Assembly: GCF_031312595.1 (NCBI RefSeq)
Contig: NZ_CP133592.1
Coordinates: 2,480,001 to 2,544,000 of the forward strand
Length of the DNA: 64,000 nt
Source of the DNA: Methanolobus sediminis
GTDB lineage: Archaea; Halobacteriota; Methanosarcinia; Methanosarcinales; Methanosarcinaceae
Reading direction: 5' to 3'
Positions within the stretch are counted from its first letter, which is position 1; each line of letters begins with the position of its first letter. The translations under genes and the position numbers were made by a program. Shown in pieces: positions 1-64,000 of this stretch. Under the pieces are notes generated by a model. It was not told the origin of the DNA and did not search any database. It saw only the letters and a program-made list of their open reading frames with translations.

Positions 1-577
1 TCAGGGATCTGATAATGTCTTCTGTTGTTTCAGATCTTGTAATAATAACAAAACGTGTGTGGTTGTGTTTCCTGTCCTGGATATTTGGCATAAGAATATC
101 CAGTTTGTAAACATCAGCTGTTTCCGGTGAAGCAATGGCAGCCATTTCCTCAAACTCAGTTGCAAGTTTTGCAGCATGGGATGTGCTCCCTGTGGTTCTC
201 AGCTCTGCAAGCGGGAATGTCTTTTTCAGGAAGTTACGGCATTGTCCCAGGCCTTGCGGGTGTGAAAGTACCACTTTTATGTCTTCTTTCTTTCCTCTTG
301 AAAGAAGGCAGTGTTCTATTGTAACAATAGTCTCGCCGATGATGTTTACATCTTTTTCCAGAAGCAGGTCCAGGGTAATACCCACTGATCCTTCAATTGA
401 ATTTTCAAGAGGTACAACCCCTATGTCACATTGTTTGTTTTCAAGAAGGGTAAAAACATCCTGAATATCAGAGCAATGCTCCAGAATATTGTCATTTTCC
501 AGTACATTTTTTGTAATCCACTGCTTTGCAGCTTTTTCCGAATATGAGCCTTTAAGCCCAAGTACTCCAATTCTCAT
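1..577 (-). CDS. pheA: Prephenate dehydratase, 3' end cut by window edge
   Basis: Converts prephenate to phenylpyruvate in phenylalanine biosynthesis. Translating the reverse strand from the ATG at 577 gives MRIGVLGLKGSYSEKA, then VVPLENSIEGSVG (the family's ENS-EGSV substrate motif) and, near residue 180, NHTRFVII, which ends the catalytic domain. 192 codons are present; the C-terminal ACT regulatory domain expected for phenylalanine feedback lies beyond base 1. A GAGGAA ribosome-binding site precedes the start. The gene starts 40 bases after the end of the MscS gene, so the two may be cotranscribed. The identification is firm. Confidence 0.92.
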   Translation of the reverse strand, partial: MRIGVLGLKGSYSEKAAKQWITKNVLENDNILEHCSDIQDVFTLLENKQCDIGVVPLENSIEGSVGITLDLLLEKDVNIIGETIVTIEHCLLSRGKKEDIKVVLSHPQGLGQCRNFLKKTFPLAELRTTGSTSHAAKLATEFEEMAAIASPETADVYKLDILMPNIQDRKHNHTRFVIITRSETTEDIIRSL

Positions 578-616
578 TCTGTTCCTCAATGATTGTAATC
601 TAAGAATATCTTTCCA

Positions 617-1795
617 TCATTCTTGTTCAAGAGCTTTAAATATTTTCTTCTCAAGGTCTTCATGCCTGTTATCCAGAAGAGTTATATCTTTTTCAGCAGT
701 AACAAGTTTTTCTATATATTCATCATCTTTATCATCAGGCATGGATGTTATATCCGGAAGATCTCTGAGTGCCTGGACTTCTGGATTTATGTCCTCTTCC
801 TTTTTAGCAAGTATATTGATCTGCTCTTTTAGTTCATCCATTTTATTTTCATTAGAGATATCTTTGATCTTATCTTCCATGTCCTTTCTACGATCAGGGA
901 GTTTTTCAGCTATTGTATAGATCCTGTCAAGCATCTGGGCCATTATAGCCTTGTCAAAGATGATATCTTCAGTCCGGACTTCAGGTTCTTTTTCTTTTGG
1001 AGCTTTCCTTGTATCTTCCTTTGGTGGCATGCACACATAGTCCTCGCTGAAAACTCTCTGGTTCATGTATGTGGGTGAAACTATCTCTATGTCAGAATTA
1101 TGAAGACCGTCAATAACGTTCTTCTTAAAATCGGATCTTGTGGTAATAATCCTCTCCACGTCCTTCAGAAGCCCTCCGACTTTATAGCTTATTGAAAAGT
1201 CACCAAGTTTTTCGACATGAACAAAAGGATTTTCAAGTCCCGTTGTCTCAGCAGCCTGAAGAAGACTTTTTTCTATTTCCTTTCTGGGTATGTTGTATCC
1301 CAGAGAAACACTTGTAGTAATAATAGTACCCGATGATCTTATGGTCTTCAGGGGCTTTGAAACAAGGGTAAGATTTGGAATTGTGATTAGATCACGGTCT
1401 ATAGACTGAACCTGGGTGTGCAGGAAATAGATCTCTGTAACCCTGCCAAAAGTCCCATCGGTTTTGATAAAGTCTCCTACCCTGAAAGGATTTATCATAC
1501 GGAGCATGATCCCGGCCATTGCGTTTGCTACAAAGGTCGTGGAAGAGAAAGTGATTATAGCACCGATAACAATACTTACAAAGGTCAGGACAAGGTTCTT
1601 GTCTTCAACGTTGATTGGCAATGTAAATATTGTAAGTAAAAGTCCGATTACTATTATCAGGATGTAGATTATTTGTTGAATTACCCTTTCCCTGGAAAAA
1701 AGGTTCTTTTTATGAAACAGATAATCAAAAATAAGTATTAAAGAGAGGGTTACCAGTAATGATACTATTGCCGGAATTAATTGATTAATGTCCAT
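617..1795 (-). CDS. MscS-family small-conductance mechanosensitive channel
   Basis: Membrane channel that opens under tension to release solutes during hypo-osmotic shock. Three hydrophobic segments lie near residues 6-27, 41-60 and 69-95. The third continues into the pore-lining and beta-domain region typical of MscS (ANAMAGIMLRMINPFRVGDFI, then IYFLHTQVQSIDRDLITIPN). Residues 150-265 form the cytoplasmic alpha/beta part. The last 120 residues are highly charged and probably helical or coiled coil, an extension beyond the minimal 280-residue MscS. It lies upstream of and close to pheA. Ion preference cannot be read from the sequence. Confidence 0.9.
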   Translation of the reverse strand: MDINQLIPAIVSLLVTLSLILIFDYLFHKKNLFSRERVIQQIIYILIIVIGLLLTIFTLPINVEDKNLVLTFVSIVIGAIITFSSTTFVANAMAGIMLRMINPFRVGDFIKTDGTFGRVTEIYFLHTQVQSIDRDLITIPNLTLVSKPLKTIRSSGTIITTSVSLGYNIPRKEIEKSLLQAAETTGLENPFVHVEKLGDFSISYKVGGLLKDVERIITTRSDFKKNVIDGLHNSDIEIVSPTYMNQRVFSEDYVCMPPKEDTRKAPKEKEPEVRTEDIIFDKAIMAQMLDRIYTIAEKLPDRRKDMEDKIKDISNENKMDELKEQINILAKKEEDINPEVQALRDLPDITSMPDDKDDEYIEKLVTAEKDITLLDNRHEDLEKKIFKALEQE

Positions 1796-1930
1796 TTTTC
1801 CCCTCTGCTATATTACCGTTATATTAATTAGCAAAATCAATTTGCCGATTTGATAATTGACTTAATTATCATCAATTCATCCTATATATAATGTAGATTG
1901 TATAAAGGTTGATTTCAACACTATTTCCGG

Positions 1931-2395
1931 TTAATACATTTTTTTATCGCTCTTTTCCTCCCATTCTCTGAGAAGTCCGAGACATTCCTTTCTGTCAATA
2001 TTCACTATCTCCAGAGGATTCTTATCTTCCTCTCCCCTGATCAATTTGTAGAAACGGCTGTCATCAAAACCTATTACAGCGACATCTTCCTTGTTCGTTC
2101 CAAAATACACCTTTTTTATCCGTGACCAGTAGATTGCTGCAAGACACATGGGACAGGGCTGGGAGCTGGTATAAATTTCACAGTCAGAAAGGTCAAAGTT
2201 CTCCAGTATCTCAGATGCCTTGCGAATTGCCAGGACTTCAGCATGAGCTGTCGGGTCATTGGTAAGTAATACTTCATTGTGAGATCTGGATACTATTTTT
2301 CCATCTCTGACAATAATTGCTCCGAAAGGTCCTCCGTGGTTGTGTTCCATTCCTTCACGTGCTTCGTCTATAGCAGCCTGCATGAATTTGTCCAT
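1931..2395 (-). CDS. Guanine deaminase / CMP-dCMP deaminase family zinc hydrolase
   Basis: A 154-residue cytosolic deaminase. The zinc site is complete: HAEVLAIRKA (His plus catalytic Glu) near residue 51 and SSQPCPMCLAAIYW with the two Cys ligands near residue 82. The downstream stretch (IKKVYFGTNKEDVAVIGFDD) and the length match the GuaD type (guanine to xanthine) better than tRNA adenosine deaminase TadA. The substrate remains an inference, since the same fold covers cytosine, guanine and tRNA deaminases. It is transcribed alone, with 135 bases to the MscS gene and an AT-rich promoter region above 2395. Confidence 0.85.
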   Translation of the reverse strand: MDKFMQAAIDEAREGMEHNHGGPFGAIIVRDGKIVSRSHNEVLLTNDPTAHAEVLAIRKASEILENFDLSDCEIYTSSQPCPMCLAAIYWSRIKKVYFGTNKEDVAVIGFDDSRFYKLIRGEEDKNPLEIVNIDRKECLGLLREWEEKSDKKMY

Positions 2396-2589
2396 GGCAC
2401 AGTATAATTAATTATTGGTTTTAAATGAACTGGTATATCTGATGCTTTAAGAATATTATTCGAAATAAAGCTTTATAGTACATTTATTTTATAAACTAAT
2501 ATTTTTTACAGCTTAATACTCATTTATAAACTTTAGCTTCTTTTAAATCGAAATTAAAGCTTTATTCTCTCTTTTTGATAGTAAGTATG

Positions 2590-2599
2590 TTTATATTTG
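2590..2599 (+). promoter_or_regulatory. TATA box for the structured 2.6-kb transcript
   Basis: TTTATATTTG lies about 25-30 bases before the 12-bp inverted repeat at 2622, the spacing expected for an archaeal TATA box and its start site. No coding sequence is seen between 2396 and 2630. Confidence 0.45.
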
Positions 2600-2621
2600 C
2601 ATTTGAGAATTCTCGAATTGT

Positions 2622-2713
2622 AAGATCGCATGTTAGCGTACTACCAACCACCATCATCACCAACCACCAACAATGTACCACCATACATGTCGTACACCGC
2701 CACATGCGATCTT
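2622..2713 (+). ncRNA. Candidate structured RNA or leader: 12-bp inverted repeat with ACC-rich loop
   Basis: AAGATCGCATGT (2622-2633) and ACATGCGATCTT (2702-2713) are perfect reverse complements around a 68-base interval that is almost free of G on the + strand and rich in ACC/CCA. The same interval can be read as a 30-codon ORF (ATG 2630 to TAA 2722; begins MLAYYQPPSSPTTNN). The DUF4405 gene starts 150 bases further on. The element could be an independent small RNA, a long 5' leader of that gene, or a leader peptide whose coding region is hidden in the stem. No known RNA family was recognised. Confidence 0.45.
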
Positions 2714-2862
2714 TCTAACTAATAATCACATAAAAAATCACAATCATAAATTCATATCGTAGTCTAACAGGCAAATAAACAGAAAAAACAATGATACGAA
2801 AATGACACAAAAAGAGAGTAAGAAAATTGAGATCTTAAACATATAAAGAGGATTGATGTAAT

Positions 2863-3156
2863 ATGAAGAAAAATACACTGAATTACATTGTGGACATACC
2901 ATTGTTAGCACAGTCAGTCATAGTAAGCGTAACCGGAGTTGTACTGATATTTGCCGGTCATGGTGCCAGTTTCCTTGGATATGACAGCCGGGAACTGCTT
3001 CAGATGCATGAACAGATAGGACTCTTAATGGTAGCATTTTCAGTTATACATCTGGTATTGCACTGGAAGTGGATGGCCTGCACAACAAGAAATTTCTTCA
3101 GCAGTAATAGCAGATCACCTGTCATATGTGAAACAGCACAGCCAGTTGAAGAATAA
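2863..3156 (+). CDS. DUF4405-type small membrane protein, cytochrome b-like
   Basis: 97 residues with two hydrophobic helices (about 13-36 and 50-72). Histidines sit in positions typical of DUF4405 and related two- or four-helix haem b modules: LQMHEQIG at the start of the second helix and IHLVLHWKW at its end. The HW-K/R motif is the part that prompted the call. The C-terminal 25 residues are polar and ser-rich. A GAGG site (AAAGAGGATTG) lies 13-16 bases before the ATG. Haem binding is inferred. The unusual feature is the long upstream leader containing the 2622-2713 inverted repeat. Confidence 0.72.
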   Translation: MKKNTLNYIVDIPLLAQSVIVSVTGVVLIFAGHGASFLGYDSRELLQMHEQIGLLMVAFSVIHLVLHWKWMACTTRNFFSSNSRSPVICETAQPVEE

Positions 3157-3287
3157 ATTCATTAGCTAAAAGATATCTGGTATTTTCTGCGTACTCTGAT
3201 TCCGGATATTCTTGCCCTATTTTTTCAGCTAACCATAAAGCTATTTATTCCTTCGCGTATTTTCCTGTATATTATAAAGGTGAAATA

Positions 3288-4808
3288 ATGCAGCTAAAAG
3301 TTCAGCCTATTGATATCAAAGTCGGCAAATACAAAGTAGTATTAAATACCATCGATGCCAAAGAAATAGGAGTTAATGAAGGCGACAGAGTAAGGATCAA
3401 AGACCACAGGGTTCTTACAGCCATCGTAGACTTTACAGAAGATATGATAGCTCCTGGAATGATTGGGCTGTATCATGAAGTGCAGGAACAACTCAAAAAA
3501 GAATGGACAGAAACAGTTGAAGTCGAACCTGCAGATAAACCAAAATCCACACGCATAATAAGAAAGGTTATGGATGGCAAAAGGCTGGAAAGAGAAGAGA
3601 TATATGAACTTGTAAAGGATATTGTCGAAGAGAACCTGAATGATATTGAACTGGCTGCATTCCTTACTGCTACTTATATTAAAGACCTTAGTGAGGATGA
3701 GACCGAGTGGCTTACTAAGGCAATGATTGATACCGGTGAACGTATAGAGTTTGCCACCACGCCTATTATGGACAAACACTCTATTGGTGGAGTTCCTGGA
3801 AACAAGATCTCTCTCTTGATAGTTCCTATTGTTGCAGCCAATGGTTTACTTATACCTAAAACAAGTTCCCGCGCAATTACCGGTGCAGGTGGAACTGCAG
3901 ATCTTATGGAGATCCTGGCTCCTGTGGAATTTACCTCCCAGCAGATCAAGGAAATGACCGAGAAAGTAGGCGGAGTAATTGTATGGGGCGGTGCAACCAA
4001 TATTGCACCTGCCGATGACAAACTAATAAGGATCGAGTATCCACTTTCAATTGACCCACACTGCCAGCTTCTTGCTTCGATCATGGCTAAGAAAGGTGCA
4101 GTAGGCGCACAGAAAGTTGTTATAGATATTCCTACTGGCGCAGGTACAAAGATTCCTGATGTGAAGACTGGAAGAAAACTTGCAAGGGATCTCATCAACC
4201 TTGGAGATCGTCTTGGAATGGATGTTGATTGTGCACTGACATACGGTGCTTCTCCCGTGGGAAGAACAGTAGGTCCTGCTCTGGAAGTTATAGAGGCTTT
4301 GCAGGTCCTTGAAACAATGGAAGGTCCTAACAGTCTTATTGAGAAGAGTGCGGTACTTGCCGGTATGCTCTTGGAGATGGGCGGAGTTGCTGCAAAGGGA
4401 CAAGGCCATGATCTTGCAATAGAAACCTTGAAGAACGGTAAAGCATTTGCAAAATTGAAAGAGATCATTGAGATACAGGGTGGAAACCCTGATGTGACTT
4501 ACAGGGACATCAAAGTAGGCCAGTATACAGCGGAACTGAAAGCTCCTACAAATGGTTATGTACTTGAGTTCCACAACAAGCGCATTGTTCAGATAGCAAG
4601 GCTTGCAGGTGCTCCGAATGACAAGGGTGCAGGTGTAAGGATACACAAGAAACGTGGAGAAGCAGTTGAAGCTGGCCAGCCTGTTCTTACAATATATGCT
4701 GAGAAAGAAGAAAAACTTGCAGAAGCAATCAAGAATGCAAGGGAAGACCTTCCAATCGTTGTAGAAGGTATGCTCCTTGAGAAAGTTGCTGACGTAAAAG
4801 AACTCTGA
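3288..4808 (+). CDS. deoA: AMP phosphorylase
   Basis: Archaeal nucleoside 5'-monophosphate phosphorylase of the thymidine phosphorylase family. It converts AMP plus phosphate to adenine and ribose-1,5-bisphosphate, feeding the archaeal AMP/RuBisCO route. The 506 residues fit the family. An N-terminal ~85-residue domain is followed by the glycosyltransferase helical domain (RKVMDGKRLEREEI), the phosphate-binding KHSIGGVPGNK and SSRAITGAGGTADLMEIL motifs, and the C-terminal GGNPDVTY domain. aTrm56 starts 12 bases after the stop, so the two form an operon. A short TATA-like stretch (TATTATAAAG) lies just before the start. Confidence 0.95.
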   Translation: MQLKVQPIDIKVGKYKVVLNTIDAKEIGVNEGDRVRIKDHRVLTAIVDFTEDMIAPGMIGLYHEVQEQLKKEWTETVEVEPADKPKSTRIIRKVMDGKRLEREEIYELVKDIVEENLNDIELAAFLTATYIKDLSEDETEWLTKAMIDTGERIEFATTPIMDKHSIGGVPGNKISLLIVPIVAANGLLIPKTSSRAITGAGGTADLMEILAPVEFTSQQIKEMTEKVGGVIVWGGATNIAPADDKLIRIEYPLSIDPHCQLLASIMAKKGAVGAQKVVIDIPTGAGTKIPDVKTGRKLARDLINLGDRLGMDVDCALTYGASPVGRTVGPALEVIEALQVLETMEGPNSLIEKSAVLAGMLLEMGGVAAKGQGHDLAIETLKNGKAFAKLKEIIEIQGGNPDVTYRDIKVGQYTAELKAPTNGYVLEFHNKRIVQIARLAGAPNDKGAGVRIHKKRGEAVEAGQPVLTIYAEKEEKLAEAIKNAREDLPIVVEGMLLEKVADVKEL

Positions 4809-4819
4809 AAACGATTAAT

Positions 4820-5353
4820 ATGCCTGAAAAAATAGTAATATTAAGACTTGGCCACCGCCCGCAGCGTGACAAGAGGATTACTACCCATGTCGGTCTGACA
4901 GCACGTGCTTTCGGTGCCGAGGGTATGCTCTTGGCATCAGATGACCAGAAGCTTGCGGATAACATTGCTGATGTTTCTAACCGTTTTGGCGGTGACTTTT
5001 ACGTCAAAAATGATGTCAGCTGGAAAGCTGAGATCAGGAAATGGAAAGATGATGGCGGCAAAGTATGTCACCTGTCAATGTATGGAATTAATCTGCCGGA
5101 TGCTGTTCCTGAAATCAGGGACTGTGAAAAGCTCATGATAGTTGTAGGTGCTGAAAAGGTACCTTTCGAGATATATGAGATGGCTGACTGGAATGTTGCA
5201 GTTGGAAATCAGCCGCATTCGGAAGTTGCTGCAGTTGCAGTTACCATGGACCGCATATCAGAAATCGATCCTCTGAGAAAAGAATTCGAAGGCGGAGAAT
5301 TGACAATAGTCCCTGAGAGATGCGGGAAAAAAGTAATAGACAGGAGAGAATAA
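4820..5353 (+). CDS. trm56: tRNA (cytidine(56)-2'-O)-methyltransferase aTrm56
   Basis: Archaea-specific SPOUT enzyme that 2'-O-methylates C56 in the T-loop of tRNA using SAM. The N-terminus (ILRLGHRPQRDKRITTHVGLTARAFGAEG) is the hallmark of the family. The knot region with LMIVVGAEKVPFEIYEMADWNVAVGNQPHSEVAAVAV supplies the SAM-binding loops. 177 residues is full length. It lies 12 bases after deoA and ends 11 bases before the convergent small gene at 5364-5519. Confidence 0.95.
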   Translation: MPEKIVILRLGHRPQRDKRITTHVGLTARAFGAEGMLLASDDQKLADNIADVSNRFGGDFYVKNDVSWKAEIRKWKDDGGKVCHLSMYGINLPDAVPEIRDCEKLMIVVGAEKVPFEIYEMADWNVAVGNQPHSEVAAVAVTMDRISEIDPLRKEFEGGELTIVPERCGKKVIDRRE

Positions 5354-5363
5354 AGTTTTCTCT

Positions 5364-5519
5364 TCAATCTCTTTTTACAGAAGGACCTTTGTAAATCCTT
5401 CTCCTTTCATAATCTCCGTATCCTCTGTGTTTCGGATCTTCTTTTCTTTTTATATGTTGCTCGAAGAGTTCATCCAGTTCATCTTCATCTATCTCTTCGT
5501 TTTTTTCTTCTTCCGGCAT
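5364..5519 (-). CDS. Small charged protein, 51 residues
   Basis: An ORF on the reverse strand from ATG 5519 to TGA 5364. It begins MPEEEKNEEIDEDELDELFE and ends RIYKGPSVKRD. The first third is very acidic and the rest basic (QHIKRKEDPKHRGYGDYERRR). It begins 60 bases after the end of the NIF3-like gene on the same strand, so it probably shares that transcript. Codon choice and the clean charge segregation look coding, but no family is recognised. The basic C-terminal part could bind RNA or DNA, which is speculative. Confidence 0.55.
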   Translation of the reverse strand: MPEEEKNEEIDEDELDELFEQHIKRKEDPKHRGYGDYERRRIYKGPSVKRD

Positions 5520-5578
5520 GTTATCACAGATATTAAGTTTTCAAGTTACAAAACAGTGAATTTCGTCAGCTGCGCTTA

Positions 5579-6319
5579 TTAGAGTGTCTTTATTAGCGGG
5601 TCATGCTCAATGAATTCCACATCGATTCCAAGTCTTTCCGCAAGCACCGGACATAAATCCTGCATTCCGGGATTTTCGGTAGCATAGTGTGTCGCATCTA
5701 CAAGCAACATGTCACTGTAGGAGCGGATTATGTCATGTTTCAGTTCGGATGATACATAGGCATCAGCGCCATAGTTTCTGGCAGTATCTATATACTCTGA
5801 CCTGAAACCACTTCCTCCAAAGACCATTACCTTCTTAATTTCCTCTTTGCTGCCTGCAAATTGAATATGAGTACCAAGACTTTTAGAAACATGATTAACA
5901 AAAGTCTCCACAGAACATGGAGCTATGCTACCTATACGGCCAATGGGAGTTTCCTGTATGTCTGAAAGGCCCAGCCTGTTTGCCAGTGCATCATTGATTC
6001 CTCCTTTAGCCTTATCGAAATTCGTGTGCATGGAATATAATGAGATTCCATTATCCAGTGCGATTTTCAGACTATCTGCCAGTTCTTTATTGATACAATT
6101 CACAGCGTGGAATATCAGGGTGTGATGTGTGACAAGCAAATCTGCTCCTATCATAGCAGCTCTGTTAAGGACATATTCCGTGGGGTCAAGTGCCACAGCT
6201 ATTTTTTTAATGTCATTCTGCAGGTCAAGGTTCAGACCTATTCTCCCAATATCAAAATCTTCCGCAAGCTCGGGAGGGGCAATATCTTCCAGTATGCTGA
6301 TAACATCTTTTAGTTGCAT
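5579..6319 (-). CDS. NIF3/DUF34-family dinuclear metal protein
   Basis: Member of the GTP cyclohydrolase I type 2/NIF3 family, which forms hexameric toroids with a dinuclear metal site; the physiological role is unsettled. Metal ligand motifs are present: LLVTHHTLIFH, SMHTNFDKAKGGINDALA and, near the C-terminus, DATHYATENPGM. I use the ATG at 6319 (MQLKDVISILEDIAPPELAEDFD), where family homology begins. A longer GTG-initiated frame to 6385 exists, but a TATA box (ACTTATAAAAG, about 6390-6400 on this strand) sits immediately before it, so transcription would start inside that extension. 246 residues is the usual length. Confidence 0.9.
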   Translation of the reverse strand: MQLKDVISILEDIAPPELAEDFDIGRIGLNLDLQNDIKKIAVALDPTEYVLNRAAMIGADLLVTHHTLIFHAVNCINKELADSLKIALDNGISLYSMHTNFDKAKGGINDALANRLGLSDIQETPIGRIGSIAPCSVETFVNHVSKSLGTHIQFAGSKEEIKKVMVFGGSGFRSEYIDTARNYGADAYVSSELKHDIIRSYSDMLLVDATHYATENPGMQDLCPVLAERLGIDVEFIEHDPLIKTL

Positions 6320-6506
6320 AAAAAAAGGATAAGTTCTAACTGATTTTAAGCTGTCGGAAAAAGCTTTGTATATTTTTGCACACACTTTTATAAGTTCACT
6401 ATTATTTTATGTATGTGAATACAATCGAAGCATTCAAATAGATGCACAGTATAATTATAAATACATAATATATATTGAATAATTAGTGGTTATTCGAGGA
6501 TAGTTC

Positions 6507-7250
6507 ATGAGGATAAAGACAGGAATAGAAGGTTTTGACGAGCTGGTACAGGGTGGCCTGCTCTCTGATCGTGTATATCTGGTGAGTGGCCCACCAGGCA
6601 GTGGTAAAACAACTTTTTGCGTGCAGTATCTGGCGTACGGTGCAGCCCTCGGGGAAACCGGACTTTATGTGACCTTACTGGAAAGTCCGCAGAATATTAT
6701 CGATGATATGTCCAATTACTCCATGAATGTGCTCACTCTTATCAAGATGAAAAAACTGCTTTTCGCAGATCTTGGTCCGAGGATGGAATACGGTTTCATG
6801 GATGAGATGAGCGAGTATATTACTCCTGACTATGAAGTCTCCACGTCAGCCGGTGAACATGAAGCTCCTTCACCTGCAATGGTTTTCAGGGAAATTGCAG
6901 CTTATGTTTCAGAGTATGATGTAAAAAGACTTGTCATTGATTCCGTTTCTGCTATAAGGTTCACTACAAGGGATATGTCATTGCAGGAAAAGGAAATGAG
7001 TCGTTTCATAAGGAACCTTAAGAAACTTGGCTGTACGACTGTACTTATATCCGAGATGACTGATCCAAGCGCTTATTCAACTGAGCAGTTCGCTGCACAT
7101 GGAGTTGTTTTCATGCACAACTTCCTTTACGACAAAACCATGACCCGTGCAATGCAGATAATCAAAATGCGTGGTACAAAACATGATTGTAACATGCGTG
7201 CAGTAGGTTTTGGTGATAAGGGTCTTGTTGTAAGTGGCCTTCTCGAATGA
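6507..7250 (+). CDS. RecA-superfamily ATPase, KaiC-like single domain
   Basis: A 247-residue ATPase of the KaiC/GvpD group. It opens MRIKTGIEGFDELVQGGL, has Walker A GPPGSGKTT at about 28-36 and Walker B KRLVIDSVSAI near 140, followed by a conserved KKLGCTTVLISE strand. Archaeal single-KaiC proteins often act as regulatory or signalling ATPases; none of their partners is fixed by sequence. It begins a run of four same-strand genes with gaps of 12, 29 and 7 bases (an operon), in which it is followed by an unknown cytosolic protein and two exported surface proteins. A role linked to the cell surface is inferred from context only. Confidence 0.88.
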   Translation: MRIKTGIEGFDELVQGGLLSDRVYLVSGPPGSGKTTFCVQYLAYGAALGETGLYVTLLESPQNIIDDMSNYSMNVLTLIKMKKLLFADLGPRMEYGFMDEMSEYITPDYEVSTSAGEHEAPSPAMVFREIAAYVSEYDVKRLVIDSVSAIRFTTRDMSLQEKEMSRFIRNLKKLGCTTVLISEMTDPSAYSTEQFAAHGVVFMHNFLYDKTMTRAMQIIKMRGTKHDCNMRAVGFGDKGLVVSGLLE

Positions 7251-7262
7251 CGGTGTATCCAA

Positions 7263-7766
7263 ATGGTAAGATTTTTCTCCAAAAAGGAAGAAAAAACCCA
7301 GCTTACTGATGCTGAGGTTGCTGAACTGATAAAAAGTGCCTATGATCTGGGCTTTGAAGTAGGTTACCATAAGCATTCAGAATTGGGATGGGTTAGTGAA
7401 CGTTATTCCATGCTAGAGGATCTTGCCAAAACAGCTGGGTTTGACACACTTGTAAAGGAACGATATACCAAGGGCAAAATAGAAGGTCTGAAAGCCAAGG
7501 AAAGAGATATGCATGTAGGCCTCTCTAAAAAAGAGGCTGAAAAAGAGCGCCAAGAATCGAAAGTAGTACATGATACAAGTGTATTGTATAGTGCAAATGG
7601 ATGTATGGATTCTGGATATGGGAGTTCTCTTGTGACGGATAAATCTATTGCAGGAATGATATTGCAGCCCTCGCTTATGAATATGCCAGAGTCTACTTCC
7701 AGGACCAAGGTCATTGACAGACCTACACAGCTCAGGGGATTTAAGCCCTTATACCCAAAAATATAG
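7263..7766 (+). CDS. Unknown cytosolic protein in KaiC/surface-protein operon
   Basis: 167 residues with no signal peptide or membrane segment. The first 95 are charged and helical (MVRFFSKKEEKTQLTDAEVAE; later KERYTKGKIEGLKAKERD), and the rest is polar and low in predicted structure. It starts 12 bases after the ATPase and ends 29 bases before the first surface protein, so cotranscription is likely. A partner or adaptor of the preceding ATPase is a reasonable guess. I do not recognise a family. Confidence 0.75.
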   Translation: MVRFFSKKEEKTQLTDAEVAELIKSAYDLGFEVGYHKHSELGWVSERYSMLEDLAKTAGFDTLVKERYTKGKIEGLKAKERDMHVGLSKKEAEKERQESKVVHDTSVLYSANGCMDSGYGSSLVTDKSIAGMILQPSLMNMPESTSRTKVIDRPTQLRGFKPLYPKI

Positions 7767-7795
7767 TACTGAATAATGTAATGTCCGGGGATTCT

Positions 7796-9397
7796 ATGAT
7801 ACGTAAAGTGTTTTTTTGTTTATTGGTTATTGCTATATTGAGTTTGCCTGTAATGGCATATACACTTGATGATATTGAATGGAGCGACAGCGCTGCAAAA
7901 AGTGGAACACTGAAATGGGGCGGCACTCTAACTCTGGACGATTACACTATAAAAGCTGAAGACTTTAATGAGGGCGGTTACGTTAGTTTAGGTATCTATC
8001 GCGATGGTATTCTTGAAAAGAAATCACCTGCACGTGCCGGTGAAGGTATTGAGTTCAGAGATACGGAAAATGGTGATGATCTCCGTATTCTAGTAAAAAC
8101 AGTCACTCTTAATATCGATGAATGGACAGGTGATATGGATGATCCTAGTGCTGCCATCGAAGTTTATGATAGGGGTATTCCTGAAATGGATATTGTGATC
8201 ACGACTGAATCTGACGAATATGATCCTCGTACTGTAACATACCGTTCAATTATTGCAACTATAGATATAAACAATGAAGGTGATGCTGAAGCTGAAGATT
8301 TAACTGTGGAGATCGATACAGATGGGATGGTGTTTATTGATGGGAAGAAGTCATATCACTATACCTCACTAGAAGAAGACGAAGTACTTGATCCCATAGA
8401 AATTGAACTTGAAATTCCTGAATACTGGGAAGAAACTGATGTTGATATCACAGTAACTACAAAATCAGAAGACATCAATGGCGAGATTCATGAAGATTCA
8501 GAAATTAAGGCCATTACTATATTGCCTGTTGTAGAACTTATTGTTACAAAATCTGTAACCGAAGAAATATATATGGATGAAACTGCACATGTTTCTGTAA
8601 GCATCTGGAATAATGGAATCTACAGTCTGAGTTCTGTGACTCTTAATAATCCACAAACAAGCGATCTTGAAGTTCAGGACAATGTTGAACCAGAAGTTAA
8701 ACTATCTATAAGTTCCAAAGAAACTGTAGGAAAAATACTGGAATATACTTTAAAACCAACCAAGACTGGAACATTTACTACTCCTGCCGCAACGGCTACT
8801 TTTACCGATCCTAACGGAAAGAGCCATACATTCACATCCGATACTTCTACTATTAAAATAGATGGACCTGATATTGTACTTACTAAAATAGTAAGTCCTG
8901 AATCTGTGAATCCGGGTGATGAAGTTACTGTTACGGTAACTGTTAAGAATCAGGGTACAAAGGATGCCAGTGTAACCACAACTGAAACAATGCCTGAGAA
9001 TGCAACTTATGTAAGCGGGGATCTGAGTTTCCATGATGTCGTAGCACATGGACAAAGTTACACTTATTCTTACATAATTAAAGTTGAAGGAACAGAGGAT
9101 CTCAAAGTTCCGGAGACGGCTGCAACATTCATCGATTTTGCAGACTATAAGGGTGAAAAAGTGTCTAATATGCCTGTTATTACAGTTATTGATCCTTCAG
9201 AAGTAACAACTGAAAGTTCCTCTTCCTCATCGTCTTCATCAAGTTCATCAGGCACTGCACAGGGCAGTTCAAATGATAATACCAATGATTACACTTATGA
9301 TGAAACAGATGACAGGGTTGAACCGGGATTCGAAGCAAGTTTCATGATACTTGCACTGTTTGCAGTTTACTTTGTATCAAAGCGCAGAGACAGGTAA
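7796..9397 (+). CDS. Surface protein with CARDB/DUF11-like repeats and PGF-type C-terminal anchor
   Basis: An exported protein of 533 residues. I take the ATG at 7796, which follows a GGGGATT site, rather than the in-frame ATG at 7781. A signal peptide (IRKVFFCLLVIAILSLPVMA) is followed by an N-terminal module with a tryptophan-rich start (DDIEWSDSA, GTLKWGGTLTLDDYTIKAEDF). Next come at least three Ig-like COG1361/DUF11 repeats (for example GPDIVLTKIVSPESVNPGDEV), a serine run near residue 480, and a C-terminus PGFEASF-hydrophobic helix-KRRDR. The last part resembles PGF-CTERM sorting signals cut by archaeosortase A. Two paralogs lie at 9405 and 57363. Confidence 0.82.
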   Translation: MIRKVFFCLLVIAILSLPVMAYTLDDIEWSDSAAKSGTLKWGGTLTLDDYTIKAEDFNEGGYVSLGIYRDGILEKKSPARAGEGIEFRDTENGDDLRILVKTVTLNIDEWTGDMDDPSAAIEVYDRGIPEMDIVITTESDEYDPRTVTYRSIIATIDINNEGDAEAEDLTVEIDTDGMVFIDGKKSYHYTSLEEDEVLDPIEIELEIPEYWEETDVDITVTTKSEDINGEIHEDSEIKAITILPVVELIVTKSVTEEIYMDETAHVSVSIWNNGIYSLSSVTLNNPQTSDLEVQDNVEPEVKLSISSKETVGKILEYTLKPTKTGTFTTPAATATFTDPNGKSHTFTSDTSTIKIDGPDIVLTKIVSPESVNPGDEVTVTVTVKNQGTKDASVTTTETMPENATYVSGDLSFHDVVAHGQSYTYSYIIKVEGTEDLKVPETAATFIDFADYKGEKVSNMPVITVIDPSEVTTESSSSSSSSSSSSGTAQGSSNDNTNDYTYDETDDRVEPGFEASFMILALFAVYFVSKRRDR

Positions 9398-9404
9398 TGA
9401 CTTT

Positions 9405-10679
9405 ATGAAACAGCAAATCTTCCTGTTTATAGGACTGACTGTGCTGTTATCACACTTCTGTATTGTTGCCAGTGCACAGTCGGATGATGTCGAATGGCTG
9501 GATGCAGAAGAGTACACTCTTTATTGGGGGGATGAGGTCAATCATAGTGGCTATTTGATAACAGCCGAAGACTTCTCTCCTGCAAAAGCCTTTGATGTTG
9601 ATACTGATTATGTGTTGCTTTCTATCGACAGTATTTATGGAGATTCATGGGGAGCGATATTAAGTAACAATACCGGTGGCCTTTCAAATAATACTATTTT
9701 TGATGACAGGTTAAATATCACTGCAATTGAAATAGTTACAGGTAATGATATACCGGCACCTTATACTGTTTTAAGTGTGGCTATTTCTAATTCAACCGAA
9801 TCTGTTCCTATAGTTGTGAAAAAAATTGATGCAACTCTGGAGTTTGATGAGGAATTCAGTGATGAAGTGTATATGGGTGAAAGAGCCTATTATGACCTTG
9901 ATATAAGGCATATGCAACCAGGACCTATTGATTCCGTGACTATAAGGGTAGAATTACCTGATGGTTTAATATTTGATCCGGATTCAGATGGAATTTGGAA
10001 TCATTCTTTTAGTTCCTATGGTACAAAAACACTTCAATATTCGGTTAAAGCATTAAGGCCGGGTACGTATGAGATAAACGGCACTTTAATTACTGCATAC
10101 ATGGATGGAAAATCATATTCTAAAGAAATGAACTCTTCCACTCTTGTAGTTCATGGTCCTGACATAATTGTTAGTAAGACTCTTAATATGGATAGTATCA
10201 ATTTGAATGAAAATGTAAATGTAAGTGTTGATGTGGTTAACGAAGGTGACAGGGCAGCATATATTAGTCTTTCAGACCAGCTTCCTCCAGGGGGTAAAAT
10301 ACTATCCGGTGGTATGGGTGGAAGTCTTGTTTTGCACCCTGATGATACATTTTCTGTAGAGTATGCGTTGCAAATGAATAAAGAAGGTGAAATCGTTATT
10401 CCTTCTGCAGTTGTCAAATTTGTAGACTCAAGTGAATATTCCGGTACATCTTATTCCAAAAAGTTCATTCTTCCGGTTCTAGATCCTGATGTAGTTATGG
10501 AAACAAGTACCGGTAGTGAAGACATTGATGATGATTATGCATATATTGAAGAAACAGTTGAAAATGATGAGTTTTCTCAGGAGTCCCAGACTTTCGAAGA
10601 ACCAGAAGAAGATCATGGAAAATTGCAGTTCCTTTATGATATTCTGGACATGGTCACAGGGTTTTTTAAGAAACACTAA
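9405..10679 (+). CDS. Second surface protein paralog with COG1361-like repeats
   Basis: 424 residues from the ATG at 9405; the longer frame upstream overlaps the previous gene and lacks a signal peptide. Residues 1-25 form a signal peptide ending VASAQS, followed by DDVEWLDAEEYTLYWGDEVNHSGYLITAEDF. This is the same module as in the preceding protein: a W, a short spacer, a second W/G pair, and a Y/I-AEDF motif. Two Ig-like domains follow (GPDIIVSKTLNMDSINLNENV). The tail is acidic and ends in an amphipathic FLYDILDMVTGFFKKH without the PGF anchor, so it may be held by its partner. It lies 7 bases after the previous gene. Confidence 0.8.
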   Translation: MKQQIFLFIGLTVLLSHFCIVASAQSDDVEWLDAEEYTLYWGDEVNHSGYLITAEDFSPAKAFDVDTDYVLLSIDSIYGDSWGAILSNNTGGLSNNTIFDDRLNITAIEIVTGNDIPAPYTVLSVAISNSTESVPIVVKKIDATLEFDEEFSDEVYMGERAYYDLDIRHMQPGPIDSVTIRVELPDGLIFDPDSDGIWNHSFSSYGTKTLQYSVKALRPGTYEINGTLITAYMDGKSYSKEMNSSTLVVHGPDIIVSKTLNMDSINLNENVNVSVDVVNEGDRAAYISLSDQLPPGGKILSGGMGGSLVLHPDDTFSVEYALQMNKEGEIVIPSAVVKFVDSSEYSGTSYSKKFILPVLDPDVVMETSTGSEDIDDDYAYIEETVENDEFSQESQTFEEPEEDHGKLQFLYDILDMVTGFFKKH

Positions 10680-10760
10680 AGGCAAAATACTATGATTGCA
10701 TTCTTTCTGAAAAAGAATAGTTCTATGAATTTTTTAGATACTTAAAAATGGGAGCTTTCC

Positions 10761-11759
10761 ATGACAAAATCCAGACAACATGAGAACAAATCCACCCTTA
10801 TCCTGACCCACGGGGATTCGGATGGGGTATGTTCTGGTGCCATTGCAAAAAGTGCTTATCCTGAGGGTGATGTGTATTTTACATCTCCTGTAGGTGTTCT
10901 TGACGACTTGAATCTTGCAGATGGTTATGAAAATGTGATCATTTGTGATATTGCAATTGATGAAAGGTACTGTACAGACCTGTTCAAAAGACTTGCCGAT
11001 GTTGCATCAGTTTCCAATCTCACATACATAGACCATCATCCTTTACCGGAAAAATGTATAACTGCAGACTGGCTGCACCATGATCTTACCGTTTGTGCTT
11101 CGGAACTCACATATAAAGTTCTTCAAAATAGATTGAGCAGGGATATGCGCAGGGTGGCAATCTATGGTGCTATCGGGGATTATTATGACAACAGTCCTTC
11201 TGTAAAAGAGTGGCTGCGGGACTGGGATAAGAGAAGCCTGTTCTTTCAGGCTGGCACACTTATTCAGGCACTCATCTATTCCGGGAGGAACTATGATTTC
11301 AAGAGGCAGCTCCTTTTACCACTATCTCATGATAAAATACCTACGGCTATACCAAATCTATTAAAGTATGCAAAAGAAGGTGCTGATCTTGAGGAACAGC
11401 TTCGTATTCATGTTAAACACGAAGTAAGATCCCTGCAGAATCTGGCTTATGTGGTTGACCCCAATGGTTATATGTCAAAATCCGCTATATATGCTGCTTC
11501 CTATGGACAGAGGGATGTAGGCATATCTGCCGAATTCCGCCACAAGAGGAATGTTTATGATATGAGTCTGCGTTCAAGGAATTCAGAGTCTATAGACCTG
11601 AACCGTTTGCTGCGCAGGATAGCACCTACATTTGGCGGCAATGGCGGTGGACATGCTTCTGCTGCAGGTGCACGGATTCCTAAAGAATCATTTGATGCTT
11701 TCCTCCGTGAGTTCGATAAAGCCATAGGAGTGCAAAAAAGCAAGGCTACAGGGTTATAA
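10761..11759 (+). CDS. DHH-family phosphoesterase
   Basis: A cytosolic phosphoesterase of the RecJ/NrnA superfamily, 332 residues. The DHH domain carries LTHGDSDGVCSGAIA (metal-binding DxD), VIICDIAID and TYIDHH, with a further aspartate in AIGDYYD. The C-terminal DHHA1 domain ends in FGGNGGGHASAAGARI, the substrate-binding GGGH motif. Archaeal members include nanoRNases and RecJ-like nucleases of the replisome; which applies here is not clear. The start has a GGGAG site nine bases upstream. EngB follows after about 30 bases. Confidence 0.9.
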   Translation: MTKSRQHENKSTLILTHGDSDGVCSGAIAKSAYPEGDVYFTSPVGVLDDLNLADGYENVIICDIAIDERYCTDLFKRLADVASVSNLTYIDHHPLPEKCITADWLHHDLTVCASELTYKVLQNRLSRDMRRVAIYGAIGDYYDNSPSVKEWLRDWDKRSLFFQAGTLIQALIYSGRNYDFKRQLLLPLSHDKIPTAIPNLLKYAKEGADLEEQLRIHVKHEVRSLQNLAYVVDPNGYMSKSAIYAASYGQRDVGISAEFRHKRNVYDMSLRSRNSESIDLNRLLRRIAPTFGGNGGGHASAAGARIPKESFDAFLREFDKAIGVQKSKATGL

Positions 11760-11790
11760 AAGAAAAACGGCTGTGTAATTGGCGGTACAA

Positions 11791-12417
11791 ATGGCAAAGA
11801 AGACTGATGAACTTGAAGGTATTAATTTTGAGATTATTTTTTCCGGAAGATCGAATGTAGGCAAGTCTTCTATCATGAAAGAGCTTACGGGAAAGAACAT
11901 AAAAATTGGAAAGCGTCCCGGCGTGACACTAAAACCAACTCATATAAGATATTCTGATCTGCTTCTTACCGACCTGCCTGGATTCGGTTTTATGAGCGGT
12001 GTGAAAGACCGCAAGCAGGATATTGTTAAGGATCAGATCGTGCGTTATATAGAGAAAAATGCAGACCGGATCAATGTTGCCGTGCTTGTCATTGATGGAG
12101 CTTCTTTCCTTGAAATAGTGCAACGCTGGGAAGAGCGTAATGAGATTCCCATTGATATTGAGATGTTCGAACTTTTCCAGGAGTTGGGTTTTGATATTAT
12201 TCTGGCCGTAAATAAAGCCGATAAGATCAAAAGTGATGAACTTGATGCGACTCTGGACCAGATATGTGATAAACTCAACATGTTGCCTCCGTGGAGACAG
12301 TGGCTTGATACTGTTGCTCCGATAAGTGCAAAGAAAGGTGATCTTAAAGCTCTGAAATCACTTGTAAGGCAGAGATTGCATAATGAAAAGAGGGACGACC
12401 TGTTCAAGTATTTCTGA
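11791..12417 (+). CDS. engB: EngB-type GTP-binding protein
   Basis: A TRAFAC-class GTPase of the EngB/YihA family, implicated in large ribosomal subunit assembly in bacteria. G1 is GRSNVGKSS, G2 PGVTLKP, G3 DLPGFG, G4 NKAD and G5 SAKKG. Length (208 residues) is normal. I chose the ATG at 11791 (MAKKTDELEG). An in-frame TTG twelve bases earlier is possible but adds only four residues. It probably forms an operon with the DHH gene and ends 38 bases before a convergent radical SAM gene. Confidence 0.93.
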   Translation: MAKKTDELEGINFEIIFSGRSNVGKSSIMKELTGKNIKIGKRPGVTLKPTHIRYSDLLLTDLPGFGFMSGVKDRKQDIVKDQIVRYIEKNADRINVAVLVIDGASFLEIVQRWEERNEIPIDIEMFELFQELGFDIILAVNKADKIKSDELDATLDQICDKLNMLPPWRQWLDTVAPISAKKGDLKALKSLVRQRLHNEKRDDLFKYF

Positions 12418-12455
12418 ACAGTTCGCTTATTATCTTAATATTCTAAAATCTATAG

Positions 12456-13079
12456 TTATCTGACCCTGAAAGTGGCACCGATATCGGTTGCTATCTTTTC
12501 ACATTTATCGATGTCAATTCCATCCTGGCCGACAACGGTCATACGGGTTTTTATTCCTGCTTTTACTGCTTCTTTTGCAAAATCAAGAACTGCCTGATAT
12601 GACTCTTCATACTTGGGTTTGCAGATCTTATTGTATATCTCTTCTGATTCTGCATTAAGGCTCACAGAAACAGCATCAAGGCCAGCTGCTTTGAGCTCTG
12701 CTATAACATTTCTTCCGGGATTCATAAGTGCGGTATGACCGTTTGTGTCAAGCCTGACATGAATTCCTTTTTTGTTTAACCATTTAGTTATATGAAGAAC
12801 TGTATCAAAACGACAGGTTGGTTCGCCAAAACCTGTGAAGACAACTTCTTTGTAATTGCTGAGGTCGTGTTTTTCGAGGTCGGATATTATTTCCTGTTCA
12901 GTGGGTTCCCTGGACAGGCGAAGATTGTAACCATAGACTCCGTCGCATTCATCCCGGATGCAGAATATACATTTTGCACTGCACTGGTTAGTTATGTTAA
13001 GATAGAGGTTTCCAAATGCTTCATAGCTGATGGTGCCCTCAAACATAGGAATTGTATTCTTTTTGTTGTCATCTTTCAA
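12456..13079 (-). CDS. Radical SAM protein, TatD-associated type
   Basis: 207 residues. The [4Fe-4S]-SAM cluster motif is CSAKCIFC (C33, C37, C40), followed by VVFTGFGEPTCRFD, the glycine/glutamate motif that contacts SAM, and DTNGHTALMNPGRNV. Size and motif context match the short radical SAM family often fused or linked to TatD nucleases. No TatD gene is seen here. The reaction catalysed is unknown. It lies 18 bases downstream of the GGCT-like gene, in a three-gene reverse-strand operon with it and the geranylgeranyl reductase. Confidence 0.85.
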   Translation of the reverse strand: MKDDNKKNTIPMFEGTISYEAFGNLYLNITNQCSAKCIFCIRDECDGVYGYNLRLSREPTEQEIISDLEKHDLSNYKEVVFTGFGEPTCRFDTVLHITKWLNKKGIHVRLDTNGHTALMNPGRNVIAELKAAGLDAVSVSLNAESEEIYNKICKPKYEESYQAVLDFAKEAVKAGIKTRMTVVGQDGIDIDKCEKIATDIGATFRVR

Positions 13080-13097
13080 CTATTGACCTCCATTATC

Positions 13098-13454
13098 TTA
13101 TTTTGCCCAGTTTCCATCTGTGATGACCTTGTAATTGACAGGCGGTATTTTCTTCAGAAAATACATAAGCGCTGAAAATCCACATTCAAGGTGGACTTCT
13201 TCCCTGTAGTACCACTCACCTTCATAGTGATCCAGCTCTTTCAGGGTCTGCTCGCTTATCTGGTAAATTTCCCCCATAATAGTTGATACTGGCATTTGAG
13301 ATATATCTTCGGGTTTGAGAACTCCTGGAAATGCTCCAAGGTCAAGCATCACATAATTTTCAATGGTCTGTGTTGTACACACAAAGCGTGAACCTTCAAG
13401 CCGTATATTATTCGGGTCACCTTTTTTGAGAGTGCCGTAAACGAAGATATGCAT
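13098..13454 (-). CDS. Gamma-glutamylcyclotransferase-like (GGCT/AIG2) protein
   Basis: 118 residues. It begins MHIFVYGTLKKGDPNN, the GGCT-fold substrate-binding loop (YGTLxxG). The catalytic glutamate is likely in DHYEGEWYYREEV near residue 77. Members hydrolyse gamma-glutamyl amines or cyclise gamma-glutamyl amino acids. The substrate in archaea is undefined; gamma-glutamyl tails occur on coenzyme F420 and tetrahydrosarcinapterin, which is only a thought. Its ATG overlaps the end of the geranylgeranyl reductase gene by one base, indicating translational coupling. Confidence 0.85.
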   Translation of the reverse strand: MHIFVYGTLKKGDPNNIRLEGSRFVCTTQTIENYVMLDLGAFPGVLKPEDISQMPVSTIMGEIYQISEQTLKELDHYEGEWYYREEVHLECGFSALMYFLKKIPPVNYKVITDGNWAK

Positions 13455-14644
13455 TAACTGAGTCCCACATTCAGTTTCATTAATGTCTTTTTGACCGGAT
13501 CAGGCAGCTGGCCGCACTGTATGGCTTTCATCTGTTCCGGTGTTATCATTTTTATGGCTGTGGTCATGAGCCTGTCAGACCGCATAAGCTTATCCATGAG
13601 TTTGCGGACATAGACAGCGGTCTTGATTTCAAGTCCCATCTGCTGTCTCCATCTGGTCTCATATTCCTGTAGCCTGCATTTGCCTTTGAGGAATTCTGCG
13701 GCGGTCTCGCCTGCAAGCTTTCCTCCGACCATTGCGGTGGATATTCCTCCTCCGTTGGTTGCGATGATATGACCTGCTGCATCGCCTGCTATCAGTGTGT
13801 TGTGTGATGCGGTTACTTTTGGTGCTCCTCCAACTGGTACAAGTCCTGCTACCACTGATGTTATGGATGCACCTTCAAGCTTTTTGCTTGCAATTGGGTG
13901 CTTGTACATGAAACGTTCGAGATAATCCCTGGCACAAAGGTGTTCTTCAAAAAGCGCTTCTCTGATGCCCACGCCTATGTTTGCGGTGTCACCGCCCTGC
14001 GAGATTATCCATGCATATCCACCGGGGACGAAATCCTTGCCGAAATACATCTCAACGGCTTCTCTGTCAATATCAACACCGCTGAGTTCGTACTCAAAAG
14101 CAGTTCCGGTTCCCATTGGGTCTGGGTCGCGGATCATGTTGGAGGCTTTGCCAACTATTGAATTAGGTCCGTCTGCACCGATTATGACCTTGCCTTCAAC
14201 TTCGAATTCACCGAAGGCACCATCCATGAAAAGTTTTGTTCCGTCCACTTCGGTGACATTTGTTCCTACAAGTAAGTCTGCTCCTGCTTTTGCAGCTCGT
14301 TTTGCCAGATGTTTGTCAAAACGTCTCCTGTCAATTGCATCTGCATCAACATCAAAACCTTTTGACAGGCCGTTGGGTGCTATGAAACGCTGGTATGATG
14401 CTGTGGCATGTATGCAGTTTGATGGTATTTCCTCAAGGGTTACCGGAAGTTCTGCATTTGGGACCAGTTCCTGTAGAACCGGATAGTGTGGAAGGAAACC
14501 TCCACACTGGAGAGGTACTCCTATATCCTTTTTCTTTTCAATAAGGAGTACGGACGTGTCATTCTCAGCAGCGTACATTGCTGCGGTGGAACCGGCCGGA
14601 CCAGCTCCGACCACGATAATATCATAAGAATCTTCAGGTGTCAT
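13454..14644 (-). CDS. Digeranylgeranylglycerophospholipid reductase
   Basis: FAD-dependent reductase that saturates the isoprenoid chains of archaeal membrane lipids. The N-terminal Rossmann motif is DIIVVGAGPAGSTAAMYAAE. A conserved LQCGGFLP cysteine loop follows near residue 47, then the mid-protein GADGPNSIVGKAS and the second FAD motif LIAGDAAGHIIATNGGGIS near residue 280. 396 residues is typical. It heads a reverse-strand operon with the GGCT-like and radical SAM genes. Paralogs in methanogens make it uncertain which chain-reduction step this copy performs. Confidence 0.93.
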   Translation of the reverse strand: MTPEDSYDIIVVGAGPAGSTAAMYAAENDTSVLLIEKKKDIGVPLQCGGFLPHYPVLQELVPNAELPVTLEEIPSNCIHATASYQRFIAPNGLSKGFDVDADAIDRRRFDKHLAKRAAKAGADLLVGTNVTEVDGTKLFMDGAFGEFEVEGKVIIGADGPNSIVGKASNMIRDPDPMGTGTAFEYELSGVDIDREAVEMYFGKDFVPGGYAWIISQGGDTANIGVGIREALFEEHLCARDYLERFMYKHPIASKKLEGASITSVVAGLVPVGGAPKVTASHNTLIAGDAAGHIIATNGGGISTAMVGGKLAGETAAEFLKGKCRLQEYETRWRQQMGLEIKTAVYVRKLMDKLMRSDRLMTTAIKMITPEQMKAIQCGQLPDPVKKTLMKLNVGLS

Positions 14645-14871
14645 GGTTGTTTTAAGGATTTGTGAATTGTTTTTTGCAGTTTACACAAGTTGCCGGACTA
14701 AAATGTGTATTTCGTCCGTAACTTCTTTTATCCTTGACTCAATATGCTTATCAAAAACACATTCTATTAGATATATCTAACTATTACTGAAAGTATAAGC
14801 TATAACTAGCAATATAACTAATAATTGTCTTTTAGGATGAGTTCTATTAGACTTTTTGAATGGTGAAAGAT

Positions 14872-15612
14872 ATGGTACGCGAACACAGGAACAATGTATG
14901 GGTAGTACGTACGGGTTATTGCGGTCTGCAGGAAAAGTCCTGCATAGAAAGGGATTTTATTTCTTTTGACCTGAACCTGCATATCATGGACCTTTTCGGT
15001 AACGAGCTGATGGATATAAAGCACCAGTCACCTAATTACAAGAAATATATGCATTTCGGGGATAAGTACCGGGAATTTGACCAGAAGTTCAGGCAGGAGT
15101 TTGAGGATGCTGTCAAGAACATTGATTATTCCACAGAAAGGCCTGAAATGGTCAAAAAGATGAAGCGTCTTAATAGTAAGCTCCAGAAGTTCGATGACGA
15201 GGTAAAACAATTCGATGCTACTATGCATGAGTTCGATGAGTTTGAGCGGATGGAGCAGATGAAGAAGGCTCTGATTGAAAGGTTAAGCACTCCTCCGGTT
15301 GATCTGCTTGAATTATGGGCAAGGGATGTGCTGCATTTTGTTAATGATATCAGGATATTTGACCTGATAGTTATCCCGCTGATGTGCGAGAGACAGGTGG
15401 CAATCGGAAGGGTACGGGACAATTACAAGTACCGCGAAGGGAAGGGTGTACTTAGCCATAGCAGGAAGGTTGACTGGCACGATACCAGAGTTCCGTTTGA
15501 GAATATGTTCCATGGCTTTGAGGATATACTGGAATTACCCTCTTCTATTACTCTTCTTGATGGATCTGACAGGGAATTTGTCCTTGGTATTGTGGTGGAT
15601 GATACATTTTGA
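14872..15612 (+). CDS. PUA-like (Mrr/EVE N-terminal type) domain protein split by a coiled coil
   Basis: 246 residues from the ATG at 14872, which has GGTGA six bases upstream; an ATG at 14860 is in frame. The start (NNVWVVRTGYCGLQEKSCIERDFISFDL) and a later block (IFDLIVIPLMCERQVAIGRVRDNYKYR, then HSRKVDWHDTRVPFENM) are the two halves of the PUA-like domain seen at the N-terminus of Mrr-type and other restriction-associated proteins. Between them sits about 110 residues of charged helix rich in F-D/E pairs (KFDDEVKQFDATMHEFDEFERM). No nuclease domain is present. Modified-base recognition is an inference from the fold. Confidence 0.65.
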   Translation: MVREHRNNVWVVRTGYCGLQEKSCIERDFISFDLNLHIMDLFGNELMDIKHQSPNYKKYMHFGDKYREFDQKFRQEFEDAVKNIDYSTERPEMVKKMKRLNSKLQKFDDEVKQFDATMHEFDEFERMEQMKKALIERLSTPPVDLLELWARDVLHFVNDIRIFDLIVIPLMCERQVAIGRVRDNYKYREGKGVLSHSRKVDWHDTRVPFENMFHGFEDILELPSSITLLDGSDREFVLGIVVDDTF

Positions 15613-15771
15613 TTATCCATTGATCTCCTTTTTATATTCTTTTTACCCGCATCTCTTGTTTTGCTGGCAAAAGATTCTTAAAGACATATGAGTATAGCGT
15701 GCAGGTAATTCAATTCATGGATTTTATCAAATTAGACTATTAATCAAATAACTTATATTGAGTTGATAGAT

Positions 15772-16524
15772 TTGGCAATTGAGAAAGGCGATTTTATAAA
15801 GATTAACTACACCGGTAAGTTCAATGAAGGACAGATCTTTGACACTACCGATGAACAGCTTGCAAAAGACAATGGTATCTACAATCCACGCGGTGTTTAC
15901 GGCGGAGATGTTGTGATCGTTGGCTCCGGCCACACTATAAAAGGTCTTGATGAGGACTTCATTGGCAAGGAAGTAGGATACACAGGTACTGTTACCATTG
16001 CACCTGAGATGGCATTCGGCCCACACAACCCTGCTCTTGTTGAGACTGTTTCAGTTACAAAACTCAAGGATCAGTTCGGTGACCAGAGACCATACCCGGG
16101 AATGCCTGTTGAGCTCAACGGCAGACGTGGTGTAATCTCACAGATAATCGGCCGCAGAGTACGTGTAGACATGAACCATGCTCTTGCAGGTAAGGAAGTC
16201 GAGTACGAGTACACAATTGTCGAGAAGATCGAGGACAAGGTTGCTAAGGCACAGGGTCTGCTCTCACTCTATACTGGCATGCCAGAGATCGAGGTTGAGG
16301 TTACAGATGACCTTATCAGGATCTACACCCCAATCGAGCTCGGATTTAACCAGAGATGGATCGTATCCAAGATGACCATCGCAAGCGAGCTTATCGACAA
16401 GCTGGGCGTTGCAAGCCTGGAATACGTCGAGAAGCACCCATACGTCCCTGCAATGGCAGAGGAAGCACTTGAGGCAACCGAAGCTCCTGCAGAGGAAGAA
16501 GAAGCTGAAGCAGCAGAGGAATAA
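15772..16524 (+). CDS. FKBP-type peptidyl-prolyl cis-trans isomerase, long archaeal form
   Basis: Cytosolic folding helper and chaperone. The protein opens MAIEKGDFIKINYTGKF from a TTG codon; a TTG three codons upstream (15763) is the alternative. FKBP core motifs follow (VVIVGSGHTIKGLDEDFIGKEVG), interrupted by the insert-in-flap domain (PYPGMPVELNGRRGVISQIIGRRVRVDMNHALAGKEVEYEYTIV), which adds chaperone activity in archaeal members. About 80 further residues lead to an acidic tail of Glu and Ala. Codon use is biased to C-ending codons, suggesting strong expression. Confidence 0.92.
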   Translation: MAIEKGDFIKINYTGKFNEGQIFDTTDEQLAKDNGIYNPRGVYGGDVVIVGSGHTIKGLDEDFIGKEVGYTGTVTIAPEMAFGPHNPALVETVSVTKLKDQFGDQRPYPGMPVELNGRRGVISQIIGRRVRVDMNHALAGKEVEYEYTIVEKIEDKVAKAQGLLSLYTGMPEIEVEVTDDLIRIYTPIELGFNQRWIVSKMTIASELIDKLGVASLEYVEKHPYVPAMAEEALEATEAPAEEEEAEAAEE

Positions 16525-16614
16525 TCTTCCTCTTCTTTACTTCACTTTTATACTGAACGAGAATTTTCTCTCCAGTATCGCTGACAATTACTGTCAATAT
16601 CGATTTTGTATCAA

Positions 16615-16626
16615 AACCCTTATATT
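16615..16626 (+). promoter_or_regulatory. TATA box of tRNA-Ser
   Basis: CCCTTATATTC lies about 31-42 bases before the tRNA 5' end, so transcription would begin a few bases upstream of the mature tRNA. Confidence 0.6.
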
Positions 16627-16656
16627 CTAGGTCGCTATTAAGATACCATCCGACAT

Positions 16657-16742
16657 GCTGAGGTAGCCAAGTGGACTACGGCGCCGGTCTTGAAAACCGG
16701 TAGTGCTAACGCGCTGCGGGAGTTCGAATCTCCCCCTCAGCG
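16657..16742 (+). tRNA. tRNA-Ser (anticodon TGA)
   Basis: The acceptor arms GCTGAGG (16657) and CCTCAGC (ending 16741) pair fully, with discriminator G. The anticodon stem CCGGT/ACCGG encloses CTTGAAA, giving anticodon TGA. A long variable arm (TAGTGCTAACGCGCTGC) and the T-arm GGGAGTTCGAATCTCCC mark it as a serine tRNA. No intron and no encoded CCA are seen. It is preceded by its own TATA box. Confidence 0.97.
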
Positions 16743-16947
16743 TCGAAATACTTTTTTATGTTGATAATATCGTCAGCGACTCTCATATTCTATAATTTTC
16801 TTCATATTATAACTACAAATACATTGACATAATACATATTCAATTAACTGTTTTTTATTTTTAAATTATTTTGCATTTATTAATATAGTATATATACAGT
16901 GGGAGTATCTTATTGGTAAATTTGTTATTACATATTGGAGGAAATAC

Positions 16948-18399
16948 TTGGAAGATATTTTTGAAGTTATATTCAATTCTGTAAATGATGGAATTGTCAT
17001 AACTAATTTAGCTGGTCATTTTTTAGAGTTAAATCAGATTACTTGTGACGATTTAGGTTATTCTAAAGAAGAATTGCTACAGATGAGTGTGCAGGATATA
17101 ATTCCTTTAGAATTCAAAGAAGCATTGGGTAAACAAATAGCTGAAAAAATGCCTTGTGGTGGAGGAGTTTTTGAAACACAATGCATATGTAAAGATGGTT
17201 CATTAGAGTTTATTGAACTTAATCTTCGACCAATAGAATTCAAAGGAGCTCCAGCAGTTTTGGTTGTTGTCAGAAATATAACCGATCGTAAAAAGTTCGA
17301 GATTAAATGTGCTGAAGATGATCAAAGAAAACGAATTCTCATAGAACAATCAAATGATGGTATTGTTGTCCTTGATGAAAAGGGAAAAGTTTGTGAAGCC
17401 AATAAGAAGTATGCACAGATGCTAGGTTATTCACATGAAGAATTTCTTTCTTCGTATGTATGGGATTGGGATGCACGTTTTACTCGCGAAGAGTTAGAGT
17501 ATATGCACAATATTACTGACGAAGAAGGAGATCAGTTTGAGACCATCCATCGTCGTAAAGATGGCACTCTTTTTGATGTTGAGATTCGAACTAATGCAGC
17601 TTATTTTGATGAACAGAAAATGATCTTTTGTGTATGTAGGGATATAACCAAACGTAAACAGGAAGAAAAAGAATTGCTGAATGCCAAGCTGGAAGCAGAA
17701 TCTGCCAACAAGGCAAAGTCGCAATTTCTTGCAAACATGAGCCATGAATTAAGAACTCCTCTTAATGCAATAATTGGTTTTTCAGAAACGTTGACTAGTG
17801 AGATATTTGGTGAATTAACTGAGAAGCAGCTCAGACATGCCAGGCATATCAACGTTAGTGGTAAGCATCTTCTAGGGCTTATTAATAATATCCTGGACCT
17901 GTCAAAAATAGAAGCAGACAAAATGGAGCTTGAATGCGAGAATTTTTCTCTAATTGAAGTGCTCAACGAGATCCTTACACAGATGACTCCAATGGCATCA
18001 CGAAAAAACATCAATATTGGGATTGTGAATGCATCCTCAAATGATTATATTTTCGCAGATAGAGTAAAAATCAACCAAATCATGTACAATCTTCTTAGCA
18101 ATGCGATAAAATTTACACCTGAAAACGGTAATGTAAAAGTTAACTCCGAAATTGTTAACGGAAATATTCAGATTTCAGTATCTGATTCAGGTATTGGTAT
18201 TGCTATGAATGAACAAAAGACTATATTTGATTCCTTTGAGCAAGCTAGTTCTACTAATAATCGTGTCTATGGAGGAACTGGACTGGGACTTGCAATCGTC
18301 AAACATTACGTAGAGATGCATTCAGGGGAAATCCATCTGGAAAGTGAAGTTGGAAAAGGAAGTACATTCACATTTACTATACCTATGCATCCCAGGTAA
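16948..18399 (+). CDS. Soluble two-PAS sensor histidine kinase
   Basis: 483 residues from a TTG start with GGAGG nine bases upstream. There is no membrane segment, so it senses an internal signal. PAS domain 1 spans about 1-115 (ends VVRNITDRKK) and PAS domain 2 about 125-235 (ends VCRDITKRKQ). A short coiled linker leads to the dimerisation/phosphoacceptor motif ANMSHELRTPLNAIIGF with His at residue 266. The ATPase domain carries N box NLLSNAIKFTP, G1 DSGIGIA, F box FDSFEQ and G2 GGTGLGLAIV. No response regulator is adjacent, so the partner is unknown. It is followed by a long gene-poor stretch. Confidence 0.92.
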   Translation: MEDIFEVIFNSVNDGIVITNLAGHFLELNQITCDDLGYSKEELLQMSVQDIIPLEFKEALGKQIAEKMPCGGGVFETQCICKDGSLEFIELNLRPIEFKGAPAVLVVVRNITDRKKFEIKCAEDDQRKRILIEQSNDGIVVLDEKGKVCEANKKYAQMLGYSHEEFLSSYVWDWDARFTREELEYMHNITDEEGDQFETIHRRKDGTLFDVEIRTNAAYFDEQKMIFCVCRDITKRKQEEKELLNAKLEAESANKAKSQFLANMSHELRTPLNAIIGFSETLTSEIFGELTEKQLRHARHINVSGKHLLGLINNILDLSKIEADKMELECENFSLIEVLNEILTQMTPMASRKNINIGIVNASSNDYIFADRVKINQIMYNLLSNAIKFTPENGNVKVNSEIVNGNIQISVSDSGIGIAMNEQKTIFDSFEQASSTNNRVYGGTGLGLAIVKHYVEMHSGEIHLESEVGKGSTFTFTIPMHPR

Positions 18400-19164
18400 C
18401 AAATCTCATTCATTAGGTCAAACTATTATAAACTCATATGAAATAATATTTGCTTCTGCTGTTGATTAAGTATGATACTTTAATCTTCAAAAACAGAATC
18501 TAACTAAGGAAGGTATGGAGCATCAAAGTCCCGAATTGATGCTCCATATCGTACACTAAATTCCAATTGTTGTTTTAACCCCAAACTTCAATTTAACTTT
18601 GATAACATCTTACTTATTTGTAAGCTAATGGAAATATATAGCAAAATTTAATATGTATAATCTAAATTGATGTTTTATGTTTATAATATATATATTGCTA
18701 TTTTGACCTACAAACAACTTAAGGTAACATTTCTCAATTCAAGAAATGTATTCTTGCTCTTGATAATGAATAATGCATAAAATAAGACTTGTTGGACATT
18801 TTATTGGGGGTTATTATGTATTGTAGTCCAACAGGTCAGAAGACGATTGGGAAATTCATCCACAGTGGTAATTGATAGCACTTTTCTACTAATAGTTTCA
18901 CACCGGTTTTTATATAGCACTATATAATGTATTGTTCTGTTAGTTCTCTATATAGTAATTCCCGAGTTATCTTGTCTCTTGCTATTGTTCTAAAGACTAT
19001 TGTAGGCATACCTTAGAGTGAATTTCTGCTTCACTAGAAAATAGAATGCTACTTTAAGTGCTTCTAAGAAAAGCATCAACCTATAAAAACAAAAGAAGAA
19101 GGAACAAGTCCTTCGTTTTTAATTATGTCTGGCTTACTGTTCGAAAACAGCTCATCTTTTATGA
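18400..19164. other. Gene-poor AT-rich interval
   Basis: No convincing coding region is seen on either strand. It holds a strong hairpin (18512-18550) and a weaker imperfect repeat, CTTGTTGGAC (18788-18797) with GTCCAACAGG (18826-18835), around a 28-base spacer. The rest is AT-rich. Confidence 0.5.
18512..18550. repeat. Strong perfect hairpin
   Basis: ATGGAGCATCAA (18515-18526) and TTGATGCTCCAT (18536-18547) form a perfect 12-bp stem with a 9-base loop AGTCCCGAA, extended outward by a T-A, a G-T and a G-C pair. It lies 115 bases after the histidine kinase stop and no T-run follows directly, so it is not a textbook terminator. It could mark the mRNA 3' end or a small RNA. Confidence 0.55.
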
Positions 19165-19311
19165 TCAGGCAAAAATAGCAATGGAATCAAACCTTACAGT
19201 TCCTTTATTTGTCCAGTAACCACAGTTTTCACAATACTGGATAGTTTCGTTTTCATTCAGCTTGGAATTACATTCCGGACAGTTTTCTAATTTGTTCATT
19301 TTTCCCATCAT
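19165..19311 (-). CDS. Zinc-ribbon microprotein, 48 residues
   Basis: A reverse-strand ORF from ATG 19311 (in-frame ATGs at 19308 and 19299) to TGA 19165. It carries NCPECNSKL, then YCENCGYW: two CxxC knuckles 16 residues apart, which form a complete zinc ribbon. The C-terminus is short and hydrophobic (VRFDSIAIFA). A GGGGAT site lies about nine bases upstream. Small zinc ribbons of this kind act in nucleic-acid or protein contacts; no partner is visible because it stands alone in a gene-poor stretch. Confidence 0.65.
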   Translation of the reverse strand: MMGKMNKLENCPECNSKLNENETIQYCENCGYWTNKGTVRFDSIAIFA

Positions 19312-19701
19312 TTTTTAAATCCCCTTTCTTATTTTTAATAAGTAGTGTCTATTAGTTATCATACTACTTATAGCTAGTACTTATAATACTATTTATTACT
19401 CAGGTGGATTATGTTATCTATATATATGCTATATTTTCTTTTTTGCATCAGATAAAATTAGTCTATTCTGTAGTGCCTATTCAGTTGTTTTGTAATGGAA
19501 AATCCTGAAAATCACAGTAGTAATTACTATTTGGTATGGGTCATTAAAATTTTGATAGTACTGTCAGATGTTCAGAATGTTCACATTTACGGGCATATTT
19601 CAAAATCATGAACATGATTCTTTTATATATAGACATAACAACCCTGTATATGCAACAGCTGTATTTCGAATAGATCAGCATGCCAAAAATGGGATTACAA
19701 T
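19312..19701. other. Intergenic promoter region, no gene seen
   Basis: AT-rich DNA between the divergent zinc-ribbon and coiled-coil genes. A TATA-like CTTTTATATATAG at about 19620-19632 would serve the coiled-coil gene with a leader of about 50 bases. Confidence 0.4.
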
Positions 19702-20547
19702 ATGAGCGAGGAACTTTTCTATCAGAACCAACTCCAGAACCTTGAAGATATCAAAGCTTCATACTTCAGCCAACTCGATGAAGTTGAGAAAAAGCGTGCT
19801 GAAATAGCTTTGAAGAAGGAGCAAATAAAAGCTGATGAAGCTCATATCATGGAAGAATATCACAGGATACGTGATGCAAAAAAGCTGATCACAAAAGAAT
19901 TTGAAAACCTTGCCAGTAAAAGCGAGATTCTCAAACAGGCAAAAAAGGAATACGAAAGAAAGCATGTTTCATTCTTAAAGCTGGAAGCTGAGCTTGCTAC
20001 TCGTATGGATAAATACGATATTGATAATAACTCTCTGCAGAAAAGAAATTGTGAGCAATATAGGGTTCTGCGTACTCAATATGAAGAAGAGCTGGCTGTT
20101 AGGAAAAGGCAAAAAAGCCTTGACAGGACAAGGAAAAAGCTTGAATCAAAGGCAAAGGAAATTGCTGACATTAAAAAAGAGATAACTTCCGGTGAGATGG
20201 ATATTGAGGTCGAAACTGAGAAGATAGAACGCAAGCGTGAGTATGTCAGGTATATGCGAGAGCTTCTCTCTACTCAGGAAGAGGAATTCTCATCTCGTGA
20301 AAAAGAACTCATTCAGTTAAAACAAAAGACCGAGGATGAGATTAGTAAGCAGGTAACTATTCATAGACAACAGCTTGATATCATCAAAAAGGATGCCAGG
20401 ATCGAACAGCAGATGGCATACATCAAGATCCTTGAAGATGATCTCTATGAACTCAAAAGCAAACTTGAAAAAGCAAATGAAAAATTGATTAATATGAAGC
20501 TTTTTTCAAACATATTCGAGCAAAATCAGGAGCTTCTTGCAAACTGA
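19702..20547 (+). CDS. Long coiled-coil protein of unknown function
   Basis: 281 residues that are almost entirely charged helix with heptad character (for example VEKKRAEIALKKEQIKADEAHIMEEYHRI and KQVTIHRQQLDIIKKDARIEQQMAYIKILEDDLYELKSKLEKANEKL). There is no signal peptide, membrane segment or globular domain. It resembles SMC-like or structural coiled coils in composition only, without any ATPase head. It has its own TATA box and no operon partner. Scaffold or cytoskeletal roles are possible but unsupported. Confidence 0.75.
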   Translation: MSEELFYQNQLQNLEDIKASYFSQLDEVEKKRAEIALKKEQIKADEAHIMEEYHRIRDAKKLITKEFENLASKSEILKQAKKEYERKHVSFLKLEAELATRMDKYDIDNNSLQKRNCEQYRVLRTQYEEELAVRKRQKSLDRTRKKLESKAKEIADIKKEITSGEMDIEVETEKIERKREYVRYMRELLSTQEEEFSSREKELIQLKQKTEDEISKQVTIHRQQLDIIKKDARIEQQMAYIKILEDDLYELKSKLEKANEKLINMKLFSNIFEQNQELLAN

Positions 20548-20623
20548 ATATCAATTTATTTTTTTAAATTCATACTCTTTTTTACTGATGTATCTGCGTA
20601 CATCATTTTTGTCAACAGGGCGA

Positions 20624-20633
20624 TTTATAAAAA
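20624..20633 (+). promoter_or_regulatory. TATA box for the 20.66-kb candidate RNA
   Basis: TTTATAAAAA lies 31-40 bases before the first base of the P1 stem, consistent with a transcript starting a few bases upstream of the structured element. Confidence 0.45.
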
Positions 20634-20663
20634 CTTAAATAACATTTGATTAATTTCAATCAT

Positions 20664-20744
20664 AAGGCACGGTGGCATGTGTATGCATGCCTTTGGCGGG
20701 AACTCGCATACCAACCAAAATTTACTGAGGGGTGCACGTGCCTT
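20664..20744 (+). ncRNA. Candidate small RNA with closed stem, two hairpins and possible pseudoknot
   Basis: AAGGCACG (20664-20671) pairs with CGTGCCTT (20737-20744) to close an 81-base element that is clearly more GC-rich than its surroundings. Inside are GGCATG/CATGCC (20674-20679 with 20686-20691, loop TGTATG) and TTTGG/CCAAA (20692-20696 with 20715-20719). The loop bases GTATG (20681-20685) are complementary to CATAC (20707-20711), allowing a pseudoknot. A T-run follows at 20763-20770. With its own TATA box, it looks like an independent RNA rather than a leader of the LysE gene 140 bases on. No known family was recognised. Confidence 0.55.
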
Positions 20745-20878
20745 TTGCTGTTAATGTGCAACATTTTTTTTGGATACGATTTTATTTCTTGATTCTGAAC
20801 AATATCTCAAAAGAATTATGATTACAATATATTTGAATCAACAAGTTTAAACATTTAGACTCAATACGCAGTTCGGGT

Positions 20879-21499
20879 ATGTCTCTGATCAATGAATTTC
20901 TGATATCCGGGATACTTCTGGGATTTGCTTCTGGCATATCACCAGGTCCGCTACTGACCATGACCATCTCAGAATCACTTAAACACGGTTCACGTGCAGG
21001 GATCAAGGTTGCAGTATCTCCATTTATAACAGACATTCTTATAGTTTCGATGATCCTGCTTTTTCTTCTGAAATTCGAGAATTACGACCCTGCAATTGCC
21101 ATGATAAGTCTGGGAGGCTCTTTTTATCTTATTTATCTTGGAATCTCATCCTTAAGAACAAAGAGTAGTGATCTCGATCTTGAAACAAAGAAGAGTGATT
21201 CTTTAAAAAAAGGAATTATTGTGAATTTCCTCAGCCCTCATCCATATCTGTTCTGGATTGCAATAGGCGGACCAATTCTTTTCAAAGCTCAGGACACCAG
21301 CATCTTTTCAGCAATACTTTTTGTTATAGGTTTTTATGCTTTGCTGGTCGGTTCTAAAATCACCATTGCAATGCTGGTGGGAAGATCAAGAGGCTTTTTG
21401 AAAAGCAATTATTATCTATACACAATCAGATCATTGGGACTTGTTTATGTGGTCTTTGCGTTCTATTTCCTGAAGCAAGGATTGGAGTTGCTGAATTAA
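20879..21499 (+). CDS. LysE/RhtB-family exporter
   Basis: A 206-residue inner-membrane exporter with about six hydrophobic helices. It opens with the family signature: LISGILLGFASGISPGPLLTMTISESLKHGSRAGIKVAVSP, in which the SPGPL turn and the later NFLSPHPYLFWIAIGGP loop are diagnostic. LysE relatives export amino acids or related small molecules; the substrate is not evident. A TATA-like ACAATATATTTG lies at about 20824. The structured RNA at 20664-20744 is upstream but ends in its own T-run. Confidence 0.88.
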   Translation: MSLINEFLISGILLGFASGISPGPLLTMTISESLKHGSRAGIKVAVSPFITDILIVSMILLFLLKFENYDPAIAMISLGGSFYLIYLGISSLRTKSSDLDLETKKSDSLKKGIIVNFLSPHPYLFWIAIGGPILFKAQDTSIFSAILFVIGFYALLVGSKITIAMLVGRSRGFLKSNYYLYTIRSLGLVYVVFAFYFLKQGLELLN

Positions 21500-21876
21500 A
21501 GAAACAATTGTTGCAATAATGGTTGAAATTAAAAAAGAAAATATCGGAGGGAATCTCTCCAAAAACAATTTTATTTTTTTCATTTTTCTCTGAACTCATC
21601 GCTCTCAGTTCACCACCATCGTCAAGAGCGTAGGTGCCGTAACAGGCCAATACTCGGAAGCAAAAGTTATTTTAAAGCTGACTATGTGGCGTAGCGTATA
21701 TGTTTGTGTCAGCTTATTCAAAATATCCTGTCTCAAATATCAAATATTTCCATCTTTATTGAAAACTAATTTATATATCTGACATTTTGGGGATAAGTTA
21801 ACACTGTTATTAAAAACATATTTATGTAACAATATATAATCTATATTATAATTTAAAATTTGATGAGGTTGCTATT
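21500..21876. other. Intergenic region, nothing supported
   Basis: AT-rich except for about 21595-21715. A reverse-strand frame crosses it (MACYGTYALDDGGEL...) but overlaps the end of the LysE gene and has no recognisable homology. A likely promoter for the next gene lies at about 21828-21850 (repeated TATAAT/TATTATA). Confidence 0.35.
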
Positions 21877-22077
21877 ATGGTAGATTGTGAATTACTTTCA
21901 AAATGTGGATTTTTCAGTAAATATCAGGATTCCAAACAGGCTGCATGCAGTGGTTTCATTGCTATGTATTGCAAAGGATCAAAAATGGATGACTGCAAAA
22001 GAAAAGCTTATAGAAAAGAAAACGGTGTTGCACCATCAGACGATATGATGCCAACCGGTTCAATGATCGCAAATTGA
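21877..22077 (+). CDS. Small cysteine-rich protein, 66 residues
   Basis: The sequence has five cysteines: CELLSKCGFF, then QAACSGFIAMYCKGSKMDDCKRK. This arrangement suggests a metal or Fe-S site. A GATGAGG site precedes the ATG. The C-terminal GVAPSDDMMPTGSM motif looks conserved in character, but I cannot name a family with confidence. It has its own AT-rich promoter and ends 15 bases before the convergent FdhD gene. Confidence 0.7.
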   Translation: MVDCELLSKCGFFSKYQDSKQAACSGFIAMYCKGSKMDDCKRKAYRKENGVAPSDDMMPTGSMIAN

Positions 22078-22092
22078 TCATCTTCTTTTTAA

Positions 22093-22887
22093 TTAATCAT
22101 ACTCACTTTCCTGTAAAGCATCTGTAACTGTATCGGGGATATCAGTTATTCGTTTTCCCCATGAATATATATTCATTTTTTTGCTGCGTACAAAACCAAC
22201 TATTGTAAGTCCGCGGGACCTGGCAATATCAATAGCAAGGGTAGTAGTTGCACCCCTTGATACAACAACAGGGATATTTGCAGTAAGACATTTCCTGACC
22301 ATTTCCGATGATATCCTGCCCGAGCAGATAATGTATGTTCTGGAAAGGTCTATTTTATTTTCAAGAGCATAGCCAACTATCTTATCAAGTGCGTTGTGTC
22401 TGCCAATATCTTCTACAACACATACCTTTCCATTTGGATCGTACAACCCGACCACATGTATTCCGCCTGTAAGGACATGAAGTTGTGAATCAAGGGCTTC
22501 TTTTACAGAGTTGCGTATGGTTTCGGAATCAAGTGTCAGGTCTGAGTTTATTTCCGGTAGTTTGCCTATATCGAGATAGGACATTGAACCGCCACAACCA
22601 CTGAGAACCGTTTTCTTTGATACAAGTATCTTGAATGGACTTTTTGTCAGCACGCCTGCGTTTGTGTCTTCTATCCTGATAGACTCAATTTCATCTGCAT
22701 CCTTGATTATACCCTCCGTGAACAGAAAACCAATAACAAATTCCCTTAGCATATCAGGACTGATCATCGCAGTGAGTGCATGCCTTCCATTAACTGTGAC
22801 TGCAAGCGGCATCTCTTCAATGACCGAGTGTCCTTCCAGTTCAAAAGAGCCTGAATCTCCTTTGATGCATTCGATTTCCCTGTACAT
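22093..22887 (-). CDS. fdhD: FdhD-family sulfurtransferase
   Basis: Accessory protein that passes sulfur from a cysteine desulfurase to the molybdenum/tungsten cofactor of formate dehydrogenase. I use the ATG at 22887 (MYREIECIKGDSGSFELEGH), which overlaps the SufS stop by one base; a longer frame to 23019 runs inside sufS and is spurious. Family motifs include MISPDMLREFVIGFLFTEGII, VCVVEDIGRHNALDKI and SGRISSEMVRKC. The sulfur-carrier loop reads SGCGGSMSYLDIG, with one cysteine where Escherichia coli FdhD has CxxC. Coupling to SufS fits the sulfur relay. Confidence 0.9.
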   Translation of the reverse strand: MYREIECIKGDSGSFELEGHSVIEEMPLAVTVNGRHALTAMISPDMLREFVIGFLFTEGIIKDADEIESIRIEDTNAGVLTKSPFKILVSKKTVLSGCGGSMSYLDIGKLPEINSDLTLDSETIRNSVKEALDSQLHVLTGGIHVVGLYDPNGKVCVVEDIGRHNALDKIVGYALENKIDLSRTYIICSGRISSEMVRKCLTANIPVVVSRGATTTLAIDIARSRGLTIVGFVRSKKMNIYSWGKRITDIPDTVTDALQESEYD

Positions 22888-24071
22888 TACAATCTCCTCA
22901 CAAGTTCCTTTATCGTATCTATAAGCAACTCGATTTCTTCTTCTGTGTTGTAGATGTAGAGACTTGCCCTGACAGTGCCGTTCTTCAGTCCCAGATGTTT
23001 CATCAGCGGCTGACAGCAATGTTCTCCTGAGCGAACCATGATACCTGCACCTTCGTCAAGTACATGTGCAACTTCATGTGGATGCACACCGTTTACATTG
23101 AAGGACACCACTCCTATTCTGTCTGAGCTATCCTGTGGACCATAGACCGCTACACCATTTATGTCACTAAGTCCTTCAATCAATATCTTTGTAAGCTTTT
23201 CCTCATGTTTTTCTATGTTCTCCATGCCAATGTTTTCCAGGTATTCCACAGCTCTGGTAAGACCAATCATTCCTGATATATTTGGTGTTCCACCTTCATA
23301 TTTTTCATATCCTTCTGCGAAGGTGAATCCATCCATGGAAACTTCACCTATCATTCCGCCACCAAACAGGAGGGGTTTAATGTCTGCATCTTTCATCCAC
23401 AAAATTCCTGTACCGGTTGGTCCGAGCATTTTGTGTCCTGAAAAACAGAAGTAATCACATCCCAGTTCCGTTACATTGATCGGAATATGTGGTACTGACT
23501 GGGCACCGTCCACAAGTAGCTTTGCTCCATAATCATGACATATAGCAGCTATTTCCTTAACAGGCATAATATTTCCAAGTACATTGGAAGCATGTGTTAC
23601 AGCAACTATCTTAGTGTTCTCACTGATAATATCCTCAAGATCACTGATGTTCAGTGAACCTTGGGCATCTGTTTTGATAACTGAGACTTCAACATCTTTT
23701 TCACGCAGGTTTATCCAGGGAAGAAAATTGGAATGATGTTCCAGGATGGTTGTAATAACATTGTCATCTTTTTTCCACTTTGTTCCGCTGGCAACCATAT
23801 TAATTGCTTCAGTTGTGTTCTTTGTGAGAACTGTTGTGCCATTTTCCCCGCCAATGAACTGTGCTATCTTCTCATGGGCATGCCAGTATTTCTGACTGGC
23901 AATGTTAGTAAGCCGATGCACACCTCTTCCTACATTTGCACGGTAATGCCTTTCAAATTCGTTTGTGGCATTCAGTACCTGTTCTGGCGAAAGACTTGTC
24001 GCAGCACTGTCCATATAGGCAATATCTGTAAGAATTGGAAAGTCAATCCTTGCTTGCTTCAGGTTTAACAT
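22887..24071 (-). CDS. sufS: Cysteine desulfurase, SufS type
   Basis: PLP enzyme that releases sulfur from cysteine as a protein persulfide for Fe-S clusters and thio-cofactors. 394 residues. It has the class V aminotransferase fold with YMDSAATSLSP at the start, ILEHHSNFLPW in the middle, the PLP lysine in CFSGHKMLGPTGTG and the persulfide cysteine region VRSGEHCCQP near residue 355. An AGGAAGG site precedes the ATG. It is translationally coupled to fdhD and divergent from SepCysS, with operator-like palindromes between them. Many methanogens lack conventional desulfurases, so its presence is notable. Confidence 0.92.
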   Translation of the reverse strand: MLNLKQARIDFPILTDIAYMDSAATSLSPEQVLNATNEFERHYRANVGRGVHRLTNIASQKYWHAHEKIAQFIGGENGTTVLTKNTTEAINMVASGTKWKKDDNVITTILEHHSNFLPWINLREKDVEVSVIKTDAQGSLNISDLEDIISENTKIVAVTHASNVLGNIMPVKEIAAICHDYGAKLLVDGAQSVPHIPINVTELGCDYFCFSGHKMLGPTGTGILWMKDADIKPLLFGGGMIGEVSMDGFTFAEGYEKYEGGTPNISGMIGLTRAVEYLENIGMENIEKHEEKLTKILIEGLSDINGVAVYGPQDSSDRIGVVSFNVNGVHPHEVAHVLDEGAGIMVRSGEHCCQPLMKHLGLKNGTVRASLYIYNTEEEIELLIDTIKELVRRL

Positions 24072-24098
24072 TTGTTTCCTTCCTGAAATTTAATATGA

Positions 24099-24112
24099 CT
24101 CACAATTGTGAA
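24099..24112. promoter_or_regulatory. Palindromic operator, site 1 (sufS side)
   Basis: CTCACAATTGTGAA; the inner TCACAATTGTGA (24100-24111) is a perfect 12-bp palindrome. It lies in the sufS leader 28 bases before the ATG and matches two sites near the SepCysS promoter and one at nadA. Confidence 0.6.
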
Positions 24113-24182
24113 TAGGATTTGAATCTAAAAAATGTTTTCTGTTTCTGTACATTGTCACTCCTTTATGCATTACTTTTATATA

Positions 24183-24196
24183 TTCACAATTGTTAA
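24183..24196. promoter_or_regulatory. Palindromic operator, site 2 (SepCysS promoter)
   Basis: TTCACAATTGTTAA directly abuts a TATA box (CTTTTATATA, about 24172-24182). The same 14 bases occur in front of nadA at 27895-27908. Binding here would block access to the transcription start. Confidence 0.65.
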
Positions 24197-24202
24197 CATA
24201 GA

Positions 24203-24216
24203 TTCACAATCGTGAA
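24203..24216. promoter_or_regulatory. Palindromic operator, site 3 (SepCysS promoter)
   Basis: TTCACAATCGTGAA is centred 20 bases (two helical turns) after site 2, a spacing that suits cooperative binding on one face of the DNA. It covers the predicted transcription start of SepCysS. Confidence 0.62.
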
Positions 24217-24304
24217 TTTCATTGATATTCACGTTATTAATGCCGTATCATTACGAATAATGCCTGCTGTGCAGACTGATTGTAATGAGGCAAGAGGTAT
24301 TCCT

Positions 24305-25675
24305 ATGGATATCAGAGTACAGAAAACATTTGAAGCGCTATTTGCCTTAGAAGACATCCGTGAGATGCTGCGCCAGTCACTACCAGGTACCGGTCTGGCA
24401 GACACGGAAGGATTCAACGGGCAGATACAGCATATCAGGTCAGTATTAGATGACCTGGAGGCTGGAACAGGTGTTCCCAAAATCGAAAAGATAGGTGGAA
24501 CACTTGGTATTCGAAGCCGCGAGGAAGAATACGTTAACATCCAGCCCATACAGGCAGCAGGACGACTAACCCCGGAAGCCCGCAAGGCACTCATTGCATA
24601 CGGGGACGGATACTCTACCTGTGACAGCTGTCGCAAGCCCTTCAGACTTGACAAGATATCCAAGCCACCTATTGCTGATTTCCACCAGGAGCTTGCAGCA
24701 TTTCTTAATATGGATGCCGCCCGTGTGGTTCCTGGAGCCCGCAGAGGTTTCCAGGCAGTAGCTTCAAGTCTTGTGAAGCCCGAGGATCCTGTTATAGTAT
24801 CCTCTCTTGCGCATTACACCGAGTTTTTGGCAGTTGAAGCTGCAGGTGGTGTTGTGCGGGAAGTTCCTCTAAATGAAAAGAACATAGTAACAGCCGATGC
24901 CACGGCAGATAAGATAGAGGCAGTTATAGCTGAAACTGGTAAAACACCTGCTCTCATCATGATTGATCATTTTGACTATCAGCTCGCAAATGAACATGAT
25001 GTTGCAGGGATCGGTAAGGTTGCCAAGCAGTATGACATACCTTTCCTTTACAATGGTGCGTACACTGTAGGTGTAATGCCCGTTGACGGGAAAAAGATAG
25101 GTGCAGACTTCATAGTAGGTTCCGGTCACAAGAGTATGGCATCACCTGCACCATCAGGCGTTCTGGCAACAACTGATGAATGGGCTGAAACAATCTTCAG
25201 GACAACACAGATGAAGGGTGACCTCACAAACCGTAAATTCGGTGTAAAGGAAGTCGAGATGCTGGGATGTACACTCATGGGTTGCACACTCATGGCAATG
25301 ATAGCATCTTTCCCAACTGTAAAGGAGCGTACCCTTAACTGGGATGAGGAGCTCAGAAAATCCAATTTACTTATTGACAGAATGCTGGAAATTGAAGGGA
25401 GTGCCGTAGTTTCGGAGTATCCACGCAAACATGCTCTATCAAAAGTAGATACCACAGGCAGTTTCGATGTGGTAGCCAAGGCGCATAAGAGAAGAGGATT
25501 CTTCTTCTCAGATGAACTCTCAAAAAGAGGCATAGTTGGAGAATTTGCAGGAGCAACTCGTGCATGGAAGCTAAGTACCTATGGTCTTTCATGGGAAAAG
25601 GTCAATTATCTTGCGGATTCCCTGCAGGAAATTGCAGAAAAGTATGAACTTAAGGTCAACAGGGATAACCTTTGA
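24305..25675 (+). CDS. pscS: O-phospho-L-seryl-tRNA:Cys-tRNA synthase (SepCysS)
   Basis: PLP enzyme that converts Sep-tRNA(Cys) to Cys-tRNA(Cys), the methanogen route to cysteine. Start chosen at ATG 24305 (MDIRVQKTFEALFALEDIREML), preceded by GAGGT; a longer GTG frame begins at 24212. Diagnostic motifs are EEYVNIQPIQAAGRLTPEARKALIAYGDGYSTCDSCRKPF with the catalytic cysteines, ARRGFQAVASSL, and the PLP lysine in VGSGHKSMASPAPSG. The roughly 80-residue N-terminal extension before NIQPIQ is the Methanosarcina-type form. It is divergent from sufS, a possible sulfur donor. Confidence 0.95.
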   Translation: MDIRVQKTFEALFALEDIREMLRQSLPGTGLADTEGFNGQIQHIRSVLDDLEAGTGVPKIEKIGGTLGIRSREEEYVNIQPIQAAGRLTPEARKALIAYGDGYSTCDSCRKPFRLDKISKPPIADFHQELAAFLNMDAARVVPGARRGFQAVASSLVKPEDPVIVSSLAHYTEFLAVEAAGGVVREVPLNEKNIVTADATADKIEAVIAETGKTPALIMIDHFDYQLANEHDVAGIGKVAKQYDIPFLYNGAYTVGVMPVDGKKIGADFIVGSGHKSMASPAPSGVLATTDEWAETIFRTTQMKGDLTNRKFGVKEVEMLGCTLMGCTLMAMIASFPTVKERTLNWDEELRKSNLLIDRMLEIEGSAVVSEYPRKHALSKVDTTGSFDVVAKAHKRRGFFFSDELSKRGIVGEFAGATRAWKLSTYGLSWEKVNYLADSLQEIAEKYELKVNRDNL

Positions 25676-25737
25676 CCTAATATTATTTACCTGGATAGCT
25701 ATATACTAAATATTCACGTTTTAAAAGGATATTTCTT

Positions 25738-26478
25738 ATGTTAAGCAAGGATGAACTAGAACGTTACAGCAGGCAGATAATGCTCTTTGGTGAAGATGGT
25801 CAGGAGCGTCTTAAAGATGCCAGTGTGTTCATTGCAGGTGCAGGCGGACTTGGTTGTCCTGTGGCACTCTATCTCGCAGCAGCCGGTGTAGGACACTTGC
25901 GTATTGCAGACAAGGATACTGTGGAGCAGACCAACCTCAACCGTCAGGTGCTTCATTGGGAAAATGATATCGGCAGGGAAAAAGTGCTGTCTGTTGAAGA
26001 CAAACTTCGTGAGATAAATCCTCATATTGAGGTGGAGGCGTTTCACGTTACGATCGATGAATCGAACATAAGGGAACTTGTAGGCGATGCAGACCTTATT
26101 ATTGATGCAATGGACAATTATCAGGTAAGATATCTTCTCAACAAGGTTGCCAATGAAACAGGAATTCCGTTGATACATGGTGCAATTCGTGGTTTTGACG
26201 GTCAGGCAATGACAATCATTCCGGGTGTCAGTGCATGTTTTAATTGTGTTTTTCCTTCTCCTCCGCCAGCTGAGGTCTTTCCTGTAGTCGGTGTGACTCC
26301 TGGTATCATAGCAATGATACAGGTCAACGAAGCTATCAAATGCCTGCTTAGAAAAGGGGAACTTCTAACTGACAGACTCCTGATATGGGACGGACTTTCT
26401 TCCGAGATGGAATACATGAAAGTTTCCAGAAGAAGTGATTGTAAGATATGCGGCACAGGTTCCGGATTAAAGGATTGA
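25738..26478 (+). CDS. E1-like ThiF/MoeB/HesA-family adenylyltransferase
   Basis: Adenylates the C-terminal glycine of ubiquitin-like sulfur carriers (ThiS/MoaD/SAMP) for thiolation. 246 residues. It begins SKDELERYSRQIMLFGEDGQERL and has the nucleotide motif VFIAGAGGLGCPVALYLAAAGVG, the DxxxxxNLNRQ arginine finger (VEQTNLNRQVLH), LIIDAMDNYQVRYLLN, and two zinc CxxC pairs (CFNC near 166, CKIC near 238). There is no rhodanese domain. MoaE starts six bases after its stop, pointing to molybdopterin biosynthesis, although no MoaD is present here. Confidence 0.9.
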   Translation: MLSKDELERYSRQIMLFGEDGQERLKDASVFIAGAGGLGCPVALYLAAAGVGHLRIADKDTVEQTNLNRQVLHWENDIGREKVLSVEDKLREINPHIEVEAFHVTIDESNIRELVGDADLIIDAMDNYQVRYLLNKVANETGIPLIHGAIRGFDGQAMTIIPGVSACFNCVFPSPPPAEVFPVVGVTPGIIAMIQVNEAIKCLLRKGELLTDRLLIWDGLSSEMEYMKVSRRSDCKICGTGSGLKD

Positions 26479-26483
26479 TATTC

Positions 26484-26891
26484 ATGATTAAGATAACACA
26501 TGATGATTTCGATGTAAACGCTATGATATCAAAGGCCAGAACACCTAAAATGGGTGCATTGGTCACTTTTATTGGGACTGTCAGGGACGATGGCATGGAC
26601 ATGCTTCAGTTTGAGGTCTACGAAGAAGTAGCCATCACTGAGCTTGAAGCTATAGAAGCTGAGGCATTCGGGAAGTTTGAAATTGAGAGTGTTGATGTCA
26701 TTCACCGTGTTGGTGACCTGCTTGTGGGAGAGAACATACTCCTGATAATCGTAGGTGCAGGACACCGCAAGGCTGCTTTTGATGCATGTGAATACATCCT
26801 TGAGCGCATAAAGGAAAGTGTTCCTATATGGAAAAAAGAAATAGGTGAATCAGGAGAACGCTGGATTCCAGGGGAAGCCTACAATTCCTGA
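26484..26891 (+). CDS. moaE: Molybdopterin synthase catalytic subunit MoaE
   Basis: Transfers sulfur from MoaD thiocarboxylate into precursor Z to form molybdopterin. I use the ATG at 26484 (MIKITHDDFDVNAMI), since homology begins there and the longer frame overlaps the E1 gene. Motifs are GALVTFIGTVRD, IHRVGDLLVGENILLIIVGAGHRKAAFDACEYILERIKESVPIWKKE (catalytic lysines in the final segment) and a C-terminal GERWIPGE. It lies six bases after the E1-like gene and converges on nadA. Confidence 0.92.
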   Translation: MIKITHDDFDVNAMISKARTPKMGALVTFIGTVRDDGMDMLQFEVYEEVAITELEAIEAEAFGKFEIESVDVIHRVGDLLVGENILLIIVGAGHRKAAFDACEYILERIKESVPIWKKEIGESGERWIPGEAYNS

Positions 26892-26915
26892 TTTCTTTTG
26901 TATTATTTTTTGAGT

Positions 26916-27848
26916 TTACTTAATGTCCAGCATCCTCTGGATTGCGAGTCTTGCTTTGTCTGCAACATCTTCAGGCACAGTTACTATTGGGGTGAGACTT
27001 TCAAGTGAGTTATACACTTTCTGAAGGTCTGTTTTTTTCATGGTAATACAGATAGCGTTCTCGGACAGTGGATAACATTGCTTGTCGGGACAGTCCTTTT
27101 CCATCCTGTGAATTATTCCTACTTCTGTACCGATTATGAACTCCTTTTTCTCGCGTCTGCAAACATGATTTATCATTCCGGATGTTGAATAAACATAGTC
27201 TGCCAGATCAACGACCTCTGCCCTGCATTCCGGATGAACAAGGACTTCTGCCTCAGGGTGACGTTCCCTTGCAGTAATGACATCATCCGGAGTGATTCTG
27301 TCATGCACAAAACAGAATCCTTCCCAGGGCATTATCTGCTTGTCGGTAAAGCGGGCAACATAACTTCCGAGGTTGCGGTCCGGTACGAATATGACCTGCT
27401 GTGCATCCAGGGACTCAACTACTTTTACGGCATTTGATGATGTACAGCATATATCACTTTCAGCTTTGACCTCTGCCGATGTGTTAACATAACAAACTAC
27501 CCCTGCATCAGGGAATCTTTCCTTAAGGACTCTGAGTTCGCCTGCAGTTATCATTTCAGCCATAGGGCAGTTTGCATCTGCAGCAGGCAGGAGGACTATT
27601 TTTTCAGGTGAAAGTATGGCTGCGGTTTCTGCCATGAAATCCACTCCGCAAAAGACTATCACGTCTGCATCAAGGTTGGCAGCCTTTCTGGCGAGTTCCA
27701 GGGAATCTCCGGTAAAGTCGGCTATGTCCTGCACATCACCTATCTGGTAGTTATGGGCAAGTATTACTGCATTACGTTCTTTTTTGAGCTGCAGTATCTT
27801 TTCTTTAAGTGCTTTAGTATCAAGTGACGTTTTTTCAATATAGGTCAT
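26916..27848 (-). CDS. nadA: Quinolinate synthase NadA
   Basis: [4Fe-4S] enzyme that condenses iminoaspartate and dihydroxyacetone phosphate to quinolinate for NAD. 310 residues with the three-fold pseudo-repeat: ILAHNYQIGDVQDIADFTGDS, VFCGVDFMAETA, VCYVNTSAEVKAESDICCTSSNAVKVV and HPECRAEVVDLADYVYSTSGM. Cluster cysteines are available in FCGVDF, SDICCTSSN and the C-terminal CPDKQCYP. No nadB or nadC is adjacent. Its promoter carries the same operator as SepCysS, so control linked to iron-sulfur or sulfur status is inferred. Confidence 0.95.
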   Translation of the reverse strand: MTYIEKTSLDTKALKEKILQLKKERNAVILAHNYQIGDVQDIADFTGDSLELARKAANLDADVIVFCGVDFMAETAAILSPEKIVLLPAADANCPMAEMITAGELRVLKERFPDAGVVCYVNTSAEVKAESDICCTSSNAVKVVESLDAQQVIFVPDRNLGSYVARFTDKQIMPWEGFCFVHDRITPDDVITARERHPEAEVLVHPECRAEVVDLADYVYSTSGMINHVCRREKKEFIIGTEVGIIHRMEKDCPDKQCYPLSENAICITMKKTDLQKVYNSLESLTPIVTVPEDVADKARLAIQRMLDIK

Positions 27849-27894
27849 GGATGGTTCCTTTATATTTTATGTGGTATGGCAAATGATGCAAAAC

Positions 27895-27908
27895 TTCACA
27901 ATTGTTAA
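27895..27908. promoter_or_regulatory. Palindromic operator at nadA promoter
   Basis: TTCACAATTGTTAA is identical to site 2 at SepCysS. On the nadA strand it follows a TATA box (AAATATATAGC, about 27923-27933) by some 15 bases and covers the predicted start of transcription. Confidence 0.65.
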
Positions 27909-28127
27909 TTGATTTTTATTGCTATATATTTTTCCTTTATTTTCTAAAACACAGATTGAAAAAAGAAGTTTTTCAAATTTGTCAGATTCATTTGATCAAT
28001 TTGTCTGAAATGTGAATGATCTCACTGAGATGATCTCTGCAATGGCAGTGATAGTTTTTATGAGTTTGACCTATAATTTGGATAGGTCGGTGTGCGTGTT
28101 TTTGTATTCTATCTTTACTGAAAAAGC

Positions 28128-28151
28128 AAAGTGCAGAAAAGTCTGCACTTT
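28128..28151. terminator. Hairpin terminator, probably bidirectional
   Basis: AAAGTGCAGA and TCTGCACTTT form a perfect 10-bp stem with a 4-base loop, flanked by A- and T-rich runs. It lies 27 bases after the lipoprotein gene's stop on the reverse strand. The rest of 27849-28177 holds the nadA promoter and no gene. Confidence 0.65.
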
Positions 28152-28177
28152 TTGTTCATTTAATCATTTTACTTTTT

Positions 28178-28939
28178 TCAGGATATTACGACACCATATT
28201 TTGCAAATACCTTTGAGAATGCGAGTCTGAGACTTTCAGCGTCTTCCTGAATCTGCGTATTATTCCCGTTTGCTGCAGACTGCTCAAGTACCCCTATTGC
28301 AGCATCTACTGTTGCCAGTGACTGGTTATAATTGCTATCTGCAAGTGATGGTTTTTTAGCATCTTTCACATTCTGCCATTCAGTTTTAAGTGTTGGAATG
28401 TATGAGGTAACTGTTTCTGTATCATTGATATTTGCTGCATCAATTGCTTCTTCCATGGTCATATGGAATATGGTCAGATAATCTCCCATGTGCAAAATGT
28501 TGTTTCTTTCATGGAGACTGAAGAAAAGGTCCCTCATTGGCTCAAGCCCCGTATGTGCAGCTTCTATATCCCCTTCTTCAAGCATTTCCTGTGAATGCTC
28601 TGCAATCAATACTGCTCTTTTGATCTCTGTTTGCCAGTTCACATCATTGGCATACATCTCAGGAGGATTTTCCCCGTATGTATCTGATACGTAGCTTAAT
28701 TTGTTTACCAGTTCAGCAATTGAGGATTCTGAAGCATTAACGTTCTTCTGGCTGGTTGATACAAGTGCCTTTACGTAGGCCGTATTTGCTTCCTCCATGA
28801 TCTGTGAGAACTCAGTTTCATTTACAACTACAACAGTTGTTTCAGTTGTTTCATTCTTGCCTGTATCCTCCACACATCCCGATATCAGAGCAAGTGATAT
28901 TGTAAGAAAAATACATGTAAATAGCATTTTTATCTTCAT
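28178..28939 (-). CDS. Helical lipoprotein of unknown function
   Basis: 253 residues. Signal peptide and lipobox: MKIKMLFTCIFLTISLALISGC, with the lipidated cysteine at residue 22. A Thr/Val-rich linker is followed by about 200 residues that look all-helical (for example QIMEEANTAYVKALVSTSQ and ESLRLAFSKVFAKYG), with the organisation of a four-helix-bundle extracytoplasmic domain. HMGDYLTIFHMTMEE offers His/Met residues that could bind metal, but this is speculative. It appears monocistronic, ending in the hairpin at 28128-28151. Confidence 0.72.
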   Translation of the reverse strand: MKIKMLFTCIFLTISLALISGCVEDTGKNETTETTVVVVNETEFSQIMEEANTAYVKALVSTSQKNVNASESSIAELVNKLSYVSDTYGENPPEMYANDVNWQTEIKRAVLIAEHSQEMLEEGDIEAAHTGLEPMRDLFFSLHERNNILHMGDYLTIFHMTMEEAIDAANINDTETVTSYIPTLKTEWQNVKDAKKPSLADSNYNQSLATVDAAIGVLEQSAANGNNTQIQEDAESLRLAFSKVFAKYGVVIS

Positions 28940-29008
28940 ATTGATAACCCAAAAGAAGAATGCTTTAAGTAATAAAATATTTTCCAGTAAAATTTAATTT
29001 GAATTCTC

Positions 29009-29078
29009 CTGAGGTGTGGTACCGCTTTAGACGGGTGAAGACAGCTAGGAGGACTCAGAGAAAGAAGCCACACCTCAG
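29009..29078. ncRNA. Candidate structured RNA or MITE-like element with 11-bp inverted repeats
   Basis: CTGAGGTGTGG (29009-29019) and CCACACCTCAG (29068-29078) are perfect reverse complements around a 48-base purine-rich interval containing CCG...CGG and GGAGGACTC. A TATA-like TAAAATATTTT lies at about 28973-28983 on the + strand. The element sits between the lipoprotein gene's start and the HxlR gene's end and is more GC-rich than its flanks. It may be a small RNA or the relic of a miniature inverted-repeat element; strand is undecided. Confidence 0.45.
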
Positions 29079-29147
29079 AACTAAAATTCACTATACCATT
29101 ATATTATTATATTTAATGTATTTAATAATTTGTGGTATATATTTGAT

Positions 29148-29501
29148 CTATCTCTTCATTTCACATTTTCTGTCCTGTCTTATGTCCATATATGTTAGTC
29201 CCCATTGTGCCAGTGCTTCCAGTACAGGAATGATGGTTTTTCCAAAATCAGTGAGTGAATATTCAACTCTTGGCGGTATTTCAGGATACATTTTCCTGTT
29301 AACGATCCCATCATCTTCCAGTTCCCTGAGTTGTTTTGTCAACATACGGGGAGATATGCCAGGCAACATCTGCTGAAGTGTGTTGTAACGAAGCACATCT
29401 TCTTTTAGATGCCAGAGTATAAGCGGTTTCCACTTTCCTCCGATAACACCCAGGGTTGCTTCTACAGGGCAGCTGTATTCAGTAGTTTCTATGTTTTTCA
29501 T
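29148..29501 (-). CDS. HxlR-family winged-helix regulator
   Basis: 117 residues. It begins with CPVEATLGVIGGKWKPLILWHL, the HxlR hallmark with its N-terminal cysteine (C11) that often senses aldehydes or oxidants. The recognition part reads YNTLQQMLPGISPRMLTKQLRELEDDGIVNRKMYPEIPPRVEYSLTDFG. It is divergent from the Isf flavoprotein gene, which starts 160 bases away, so it is a candidate regulator of that gene. Confidence 0.92.
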   Translation of the reverse strand: MKNIETTEYSCPVEATLGVIGGKWKPLILWHLKEDVLRYNTLQQMLPGISPRMLTKQLRELEDDGIVNRKMYPEIPPRVEYSLTDFGKTIIPVLEALAQWGLTYMDIRQDRKCEMKR

Positions 29502-29660
29502 ATGCCTCCTCCTCCTATTTATTCTGAATATTATTGTTACTATACTTTTTGTTAGCTGCTATCAAAAAAGAGTGTATATTGTATAAATATAGTGCAAGAC
29601 CATTTATGTTTTGAATATTTTACATTACTTTACAATTTAAGCTTAAAGGAAATGGTCAGA

Positions 29661-30215
29661 ATGAAAGTAGTAGGTTTTGTAGGAAGTCCAAGAAAGAACG
29701 GTAACACTGATGTACTCGTCCAGCAGGTCCTTGACGGAGCTGCAGAAGCAGGGGCAGATGTAGAGAAATTCTACATAAATGATATGAACATAAAAGGCTG
29801 TCAGGGATGCACATACTGCAGGGAAGTCGATGGATGCAAATTAAAAGATGACATGTCTAAAGTTTACGATGCTCTTAAAAGTGCAGATGGTTTCGTGTTC
29901 GGATCCCCTATCTATTTCTTCCAGTTCACAAGTCAGATGCGTCAGGTAATCGACCGTTGCTGGGCACTTGTCAATCCAGATTTCACACCACGCATTGCTG
30001 GTGGAAAGAAAGCTATCATAGTTGGTGCACAGGGCAACCCCGAACCTGATGCATTTAAGGGAGTCTTTGATGAATTTACACAGGTACTTCAGATGTTTGG
30101 GATGGAAGTCAAAGGTACCTTTGTAGATGTTGGTCACCATGCACCCGGAGAGGCAAAAGAGAACACAGAGCTTATGGAACAGGCCAGGACAGCCGGCACC
30201 AATCTCTTTGCTTAA
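29661..30215 (+). CDS. Iron-sulfur flavoprotein, Isf family
   Basis: 184 residues from the ATG at 29661 (MKVVGFVGSPRKNGNTDVL), chosen because the AAAGGA site is too close to the in-frame ATG at 29652. The FMN-binding loop is GSPRKNGNT. The compact cysteine motif CQGCTYCREVDGC (C47, C50, C53, C59; C-x2-C-x2-C-x5-C) is that of Methanosarcina Isf, which binds a [4Fe-4S] cluster and takes electrons from ferredoxin, with a role in reducing O2 and H2O2. GSPIYFFQFTSQMRQVIDRC is the flavodoxin-like substrate loop. A hairpin terminator follows. Confidence 0.88.
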   Translation: MKVVGFVGSPRKNGNTDVLVQQVLDGAAEAGADVEKFYINDMNIKGCQGCTYCREVDGCKLKDDMSKVYDALKSADGFVFGSPIYFFQFTSQMRQVIDRCWALVNPDFTPRIAGGKKAIIVGAQGNPEPDAFKGVFDEFTQVLQMFGMEVKGTFVDVGHHAPGEAKENTELMEQARTAGTNLFA

Positions 30216-30233
30216 TTGTTTTTTTGATTATGA

Positions 30234-30252
30234 GACATGCATTTTGCATGTC
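30234..30252 (+). terminator. Hairpin terminator of the Isf gene
   Basis: GACATGCA and TGCATGTC form an 8-bp stem with a TTT loop, followed by a pyrimidine-rich tail (CCTTCTTTTCTG). Confidence 0.6.
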
Positions 30253-30312
30253 CCTTCTTTTCTGATAAAGTTCACAGACTAAATCTGTTTTGCAGTTTTT
30301 AATCCATATCAT

Positions 30313-30522
30313 TTATTGCAAAAACTCCGCATACACCGGGATGCCTTCAACGGAGGCAAACTGCTCTTCTTCAATGAAGTTCTCATTTTCACTTTCGTTT
30401 TCATCAGTAGTTATATTTATTTCTACAAGGTTGTAGTATAATATATGATTTATGCATCGTATGATACTCTTTTTGAGTATTATTTGCTCGATTGCTATTG
30501 ATTTATGGTTGTAATTTTTCAA
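30313..30522 (-). CDS. Possible small protein, 69 residues
   Basis: The second half (EINITTDENESENENFIEEEQFASVEGIPVYAEFLQ) looks coding: it is acidic with sensible codon choice. The first half is hydrophobic and irregular, and a later start may be right. No family was recognised. It could also be the relic of a longer gene. Confidence 0.3.
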   Translation of the reverse strand: MKNYNHKSIAIEQIILKKSIIRCINHILYYNLVEINITTDENESENENFIEEEQFASVEGIPVYAEFLQ

Positions 30523-30708
30523 AGTATGGCTAATACTTATTTTTTAAGAGCAGCTGAATATAAAACATTTGAATTTGTGATAATCTGAATCTTTAGAAGG
30601 TTCGGGTAGACCAGATTACAACTATTGCAAGTAATTTTCAAAATATCAATTACTTCATGTGATGTAAAAAAGTGAGTAATGTAATTATGTTTCTGTGGTT
30701 ATTGAAAA

Positions 30709-30936
30709 TCAGGATTCTATAATCCCTGATTCTTCCAGTTCTTTTTTAACTTCAAGGCGATTGTTGTCTACCGGACAGCCTTCAAGAACATTTCCAGAAG
30801 CTATTAGAGGTACCGGGTTTTGCATATCCGGATGACTACAGTAATATGCAGTTCCAACCCTGGTTCTTCCTTGGACACCTGCACACTTAGAAAATAGGGG
30901 AATATTTTTTTTATAGCTACATGTTCTACAGTCCAT
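30709..30936 (-). CDS. Small cysteine-rich protein, 75 residues
   Basis: It begins MDCRTCSYKKNIPLFSKCAG, with further cysteines in YYCSHPD and EGCPVDN. Five cysteines and an NPVPLIASGNVLEGCP segment resemble small metal-binding or Fe-S proteins of methanogens. An AGGAGGAAAAAA site lies immediately upstream of the ATG on this strand, which strongly supports translation. No neighbour is close enough for an operon. Confidence 0.68.
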   Translation of the reverse strand: MDCRTCSYKKNIPLFSKCAGVQGRTRVGTAYYCSHPDMQNPVPLIASGNVLEGCPVDNNRLEVKKELEESGIIES

Positions 30937-31333
30937 TTTTTTCCTCCTGATTATGCATTATATAACTTTCTTGCAGCAAATAAATTAATATATTTACAAT
31001 TCATAATATTTATGTCCACGTTTATATCTCTTGTGTTTTCATCCCATATATCTCATCGCCATACATTAGTATTGTCAATCGTATATTTTTTATGCCAAAT
31101 CTATCATATTTTACATAGTATGTGTGCTATATAGGTAAAGTGGCAAAGGGAGTGAAAATTACCACCATCCTCTCATAATTGTACCATACCAACCAGTTTT
31201 TCACATTTTGAGAACACATGCTCCCATTGCTACTTAAATTAGCATTATAACCGATGAGTTCCTTTTTAGGATTGAAAAATTCATATTACTAAAAGCAAAT
31301 AAACTCTTTGGTGAGTAAATTCCAGGGTGAAAG
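30937..31333. other. Intergenic region, no gene seen
   Basis: AT-rich interval between divergent genes. A CCACC/CATACC-rich patch at about 31160-31200 resembles in composition the loop of the 2.6-kb element but shows no clear stem. Confidence 0.35.
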
Positions 31334-31786
31334 ATGATAGATAAAAGGTTTCTGCATGGTTCATTACTTCTTTTTCTGGGAGTCCTGATAGGACTTAGTG
31401 TAAGTTCTCTTTCCTGTGGTCCTGTTCCTGTGGAAGGTCTGATCTTTGTAGATGGTCTTATGTCCGGGCACTCAGGTAACGATAGTTTTACTGAAGTGTA
31501 CAACTACAACCTGACGTTTTACAATAGTGGAGGTGAAGACATTTATGTTAACACCATCGAACCTGTGCTTTCCCCTGATCCGAGAATACTTTCAACTCAA
31601 CAGTCATTGGTCAGTGATATAAACAGGTATGTTCCTGCAGGTTCAGTTGTATCAATAGAAGGCAGCATTATTATCAACTCCGAAAATTCTTCAAAGGAAG
31701 ATCTTATAGATATTGAGCAAACTATCCGATGCATAAAGATGACATCCACAGAAACTATCCATTGTTTTAATTATCCACCTGAATGA
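31334..31786 (+). CDS. Exported or membrane-anchored protein of unknown function
   Basis: 150 residues. A hydrophobic N-terminal segment (GSLLLFLGVLIGLSVSSLSC) could be a signal anchor, or a lipobox with Cys around residue 28. The remainder is a beta-rich domain with FYNSGGEDIYVNTIEPVLSPDPR, like an extracellular Ig-type fold. Two late cysteines (IRCIKM, IHCFNYP) could form a disulfide. AGGGTGAAAG lies just before the ATG. The next gene starts 87 bases later. Confidence 0.65.
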   Translation: MIDKRFLHGSLLLFLGVLIGLSVSSLSCGPVPVEGLIFVDGLMSGHSGNDSFTEVYNYNLTFYNSGGEDIYVNTIEPVLSPDPRILSTQQSLVSDINRYVPAGSVVSIEGSIIINSENSSKEDLIDIEQTIRCIKMTSTETIHCFNYPPE

Positions 31787-31873
31787 GCTAATGCAGAAAA
31801 ATGGAAACACAAGGATACGTTAGTGATATAAGATTAAATGCCATTAGCCTCATTATAGGCAACAGGTGTTAAA

Positions 31874-32329
31874 ATGAAACTTGATCAAAAAGATAAGGAT
31901 AGGATAGTATCAATTGTAGCGTCACGCTATTTTTCTGAACAGGGTTGGAAATGGATTGATCTGAACATTGATGTTTTAAAGATACACAAGGCATATGATG
32001 ACCTTCGGGATCAGTATGCTGCATATCCTTATATGAGCAGGGACTGGTATGTCAGCAATTCCGCTACAAAAAGCATTCATATGTGCGAAAACTGGGAAGA
32101 ATTGAGCGAGCTTGTGGAGTTTCTGAATGCCTATGGGCATCATTTTGATTTTCTGGTGAAGGATTCAAAGAAATCCCTGTGCATTGCCAGTACTGATGGC
32201 AATTTGAGCCATGAAGAGAAAACAGCTATCTCTGCTGCAAGAAGATCAAGGTATAATGTTTTTGTTTTCAGGGTAGATGTTCCCGAAGATATTGATTTTG
32301 AGCTGATGCAGATAGGCGGAGGGATGTAA
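31874..32329 (+). CDS. Uncharacterised cytosolic protein with a nuclease-like C-terminal pattern
   Basis: 151 residues with no signal or membrane segment. The C-terminal half (HFDFLVKDSKKSLCIASTDGNLSHEEKTAISAARRSRYNVFVFRV) follows the strand-strand-helix-strand layout of PD-(D/E)xK nuclease cores. However, the position expected to be E/D-x-K reads IASTDG, so activity would be lost or relocated. The N-terminal half (EQGWKWIDLNIDVLKIHKAYDDL) is mixed helix. The fold suggestion is tentative. Confidence 0.6.
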   Translation: MKLDQKDKDRIVSIVASRYFSEQGWKWIDLNIDVLKIHKAYDDLRDQYAAYPYMSRDWYVSNSATKSIHMCENWEELSELVEFLNAYGHHFDFLVKDSKKSLCIASTDGNLSHEEKTAISAARRSRYNVFVFRVDVPEDIDFELMQIGGGM

Positions 32330-32497
32330 CTTCGCATTTCTTATCGACATATTCATATTATGTGTGCACAATTTCGGCCTACCTTTATATATGATACATC
32401 AGTATTATACGCTTCGTGGTTACATTTATGTAGCAAGTCATAGTGTAAGTGACCTGTTGCTTTATAATTATTATAATTGTATTGATAATAAAAATCA

Positions 32498-32509
32498 TAA
32501 GTTAACTTA
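32498..32509. promoter_or_regulatory. Perfect palindrome upstream of the pyrophosphatase gene
   Basis: TAAGTTAACTTA is a perfect 12-bp palindrome 45 bases before the hppA ATG, in its leader or promoter. It may be an operator; the composition is AT-rich, so chance is possible. Confidence 0.3.
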
Positions 32510-32553
32510 CATTTAAAATCAGAATAAAATTAAACTTTGAGAGGAGTTTTAAT

Positions 32554-34569
32554 ATGGAATCATTAATTTATCTTGCCCCTCTTGCTGGTCTCGTTAGTTT
32601 GTTATTTGCTGGTTTCTTTGCAAAAAGTGTCCTTAGTGAGGATGCAGGTTCAGAGAAAATGCAGGAAATAGCAGGTGCCGTCCAGGAGGGTGCGATGGCA
32701 TATTTGAATCGTCAATATAAAACAATAGCAGTTGTTGCTATCATTCTTGCAGTACTCATCTTTGCTCTCCTTGATGAAGGAGCTAAGATCGCTGCCGGAT
32801 TCCTTGTTGGTGCAATAAGCTCTGCAGCAGCAGGTTATGTAGGTATGAACGTGTCCGTAAGGGCAAACGTCAGAACCGCAAGTGCAGCATCAAAGGGCCT
32901 TCAGAAGGCAATGTCCGTTGCATTCCGTGGTGGAGCTGTCACAGGTCTTGCTGTGGTCGGTCTCGCACTTCTCGGTACAAGTGGTTTCTACATCCTTTAC
33001 GGTGATGTTGACCTTGTAGTCGGTTTCGGATTCGGTGCAAGTCTTATCAGTCTCTTCGCAAGGGTTGGCGGTGGAATTTTCACAAAGGCAGCCGATGTAG
33101 GAGCAGATCTTGTAGGTAAGGTTGAAGCAGGAATTCCTGAAGATGACCCACGTAACGCAGGTGTAATTGCTGACAACGTAGGTGACAATGTAGGTGACTG
33201 TGCCGGTATGGGTGCTGACCTCTTTGAGACATACGTAGTAACAGTTCTTGCATCAATGCTTCTTGGATCACTTATCCTTGATTCATACGCAAACGCAATT
33301 CTTTTCCCACTCATCCTTGGTGCAGTGGCAATCTTCGCTTCTATCATTTCCGTTTTCTTCGTGAAGGTCGGCAGCGATGGAAAGATCATGAAAGCACTCT
33401 ATAAAGGAGTAGCAGTTTCTGCAGTTCTCTGTCTTGTCGCTTTCTATTTCGTTACAACTTCCCTCATGGGAGACATGAAATTCTATTATGCATCCATCGT
33501 GGGTGTAATTATCATGGTTCTCATGGTGGTTTTCACAGAATATTACACTTCAACTTCATTCCGTCCGGTAAAGACAATTGCAGCAGCATCCGAAACCGGT
33601 GCTGGTACAAACGTAATTTCCGGTCTTGCAATTGGTTTTGAAAGTACAGCACTTCCTGTAATCATCATCATTGTAGGTATCCTGTCTTCATTCTTCATCG
33701 TAGGTGGAGCAGCAAGCCCTGCAATCGGTCTTTATGGTATTGCAGTCGCAGCAGCAGCAATGCTCTCCACAACCGGTATGATCGTAGCTCTTGACTCATA
33801 TGGTCCTATCACTGACAACGCTGGTGGTATCGCAGAAATGGCTGGCATGCCATCCAATGTACGTAAGATCACCGATGCACTTGATGCAGTAGGTAACACC
33901 ACAAAGGCAGTCACAAAGGGATATGCAATTGGATCAGCTGCACTTGGTGCACTGGCACTTTTCGCAGATTACACAGGTAAGGTCAATCTTACAGGTGCTG
34001 ACCTCAGTCTTACCAAGCCAGTTGTTCTTGTAGGTCTTTTCATTGGTGGACTGCTTCCATTCGTTTTCAGTGCTGTAACAATGCAGGCTGTAGGAAAGGC
34101 AGCATTCAAGATCGTAAACGAGGTTCGTCGCCAGTTCCGTGAAATCCCAGGAATCATGGAAGGAACTGCAAAGCCTGAATATGGTAAATGTGTCGATATC
34201 GTCACAGCAGCAGCAATTAAGGAAATGGCCATACCTGGTGCACTCGCTATCTTCACACCAGTGATTGTTGGTCTTGTACTTGGTCCTGCAGCTCTTGGTG
34301 GTCTTCTTATCGGTATCATTGTCTGTGGTCTGTTACTCGCCCTCACAATGGACAATGGTGGTGGAGCATGGGACAATGCTAAGAAGCTCATTGAAGACGG
34401 AAAGTACGGTGGAAAAGGCTCAGAGGCTCACAAGGCAGCTGTAGTCGGTGACACTGTCGGTGACCCATTCAAGGACACATCCGGACCTGCTCTTAACGCT
34501 CTGATCAAGGTAGTGAACATGGTAGCAATCCTGTTCTCAGCACTGTTCATCGGAAAGGGTCTCTTCTAA
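32554..34569 (+). CDS. hppA: Membrane-bound proton-translocating pyrophosphatase
   Basis: Couples PPi hydrolysis to ion transport across the cell membrane. 671 residues with about 16 hydrophobic helices. Catalytic motifs are complete: [45 protein letters not shown], the [11 protein letters not shown] loop, and the C-terminal [12 protein letters not shown] and [17 protein letters not shown]. The diagnostic position in [18 protein letters not shown] is Lys rather than Ala, the signature of K+-independent H+-pumping enzymes. A GAGAGGAG site precedes the ATG and codon use is strongly biased, indicating high expression. It is monocistronic with its own terminator. Confidence 0.96.
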
Positions 34570-34588
34570 ACAAAATAAACAAAAATCA

Positions 34589-34606
34589 TTCCGGCTTTTG
34601 CCGGAA
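34589..34606 (+). terminator. Hairpin terminator of hppA
   Basis: TTCCGGC and GCCGGAA pair around TTTT, followed by a T-rich tail (CTCTTTTCTTTTT). Confidence 0.75.
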
Positions 34607-34800
34607 ACTCTTTTCTTTTTACTTAATCTGTTTCTGTTGCATTCTATTCTGCCAGTTTTCGCTATGTTACAGGCTTTCTTTATGTAAGTCTTAAAATAAT
34701 ACTGAAATCAAGCCAATTTTACCAAAAATACAGAGTTCAATCTCAATTTGTTATTGAGAGTATATACAGAAACAGTCATACAAAATAGAAATTTGTGTTT

Positions 34801-34884
34801 GCACGGGTGGTTGGGTTTAATATATTTGGGGAGTGGGGTTTAAGTGTGGGAGTGGGTTTAGTGTATGAAAAGAGCCACCCGCGC
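34801..34884. ncRNA. G-tract hairpin element with quadruplex potential
   Basis: GCACGGGTGG (34801-34810) and CCACCCGCGC (34875-34884) pair with one mismatch. The enclosed 64 bases carry GGG (34813-34815), GGGG (34828-34831), GGGG (34835-34838), GGG (34848-34850) and GGG (34854-34856) separated by short T/A-rich spacers, enough for an intramolecular G-quadruplex. It stands out sharply from the AT-rich 34607-35066 interval, which holds no gene. Whether it works as RNA or DNA is unknown. Confidence 0.45.
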
Positions 34885-35066
34885 AAGAACAATCTAGAAA
34901 AGACATGATGATATTTATATCTTTTGTTCTGACTTTGCACTTTTGCTCATGAGTAATTTTCTTGTAAATTTGACATCAATATATCTCTTCTGTTTTTCTT
35001 GATAAATATGGGATGCAAATAAATAATAGAGTAACGTAGTGTCAGTATCTTCGGAGTAATATTGAT

Positions 35067-35969
35067 ATGGTAGAGGACATTGGAACACTTGTTCGTAAGG
35101 GATTTGGAACATGGACCGGCAACCTTAACCTATGCCTGCCTTTTATATTGAAGATAGTTGCATCTATTATGTTTTTTATGTTTGCAGTATTTTTGTTCAC
35201 TATTATGTTCATTGCTCCGGAAATGTCAGACACAATAGATCCTGCGAACATGGCACAGAATGAGCTGCTTGATCTGCTGCATTCTGTATTCTATGAAAAT
35301 ATGTTATATATAGCAGTTTTCTCCGTTTTCATGTTTTTGATTTACATGGTCATTGATTCTTTCATTACGGCCGGAGCTATAGGCATGGCCAAAGAGGCTC
35401 TGGAAAAAGGTCATACTAAGATAGGTACCATGTTCACAACCGGAAAAAGAAATTATCTGAACCTGTTCTTTGTCAATGTGCTGATTCTCTTATTGATATT
35501 AGCCGGCATGATATTCTTGGTTCCCGGTATTCTTTCCATAGATGATATCAATATTCTTCTGTCAAATCCAGATATGGCTGTTGCCAGCGCATCACTGCTG
35601 GTCTTAGGTGTCATTGTGTGGGGATTTTACATACTTTTTATCAGTTTTCTTCTCTTCCTTGTAAATTATGTGCTTGTGGTAGACGAACTCGACCCTATAA
35701 CTGCAATTGAAACCGGAGTATCACTTGTCCTGTCCAATAAACTGGCATCCATAGGGATTTGGTTATTCATCATGGGAATCCTCTTTGTACTGGAATTCAT
35801 AGGACAAATTACATCTTACGTTGATATAATAGCTCAGCTATGGTCACTTATCGATCTTCTATTGAGCACCATAGTAATACAACCTCTGGTAGCTGTATGG
35901 CTCACACGTTTCTACCTTGACAGAACAGAAAGGAAATTGTATTCCTTTGAGGATTACTTGCTGGATTGA
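35067..35969 (+). CDS. Polytopic membrane protein (DUF7847-like)
   Basis: 300 residues with about six strongly hydrophobic helices (near 28-50, 78-102, 135-160, 175-205, 225-245, 255-280). The layout of an N-terminal EDIGTLVRKGFGTWTGNLNLCLPF segment followed by membrane helices and VLVVDELDPITAIETGVSLV resembles the glycerophosphoryl diester phosphodiesterase-membrane/DUF7847-type archaeal proteins. No catalytic motif is visible. Its 3' end overlaps the convergent TtuA-like gene by 16 bases. Confidence 0.7.
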   Translation: MVEDIGTLVRKGFGTWTGNLNLCLPFILKIVASIMFFMFAVFLFTIMFIAPEMSDTIDPANMAQNELLDLLHSVFYENMLYIAVFSVFMFLIYMVIDSFITAGAIGMAKEALEKGHTKIGTMFTTGKRNYLNLFFVNVLILLLILAGMIFLVPGILSIDDINILLSNPDMAVASASLLVLGVIVWGFYILFISFLLFLVNYVLVVDELDPITAIETGVSLVLSNKLASIGIWLFIMGILFVLEFIGQITSYVDIIAQLWSLIDLLLSTIVIQPLVAVWLTRFYLDRTERKLYSFEDYLLD

Positions 35970-36883
35970 TCACGTTTGAGCAGTTTACAAGCCTGGCATA
36001 TCTTCTCGGTACATGCCTGGCCGCATATATTGCAACTCTGAAGTCCTTCCTGAGGGTATTCTCTTCCAAGAATCCCTGATACTTTATCAAAACCGCTTAA
36101 CAGAGCGTATTTTGTACCGGGATGTCTCACTTCAAATTCATTCAGCATTGCTCTTATTTCTCTTCTCATGGCTTCATGAGCATAAGGACATCCACCAAAA
36201 CCAAGGGGTAGATCTTGGAGATACGCGTAAAGTGCGACCTCTTTCTCAGGAATATGTCTCAGAGGTTTCATCCTGAGCACAAGTCCTTCAAGCTCTTTTG
36301 GAGGAGCCAGTCTTACCATACGGGAAACGTCGCCTTTCAGATGATTCAGCAGGATGGTCTGTGCCTCATCGTCAAGGTTGTGTCCGATAGCAAGTTTTGT
36401 AGCTCCTATATCCAGGGCAATTTTGTTGAGAAGTGATTTCCTGAGGACACCACAATAGCTGCAAGCACCTTTTTCTCTCTGCTGGGGTGCTATCTCATCC
36501 ATGGTGGTGTCATATTCGTCTTTGAATGAGCGGACAATATGCCTGATTCCAAGTTTTGAGGTAAGTTCACGCGCGGATTCAATAGTATCCATACGATAGC
36601 CTTCAATTCCTTCATCAATGGAAATCCCTACGATTTCAATATCAGGCCTCTGACCGAACAATTTATGGAGTATATATAGAGTTGTGCTGCTGTCCTTGCC
36701 ACCACTCAGACCAACAGCTATCACTTCATTTTTTCTGATGCTGTAATGCTTCCGGATTGTCAGCTTAATCTTGCGTTCAACATCCTCTATGAAATGCTTC
36801 CTGCAAAGGTGCATGCCTGAATATTTCTGAAAAATGATTGCATTATTGTTGCATTTGTCACATTTTATCGTTTTTGAATCCAT
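35954..36883 (-). CDS. TtuA/Ncs6-family tRNA 2-thiolation enzyme
   Basis: ATP-dependent sulfur-insertion enzyme for thiouridine in tRNA. 309 residues: an N-terminal zinc finger (CDKCNNNAIIF...LCRKHF), PP-loop AVGLSGGKDSSTTLYIL, adenylation-associated GHNLDDEAQTILLNHLKGD, Fe-S cluster cysteines CSYC near residue 141 and GGCPYAHEAMRRE, and a C-terminal zinc finger CNICGQACTEKICQACKL. This is the TtuA (TIGR00269-like) layout, used with a ubiquitin-like sulfur carrier activated by an E1-like enzyme such as the one at 25738. Whether it thiolates U34 or U54 cannot be decided from the sequence. Confidence 0.9.
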   Translation of the reverse strand: MDSKTIKCDKCNNNAIIFQKYSGMHLCRKHFIEDVERKIKLTIRKHYSIRKNEVIAVGLSGGKDSSTTLYILHKLFGQRPDIEIVGISIDEGIEGYRMDTIESARELTSKLGIRHIVRSFKDEYDTTMDEIAPQQREKGACSYCGVLRKSLLNKIALDIGATKLAIGHNLDDEAQTILLNHLKGDVSRMVRLAPPKELEGLVLRMKPLRHIPEKEVALYAYLQDLPLGFGGCPYAHEAMRREIRAMLNEFEVRHPGTKYALLSGFDKVSGILGREYPQEGLQSCNICGQACTEKICQACKLLKRDQSSK

Positions 36884-37040
36884 TAGTTATGGACATGGAA
36901 TCTTATTATATAAACTTATTATTGACCAGAATTTGAGAGTGTCAGATGGACCTTTATTGCACGATATTTATTTTAAAACTAAAAAGCAAGAATTAAGTAC
37001 TAATCAAATATTTTCATGCAAAACGTAAAGGAAAACGATA

Positions 37041-38381
37041 ATGAGTGTTCTGACAGATGTTCCCATATGGATATTTCTGATATCTGTGGTCGCCGGTTAT
37101 CTACTGGGGGTTATCTCCGGTCTGGTCCCGGGAATTCACACCAACAACTTTGCACTCATACTTCTTGCATTCTCTCCCTGCCTTTCAGAGAACGGTCTGC
37201 CAGTAGTCTGCATTGCATCAATGATACTGGCAAATTCCATCTCACATACATTTCACGACATAATCCCATCAATTTTTCTCGGGGCACCCGGCGAGGATAC
37301 CGCTCTGGCAGTACTTCCCGGTCACACCCTGCTGCTTGAAGGTCAGGGTGCACAGGCCATCCGTCTCTCAGCCCTTGGAAGTGCCGGTTCCGTAGTGCTT
37401 TCCCTTCTCACGGTAATCCCTCTTTCATTCCTCTTCGTGAAAGGTTATCAGGTAATTCAGAATAACATGGCATATATTCTCATCTTTGTTGTCCTTGTAA
37501 TGGTCATGACAGAGAAAGGTGAGTACCTCCGCGGTGAAGGAAGGATAAACGTATGGAGAAACAGGGCCTTTGCGTTCCTGCTCTTTGGAATGAGTGGCTT
37601 GTTAGGTATTTTTGCATTCAGGATGGAATCTTTCTCATCTCCAATAATAAGCTGGGCAGAGGGTTCAATACTACTTCCACTTTTAAGTGGTCTCTTTGGT
37701 GCATCCCAGCTCATCATAAGCCTGTTCTCTGACCCGGTAATTCCCATGCAGTATGATTCAAGACCGGACCTGGAAAGGAACAGAATTCTCCGGGGAATTG
37801 TAACCGGAAGTATATTCGGGTCCATTGTAGCATGGTTACCGGGAGTTTCCTCTTCCATAGCAACTGTTTTTGCAAGACTTTTTGTAAAAGAGGGGTCAAG
37901 TTCAAAGAATGTATTCCGGGATGACAGGGCTTTACTGAGTTCCTCAAAAGAGTTCATCGTCTCGATCTCAGGTGTCAACACAAGTAACGCGATATTCGGA
38001 TTGATGGCGCTTGCATTCATAGGAAAGACAAGGAGCGGTGCAATGGTAGCCATAGATGAGCTGATGGGTGCTATCTCTCTTGAGACTCCAATTGTCATTT
38101 TATTTTTGTGTGTCATACTATTGACATCATTGCTCTCATATCTCTCCACAATATATCTTGGCGATAACATTCACCACGTGCTGGAACGTATTAACTATTC
38201 CAGGCTTTGCTACAGTATCATCTTCTTCCTTGCAGTCATGGTATTGTTATCTACAGGGATGTTCGGTATACTCATCTTTATCATATCAATTCCAATAGGA
38301 ATGCTTGCACCTTTCCTTGGGGTTAAAAAGAGCCATTGCATGGGTGTGATATTGTTGCCTGTGATCATTTATTTCATTTGA
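37041..38381 (+). CDS. TctA-like permease (COG1784 type)
   Basis: 446 residues, about 11 hydrophobic segments. It begins with IFLISVVAGYLLGVISGLVPGIHTNNFALILLAF; the G-x-x-x-G-L-x-P-G-x-H motif is repeated in the second half as FGSIVAWLPGVSSSIATVFARLF, the inverted-repeat signature of TctA permeases. ISHTFHDIIPSIFLGAPGEDTALAVLPGH is the family loop. Archaeal members lack the TctB/TctC partners, and none is seen here, so the substrate is unknown. AAAGGAAAA precedes the ATG. Confidence 0.85.
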   Translation: MSVLTDVPIWIFLISVVAGYLLGVISGLVPGIHTNNFALILLAFSPCLSENGLPVVCIASMILANSISHTFHDIIPSIFLGAPGEDTALAVLPGHTLLLEGQGAQAIRLSALGSAGSVVLSLLTVIPLSFLFVKGYQVIQNNMAYILIFVVLVMVMTEKGEYLRGEGRINVWRNRAFAFLLFGMSGLLGIFAFRMESFSSPIISWAEGSILLPLLSGLFGASQLIISLFSDPVIPMQYDSRPDLERNRILRGIVTGSIFGSIVAWLPGVSSSIATVFARLFVKEGSSSKNVFRDDRALLSSSKEFIVSISGVNTSNAIFGLMALAFIGKTRSGAMVAIDELMGAISLETPIVILFLCVILLTSLLSYLSTIYLGDNIHHVLERINYSRLCYSIIFFLAVMVLLSTGMFGILIFIISIPIGMLAPFLGVKKSHCMGVILLPVIIYFI

Positions 38382-38509
38382 ACAAGTCCGCAGATCAGTA
38401 TTCTGGATGTTCTGGTCTGCCTCATTCCATATGAACAAATTAAAAATCGAGGTGTGAATATCATCATAACTATTCCCCTTAATGAGACATTATCTCTTGC
38501 TTTTGCTAA
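38382..38509. other. Short intergenic spacer, nothing seen
   Basis: AT-rich sequence between the permease stop and the decayed histidine kinase. No terminator or promoter could be supported. Confidence 0.3.
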
Positions 38510-38878
38510 TTATTGTTGGTAGGAGCAATTCGAATTGGTCTTTAAAGGGATCTCAAATATGAAAGCAGAACCTTTTCCCAATTCACTCTCGGCCCATGTT
38601 TTCCCGCTATGCATTTCCACGAATCTCTTAACAAGTGCCAAACCAAGCCCCGTTCCTCCATATGATCGGTTTATGCCGGAATCCAGTTGTGTGAAGGCAG
38701 AAATAACTTTGTTTTGTTTTCTTCAGAGATCCCTATGCCTGTATCTGTTACAGCAAATTATGCCATACTTCCAGCCGGATGTGCCGAGATCGTTATCTTC
38801 CCTTCCATAGGAGTGAATTTGATAGCATTGGTTAATTCTTCCATTTCTGGCAGTTTTGCTTCGAGCCTAAAATAAAAG
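38510..38878 (-). pseudogene. Decayed histidine kinase fragment (ATPase domain only)
   Basis: Reverse-strand translation gives N-box LTNAIKFTPMEGKITISAHPAGSMA, then an in-frame TAA, G1 FAVTDTGIGISEENKTKLF, a frameshift, FTQLDSGINRSYGGTGLGLALVKRFVEMHSGK and a normal end FIFEIPLKTN. The PAS and phosphoacceptor regions are missing upstream. The internal stop is TAA, not TAG, so pyrrolysine readthrough cannot rescue it. The remnant is similar to, but not a copy of, the intact kinase at 16948. Confidence 0.85.
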
Positions 38879-38945
38879 ATGGGGGCATAATACCTGCAGT
38901 GGGAGAGTGTTTAGGTCTCATACCTTTCATAGATCGTATTGGTAA

Positions 38946-39332
38946 CTATAAGCTATTAATTAGCTTATTCCCAAGTATCTCAGTATCTTCATGTGAATAA
39001 GCAGGAGAACAACAACATAGTAATCTAAGTTCTTTTTCTCCGATATTTTTAATATTATGGAAGGTTCCCGGATGAATGCAAACAGAATCTCCCTCTTCAA
39101 CAAAAATCGATTCATCCCCAAGTGTCATCAGACCACAGCCTGATAAAATGTGATATATTTCCTCAGTAACGTTGTGCCGGTGTAAAAGAGTAGAAGCTCC
39201 TGCAGGAACAGTAGCTTCAGCAATACTCTGTGCAGAGTTGCCATGAACCAGAGGATGCATCAGTTCTTTAATGGACGATCCATCTTTGGTTATGTAGGCT
39301 TCAACATCCCTGCAGGAAGTCTTTATCTTCAT
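38946..39332 (-). CDS. Single-domain cupin protein
   Basis: 128 residues. Cupin motif 1 is TLLHRHNVTEEIYHILSGCGLM (His, His, Glu ligands) and motif 2 is VCIHPGTFHNIKNIG, a complete metal-binding set. Function within this small family ranges from sugar isomerases to dioxygenases and cannot be assigned. Unusual detail: a CCC run (LLCCCSPAYSHEDTEI) follows motif 2. It lies 28 bases downstream of cooC on the same strand. Confidence 0.85.
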   Translation of the reverse strand: MKIKTSCRDVEAYITKDGSSIKELMHPLVHGNSAQSIAEATVPAGASTLLHRHNVTEEIYHILSGCGLMTLGDESIFVEEGDSVCIHPGTFHNIKNIGEKELRLLCCCSPAYSHEDTEILGNKLINSL

Positions 39333-39360
39333 GCTATCGGTTGGTTAAATTCAATAAGAT

Positions 39361-40131
39361 CTAATTATCTTTCTCGAACCCGGCTATCATTTCAAGCATC
39401 CTGTCCTTTATCTCAGTGACAGAATCCACCCATTTACCACCAACATCTATTGGTGAAAGCCCGTTGAAATCAGCTTCCACAAGGTCCGGGTCGTATGGTA
39501 TCTGACCGAGTACCGGTATTCCCAGCTCTTCCAGTTTAGGTTTGATGTTAGCTGATGTTCCCTTATTGATAACTGCAGCAAGGTGTTTTATCTCAATACC
39601 TTCGGAAAGTTCCTTGATCCTCTGTGCGGTCTCAATGGAACGCATACCCGGTTCAACAACAACGATCATAAGATCGATTCCGCGTGTGGTTCCTCTTCCT
39701 AGATGCTCGATACCTGCTTCCATATCAAGTATCACTGCGCTGCTGTCCTTGAGCACCACATGTCTCAGGAAAGCTTTCAGGAATGCTGAAGCAGGACACA
39801 TACAGCCGCTTCCTCCTCTTTCCACAGTTCCCATTACAAGCATTTTGACATTATCTGGTCCGACAACACCAAATTTATTAACAACATCATCAACTTTCGG
39901 GTTGTAATTGAACATGCCGCCTTTTTCACCGGCCCTTTCTTCAATGAGGTCCTTGTAATCGGTAAGCGGCTGGGGAGCCTTTTCTATTCCCAGAGATGAA
40001 GCCAAATTCATATCAGCATCTGCATCAATGGCAAGCACATCATAACCATCTCTTGCCAGCATTCTTGCCAGAGTGCCGGATAGTGTAGTCTTGCCAACTC
40101 CGCCTTTTCCCGTGACTGCAATTTTTACCAT
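39361..40131 (-). CDS. cooC: CooC-type nickel-insertion ATPase
   Basis: MinD-like ATPase that matures nickel sites in carbon monoxide dehydrogenase. 256 residues. Deviant Walker A TGKGGVGKTTLSG at about 7-19, AIDADADMNLASSLG as switch I, the nickel/zinc-binding CxC in GSGCMCPAS (C110, C112), and VILDMEAGIEHLGRGT as switch II. The CxC distinguishes it from MinD/Mrp. No CODH/ACDS gene lies nearby, so it acts on an enzyme encoded elsewhere or is one of several copies. Confidence 0.93.
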   Translation of the reverse strand: MVKIAVTGKGGVGKTTLSGTLARMLARDGYDVLAIDADADMNLASSLGIEKAPQPLTDYKDLIEERAGEKGGMFNYNPKVDDVVNKFGVVGPDNVKMLVMGTVERGGSGCMCPASAFLKAFLRHVVLKDSSAVILDMEAGIEHLGRGTTRGIDLMIVVVEPGMRSIETAQRIKELSEGIEIKHLAAVINKGTSANIKPKLEELGIPVLGQIPYDPDLVEADFNGLSPIDVGGKWVDSVTEIKDRMLEMIAGFEKDN

Positions 40132-40229
40132 GCTTTGAACTGAGAATTTATGTGAATTATATTTTCCGGTATGGTAACTAAGAGAATATAGTTTTGCCCA
40201 AAAAACGGTAATTCAAATAAATCTTTAAA

Positions 40230-41087
40230 TTACTTCAGACCTGCACGGATGTATGATATATTGTCTTTCTCCCAGACATCTACTTTGTAACCTGCATCCA
40301 AAAAGAGTGCTTTCCAGTCATCAGGGTATCTTTGTACATCATGGTAGTGATCAATGGGTTCCACTGCAATTACTTCGCCCGATGGCTTTAGAACCCTTTT
40401 GATATCTATCAATGCTCTTGGTATGTCATCAAGATGATGCAGCATAAAGAAGCAAGCTACTGTATCAAAGTATCCTTCTTCAAAAGGTAACTCATACGTG
40501 CTGCCTACAACAAATTTTGTATTGGTTACACCTTCAAATTTTGCATCGAATTTGCATTGTTCTATGGCACTATCAAGCACGTCTATTCCATATATTATGG
40601 CATCTGGCTTTGCTTCGGCCATCATTATTGCAAGGGTTCCCAGGCCACAGCCAACGTCAAGTATGTTATTTCCATTTAGTAGTGGAAGGACATCACTGAA
40701 GGACTTCATTTTCCTTGGTTCCATATAACCTTGCGGGAACTGTGCTTCTTCGATTTTGTCAAAATATGTGTATGGTAAAATGCTATAGATGCTAGCACCA
40801 TTTTCAGCCATCAGACCCCTTATATAATGCATGTTTCCTTCTTTTCGGATGTAACTTACAACAGAAGCTCCCATGCCTGCACAGAACCTTTTGTTTAGTT
40901 CTTCTTTGCTTTGAGGAAACTTTATTTTCAGCGGGTCATGTATTACTATATAATGCGAGTGTTTATCTGTGAAAAATCCGTCTTCTGATCCTGTAATCTC
41001 AATACCACTTATTGCCTGTCTCCATAGAGGCAGCATCTTCAAGTTCTCTTCCGAAGTATGATTATGAACTTTTCCTATGCTTTCCAT
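40230..41087 (-). CDS. SAM-dependent methyltransferase with unique N-terminal domain
   Basis: 285 residues. The C-terminal class I Rossmann methyltransferase has motif I NILDVGCGLGTLAIMMAE near residue 137, motif II GIDVLDSAIEQC and motif IV VACFFMLHHLDDIPRALIDIKRVLKPSGEVIAVEP. The preceding 130 residues (including YIVIHDPLKIKFPQSKEELNKRFCAGMGASVVSYIRKEG) are not part of the fold and may bind the substrate. It lies 10 bases downstream of the MFS exporter, so both are controlled by the double operator at 42339-42393. Chemical modification coupled to export is a reasonable inference. Confidence 0.82.
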   Translation of the reverse strand: MESIGKVHNHTSEENLKMLPLWRQAISGIEITGSEDGFFTDKHSHYIVIHDPLKIKFPQSKEELNKRFCAGMGASVVSYIRKEGNMHYIRGLMAENGASIYSILPYTYFDKIEEAQFPQGYMEPRKMKSFSDVLPLLNGNNILDVGCGLGTLAIMMAEAKPDAIIYGIDVLDSAIEQCKFDAKFEGVTNTKFVVGSTYELPFEEGYFDTVACFFMLHHLDDIPRALIDIKRVLKPSGEVIAVEPIDHYHDVQRYPDDWKALFLDAGYKVDVWEKDNISYIRAGLK

Positions 41088-41097
41088 TTAGTCACCT

Positions 41098-42279
41098 TTA
41101 AGTATTGTCATAGTAACCTTGTTTTTTTCTCATTTCAAATCTTGCAATAAACACTGAAGAAATTAGTCCGGCAATTAATATAACATAGCCTGCATAGTAA
41201 AATATTTGTGAAATGCTGTAATGGCTCATTATGTATCCATTAAATATTGTTCCTGATGCACCACCCACAAACATGTTAAATGAAGCTAATGACATAGCAG
41301 TGCCTCGCATCATGTGTAATTTTTCCTGAGCTGTGGCTACAAGTGTTGACTGCATGAAAATGAAGGCCATTCCAAAACCAATTAGTCCGATACCTAAGAT
41401 CCAAAGGTTAGTATATGCTGATATCGCAAATAAGGATATGAATCCAATGATGCCTGCGCTTACAAGATAAGCATGATTTAGTATTGATTTAACCTTTGGC
41501 GCAATTCTGCCCCCGATCACAGTTCCAACACCAAATAGTGATAATATCAGTCCCACTTGTAATATGTTATATCCTGTTACTGACTGGAGCAGTTCTCCTG
41601 AATATGTAAAACTTCCAAAAACTGAGAATCCGACGAAAAACATTAACAGTACCAACCTCATAAACCTAAAGTTCGTTAGAGGTGTTTTGTAAGCACTGAT
41701 AAGATTGAATTTGTCTACGATGCCTTGATCTTTTTCAAGAACTCTTAGCATAATTAATGCCATTATTAGTTCTGCGACTCCATATGTGATATATACTAAT
41801 CTCCATGAGCCAAGATACGCTAATGCTCCACCTATCGCTGTTGCAGTAGCACCACCAAGAAACATGAGGCCCATTACTTTTCCAAGAGCTTTATGCCGAT
41901 TTTCACTATCAAATGACTGTCCAACTAGTGCCAGCGTTACAGGCAGAATACCTGCCCCAAAAGCTCCGTTAACTGCCCGGAAAAAAATTAAAGATTGAAG
42001 ATTAAAAGCAAATCCTCCAAGTATGCTGAATATCGCAGTTCCAATTGCAGCTATGTTAATTATCTTTGCTTTTCCAAACCTGTCAGAGAGAGGACCAAAC
42101 AACAGTGTGAATAACCCAAATGAAAGCATATAAGCTGTAACAGATAAAGCAGCAGTACTTATTGTTAAGTTCAGATCTTTTGATATGTTTATCAATAATG
42201 GTGCGGCTGCATAATTATCTCCATTTGCAAGAAACGCCATTATCCCCAAAATTAAAATGATTCTATTTTTTTCATCCAT
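41098..42279 (-). CDS. MFS-family drug or metabolite exporter
   Basis: 393 residues with 12 hydrophobic helices. I start at ATG 42279 (MDEKNRIILILGIMAFLANGDNYAAAPLL), preceded by GGTG at good spacing; a GTG frame begins at 42303. The loop 2-3 signature reads LFGPLSDRFGKAKIINIAAIG, and helix 5 has the antiporter-type RAVNGAFGAGILPVTLALVG. This puts it in the DHA-type exporters. It forms an operon with the downstream methyltransferase and is regulated by palindromes flanking its TATA box. Confidence 0.88.
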   Translation of the reverse strand: MDEKNRIILILGIMAFLANGDNYAAAPLLINISKDLNLTISTAALSVTAYMLSFGLFTLLFGPLSDRFGKAKIINIAAIGTAIFSILGGFAFNLQSLIFFRAVNGAFGAGILPVTLALVGQSFDSENRHKALGKVMGLMFLGGATATAIGGALAYLGSWRLVYITYGVAELIMALIMLRVLEKDQGIVDKFNLISAYKTPLTNFRFMRLVLLMFFVGFSVFGSFTYSGELLQSVTGYNILQVGLILSLFGVGTVIGGRIAPKVKSILNHAYLVSAGIIGFISLFAISAYTNLWILGIGLIGFGMAFIFMQSTLVATAQEKLHMMRGTAMSLASFNMFVGGASGTIFNGYIMSHYSISQIFYYAGYVILIAGLISSVFIARFEMRKKQGYYDNT

Positions 42280-42338
42280 CTTAAAGCACCATATTTGAAT
42301 CACAGATTGCCATGTTTTTCGGTAAATCCACTGAAGAG

Positions 42339-42356
42339 TTTCAAATAATGTTGAAA
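42339..42356. promoter_or_regulatory. Operator 1 of the MFS/methyltransferase operon
   Basis: TTTCAA-N6-TTGAAA, located at the predicted transcription start, about 25 bases downstream of the TATA box on the reverse strand. Confidence 0.6.
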
Positions 42357-42360
42357 TGCT

Positions 42361-42370
42361 ATTTATAAGT
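42361..42370 (-). promoter_or_regulatory. TATA box of the MFS/methyltransferase operon
   Basis: On the reverse strand ACTTATAAAT lies between the two TTTCAA-N6-TTGAAA palindromes, so a dimer bound at either site would interfere with TBP/TFB or polymerase. Confidence 0.6.
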
Positions 42371-42375
42371 TATCA

Positions 42376-42393
42376 TTTCAAATTTGGTTGAAA
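42376..42393. promoter_or_regulatory. Operator 2 of the MFS/methyltransferase operon
   Basis: TTTCAA-N6-TTGAAA again, with identical half-sites and spacing, 37 bases from operator 1, upstream of the TATA/BRE on the operon's strand. Confidence 0.6.
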
Positions 42394-42481
42394 TACTTGC
42401 ATGTCCTAGAAGCAAGTAGTATTAATTAATAAAACTGGGGACAAAGTACATGAGTGAATAATCTGATAGAAGGAAATAGAG

Positions 42482-42619
42482 ATGATTCGTGGATTCCATA
42501 CAGGCTTACAGAATTGGATCAAAATAGGTATTCTAATAATATTGGCTGATATCCTATTTTCAAGTAATTTTGAGTTCATATCCTACAATTTATTTACTAG
42601 TAAAAGTTCGCTTTTTTAG
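42482..42619 (+). CDS. Possible small membrane peptide, 45 residues
   Basis: An ORF from ATG 42482 with AAGGAAA seven bases upstream. One hydrophobic stretch (IKIGILIILADILF) is followed by a polar tail. It is divergent from the MFS gene and could be its regulated partner, but coding evidence rests on the ribosome site and the single helix only. Confidence 0.28.
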   Translation: MIRGFHTGLQNWIKIGILIILADILFSSNFEFISYNLFTSKSSLF

Positions 42620-42657
42620 CGTTATCTGTATCCCTTACAGAAAGTAAAAAGAGAACA

Positions 42658-43494
42658 TTATATCTCCTTCACGATCCTGAATCCAAGTACATAGGATGTA
42701 CTGTTAGCATCTAAACTGCCACGGAAAGCACTTTTGCAATAATTCGGTCCATCCATCCAGCTTCCACCTTTTCCAACATGGTTGCTGTTGTTCTCATCTT
42801 CCCACGCAGTTCCATCAGCAGGAGCATTCTCATAGTTGTCATGCCAGTTATCTTGGACCCATTCCCAGACATTACCATGCATATCGTAAAGTCCCCAGGA
42901 ATTTGCTTTCTTTCCTCCGACTGAATGGGTTGTTCCATTGGAGTTTATAGCACACCATCCGTAAGAATCGGACCAGCCATATTCATCCAAATCAGTAGCT
43001 TCATTTGTAAATGAAAATCCAGTGTCATTTCCGGCTTTGCATGCATATTCCCATTCTGCTTCTGTTGGAAGGCGGTATTTATCGGTATTTTCAATCTCAT
43101 TCAATTTCTGGATGAATTCCTGTACATCATTCCATGAAACCTGTTCCACAGGCAGGTTATCTCCTTTAAAGTACGATGGATTAGTTCCCATGACTGCTTC
43201 CCACTGGGCTTGTGTGACTTCATATTTACCCATGTAGAAAGCATTGTCAATACTAACTTCATGTAACGGATCATCAAAAGCAACTATGGGGGTTGAATCT
43301 GAACCCATGTAAAACTGGCCTGAAGGAATCAGGATAAAATCCATTCCTATAGAATTGCTGATTTCCTGCTCAGATTCAGAATCTGTATTATTATCTGCAA
43401 CACAACCGGATAGTAATATTACAGAAATTGATAAGACAAAAACAGATAAAAGTTTCACAACATTTTTTCTTCTCAGGAATATCAAACAGAACAC
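42658..43494 (-). CDS. Lipoprotein with SUMF1/formylglycine-generating-enzyme-like domain
   Basis: 278 residues. Signal and lipobox (KLLSVFVLSISVILLSGC) place the lipid-linked domain outside the cell. The SUMF1 fold motifs are all present: MGKYEVTQAQWEAVMG, LPVEQVSWNDVQEFIQKLN, YRLPTEAEWEYACKAG, GLYDMHGNVWEWVQDNW, GGSWMDGPNYCKSAFRG and GFRIV. Only one cysteine lies in the last motif region, whereas true formylglycine-generating enzymes use a cysteine pair, so another role such as ligand binding is likely. The exact start is uncertain by about 12 codons. Confidence 0.88.
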   Translation of the reverse strand: MFCLIFLRRKNVVKLLSVFVLSISVILLSGCVADNNTDSESEQEISNSIGMDFILIPSGQFYMGSDSTPIVAFDDPLHEVSIDNAFYMGKYEVTQAQWEAVMGTNPSYFKGDNLPVEQVSWNDVQEFIQKLNEIENTDKYRLPTEAEWEYACKAGNDTGFSFTNEATDLDEYGWSDSYGWCAINSNGTTHSVGGKKANSWGLYDMHGNVWEWVQDNWHDNYENAPADGTAWEDENNSNHVGKGGSWMDGPNYCKSAFRGSLDANSTSYVLGFRIVKEI

Positions 43495-43628
43495 CTAACC
43501 ATCCGATTATGAAAATCGTATTTATAGGTATTCTATTGAATTTGTATTCCTGTCTATTATTTATTTAGCTACTATTTATGGAATATAGTCTTCACTTTTC
43601 TATTGAACTATATAGTTGTTCTAAATTG

Positions 43629-44354
43629 TTACTCTATAGTACTAACAAGGTCAAGCATTTCATCGATCTCACTTTCACCATCAATTGAGAAAACAGTTCC
43701 GTTTATTATTCCTGCATCCATTGTATATGCTCCATCAGGTACAAATCCCATTACAACGGTATTGGACTCCTCATTTGAGAATGTAGTGAAAAATCCCATC
43801 ATCTTCATTCCGGAATCAGTGGTGTTAGTTGAACTGGTGAATATATTTACAACAGTATCTGAACCATCTGCCAGTGTTATTGTACGTGTGGAAGTTTCCT
43901 GTGTATTTTCAATATCGTTGTTTTCCTGGATCTCACTCATTCTGCTATCTATGATCTTTGAAACAAGTTCTGTAGGAAGTTTTGTTCCTGAAGGCAAAGT
44001 AAGGCGATATGTGATGATCTGGGCACTGAGGCTTTCAGGTATTTCTATGGAAACCGGAAGGTTGTTCTCTTCTTTGAACTTAAGTGCCTGTTCATTGATA
44101 TCTGAGGTTAGCCTGTCGTTGTGATACTTGACAGTTGCAGAATTGAAAACTATTGATGATGTATCTGTAATGTTTTGCTCATGAGAATTTTCTTCAAGTG
44201 ATACCTGCGACCAGCCATAGGCTTCAAGAGCAGCGTCATTAATTGTTGCAGGTACGGTCTGTGCGGTCTCAAGACATCCGCAGATGAATAAAGTAGTAGC
44301 TAATATTGCAATCAGTGTAAGGAATCTTTTTTTATCCAGAAGCAAAACTATCAC
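43629..44354 (-). CDS. DUF6517-like lipoprotein
   Basis: 241 residues. It begins with a signal peptide and lipobox FLTLIAILATTLFICGC. The mature part is beta-rich with SAQIITYRLTLPSGTKLPTELVSKIID and a C-terminal NTVVMGFVPDGAYTMDAGIINGTVFSIDGE. Similar lipoproteins of unknown function occur in haloarchaea and methanogens; the family name is a best guess. It lies 135 bases upstream of the SUMF1-like lipoprotein on the same strand. Confidence 0.68.
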   Translation of the reverse strand: MIVLLLDKKRFLTLIAILATTLFICGCLETAQTVPATINDAALEAYGWSQVSLEENSHEQNITDTSSIVFNSATVKYHNDRLTSDINEQALKFKEENNLPVSIEIPESLSAQIITYRLTLPSGTKLPTELVSKIIDSRMSEIQENNDIENTQETSTRTITLADGSDTVVNIFTSSTNTTDSGMKMMGFFTTFSNEESNTVVMGFVPDGAYTMDAGIINGTVFSIDGESEIDEMLDLVSTIE

Positions 44355-44450
44355 CGATCATCTGTATGTAGTTATTTATATATTAAACCACTTCATCTTA
44401 ACTAATATTGGCTTCCCTTCGTTGGCAGAAGAAGAGGTAAATGTCCTATT

Positions 44451-44609
44451 ATGCACAAAACAATGTGGAAATATAGAGCTACAAAATTAGGTGGTAATAC
44501 TTGGTTTAAACTTAATAATCTTCATGAGCTTGGCGTTGAACTTAACCTGAGGAAGCTACAAATTTTGTGGGAGTATTTACCCTTGCCTCTTCTTGTACGT
44601 GAAATTTGA
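44451..44609 (+). CDS. Possible small basic protein, 52 residues
   Basis: An ORF from ATG 44451 (MHKTMWKYRATKLGGNTWFK; ends LPLLVREI) in the interval between two reverse-strand genes. AGAGGTAA lies about eleven bases upstream. It is leucine- and basic-rich with two plausible helices. It may be a gene remnant; no homology was recognised. The rest of 44355-44766 contains nothing supported. Confidence 0.3.
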   Translation: MHKTMWKYRATKLGGNTWFKLNNLHELGVELNLRKLQILWEYLPLPLLVREI

Positions 44610-44766
44610 TAATTTTCTATGACTATCATCTCCGACATCTTCTCATCCTTCTAATGTGCTTATCGTTCTATGGATGACTGATATATTTGTATTAGTGGGA
44701 AAGCTAAAGCGGTCAAAAAAGGCATATAGGGAAATGATATTTAAGATAAATCAAGAAAACGAAGAA

Positions 44767-47700
44767 TTAACTTCGTTTCCTATACATTGTATATCCTACA
44801 ACTCCTCCTATCAACAATATAGACAATGAACCGATTACCATTAAGCTACTGAATGTAGTCTTTGGTTCTGTTTCATCAGTCTGACCTACAGTTGAATATT
44901 CCTTATTTATAGATTCAGTAGACATAAGTACTTCATTTTCCACAACAGAATCTTCAACTGCATGTCCAACAATTGCAAATGGAGAGAAGCCAGGAGTACT
45001 TGCTTCAAAGTGTAGATATTTATCATCTTCACTTATCTTCTGAGTATCGAGTTCATTCCATTGACCATCTGCATGCCTGCACAGTCTAATTGTATCCACA
45101 TCAATGCCATTCTGTTCAATCCAGTCTTTCTCAATCTTAAATCCTACAACTGCTTCCTCTATATTTTCGGAGAAACCAGATTTTCCAACCCATAGATTGA
45201 CATTGCGGTAAACTGTGTCTGGTGCATCTTCATCCACCAGAGCAGATGTTCCATGCAGCATCTCAATTGTAGAGGATATCTTACCCCAATTTCTGAGAGC
45301 TTTGAACCTGATATATTCGATGGCATTGCCCTCATCATCAAAGTCGTAAGAGCTTACTGAATCAGCTGATACGAACACAGAGAGGACATCCTTGAATGCA
45401 ATGTTCTCATATGTCTCACCGGTGGTGCCGCCGCCTCCACCACCGCCTCCACCACCGGAGGATGGAGTCGTGCTTCCTGTGTTTTGAGTTCCTTCGTCAG
45501 CATCTACAATAATATCCCATCCATTTTCATTCATGAATGGATATGCGTCTGTAGAATCATCTGTTATATTGTAGGGGGTATCACCAATACCATCGCTACC
45601 CAATACATTTTGAGAAACATCACTAAAGGTGTCTACACCCAAATAATCATTCCAGTAATTTCCACCTATGGGGTACCCCATATCCCAGATATTATTTCCA
45701 AAATCAGTTACTTGTATAGTATTGTTCACAAAATTGTTGTGTATTACCGAATTGTTACTTGAATCTCGAAGTTCCAATCCAACATTATTACTTACAAATG
45801 AATTATCAAGAATATAGCATGTTGAGACTGAATCTACTATTATTCCTTGTGTACAGTTAGTAAAAGTAAAACCAGTAATGTTGACTTGGTTTGAATATAC
45901 TTTAAATCCAGCAAAATCTTCAAAACCATCTATGATAGTTGTATTTTTGTCTTCACCAACAATTTTTACTAATTTATCAATCGATACATTTCCAGAGTAA
46001 ACACCGCTATGCACAACTAGGATATCTCCATCCTCTGCATCATTTATTGCTTCGCTAATTGAATCCCATTCACTTTTAACAGGAGAATCTTGATAATCCG
46101 TATCTACCACAATAATTTTAGGGTTTGTAACTTCTGAACTCAATACTCTTAGATATATGGTTAAATTATCCATCGAACCGTCGTCTGTATAAATACTTGC
46201 AGAACCACGATAAGTACTTCCAGATACAACGTTGTTTGGAACTTCAATCAAAATATTTGCTTGGACTTCTGAACCTGCTAATATAGTGTTGTTAGAAATA
46301 TCCAAATAAATATTAGATCTTGATATCTTGTTACCATAGTCGTCTATTAAATCTGAAAAAGTAGCATTAATGCCTTCTGCATCATAGAAACCACCAAATT
46401 CACTAATAATAATACTACTATTAGCATTTTTACCAGAAATACCGTCTATAGTTATATTTTTTGGAAGAATGTTTAGCACAGAAGCCGACTTTTCAGATTC
46501 AAATACCATTACTGAATAGCTATCATTACCATTAGTTTCAATAGCAACCACTTTTATAGTATAATTCAGTCCATCAGGACTTTCAAAAGTAATTTGTTCA
46601 GGAACAGTGTTTGGACCTGAATAGATAGCATCTGAAATTTCAAGATCGATACTACCAGTAGTGTAATTGAAACCAACATGCCTGTTTTCAGAGTCATAAA
46701 GATGTAAATCGAAGTCACCTTCAAGATGAGTAAGCAAAATATTCATTACATCATTATCATATTGACTTTCTGCTGTCACCTCATTCGAAGAAAGTACTGA
46801 TGAAGAACTAGGAGCAATTGGATTTGTATCAAATTCTCTCAGAAGCTGAATTTCAACACTTTCACCTTCTATCAATTTACCGTCGTAAGTAAGTATTTCC
46901 TTGATTATTGTGCCATCCTCTTCATAAATACATTTATATTCAATTGTTTTATAGTACATTGATGTGACTTGAACAGTAGCAAGGTAAATAGAATCTGTTT
47001 CCCAATTTTCCTTTGCAGGATATTGATATTGAAACTTAACTTCAACAGGTTCAGAGCTCGGAACAATCTCTTTGTATTCTCCGGCAGAAGATACAGATAT
47101 AATAGAACTTGCATCGAAATCAAAATCTTGCAAATTTTCCACCGATTCTGGATTAATGAAAGCCCTGCTGACAGACACAAATACGTTTACCTTTGTTGTT
47201 TTACTTCCTTCATTTTTCAAAAATACAGATCCTTCTCCTGAGTAAAACATTCCATCTGAATTAGAGACCAAGGAAGCGGGTGGCATATACAATTTTGTAA
47301 TAGTTATTGAATTGAACTCGGGATCTAAACAGAAATCTAAAGTATTCTTGTAAATGCTTTGTAATGCCTGATTTTCTTCATACAGAGTCGTTATTGCAAT
47401 TAAATTTTGATGTTGCAACTCCTCATGATATGACAAATCAACTGTTTTAACACTATAGTCCGTTATAGACATAGCAGCATCATATAACAAGCATTCAACA
47501 GGGAAACTTTCAGGAACAAAAAATACTTTAGCAGCAGATCCCAATGCACCTACATAACCCACGACCCTTATAGATTTCTTTTCATCTTCATTTTCTTGCG
47601 TTAGATAATTAACATATTGTTCAACAGCATTCAGTGTGCCCAATATTTTAGTATCTGCAGTTCCTTCCTGCGGATTTACTCTTAAAATAGTCTGTTCATT

Positions 47701-50700
47701 ATCCATGCTTTCTTTAATGTCAGAATCAAGTTCCACAAGATAATCTAAGACTTCTTGGGTTGGATAGTCTTGCAACTCTTCATCCGAAAACTCTTCTTCA
47801 AACTTTTCTAATTCTAATTCCATTTCGTCAGGAATAGTGCTATATTGTGGACCTAATTCCTTATTCAAATGAGCATCTTTGTATGATTCATATAAGTATG
47901 AATGTAGCTTGGACAAATCTTCTGCATAATGATAGGAGTCAATAATGTTGCCAGAACCAATAACTACATTATTATAACCGGTATTCGTTGAATCAAACAC
48001 CTCTAAACCTATGAATTTTCCTTCCAGCTTTTCTAGTGAATCTAATTTAACAAAATCATTTAAACTAGAATCAAACCTATAATATTTGATGTGTTCATCT
48101 TCAATTAGAGGTAACTCACTAAAAGTCGGATTTATGCTAATAATTAACTCATTATCATTGCCTAAGCCACCGTTTTTTCCATCTATATCGCTTATTCTTA
48201 TTTCCTCAATTAATCCAATAGTAATTGCACCTAAGTAACTGCTTTCCATTATTTTAGTAACTTTTTCATTTTCATAGCGGTACAAGTGAACATAATCATT
48301 ATACGTGATTAAAAGTTCATTTCCGTTCTCTTTGATATTATCAACATCACCTATTGCTAAGCAAGGTTCAAGATACAACTCCAAAGGAAAATCTTTCATG
48401 TCATTGATTTCCATTCCATTGTAATCAAATGAATACATCGTTATAACGGTCTGAATTTCAGGGTGATTTGAATTGTCATTTCGAACAATTACGAGTTCGT
48501 TCAACCCATCACTATCTAAATCACCAACAACCACATCTTCTATAATCCCTAGATTTTCTAATTTCTTTGAGTATTGTGTTGAAAAAAGCATATATGGTGG
48601 AATACTGGAATCCAGTCCAGCATAAACAAAAATATAACCATCATCATAGATAACTAAATCTTCTTTTCCATCATTATTAATGTCACCAGTTTTGATTTCT
48701 AAAGAATCACTATATTCAACGTTATCGAAGACATTGTTCCAAATAGGAGAAGTTTGAAATTCACCTGTAGAAAGATTATATGAGTATAGGTACAGATTAG
48801 AAGGAATTATTTCACTTTGTATACCAGAGTCAGAGTCAAGAATTTTGGAAACATATGTTGGTTTAGTTAAAACTAAAATATTGTTTTTCCCATCTCTATA
48901 CATAGTAAAATCTTGGATCTCCAATGAAGCACCATATTCATTGTCCCTACACTCAAGTTTCCTAGACCCTATATCTACTTGTGTTTGAGTAGCTATCAGT
49001 TCATTTTTAACCTCATCATCAAGATATTCAAAAGTACCTTCCACTAATGTTGAAAATGATGTTTTTACAAAATACTCAAATGCTGCAGATTTTATTTTTT
49101 TAGAATCTAGTAAATCAGGATTCATTAAATCCTGTGTGAACTTCAAGGCCTCTATTAATAACACATTTTCTTCTTTGTCATAAATTTCGGTCCCAATGTC
49201 TGCCTGTATAGAAGCTAATCTGTCAACATCATATTCTACTTTTGTCTTTGACGTTTCTTTTAAAGTGTTAAGTTGAGACAGTATCTTTTCCCGATTAGTT
49301 TGAGCAGAATTCAAATTTAATGTAATAACCCCAATATCCCCAACCCCATTAGTAGGATTATTCCCCTCGAAAGCTATTTTCGTGCTGTCAGGGCTCCAGT
49401 AAGGAGAAGCATCATGTAGGTCAATATCGTACGTAAGCCTGACCTTATAGCTTCCATCCATGTTCCTCAGCCACAGGTCATATGTACCTGCTTCATCTGA
49501 AGAATAGACTATGTATTTTCCGTCGGTACTGACTCGTAAGTACCATTCATTCCAAGCAGTATCCGTAAGTTGAGTTATTTCTTCAGTATCGGGATCGATC
49601 ATCCACATGTCACGTTTCTCTTTGGAATTTGCAGCAGTGTAAATAATATTCCCTTCAGGTGTCCAGTCTATCGATCCTATACCATAGGAAGTTCCTACAC
49701 GATTATTAGAACTTCCATCAACATTCATCACCCATAATTGGCTGTCTTCTCCACCCCAGGAACCCCTGCTATATGCAATTCTTGTACCATCCGGACTCCA
49801 GCTGCCCCAACACTCATTTACTGAACCTTCATTTAAGAGAGGAGTTTGTGAACCATCAATTATATTGACCTTATAAACATCGTACTGATTTATGTTTTTA
49901 GTAACCAGCAATTCTGTACCATCCGGACTCAGATCACTGAATCCCACCAGCTTTCCTTCACCAATACCAGTGTTTTCTTTTCCTGTCCCGTCTGCATTAA
50001 TAGCATATGAGTAACAGTTATCCCAGGACGATCCTGCAAACGTGAAAAGTATCCTGCTTCCATCTGCAGTCCATATCGGGCAACCTTCCTGTTCAGCTGC
50101 ATCCGTCAGGAAAGTGATATCCTGCACAACCTTGTCCTGTGCAAGCTCCTCAGCAATCTCTCCGGCTGCCTCATACCTCTGAGTTTCGGTAGTGTCTCCC
50201 CACATCCAGTGAACATAGAAAGCGAACTTATTATCTTGATTAATGGACTGGACTGTAGGGTAATCATCGGAATCAGAATAACCGCCGGATTCTGGAATTT
50301 TATCACCATACCATACCCAATCAAGAAGCCCAGCCGCATTAGTAAGAGGTGAACGTCCTATTAATCGCCCACCAAAAATACCGTCGTTTGCCTCAGTACA
50401 TTCTGTCCATTCCCATTCATCTTCGTCATTGACCCTTGGCTCTATTACAAGAAGTGAGTATTCATCTGCCGTGTCTTTATAGAATTGATAAGGATGAGTG
50501 TAATTGATATCTGAAAAATCTGCATATGTCCTCTGTACATAACTTAAGTATGCAGGATTTGCAATTTCTGTAATGCCTGAAAAAGTTACTGTACTTGTCA
50601 GTTCAACTCCTGGATTCAGGTACATGCCTACAATATCATCAAGCTCTGGACTTATCCACCATGTAAAAGCAAGACAGTATGTGTCTTCTAATGAGGTTTC

Positions 50701-52008
50701 TGTCCAAGGAATTACTTTTGCATCACCGTCAGGATAAATTTCCCATCTTGTAGTGGCATTAAGACCTTCAAAAAGGCTATCAAAGTCAATTACTACCTTT
50801 TCATCAGTTTGTTCAACAATATGATATGAATATTCTCCACCAGATACACTTCCTTGATAAACAGCATTAGTCCCTGCAGAACCATCTGGATTCTCATTTG
50901 TGATTGCATACCAGCTTCCAAAACCAAAATAAGAATATTCAAGAGTTGTATCCTCAAACCCAATATCCTCATCATAAATTCCATCGCCATCATGGTCCAC
51001 CCAGAGTTCACGGGCAAAACCACCATTTGCAAGATAATATTTGACCCTGTCCGTAGTTACAATAACACCATCATCCACTTGGATTACAGAAATAGGTTCT
51101 ATTCTATCAGACCATGTCAACCTCAGCTTATTAGAAGTGTCTCCATCTGCATATACATTGTTGATCAGACACGGATAGACCCCTCCCCATTCAACGGTTT
51201 CATAGGCTTCAAATTTCCATAAACCGGATTTACCATTTGTCTGTATGGTTGGGTTGAAACTACCGTGAACAGAAACATGTCCATGAATATCAGTATGCTG
51301 TGGTGCAGACCATACTTCATTTCCGTCTGGATCATAGATTTTTATATAACCGTTGATTCCTTCATTGTTAGGATCAATATAAAAATCAAAATTGAACTCA
51401 TCGGTTCCTTCTGGAACTATGATATTTGTCCACCATGTAGCTATCTGAGGAATTACATCCCCATTAGGATTTGCTGCAAAACCATGATTTTCAGGTTCAG
51501 CACTCAGATAATCTGCATTTTCAATTTGTAAATTATAGAATGCTAAATAAACCATTGTTCCCGGTGGTGTTACGATTGTTTCTGGTTTTGATATTACGAT
51601 TTTCCATTCACCATATTTTCCGTTTGTTGAAATTGATCTAACCCAGTCTTCCTGTTCAAACAGAGTTACTGAGGTATCAAGAACAGAATCTCCTTCCGGA
51701 CTATAGACCTGTACCTTGATTGCATTTTCATACCATTTCCATCTTGTATCCCATTCTGAATTTTCTGGGATATACCATGGAGTGTGGATTGTGATATCAA
51801 AATCATTCACTTCATTTACATAGAAGTAGTATGTATTAGGATAGGGATAATTTGCAAAAATTTCATCCATTCCCATTTCAGTTTCATTATACCAAATCCC
51901 TCTGGTAATCTTACCAACTGTGCTTTCACTTGCCATACCGATGCCACAGATTGAAAATAAAATCAATGCCACAGCTACACATATATATGATATTCTAAAC
52001 CTAGACAT
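44767..52008 (-). CDS. Giant multidomain surface protein, 2413 residues
   Basis: An exported protein with signal peptide (SYICVAVALILFSICGIGMA). Domains in order: beta-rich region with pre-peptidase-like parts (30-600); TolB/PD40 propeller repeats (about 640-910; ILFTF, SPDGTRIAYSRG, SPDSTKIAFEGN); FG-GAP-type repeats (about 1100-1330; GDINNDGKEDLVIYDDG, GDLDSDGLNELVIV); a mixed region with a second pre-peptidase domain (about 1760); NosD-like right-handed beta-helix (about 1965-2160; NNSVIHNNFVNNT); a ten-glycine linker near 2190; and a PGF-pre-PGF domain (ASTPGFSPFAIVG) before a C-terminal helix and YRKRS. It is likely anchored in the S-layer or membrane; binding partners are unknown. It ends 410 bases from the lipoprotein pair. 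Confidence 0.85.
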   Translation of the reverse strand: MSRFRISYICVAVALILFSICGIGMASESTVGKITRGIWYNETEMGMDEIFANYPYPNTYYFYVNEVNDFDITIHTPWYIPENSEWDTRWKWYENAIKVQVYSPEGDSVLDTSVTLFEQEDWVRSISTNGKYGEWKIVISKPETIVTPPGTMVYLAFYNLQIENADYLSAEPENHGFAANPNGDVIPQIATWWTNIIVPEGTDEFNFDFYIDPNNEGINGYIKIYDPDGNEVWSAPQHTDIHGHVSVHGSFNPTIQTNGKSGLWKFEAYETVEWGGVYPCLINNVYADGDTSNKLRLTWSDRIEPISVIQVDDGVIVTTDRVKYYLANGGFARELWVDHDGDGIYDEDIGFEDTTLEYSYFGFGSWYAITNENPDGSAGTNAVYQGSVSGGEYSYHIVEQTDEKVVIDFDSLFEGLNATTRWEIYPDGDAKVIPWTETSLEDTYCLAFTWWISPELDDIVGMYLNPGVELTSTVTFSGITEIANPAYLSYVQRTYADFSDINYTHPYQFYKDTADEYSLLVIEPRVNDEDEWEWTECTEANDGIFGGRLIGRSPLTNAAGLLDWVWYGDKIPESGGYSDSDDYPTVQSINQDNKFAFYVHWMWGDTTETQRYEAAGEIAEELAQDKVVQDITFLTDAAEQEGCPIWTADGSRILFTFAGSSWDNCYSYAINADGTGKENTGIGEGKLVGFSDLSPDGTELLVTKNINQYDVYKVNIIDGSQTPLLNEGSVNECWGSWSPDGTRIAYSRGSWGGEDSQLWVMNVDGSSNNRVGTSYGIGSIDWTPEGNIIYTAANSKEKRDMWMIDPDTEEITQLTDTAWNEWYLRVSTDGKYIVYSSDEAGTYDLWLRNMDGSYKVRLTYDIDLHDASPYWSPDSTKIAFEGNNPTNGVGDIGVITLNLNSAQTNREKILSQLNTLKETSKTKVEYDVDRLASIQADIGTEIYDKEENVLLIEALKFTQDLMNPDLLDSKKIKSAAFEYFVKTSFSTLVEGTFEYLDDEVKNELIATQTQVDIGSRKLECRDNEYGASLEIQDFTMYRDGKNNILVLTKPTYVSKILDSDSGIQSEIIPSNLYLYSYNLSTGEFQTSPIWNNVFDNVEYSDSLEIKTGDINNDGKEDLVIYDDGYIFVYAGLDSSIPPYMLFSTQYSKKLENLGIIEDVVVGDLDSDGLNELVIVRNDNSNHPEIQTVITMYSFDYNGMEINDMKDFPLELYLEPCLAIGDVDNIKENGNELLITYNDYVHLYRYENEKVTKIMESSYLGAITIGLIEEIRISDIDGKNGGLGNDNELIISINPTFSELPLIEDEHIKYYRFDSSLNDFVKLDSLEKLEGKFIGLEVFDSTNTGYNNVVIGSGNIIDSYHYAEDLSKLHSYLYESYKDAHLNKELGPQYSTIPDEMELELEKFEEEFSDEELQDYPTQEVLDYLVELDSDIKESMDNEQTILRVNPQEGTADTKILGTLNAVEQYVNYLTQENEDEKKSIRVVGYVGALGSAAKVFFVPESFPVECLLYDAAMSITDYSVKTVDLSYHEELQHQNLIAITTLYEENQALQSIYKNTLDFCLDPEFNSITITKLYMPPASLVSNSDGMFYSGEGSVFLKNEGSKTTKVNVFVSVSRAFINPESVENLQDFDFDASSIISVSSAGEYKEIVPSSEPVEVKFQYQYPAKENWETDSIYLATVQVTSMYYKTIEYKCIYEEDGTIIKEILTYDGKLIEGESVEIQLLREFDTNPIAPSSSSVLSSNEVTAESQYDNDVMNILLTHLEGDFDLHLYDSENRHVGFNYTTGSIDLEISDAIYSGPNTVPEQITFESPDGLNYTIKVVAIETNGNDSYSVMVFESEKSASVLNILPKNITIDGISGKNANSSIIISEFGGFYDAEGINATFSDLIDDYGNKISRSNIYLDISNNTILAGSEVQANILIEVPNNVVSGSTYRGSASIYTDDGSMDNLTIYLRVLSSEVTNPKIIVVDTDYQDSPVKSEWDSISEAINDAEDGDILVVHSGVYSGNVSIDKLVKIVGEDKNTTIIDGFEDFAGFKVYSNQVNITGFTFTNCTQGIIVDSVSTCYILDNSFVSNNVGLELRDSSNNSVIHNNFVNNTIQVTDFGNNIWDMGYPIGGNYWNDYLGVDTFSDVSQNVLGSDGIGDTPYNITDDSTDAYPFMNENGWDIIVDADEGTQNTGSTTPSSGGGGGGGGGGTTGETYENIAFKDVLSVFVSADSVSSYDFDDEGNAIEYIRFKALRNWGKISSTIEMLHGTSALVDEDAPDTVYRNVNLWVGKSGFSENIEEAVVGFKIEKDWIEQNGIDVDTIRLCRHADGQWNELDTQKISEDDKYLHFEASTPGFSPFAIVGHAVEDSVVENEVLMSTESINKEYSTVGQTDETEPKTTFSSLMVIGSLSILLIGGVVGYTMYRKRS

Positions 52009-52484
52009 TTACAGTACCACCCAACTAACAAACAATATATAAATTTTATATTATAATATATGAATATTTGAGATAGTAATATACGAATAAGAGACACATA
52101 TAAAGATTGTTATTTTTTCTAACAGAATAGAAATATATTATGTATTTTTGTAGAATTCATTTACAGAATGTTTGAACAAAAATATGATAACTAGCCATAA
52201 ATCCTAAGCCATATTTACGGGGTCACTTAATAAATAGAACTTACCAAGACTCTGTAGAAACCTTCTAAATTCAAGCGATCATGCAAATCAATAAAACTTC
52301 TACATATTACCAAGAATAGCGATTGTTTCTACCAAATTTCAGCGATTGATTGTGGTTTTACTAATAATAGCATCGCCCTCCTTTAATCAATATCATTACC
52401 TTATTCCTCTCAACCCTACAAAGCAATTATTCTGACATAGTTTACATGAGGAATGTCTTGAATAAACCTGTTCGGTGATAATCA
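52009..52484. other. AT-rich intergenic region, no gene seen
   Basis: It contains promoters of the giant surface gene (TATAAATTTTATATTATAATA near 52037-52058) and of the + strand pair at 52485. A reverse-strand frame at 52396-52596 is only a shadow of the 52485 gene. Confidence 0.4.
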
Positions 52485-52694
52485 ATGACAACCGAAGTTG
52501 AGTTTCAGAAGTTTCTTGAAAAAGCAATATGGGATAGAACTTGGGAAGATGAAGAGGACGAGGATGCAGAAATACAATCCTTCCAAGTTCTAACATTTGA
52601 AGATGCAGGTATGCTAACTATAGATAAGGGTCTGGTCGTTATTGCTCCTGACAGGTCAACCTTTACAGTCACTATTCAAAGGAAGGTATGGTAG
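52485..52694 (+). CDS. Small acidic protein, 69 residues, upstream of DUF6573
   Basis: Sequence MTTEVEFQKFLEKAIWDRTWEDEEDEDAEIQSF, then TFEDAGMLTIDKGLVVIAPDRSTFTVTIQRKVW. Acidic first half, beta-like second half with a typical 'ag-lt-d-Glvv' layout found in accessory-gene products. It ends in TAG followed at once, in frame, by the ATG of the next gene. No family name. It probably forms an operon with the DUF6573 gene. Confidence 0.62.
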   Translation: MTTEVEFQKFLEKAIWDRTWEDEEDEDAEIQSFQVLTFEDAGMLTIDKGLVVIAPDRSTFTVTIQRKVW

Positions 52695-53054
52695 ATGGAA
52701 GATATATTTGGTGAGCCTATCTATACCTACACTTCTGAACAGGCAGCAGATGATGGCATCCTTTTTGATATCATTCAAGTAAATCCTGAATGGGCTAAAG
52801 GTTTGTTTAGATATGTGACAATGAACCTGATGGAGCATGGATACCTAACCGATGATGAAGTCAATATTCCTAATCTAATGGACTTGCTCATACAATCAAC
52901 TATTATTATTCGGGATGCATCAAATGGCTTCAAGGATAAGCCTGATACATTCTATTCAGGAAATATAGAAATGCCAAGTGGCAGACAACAGAAAGTCTTT
53001 ATCTCAATGAACGAATATCAGAAGTATACAATTATGCTACCTGAAGATTACTAA
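52695..53054 (+). CDS. DUF6573-family protein
   Basis: 119 residues beginning MEDIFGEPIYTYTSEQAADDGILFDI, the N-terminal signature of DUF6573, a family common on plasmids, phages and integrated elements and of unknown function. A GGAAGGT site eight bases before the ATG supports independent initiation. Together with the preceding small gene it looks like a short horizontally acquired cassette, although no integrase, att site or terminal repeat is seen around it. Confidence 0.75.
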   Translation: MEDIFGEPIYTYTSEQAADDGILFDIIQVNPEWAKGLFRYVTMNLMEHGYLTDDEVNIPNLMDLLIQSTIIIRDASNGFKDKPDTFYSGNIEMPSGRQQKVFISMNEYQKYTIMLPEDY

Positions 53055-53089
53055 TTTTTTTCTTTTTCATCCTCTTGAAGCGTATATAT

Positions 53090-53108
53090 GTTTAGTAAAA
53101 CACTAAAC
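53090..53108. promoter_or_regulatory. Palindromic operator upstream of the CDF exporter
   Basis: GTTTAGT-AAAAC-ACTAAAC is a perfect 7-bp inverted repeat directly after a TATA box (CGTATATATG, 53081-53090). The TTTAG...CTAAA layout resembles sites of DtxR/MntR/TroR-type metal regulators, which would suit a metal exporter. Confidence 0.6.
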
Positions 53109-53152
53109 AAATACTTTATATTGTTGATTGTTAATAACCATATAGATAACAG

Positions 53153-54034
53153 ATGTATGATATCGAATCTCGTTTCAGGCAGATAAGAAATGTAATGATC
53201 TATATTCTGTTCCTGAACCTTGCAGTCTCTTTTGCCAAAATTGCATACGGAATGTATACCAATGTTTTGAGTATGCAATCTGACGGTTATCATTCTCTTT
53301 TTGATGGTGTTTCAAATATCGTGGGTCTTATAGGAATTCAGATAGCAGCCAAGCCTCCTGACAAAGAACACCCATACGGTCATCGTAAATTTGAGACATT
53401 GGCATCTATTGTAATAGCAGTCATACTGGCAGTTGTGGCGTTTGAGATCGTGCATTCTGCTTTTGACAGATTTGGAACCGGGAGTGCACCGGAAGTAACT
53501 GCAATTAGTTTTGTAATTATGCTTGGGACAATGTGTGTCAACTATGCTGTGACAACATACGAAAGCAGGAAAGGTACTGAGCTGAACAGCGAAGTTCTTC
53601 TTGCAGACTCAGCCCATACAAAAAGCGACATATATGTTTCACTTTCAGTTATCATTGGCCTTATAGCCATTCATTTTGGATATCCGCTTATCGATCCTAT
53701 TGTTTCTGTTTTGATCGCACTGGTCATATTATATGCAGGAGCAGAGATCATCTTTCATAGTGTGTCAATCCTGGCAGATGAATCCCGGATAGATACCGAG
53801 GAAATAGCAGAAATTGTCCGAACTATAGAAGGTGTTATCGATTGTCATAAAATAAGGACCCGCGGTCCTCCTGGAAATGTCTATGTCGATTTGCATGTGG
53901 AGGTTGATCCTGGTATGACAACTTACAAGTCACATACCATATCTCATATTGTGCAGTACCGTATCAAGGAAAATTTTGATGGTATAGAGGACGTGCTCGT
54001 TCATATTGAGCCAGCTCACACACGGTCGATATAA
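53153..54034 (+). CDS. Cation diffusion facilitator metal exporter
   Basis: 293 residues. Six-helix CDF protein with metal site residues in helix 2 ([17 protein letters not shown]) and helix 5 ([16 protein letters not shown]), the HPYGHRKFE loop after helix 2, and a C-terminal cytosolic ferredoxin-like domain ([31 protein letters not shown]). The DxxxD/HxxxD set is closer to Mn/Fe-type than to classical Zn-type (HxxxD/HxxxD) transporters, so manganese or iron is plausible. This suits a DtxR/MntR-like operator upstream. Chorismate synthase follows after 25 bases. Confidence 0.9.
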
Positions 54035-54059
54035 ATACTATCAAGAGGTGTATACAATT

Positions 54060-55154
54060 ATGCCAGGAAATTCATTCGGACATTCTTTCAGGATCACAAC
54101 ATGGGGCGAATCACACGGAAAAGCCCTCGGGGTCGTTGTTGACGGCATACCTGCAGGACTTGAGCTTTCAGAAGAAGATATTCAGAAAGATCTTGACAGG
54201 CGAAGACCGGGACAGAGCGAAGTATCAACACCTCGTTCAGAATCAGATTCAGTAGAGATCCTGTCCGGTGTAATTGATGGCATAACCACCGGAATGCCGG
54301 TTTCCATGATGGTGTGGAACAAGAATGCAAAATCCAGTGCATATGATTACATAAAGAACATTCCGCGACCAGGACATGCGGACCTTGCCTACACTGAAAA
54401 GTATGGCATCCGTGACCACCGTGGCGGTGGAAGGTCGTCAGGCAGGGAAACCATCGGCAGGGTTGCCGGAGGTGCTGTTGCCAAGAAACTCCTGTTACAG
54501 AAAGGCATTGAAGTCTTTGCTCATGTAACTGAGCTTGGAGGAGTAAAAGCAAAACCACTTTCATTTGAAGAGATACGCAGCAATGTTGATAGTAATGTTG
54601 TACGCTGTGCCGACCCGGAAGCAGCCGAAAAAATGCTGGAACAGGTAAACAAAGCCCGGTTTGAAGGTGACAGTATAGGCGGTATCGTGGAAATTATTGC
54701 CACTGGCGTTCCTGCAGGACTTGGAGAGCCTGTATTTAGCAAACTGGATGCTGATATTGCCTGTGCAATGATGGGAATAGGCGCTGTAAAAGGCGTTGAG
54801 ATAGGCTCTGGTTTTGAATGTGCCGGAATGAAAGGCAGCCAGATGAATGATCCGATTATTCTGAATAGCGGAAAGGTAACTCCTGCAAACAATAATGCCG
54901 GAGGAATAACAGGTGGCATATCCACCGGAATGCCTGTGGTATGCAGGATCGCGGTAAAACCCACACCTTCCATATCAAAGTCCCAGAAAAGTGTTGATAT
55001 GGCTGAAATGAAAGAGATCGATGTGGAAATACATGGCCGCCATGACCCGACAATCCCACCAAGAATGGTTCCGGTTGCAGAGTCAATGATGGCACTTGTG
55101 CTTGTAGACCATATGATAAGGAGCGGACGTATTGGTCCTGATTCCCTTATTTAA
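54060..55154 (+). CDS. aroC: Chorismate synthase
   Basis: FMN-dependent last step of the shikimate pathway (EPSP to chorismate). 364 residues from ATG 54060, preceded by AGAGGTG; the longer frame overlaps the CDF gene. Signatures are [74 protein letters not shown] and the C-terminal [23 protein letters not shown]. Its pathway partner, prephenate dehydratase, lies at the left edge of the window but is not linked. Confidence 0.97.
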
Positions 55155-55335
55155 TTAATTTTAAGATATTTCAAATAACTCTATTCTCTTTTTTCCGATC
55201 CAAATGCTTGTTTTTTAAACTAATTAGTTGTTAATTCTCTATATAGATTACATAGATTATACCTATCTATTAAGGTAAGCTTTATAGGTAAATTCCTGTC
55301 CATTAGTCATATCTTCCTTTCGGATTGTGAAAAAG

Positions 55336-56298
55336 ATGGATACAAGAAAAGTACAGATCACGGGAAAATCCACATATGTGGTTACTCTTCCCAAGAAATG
55401 GGCACTTCGATCAAAATTGGAAGCAGGCTCTCATATTTCGATTTTCTATCAGGAAGACGGTTCTTTGCTTCTTAAACCTCCAGGGATAAAAACTTCCAGG
55501 AAAACGAAAAAGATTAAGTTCAACAAAGAACTGGAGCATATAAAAAGAGATCTTGTAGGTCTGTATATAATAAGTGATCATCAGACAATAGAGATTGTCG
55601 GGGATGATATTCCGGTAGCAGCACGCAGGGAGATAAAAGACCTGTGTCATCGTCTTGTGGGTCTTGAAATGGTTGAAGGTGACGAGAAGAAAATTATCAT
55701 CAAGAATTTTCTGGACACAGAAGATTTTACAATTGAAAAAGGGCTTAAACGGATGTCCTCACTTGTATACCTCATGCTTGATGAACTGGCATCCACCTTT
55801 GAAGAAAATAGCAAGGAATTGTGCAGTCATATAATATCCCGTGATGACGACCTTGACCGAATGTTCCTGCTGGTATCAAAGCAACATGTAGATCGCCTGA
55901 ACCTCAAAAAACCTTCAAAACATGATACATTAAGCCTTGTGGAGTCATTCTATTACCGGCTTGCAGCCAACGATATAGAAAGAATCGGGGACCATATCTC
56001 TAAAATATCATTACATTTCTCTTATATCACACTGTCTCAGGAAGTGCTTTCAATACTTGTTGACCTATGCAGGGAGTGCCAGTCACTTTTCATGGACAGT
56101 ACCGAAGCTTTGCGTGAATCTAACAGTAATATTGCAAATAATGTGCTGGGAAGAGAGGATATCTTCAATAAAATGCTCATAAGTGCTGCCCAGCTACAGG
56201 CCGAGGAGTCCATTGAACTTATAATTGACAGTTTCAGCAGGATAAAGGATTATGCGTCAAATATTGCAGAGTCTGCTATCGATCTATCGCAATTATAG
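55336..56298 (+). CDS. AbrB-PhoU phosphate-response regulator
   Basis: 320 residues from ATG 55336 (MDTRKVQITGKSTYVVTLPKKWALRSKLEAGS); a GTG nine bases upstream is the alternative. Residues 1-50 form a swapped-hairpin AbrB/SpoVT DNA-binding domain. The rest is two PhoU helical repeats with the metal-ligand motif E-x-x-x-D-x-x-x-R (YRLAANDIERIGDHISKIS and FSRIKDYASNIAESAIDLS). Archaeal proteins of this layout are thought to sense phosphate transport and control pho genes. A candidate regulator of the pst genes 3.5 kb downstream. Confidence 0.92.
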   Translation: MDTRKVQITGKSTYVVTLPKKWALRSKLEAGSHISIFYQEDGSLLLKPPGIKTSRKTKKIKFNKELEHIKRDLVGLYIISDHQTIEIVGDDIPVAARREIKDLCHRLVGLEMVEGDEKKIIIKNFLDTEDFTIEKGLKRMSSLVYLMLDELASTFEENSKELCSHIISRDDDLDRMFLLVSKQHVDRLNLKKPSKHDTLSLVESFYYRLAANDIERIGDHISKISLHFSYITLSQEVLSILVDLCRECQSLFMDSTEALRESNSNIANNVLGREDIFNKMLISAAQLQAEESIELIIDSFSRIKDYASNIAESAIDLSQL

Positions 56299-56686
56299 GC
56301 TCATACCTCTTTTCCTTTGTGTTGGGGTGATCATTGATTACTCCCTGACATTCTATTTTGCAGGCAGCATTGAAAGGATACTGGACTATGAGTTCAGCCC
56401 GACACTGGTATTTGCGGTAAAACATAATTTAGTTCTTCCGTATCTTGCTTTAACGGTTATTTTCTACTATTTTATGGGATATACCATACTGAAGTTCCTG
56501 GAAGGTGAGGAGATATACCCTATCGGTGTTTTCATAATTATTCTTATGAGCCTCACACATGTCCTTGGTGGTCTGTCATGGTTCGTGCTCAGTGAGGCAT
56601 ATTCAAATATGGTATTCATGCTTTCCATGACATCCATAATTATTGCCATATCGGTATTCGGATATGAGATATTCAGAAAGGGATGA
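56252..56686 (+). CDS. Small polytopic membrane protein
   Basis: 144 residues with four hydrophobic helices (about 17-35, 52-75, 90-110, 118-138), beginning MRQILQSLLSIYRNYRLIPLFLCVGVIIDYSLTFYFAG. The layout resembles DUF5658-type archaeal proteins. Its start overlaps the AbrB-PhoU gene by 47 bases in another frame, so the two are probably cotranslated. A shorter start inside is possible. No function was recognised. Confidence 0.65.
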   Translation: MRQILQSLLSIYRNYRLIPLFLCVGVIIDYSLTFYFAGSIERILDYEFSPTLVFAVKHNLVLPYLALTVIFYYFMGYTILKFLEGEEIYPIGVFIIILMSLTHVLGGLSWFVLSEAYSNMVFMLSMTSIIIAISVFGYEIFRKG

Positions 56687-57166
56687 TTTGGGGAAAATCA
56701 AGCATTTCAGGGTAATTTTGGCTTTGTAGATCTCTTAGCTTTAAAACATTAAGGAAGTTTGTAACCCAATTTTCAGTGAGTCATGAATAACTTGATTTAT
56801 CCCGAAGGGTTCGGTGAAGCCGGCGCTTTCCAATCAGGAGAAACAAAATGTTTTGCATGATATTCTGGAATATTTTCCACAGGATTCTGCAGATTTCTCT
56901 CTCAAATTTATAGTCGCTGTAACTATTTTCTGTTCAGGATCATAGGAATGTGCCGCCTGCGGCGGGAGGTTGCTTTGTTTTTAGCTTGCAGTTTTTTCTT
57001 TATGGAAATGAGGATTAGCAATGATTTTTTCGCTCAGATAAAATGGAGTTATGCACTGCTTTGTTTTTTTACAATTATATAGTCTATTTAGTACCCAATA
57101 GCAAAAAGAATGATATGTAATTCCTTTGTGCAAGGGATATATGATTAAGTGTGCATTCTGGAATTC
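56687..57166. other. Intergenic region, no gene supported
   Basis: It includes a 25-codon frame at 56783-56860 (MNNLIYPEGFGEAGAFQ...) without a ribosome site, and a GC-rich mini-palindrome GCCGCCTGCGGCGG near 56951-56964. Neither is convincing as a gene. Confidence 0.35.
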
Positions 57167-57346
57167 ATGAAGAGAATAGTCAGTTTGCTGGCAGCGGTGG
57201 TACTTTCCCTATATACCTTCTATTCAACATGCTGGTACACAGCCTCCTCTTTTTTTAATATGGCCGTACCCTTTGTTTTCGTGACTTTGTCGGGATATGC
57301 CCTGCTGATCTACGTTCTGTCCAGAAAAGTATCCAAAAAATCATAA
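57167..57346 (+). CDS. Small membrane protein, 59 residues
   Basis: Begins MKRIVSLLAAVVLSLYTFYS; two hydrophobic helices (4-20 and 31-54) end in SRKVSKKS. It lies 16 bases before the surface protein gene at 57363, so it is probably cotranscribed with it. No family recognised. A start six codons upstream is possible. Confidence 0.55.
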   Translation: MKRIVSLLAAVVLSLYTFYSTCWYTASSFFNMAVPFVFVTLSGYALLIYVLSRKVSKKS

Positions 57347-57362
57347 TAACGGAGTGGAGTTT

Positions 57363-59405
57363 GTGAGAAAAACGAAAATAAGCATACTCTGTCTGTTATG
57401 CCTGGCAGTATTGCTGCTGTTCTCTTCATATCTACCTCTGGCATCTGCAAATACAGAGTGTCCTTGTGATGACCTTGATGATTTTATTGAATGGGTAGAT
57501 GAAGGTAGTATCAGTGTTCAGTGGGGTCAGGTTGAAACCGTTGCTATCAATGGTGAGGTTTATACATTCAGAGCTGATGATTTTGATGAGGATTTGAATG
57601 CTGCTCTAATTTCCATCGAACGTGATGGAATTGTGCGCAAAGAGTTCCTTTTCCTAACTGGATCATCTGACAGAAGATGGCTTGAGTGGGATAATGAAGT
57701 AGCAGTTGTTATTGCTGATATAACTCTTGATGGCTATAAGACTCCATCTGTAAAACTGGAATTGTATTCTCGTGGCCGTCCTTCACTTGAAATTGAATTT
57801 GAGGCAAGTGAAGAAACAGTTCAGGGTGTTGATGTTTCTTCTGAACAGTATGCTCCTGGAGAGGAAAAGCAGATTGATGTTACTATAAAAAACACAGGTG
57901 ATGCCTGGATCGAGAATGTTATTCTTGAGATCGATACTGGTGAAATGAGGGTACGTTCAAGAGGGGAATTTGAATACAGGGATGGAATCCTAAAGGAAAA
58001 TCTGGGTTGCCTTGCAGTAGATGATAGCATTGAGATGAATTTTACAGTGGTGGCTCCTGAGTGGGATGGTAAGACTTCTCCTTATGATATTTATTATAAT
58101 ATCTATGCAATAGTAACCGGTTATGATATTAAAGAAGAAAGTCATGAATTCAATGGCTCTTTGAATCTGAACTGCACTGACCCTGAACTAAAAGTAGTAA
58201 CTGAGCTTGTGAACGAAGAAATAAACATGAGCACCTGGTACGTAAAACAGCTTGATAAAAGTACCAGTACTACCGGATCAATTGATTATGAGATATGGGG
58301 TGCAGACGAATATTCTTTCTTGAGGACTCATGTTTACAATATGGGTCTTTATGCAATTGATAATATGGATGTTCAGTTTTCTGTGATTCCTGAGGATATT
58401 GCTATATCTGATATATATGAGTCTGGTGATTATTCTTCCATGGATACGGATGGCCAGTATTATTTAGGTCAGAAACTGGTACCTATAGCTCCGGGAACAT
58501 ACACTTTTGACAAAGCAGTGGTGACAGCCAGTTTCTTTGGAGAAAATTATTCATGGGAGTCAGCTTCACATACTCTTAAGGTTCACGGTCCTCATATTGT
58601 AGTTAATAAGAAGCTGACAAAAACTGATTCTGACTATACTGTCTCTCTTGACCTTTCAAACGACGGTGACCGCGCAGCCTGGATTAATCTGACCGATACT
58701 ATTCCTGATGATGTAAATTATGTGAGTGGGAGTCTGGAAAAAAGTCTGGAAGGAAGCGATCTGCCTCTAAGTGAATGGGATCTCATTACAATGGTGGTGA
58801 ATGGTACGCAAATGGTTTCTGTCAAAGGTGTGTTGCTTCCTCCCGGCTCAACACTTTCCATGTCATATGATTTCTCTTCAGAGCAGTTGCCTGATCTTCC
58901 GGCTGCTGTTTGTGAGTTCAAGTCTATATGGGATTATGGGGGTGAAGCTCAATCTTCCTATTATGTAGATGGTGCTGAGGTAAAACAGTACTGGAAGCCT
59001 ATGAATGGTGGGTGGGTTACAGAGTCTAATATCACTGAGAATGTAGTGGTGCCTGTTGTTGTTGAGTCTGAACCTGAACTTATCGACGTTTCAGAAGAAA
59101 CCTCAGATGATGACTTTTATTCCACAGATGATGAACTACCTGATACTTCTGATGTTGTTCTGGAAGTAGAAACCGAATCATCAACTTCATTCTTATCAAA
59201 GATTCTCTCTCCGGTCAGCAGTATCTTTGATAAGGTGCAGCAATTTGTAGGCAATACTTTTGGTGGTGTCCTTAGTGGTATTGCTTCTATTTTAGGTATT
59301 GCTGAAAGTGCTGCTGTAGATGCTGTGGAAAATTATCTATATGCAGTTGTTATAGGAATAGCACTTGTCGTATTCCTTGTAGTATACACTTTGATATCCA
59401 AATGA
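57363..59405 (+). CDS. Third surface protein paralog with COG1361-like repeats
   Basis: 680 residues from GTG 57363 with GGAGTG upstream; a GTG nine bases earlier is in frame. Signal peptide: SILCLLCLAVLLLFSSYLPLASA. The N-terminal module (DDFIEWVDEGSISVQWGQVETVAINGEVYTFRADDFDEDLNAALISIERDG) is clearly related to those at 7796 and 9405. Three Ig-like repeats follow (GPHIVVNKKLTKTDSDYTVSLDLSNDGDRAAWINLTDTIPDDV), then a charged region and an amphipathic stretch. A C-terminal helix (YLYAVVIGIALVVFLVVYTLISK) anchors it directly, without a PGF motif. It lies upstream of the pilin-type PstS operon. Confidence 0.82.
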   Translation: MRKTKISILCLLCLAVLLLFSSYLPLASANTECPCDDLDDFIEWVDEGSISVQWGQVETVAINGEVYTFRADDFDEDLNAALISIERDGIVRKEFLFLTGSSDRRWLEWDNEVAVVIADITLDGYKTPSVKLELYSRGRPSLEIEFEASEETVQGVDVSSEQYAPGEEKQIDVTIKNTGDAWIENVILEIDTGEMRVRSRGEFEYRDGILKENLGCLAVDDSIEMNFTVVAPEWDGKTSPYDIYYNIYAIVTGYDIKEESHEFNGSLNLNCTDPELKVVTELVNEEINMSTWYVKQLDKSTSTTGSIDYEIWGADEYSFLRTHVYNMGLYAIDNMDVQFSVIPEDIAISDIYESGDYSSMDTDGQYYLGQKLVPIAPGTYTFDKAVVTASFFGENYSWESASHTLKVHGPHIVVNKKLTKTDSDYTVSLDLSNDGDRAAWINLTDTIPDDVNYVSGSLEKSLEGSDLPLSEWDLITMVVNGTQMVSVKGVLLPPGSTLSMSYDFSSEQLPDLPAAVCEFKSIWDYGGEAQSSYYVDGAEVKQYWKPMNGGWVTESNITENVVVPVVVESEPELIDVSEETSDDDFYSTDDELPDTSDVVLEVETESSTSFLSKILSPVSSIFDKVQQFVGNTFGGVLSGIASILGIAESAAVDAVENYLYAVVIGIALVVFLVVYTLISK

Positions 59406-59749
59406 TTTCTTTTCTTTACATATTCCAAATATTTTATTTATTCAATATACGATTACTTGTTTTTGTATAGGTTTCTATTTTCTTCCTAAAACACAAGTAC
59501 ACTGGTGCATGGAACTCTTTATTAATTCATTCTTTTTGAATAATAAAATATAGTTCTCGACCTTTTATTTAAATAGAATTATTTGATGTATATGCACCGG
59601 TATATAGAGATATTGGAATTCTATATTGATAATTGTACTATATACATTACTTGTAGAAGCATTATATATCCTCACTCCAATTAGGTGCCAGAGCGATTAA
59701 AACCCGCTCTGAATAGGAACATAAAAAAATAAATTGGTGTACGATAAAT
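59406..59749 (+). promoter_or_regulatory. pstS promoter and 5' leader
   Basis: No gene. TATA candidates are TACTATATAC (about 59637-59646) and ATTATATATC (59661-59670). The predicted transcript from the latter would begin with a 7-bp hairpin (CAGAGCG 59689-59695, CGCTCTG 59705-59711), a configuration that can stabilise mRNA. No clear repeat resembling a Pho box was found. Confidence 0.5.
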
Positions 59750-60766
59750 ATGTTTAAGAAACTTTTCAACGATGAAGCTGGTGTCTCACCTATCGTTGCT
59801 ACCCTTGTATTAGTAGTAGTAGCAATCGCAGGCGCAGCAGCTGTAGGAACCATCATGGGTTCATTCTCAAGTGACGTATCTGATCAGGCAAGCGCAGGTC
59901 AGGCAAGCGATGCCGCCTCAACAGTGCTCCGTATTGCAGGAAGTACAACTGTAACTCCAGTAGCAGAACTCCTCGCAGAGGACTACATGGCCGCAAATCC
60001 AGGTGTTAGAGTAGATGTTCAGGAAGGCGGTTCCGATGCAGGTATCTCCGCTGCAAAGAACGACCTTGTTGACATCGGTATGGCTTCCAAACCAGTCAGC
60101 ACAGTTGACTACCCAGAAATCGAGACCTACACAATCGGATACAGTGCAGTAGTAGTTATTGCAAACAGCAACCTCATAGCAACCCCAATGAACTTCACCG
60201 CAGATAGCCTTAACTCCCTTTACGCCAGTGCAGGTACCGACGGTGCAGTTTCCATCACCACCACCGGTAACCTCACAAATGCATCATCAGGTGGTACAGC
60301 TGCAGTAGTATACCAGAGAGCAGAGGGCAGTGGAACTGAAGAAACCTTCGCAAAATTCCTCGGTGACTCCACATACGACTTTGCAAGTGACAAAGATGTT
60401 GACCACTCAAAAGCAAAGGGCGCAACCGGTAATGCTGGTGTACTCGCTGCTGTAAAGGCTGACCCAAAGGGTATTGGTTTTGTTGACTATGGATTTGCAA
60501 AGGATGTATCAGGAATTACAATCCTTACACCATACGGCTACGATGCAGTAACAGAATCCAACATCAAGGATGCACTCAAAGGCGATGACACAGCATATCC
60601 AAACAGTCAGAGCAGCCCATACGGCCTTACCAGACCACTCAACTTCCTTACACACGGTACTCCAAGCTCACTCGAACAGTCATTCATTGACTTCGCAATG
60701 AACCCTGGAAACATGGACCGCTTCACAGAAGTTGGATACTACGCAAGGACCCAGATCGACTACTAA
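59750..60766 (+). CDS. pstS: Phosphate-binding protein PstS with type IV pilin-like N-terminus
   Basis: 338 residues. The mature domain is a PstS-type periplasmic binding protein: LRIAGSTTVTPVAELLAEDYM, VDVQEGGSDAGISAAKNDLVDIGMASKPV, AVVYQRAEGSGTEETFAKFL and GIGFVDYGFAKDV carry the phosphate-binding loops. The N-terminus, however, is not a Sec or lipoprotein signal: KKLFNDEAGVSPIVATLVLVVVAIAG is the archaeal pilin motif (charged stretch, A/G-V-S-P-I/V, uninterrupted hydrophobic helix) cut by EppA/PibD-type peptidases ahead of the helix. That would let the protein polymerise or anchor through a pilin helix. Codon bias suggests strong expression. pstC and pstA follow. Confidence 0.92.
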   Translation: MFKKLFNDEAGVSPIVATLVLVVVAIAGAAAVGTIMGSFSSDVSDQASAGQASDAASTVLRIAGSTTVTPVAELLAEDYMAANPGVRVDVQEGGSDAGISAAKNDLVDIGMASKPVSTVDYPEIETYTIGYSAVVVIANSNLIATPMNFTADSLNSLYASAGTDGAVSITTTGNLTNASSGGTAAVVYQRAEGSGTEETFAKFLGDSTYDFASDKDVDHSKAKGATGNAGVLAAVKADPKGIGFVDYGFAKDVSGITILTPYGYDAVTESNIKDALKGDDTAYPNSQSSPYGLTRPLNFLTHGTPSSLEQSFIDFAMNPGNMDRFTEVGYYARTQIDY

Positions 60767-60822
60767 ATACAATTCTGATTTGTGTCTCTGACACAAATCT
60801 TTTTAACTTTTCTGGAAATAGC

Positions 60823-61728
60823 ATGAAAACGGATATAAGATCTGCCATTGCACAGATTGTTTTTACTGCATGTGGCATTATAACTGCAATTACTGTTTTG
60901 TACTTGATTGGATTTATTTTCTATATGGCTTTCCCGGTCTTAAAAAGTCAGGGAACATATTTTATCGTGGGTGACGTCTGGAATTACACGAATGGTATCT
61001 ATGGTGCAAAGATATTCATTATCGGGACTCTGGCGGTAACCTTTGTAACTATTATTCTGGCATTTCCTCTGGGGATTTTTACTTCCATTTTCCTTGCGGA
61101 ATTTGCTCCTGAGAAACTCGCATATGTACTTCGCTCTCTGGTAGAATTGCTTGTGGGCATCCCTTCTGTTGTATATGGTATCTTCGGTTTTGTAGTACTA
61201 AGCAAATTTATGATGAATCATGTAAAACCGTTAATAAGCGGAACTCTGGGTTTCATTCCAATATTCTATGACACCCAGCCGAGTTCAGGGGATGGCGTGC
61301 TGCTGGCTTCCATGGTGCTTGCAGTGATGATCTTGCCTACGATTGTGGCATTATCTGAGAACGCCATAAGGTCAGTACCCGCTGCATACAGGGAAGCATC
61401 GTATGCTGTTGGGGCTACCCACTGGGAAACGGTCCGGAAGGTCGTTATCCCTTCGGCATCGGGGGGTATAATGGCATCATTGGTGCTTGGCACAATGCGT
61501 GCTATGGGTGAGACCATGGCTGTTGTAATGCTGCTTGGGAACAGCGCAGGCATTCCTACTTCTATTTTCAGTTCAGGTTATGCCATGACCTCAAAAATTC
61601 TGAATGATGCCGGTGAAAGGATGGCGAACGCGGAACACATGAGTGCCCTGTTTGCAATAGCTGCGGTGCTCTTTTTAATCGAGATATTATTTGTCTTTGC
61701 TGCAAGGAAATTGGAGGCAAGATTTTGA
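60823..61728 (+). CDS. pstC: Phosphate ABC transporter permease PstC
   Basis: 301 residues, six transmembrane helices. It begins DIRSAIAQIVFTACGIITAITVLYLIGFIF. An extracellular loop precedes the permease core with GIFTSIFLAEFAPEKLAYVLRSLVELLVGIPSVVYGIFGF, and the EAA loop reads AAYREASYAVGATHWETVRKVVIPSASGGIM, where an ABC ATPase would dock. Gap after pstS 56 bases. Its stop overlaps the TTG start of pstA by four bases, and its last codons hold pstA's GGAGG site. Confidence 0.94.
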   Translation: MKTDIRSAIAQIVFTACGIITAITVLYLIGFIFYMAFPVLKSQGTYFIVGDVWNYTNGIYGAKIFIIGTLAVTFVTIILAFPLGIFTSIFLAEFAPEKLAYVLRSLVELLVGIPSVVYGIFGFVVLSKFMMNHVKPLISGTLGFIPIFYDTQPSSGDGVLLASMVLAVMILPTIVALSENAIRSVPAAYREASYAVGATHWETVRKVVIPSASGGIMASLVLGTMRAMGETMAVVMLLGNSAGIPTSIFSSGYAMTSKILNDAGERMANAEHMSALFAIAAVLFLIEILFVFAARKLEARF

Positions 61729-62618
61729 AACCCCGAATTCTCAAGGAACAGTTCTTCAAATTTATCAGTTATCTGGCCGGTGCCACTACAGTTCTTATTC
61801 TGATAGTTATCCTGGGCCAGATATTTATGGCGGGTTTGCCAAGTTTGAATTTTCAATTTATAGTAACACCCGAATCCGAAGCAAAAGGTCTCGGTGGTGG
61901 TATTGCTAATGGTATTGCCGGTACGATATTGCTATCGTTTTTCTCCACAATTCTTGCAACTCCAATCGCAGTTGGAACGTCAATCTATCTTAAAAAGTAT
62001 GCAAAAGAAGGAAGGATGGTAAGAACTCTCAGGTTCATGATAGATGTGCTTTCAGGGACCCCCTCCATAGTACTTGCTATATTTGGATTAATGGTCCTTG
62101 TTATCTATATGCGATATCTTACTGGAGGCTTTTCCTTGATCGCAGGTAGTATAGGTCTGGCAATACTCATATTGCCGGTTATTGAAAGGTCTGCTGAAGA
62201 GGCTATTGAGACCGTTCCCCATGAACTGGAAGAAGCAAGTTATGCTCTGGGAGCCAACAAATGGGATACTATTAGGCTGATAACGATTCCATATTCCATG
62301 ACCGGAATAATCACAGGTGTGGTTTTAGGTTTGGGAAGAGCTGCAGAAGAGTCTGCAGTTGTGATTCTCACCGCCGGGAATTCACAATTTATGCCAATGT
62401 ACAAAGTAGTTCCAGATGCGAGATTTATTTTTGGTGTTCAGGTATATCCTCTTCAGTTTCCTGTTGGTTCTCTTCCTCTTCTAATTTATAAATCCTATCA
62501 GTCTCCTCATCTGATACCCATATCCGAAGGTTTTGGAGCCGCCTTTGTTTTAATAATGATTGTTATGCTTATAAATCTGACAACAAAATTGCTTCTCTGG
62601 AGGCGCAGAATTGGCTAA
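61725..62618 (+). CDS. pstA: Phosphate ABC transporter permease PstA
   Basis: 297 residues. TTG start with GGAGG seven bases upstream inside pstC. Six helices; family motifs are GGGIANGIAGTILLSFFSTILATPIAVGTSIYLKKYA, DVLSGTPSIVLAIFGLMVLV and the EAA loop ELEEASYALGANKWDTIRLITIPYSMTGIITG, which again needs an ABC ATPase (PstB) partner. No pstB follows. Instead its last eight bases overlap the start of a secretion-type ATPase that also uses GGAGG plus TTG. Confidence 0.94.
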   Translation: MKPRILKEQFFKFISYLAGATTVLILIVILGQIFMAGLPSLNFQFIVTPESEAKGLGGGIANGIAGTILLSFFSTILATPIAVGTSIYLKKYAKEGRMVRTLRFMIDVLSGTPSIVLAIFGLMVLVIYMRYLTGGFSLIAGSIGLAILILPVIERSAEEAIETVPHELEEASYALGANKWDTIRLITIPYSMTGIITGVVLGLGRAAEESAVVILTAGNSQFMPMYKVVPDARFIFGVQVYPLQFPVGSLPLLIYKSYQSPHLIPISEGFGAAFVLIMIVMLINLTTKLLLWRRRIG

Positions 62619-64000
62619 ACTTCAACTGCGTTCAAGATTCAGTAAAAAAAGACCATCATCTGTATCAGTTGAAACAGCAGATGATATTGAAGTTGAAGCT
62701 GATGCAGAATATGTTTCAGATCAGACAGTTGAAATTATCGGATCGGCAGATGATGAGGATTTTTCCGATAAGGGACATATCAGTGAAGAGGAGATTCTTT
62801 CTCTTTCAGATGAACTGGATGAGCTTGAAATCATAGATAATCAGGAAATACCCGGAGATGCCTTCCTTAATCCTGAAGAAGACATTAGTGATCTCTCTTT
62901 ACAGCCAGAGCTTGTTATTATTGTCGAGGAACCTGAAGTATCTGTTTCAGATGACAAAGTCAAGAAAAAGAATAAATTAAGTTTCAAAATTGGCAAAAAG
63001 GAAAAGAAGCCAAAAAAATCCTCCAATAAAGATAGTCTGACAACTACCGGAGAAGAGGGTGACGAACAAAAATCAAAACCTGCAAAAAAGAAATCCAAAT
63101 TCAATCTTGATTTTAACCTGAATTTTGGAAAGAAAAAGAAAATCACCCAAGAAAACGAAAATAACGATGATATCACGTCCGAAGACAAACAGGAACAAGA
63201 ACCAACCGAAGAATCACCTGTTTCTTTGCTTCTCAAAAAGATAGAACAGATAATAACCCCAAAACCTGAAAATATCGATGAGATGGAATTCATCGTTGGC
63301 GACATCTCTGTTCCTGCCCCCGGAGTTCCACAAAAAGAAGTAAGCATCACCTATGAAGTTACTCCCAGGTTCCAGTATGTCCATATTGAATTTACCGGTG
63401 AGTCGCTTCTATATAGTTGTCTTGAGCCTCCGCTAAGTGAAACTGAAAGAGAGGCCCTGTTCATCATACAGAATGCTTTTGACAAAATGGCACACTCTGA
63501 GATTCTTCTAGTAGAAGAGGAAGACCGTGCCGAAGCTCTCAGGGACAGGTTCGATCTAATTATAGATATCTATCGCCTGAAGCTCACTGAAACCCAGAAA
63601 GACAAGTTCTTCTATTATCTTCATAAAAAATACATGGGTTTTGACAGGATGGACCTTCTGATGAAGGATCCATATATAGAAGATATCACCTGTAACGGTC
63701 CATATACACCTCTTTATGTCAATCACAGGGTATACGGTTCAGTTGCAACGGATGTTGTCTATGAAGAGATTGAGCTCAACAACTTCGTCATGAGGATGGC
63801 GCAGGCGGCTGGAAGACATATTTCCGTACTTGAGCCTATCAGGGATGCAACACTTGTGGATGGAAGTCGTGCAAACCTCACACTTGGAAAAGAGGTCACA
63901 AAAAGAGGTTCCACATTCACCATCAGGCGTTTCAGATCCAATCCGGTCTCCTGCATCGACCTGATGAACTATAAGACCTATGATTCAACTGTCCTTGCAT
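62611..64000 (+). CDS. Type II/IV secretion (GspE/TadA/VirB11-like) ATPase, cut by window edge
   Basis: 463 codons visible. TTG start at 62611 with GGAGG seven bases upstream, inside pstA. Residues 1-190 are a disordered, acidic and lysine-rich extension (runs such as KKKNKLSFKIGKKEKKPKKS). The ATPase N-domain follows (SITYEVTPRFQYVHIEFTGE, FFYYLHKKYMGFDRMDLLMKDPYIEDITCNGPYTPLYVNHRVYGS) and the arginine-rich strand region (DGSRANLTLGKEVTKRGSTFTIRRF). These match archaeal type IV pilus assembly ATPases. Walker A, Asp box and Walker B lie beyond base 64000 and cannot be checked. A membrane platform (GspF/TadB) would be expected next. Confidence 0.88.
   Translation, partial: MAKLQLRSRFSKKRPSSVSVETADDIEVEADAEYVSDQTVEIIGSADDEDFSDKGHISEEEILSLSDELDELEIIDNQEIPGDAFLNPEEDISDLSLQPELVIIVEEPEVSVSDDKVKKKNKLSFKIGKKEKKPKKSSNKDSLTTTGEEGDEQKSKPAKKKSKFNLDFNLNFGKKKKITQENENNDDITSEDKQEQEPTEESPVSLLLKKIEQIITPKPENIDEMEFIVGDISVPAPGVPQKEVSITYEVTPRFQYVHIEFTGESLLYSCLEPPLSETEREALFIIQNAFDKMAHSEILLVEEEDRAEALRDRFDLIIDIYRLKLTETQKDKFFYYLHKKYMGFDRMDLLMKDPYIEDITCNGPYTPLYVNHRVYGSVATDVVYEEIELNNFVMRMAQAAGRHISVLEPIRDATLVDGSRANLTLGKEVTKRGSTFTIRRFRSNPVSCIDLMNYKTYDSTVLA

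Follow-up and report, generated by a model that had tools for sequence, protein, structure and literature searches.

We have identified a small RNA, S1, that from its comparative record appears to be a real, free-standing and conserved RNA of the genus Methanolobus. It is probably a trans-encoded regulatory sRNA masking translation initiation on the UPF0058 mRNA; S2, a second RNA, probably acts at the same site. The basis for this is the conservation of the RNA, its promoter and its helices, together with the complementarity of two independently conserved sequences. Both RNAs lie in the window, the whole stretch of 64,000 nucleotides analysed here (G000:C1:2480001-2544000), taken from an archaeal genome of 2.8 Mb. 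Their features are collected in Table 1.

Table 1. Features of S1 and S2 in the window (positions counted from its first nucleotide).
Feature	Position	Strand	Evidence or remark
Inverted repeat GATGTA-N6-TACATC, upstream of S1 promoter	20587..20604	+	sequence; aligned upstream regions
BRE/TATA promoter TTTATAAAAACTTAAATA	20624..20641	+	kept in nearly all S1 homologs
S1 small RNA (81 nt)	20664..20744	+	homologs in 20 of 27 Methanolobus genomes; covariation
P1 5′ arm	20664..20671	+	pairs with 20737-20744; compensatory changes in paralogs
P2 hairpin	20674..20691	+	20674-20680 with 20685-20691; two-sided changes in 6 of 7 pairs
P3 5′ arm	20696..20698	+	pairs with 20733-20735; closes seed-bearing loop; G-U/A-U/U-A covariation
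Seed GCATACCAACCAA	20706..20718	+	perfect complement of UPF0058 RBS/start codon, G000:C1:1456007-1456019
P3 3′ arm	20733..20735	+	covariation
P1 3′ arm	20737..20744	+	U-tract 20743-20746
S2 promoter CATATTTTACATAGTATG	31106..31123	+	conserved in 12 of 12 homologs
S2 RNA, different scaffold	31142..31231	+	homologs in 12 genomes
S2 second invariant block TACCACCA	31160..31167	+	alignment of homologs
S2 seed CATACCAACCAG, as in S1	31185..31196	+	invariant in 12 genomes

S1 lies between a coiled-coil protein gene (19702-20547), for which no Pfam match was found, and a gene for a LysE-type translocator (20879-21499; PF01810). It runs from AAGGCACG to CGTGCCTT and contains three helices. Its G+C content is 0.53, against 0.22-0.27 in the flanks, confirming the compact GC-rich element of 81 bases described in the first-pass annotation. 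The TATA promoter proposed there is borne out by its conservation, since nearly all S1 homologs have a AAAAACTTAAATA-type BRE/TATA box in their aligned upstream regions. In the window the TATA box CTTAAATA ends 22 nt before the start of P1, in agreement with the 19-22 nt spacing of promoter boxes in M. psychrophilus (PMC5378194), and the 5′ end of the RNA is predicted at about 20663-20664. The 3′ end had previously been placed at a run of eight T (20764-20771), but this lies 20 nt past P1, is not conserved among relatives and is not the end of S1; a U-tract directly after P1 (20743-20746) is conserved. The inverted repeat upstream of the promoter is a possible regulator site. A looser GTAt..tGTA..tCA motif is retained at this place in the aligned upstream regions of about 12 relatives, and the GTA-N6-TAC core of the repeat resembles archaeal NrpR-type operators.

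The secondary structure of S1 is defined by comparison of its homologs. In a MAFFT alignment of 18 of these, the helices P1 (8 bp), P2 (7 bp) and P3 (3 bp) are 95.7% paired, and P3 encloses a large, mainly open loop. With four divergent copies included, 11 pairs have two-sided changes; none of 500 shuffles scored as high, and slid controls were far lower. The clearest compensation is found in P1, where GGCACG/CGUGCC becomes GGUGCG/CGCACC in the paralogs L057 and L086. The folding energy of S1 is not significantly different from that of shuffled sequences (z = -1.26), with 26 of 200 shuffles folding at least as well. P1 and P2 correspond to the closing stem of 8 bp and to the first of two internal hairpins in the earlier description, and both covary. 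The second hairpin (UUUGG/CCAAA), which belongs to the minimum-energy fold, is not conserved, and the comparative data give P3 instead. A pseudoknot suggested between GTATG and CATAC is confined to this genome, as the loop of P2 varies freely in the relatives while CATAC is constant.

How general is S1? Searches with BLASTN and a covariance model, the latter proposed in the first-pass annotation as a route to homologs with compensatory changes, found it in 20 of 27 Methanolobus genomes (E from 1e-22 to 1e-8). This number takes in one S1 truncated at a contig end and one degenerate copy (G015), in which P1 has decayed. The homolog in G026 is located at C1:90819-90910 on the minus strand. When named genomes were scanned with a pattern derived from S1, the archaeal matches were Methanolobus vulcani, M. 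profundi, M. bombayensis and M. psychrotolerans. The same two methods revealed nothing convincing outside the genus, in 85 genomes of the other genera of the family; covariance-model matches there (E 0.3-10) sit in coding or unrelated DNA and were rejected. Nor was any family in Rfam 15 above its gathering threshold, a permissive threshold giving only chance matches, in line with the first-pass annotation, which had matched S1 to no RNA family. We also considered and rejected archaeal guide RNAs. On reading the sequence and alignment, the ANA box of an H/ACA guide is absent after the closing stem, where P1 is followed by CGUGCCUUUUG. The C and D boxes of a C/D guide are equally absent by reading, with no RUGAUGA, and S1 has no Rfam snoRNA matches.

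Further copies are found within the genus. Besides its intact S1, G002 has a degenerate second copy (L058, C1:1817371-1817460) at a distance of about 1.4 kb. Three paralogs, L057 (G014:C25:4796-4901), L086 (G015:C11:391402-391507) and L195 (G003:C4:60880-60977), share the P1/P2/P3 scaffold of S1 but differ in the apical insert and do not contain the seed. They may be sRNAs that act on other targets.

Among the unpaired blocks of S1, CAUACCAACC is the most conserved in the 18-sequence alignment. It sits within a 13-nt stretch, GCAUACCAACCAA, that is perfectly complementary to the start region of the UPF0058 mRNA, AGGUUGGUUGGU-AUGC (here and below the hyphen precedes the start codon). The complementarity covers positions -10 to +3 and takes in both the start codon and the ribosome-binding region. 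We looked for targets with a pattern search of the own genome for the seed complement TTGGTTGGTATGCG. Outside the S1 gene there is no exact match to this 14-mer, and just two places match with one mismatch. One falls within a coding region, on its reverse strand, and the other is the start of the UPF0058 gene, AGGTTGGTTGGT-ATGCAT, where 13 nt pair perfectly. The number of 13-nt perfect matches expected over any start codon for the S1 seed is about 5e-4.

The UPF0058 gene is present in all 27 genomes. It is located 1.0 Mb from S1 and downstream of dnaG, with an acetyltransferase gene in convergent orientation to it. The UPF0058 leader is at least 96% identical at each position from -12 to -1, falling to 37-59% from -13 to -16; at matching positions a control gene is mostly 36-72% identical. 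Of the wobble positions, -4 and -1 show no variation but +5, +8 and +14 do, and the leader is therefore not conserved as codons. The leaders in other genera differ from those of Methanolobus. There is no canonical GGAGG Shine-Dalgarno sequence in the leader, so the pairing block is not simply an anti-Shine-Dalgarno sequence. S1 is encoded away from its proposed target and has a promoter of its own, and its complementarity to the ribosome-binding site and start codon is kept across species, as expected of a trans-encoded sRNA that masks a ribosome-binding site. The structure of a halobacterial UPF0058 homolog has been solved (2gf4), and the literature searched gave no paper on UPF0058 or on this structure.

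Duplexes between each S1 and the leader of its own species reach -25 to -46 kcal/mol. In most species they are more stable than nearly all of the mononucleotide-shuffled controls. The weakest are those of G004, G015 and G003, all of which have altered RNAs. In the standard S1 sequence the probability that the seed is unpaired is only about 0.4-0.5. In G004 the seed is altered to CAUACCUCCC with the leader unchanged; the seed of this copy (L016) reads GCAUACCUCCCAU and contains the CCUCC anti-Shine-Dalgarno core. In G015 the leader is mutated (GGTTGAT-ATG) alongside the decayed P1 of S1, which is suggestive of joint decay. No compensatory changes between seed and leader were seen across species, as both are nearly invariant. 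Seven genomes keep the leader with S1 undetected, and an S2-like RNA was identified in just part of this set (G020 and G013). For the G013 sequence, L197, a search of other genomes gave no relatives, and it is accordingly a candidate only.

The seed is not restricted to S1. Intergenic CATACCAACC sites in genomes lacking S1 led to a hairpin in G020, and from there to homologs in 12 genomes, the window included. This RNA is S2, with two invariant blocks, TACCACCA and CATACCAAC, of which the former may be another seed. Pairing of the S2 core with the UPF0058 leader is calculated at -19 to -23 kcal/mol. The closing stem, GGCAAAGGGAGU/AUGCUCCCAUUGCU, has compensatory changes from G-C to A-U in L323 and L334 when read by eye; RNAalifold did not recover it from the S2 alignment because its 3′ arm shifts in length. 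S2 appears to have a scaffold unrelated to that of S1. In 10 of the 12 genomes S2 is placed 73-108 nt upstream of one conserved small gene, and given this constant placement it may also be a leader of that gene.

Two further places in the own genome bear the seed. S3 (L305, G000:C1 near 1963630, plus strand), between a SIMPL-like and a DedA-like gene, has an unpaired AAACCAACCAACCATACCAACCC, and after it a hairpin of 10 bp and a T-rich tail. S4 (L314, G000:C1 near 2779282) is a perfect 13-bp stem, AGTCTGATAGAGG/CCTCTATCAGACT, around CATACCAACCAA and the anti-Shine-Dalgarno-like TACCTCC. In another genome, L196 (G003:C40 near 5400) has a 10-bp stem, AGGTGTGTGT/ACACACACCT, around repeated CCAACC motifs. 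Here CATACCAACC is found immediately outside the stem, and the element is a possible seed-bearing RNA.

These observations suggest a mechanism. S1 would be transcribed from its own promoter as an RNA of about 81-84 nt, in which the scaffold of P1, P2 and P3 would present the mainly single-stranded seed. On pairing with the UPF0058 mRNA, the seed would block binding of the 30S subunit and so repress translation, and S2, having the same seed, could do likewise. The earlier suggestion of a compact, free-standing RNA that might act in trans is supported, and now has a proposed target.

UPF0058 may be one of several mRNAs targeted through GGUUGG(U) near the start codon, and we regard such a wider role for S1 as a serious possibility, falling a little short of evenly balanced. 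The start GGTTGGT-ATG is found in the gene for a 75-aa membrane protein, where 10 genomes retain it, and most close relatives have GGAGTTGGTTGGTTGA-ATG at the start of a TPR protein gene. There are 59 occurrences of the motif GGTTGGTN0-9ATG and 32 of a reversed control, yet most of the 59 places are inside genes. Moreover, the membrane protein leader is lost in more distant species, and conservation of the TPR leader partly reflects its own GGAG. Both are weaker target candidates than UPF0058.

The effect of pairing might alternatively be positive, with the UPF0058 mRNA activated or stabilized, for example by masking of an RNase site. There is precedent in one arm of sRNA154 of M. mazei, an RNA that stabilizes several targets (PMC5867862), and the leader has no canonical GGAGG. 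However, the pairing spans the start codon itself, which would normally exclude the 30S subunit, and we consider activation unlikely compared with masking of translation initiation.

It is likewise improbable that S1 is a structural or protein-binding RNA whose complementarity to UPF0058 is incidental. The junction J2/3 (CUUURGC) and helices P1-P3 are indeed conserved even in the paralogs that lack the seed. Against this, the seed is the most conserved of the unpaired blocks, it recurs in S2 on another scaffold, and the UPF0058 leader is conserved exactly across the complementary stretch. Least credible of all is a cis-acting leader or riboswitch of the LysE gene, which the first-pass annotation had envisaged as sensing a ligand linked to this exporter. 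In the window S1 does lie upstream of LysE in the same orientation, 135 nt away, but it terminates in a U-tract right after P1, and in 18 relatives the next gene differs almost every time. It may be a surface protein gene, the coiled-coil gene, a histidine kinase gene (in four cases nearby and on the opposite strand) or another. LysE follows directly in the window only, and on this synteny we rejected a role as its leader.

Masking of UPF0058 translation initiation may itself be part of something larger. S1, S2 and possibly S3 and S4 could be unrelated sRNAs with one anti-start-codon seed, CAUACCAACC, converging on a small group of mRNAs that includes UPF0058, as an archaeal network of sibling sRNAs, with seeds that arose convergently or were shuffled onto different scaffolds. 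We put this forward tentatively, as possible rather than probable. In bacteria the Qrr and AbcR sibling sRNAs comprise several RNAs with one common anti-RBS seed; S1 and S2 share this property, but are archaeal, and their scaffolds look unrelated.

To our knowledge targets have been established for only a handful of archaeal sRNAs, almost exclusively in Methanosarcina mazei and Haloferax. In M. mazei, sRNA162 and sRNA41 mask ribosome-binding sites (PMC3510493, PMC5867862). Like S1, sRNA162 is intergenic and comes from a related methanogen, with a single-stranded region that base-pairs over the RBS of its target and proposed translational repression; it differs in its target, the transcription factor MM2441, and in having three stem-loops with a linker (PMC3510493). 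sRNA41 and sRNA154 are also trans-encoded with anti-RBS sequences, but their targets are nitrogen fixation and ACDS genes, and they address GGAGG-type sites in place of GGUUGGUUGGU for S1 (PMC5867862). Neither is known to have a homolog in Methanolobus. The M. mazei sRNAs were compared with S1 by description, and the covariance model of S1 had no match in the 85 genomes of other genera, four Methanosarcina-like ones of 3.7-4.2 Mb among them, save the weak ones in coding regions. Since S1 has no detectable homolog in other genera, it would form a new family, with a mode of action like that of the RBS-masking sRNAs of M. mazei. In Methanolobus psychrophilus R15, 195 intergenic sRNAs have been mapped, the main text of that study giving no target or structure for them (PMC5378194).

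Our analysis provides a clean and testable pair, in which the seed of the RNA and the start region of its putative target are both conserved throughout the genus. It would tie UPF0058, a conserved archaeal family without known function encoded downstream of dnaG, to post-transcriptional control, and it suggests that several RNAs with one common seed are present in Methanolobus.
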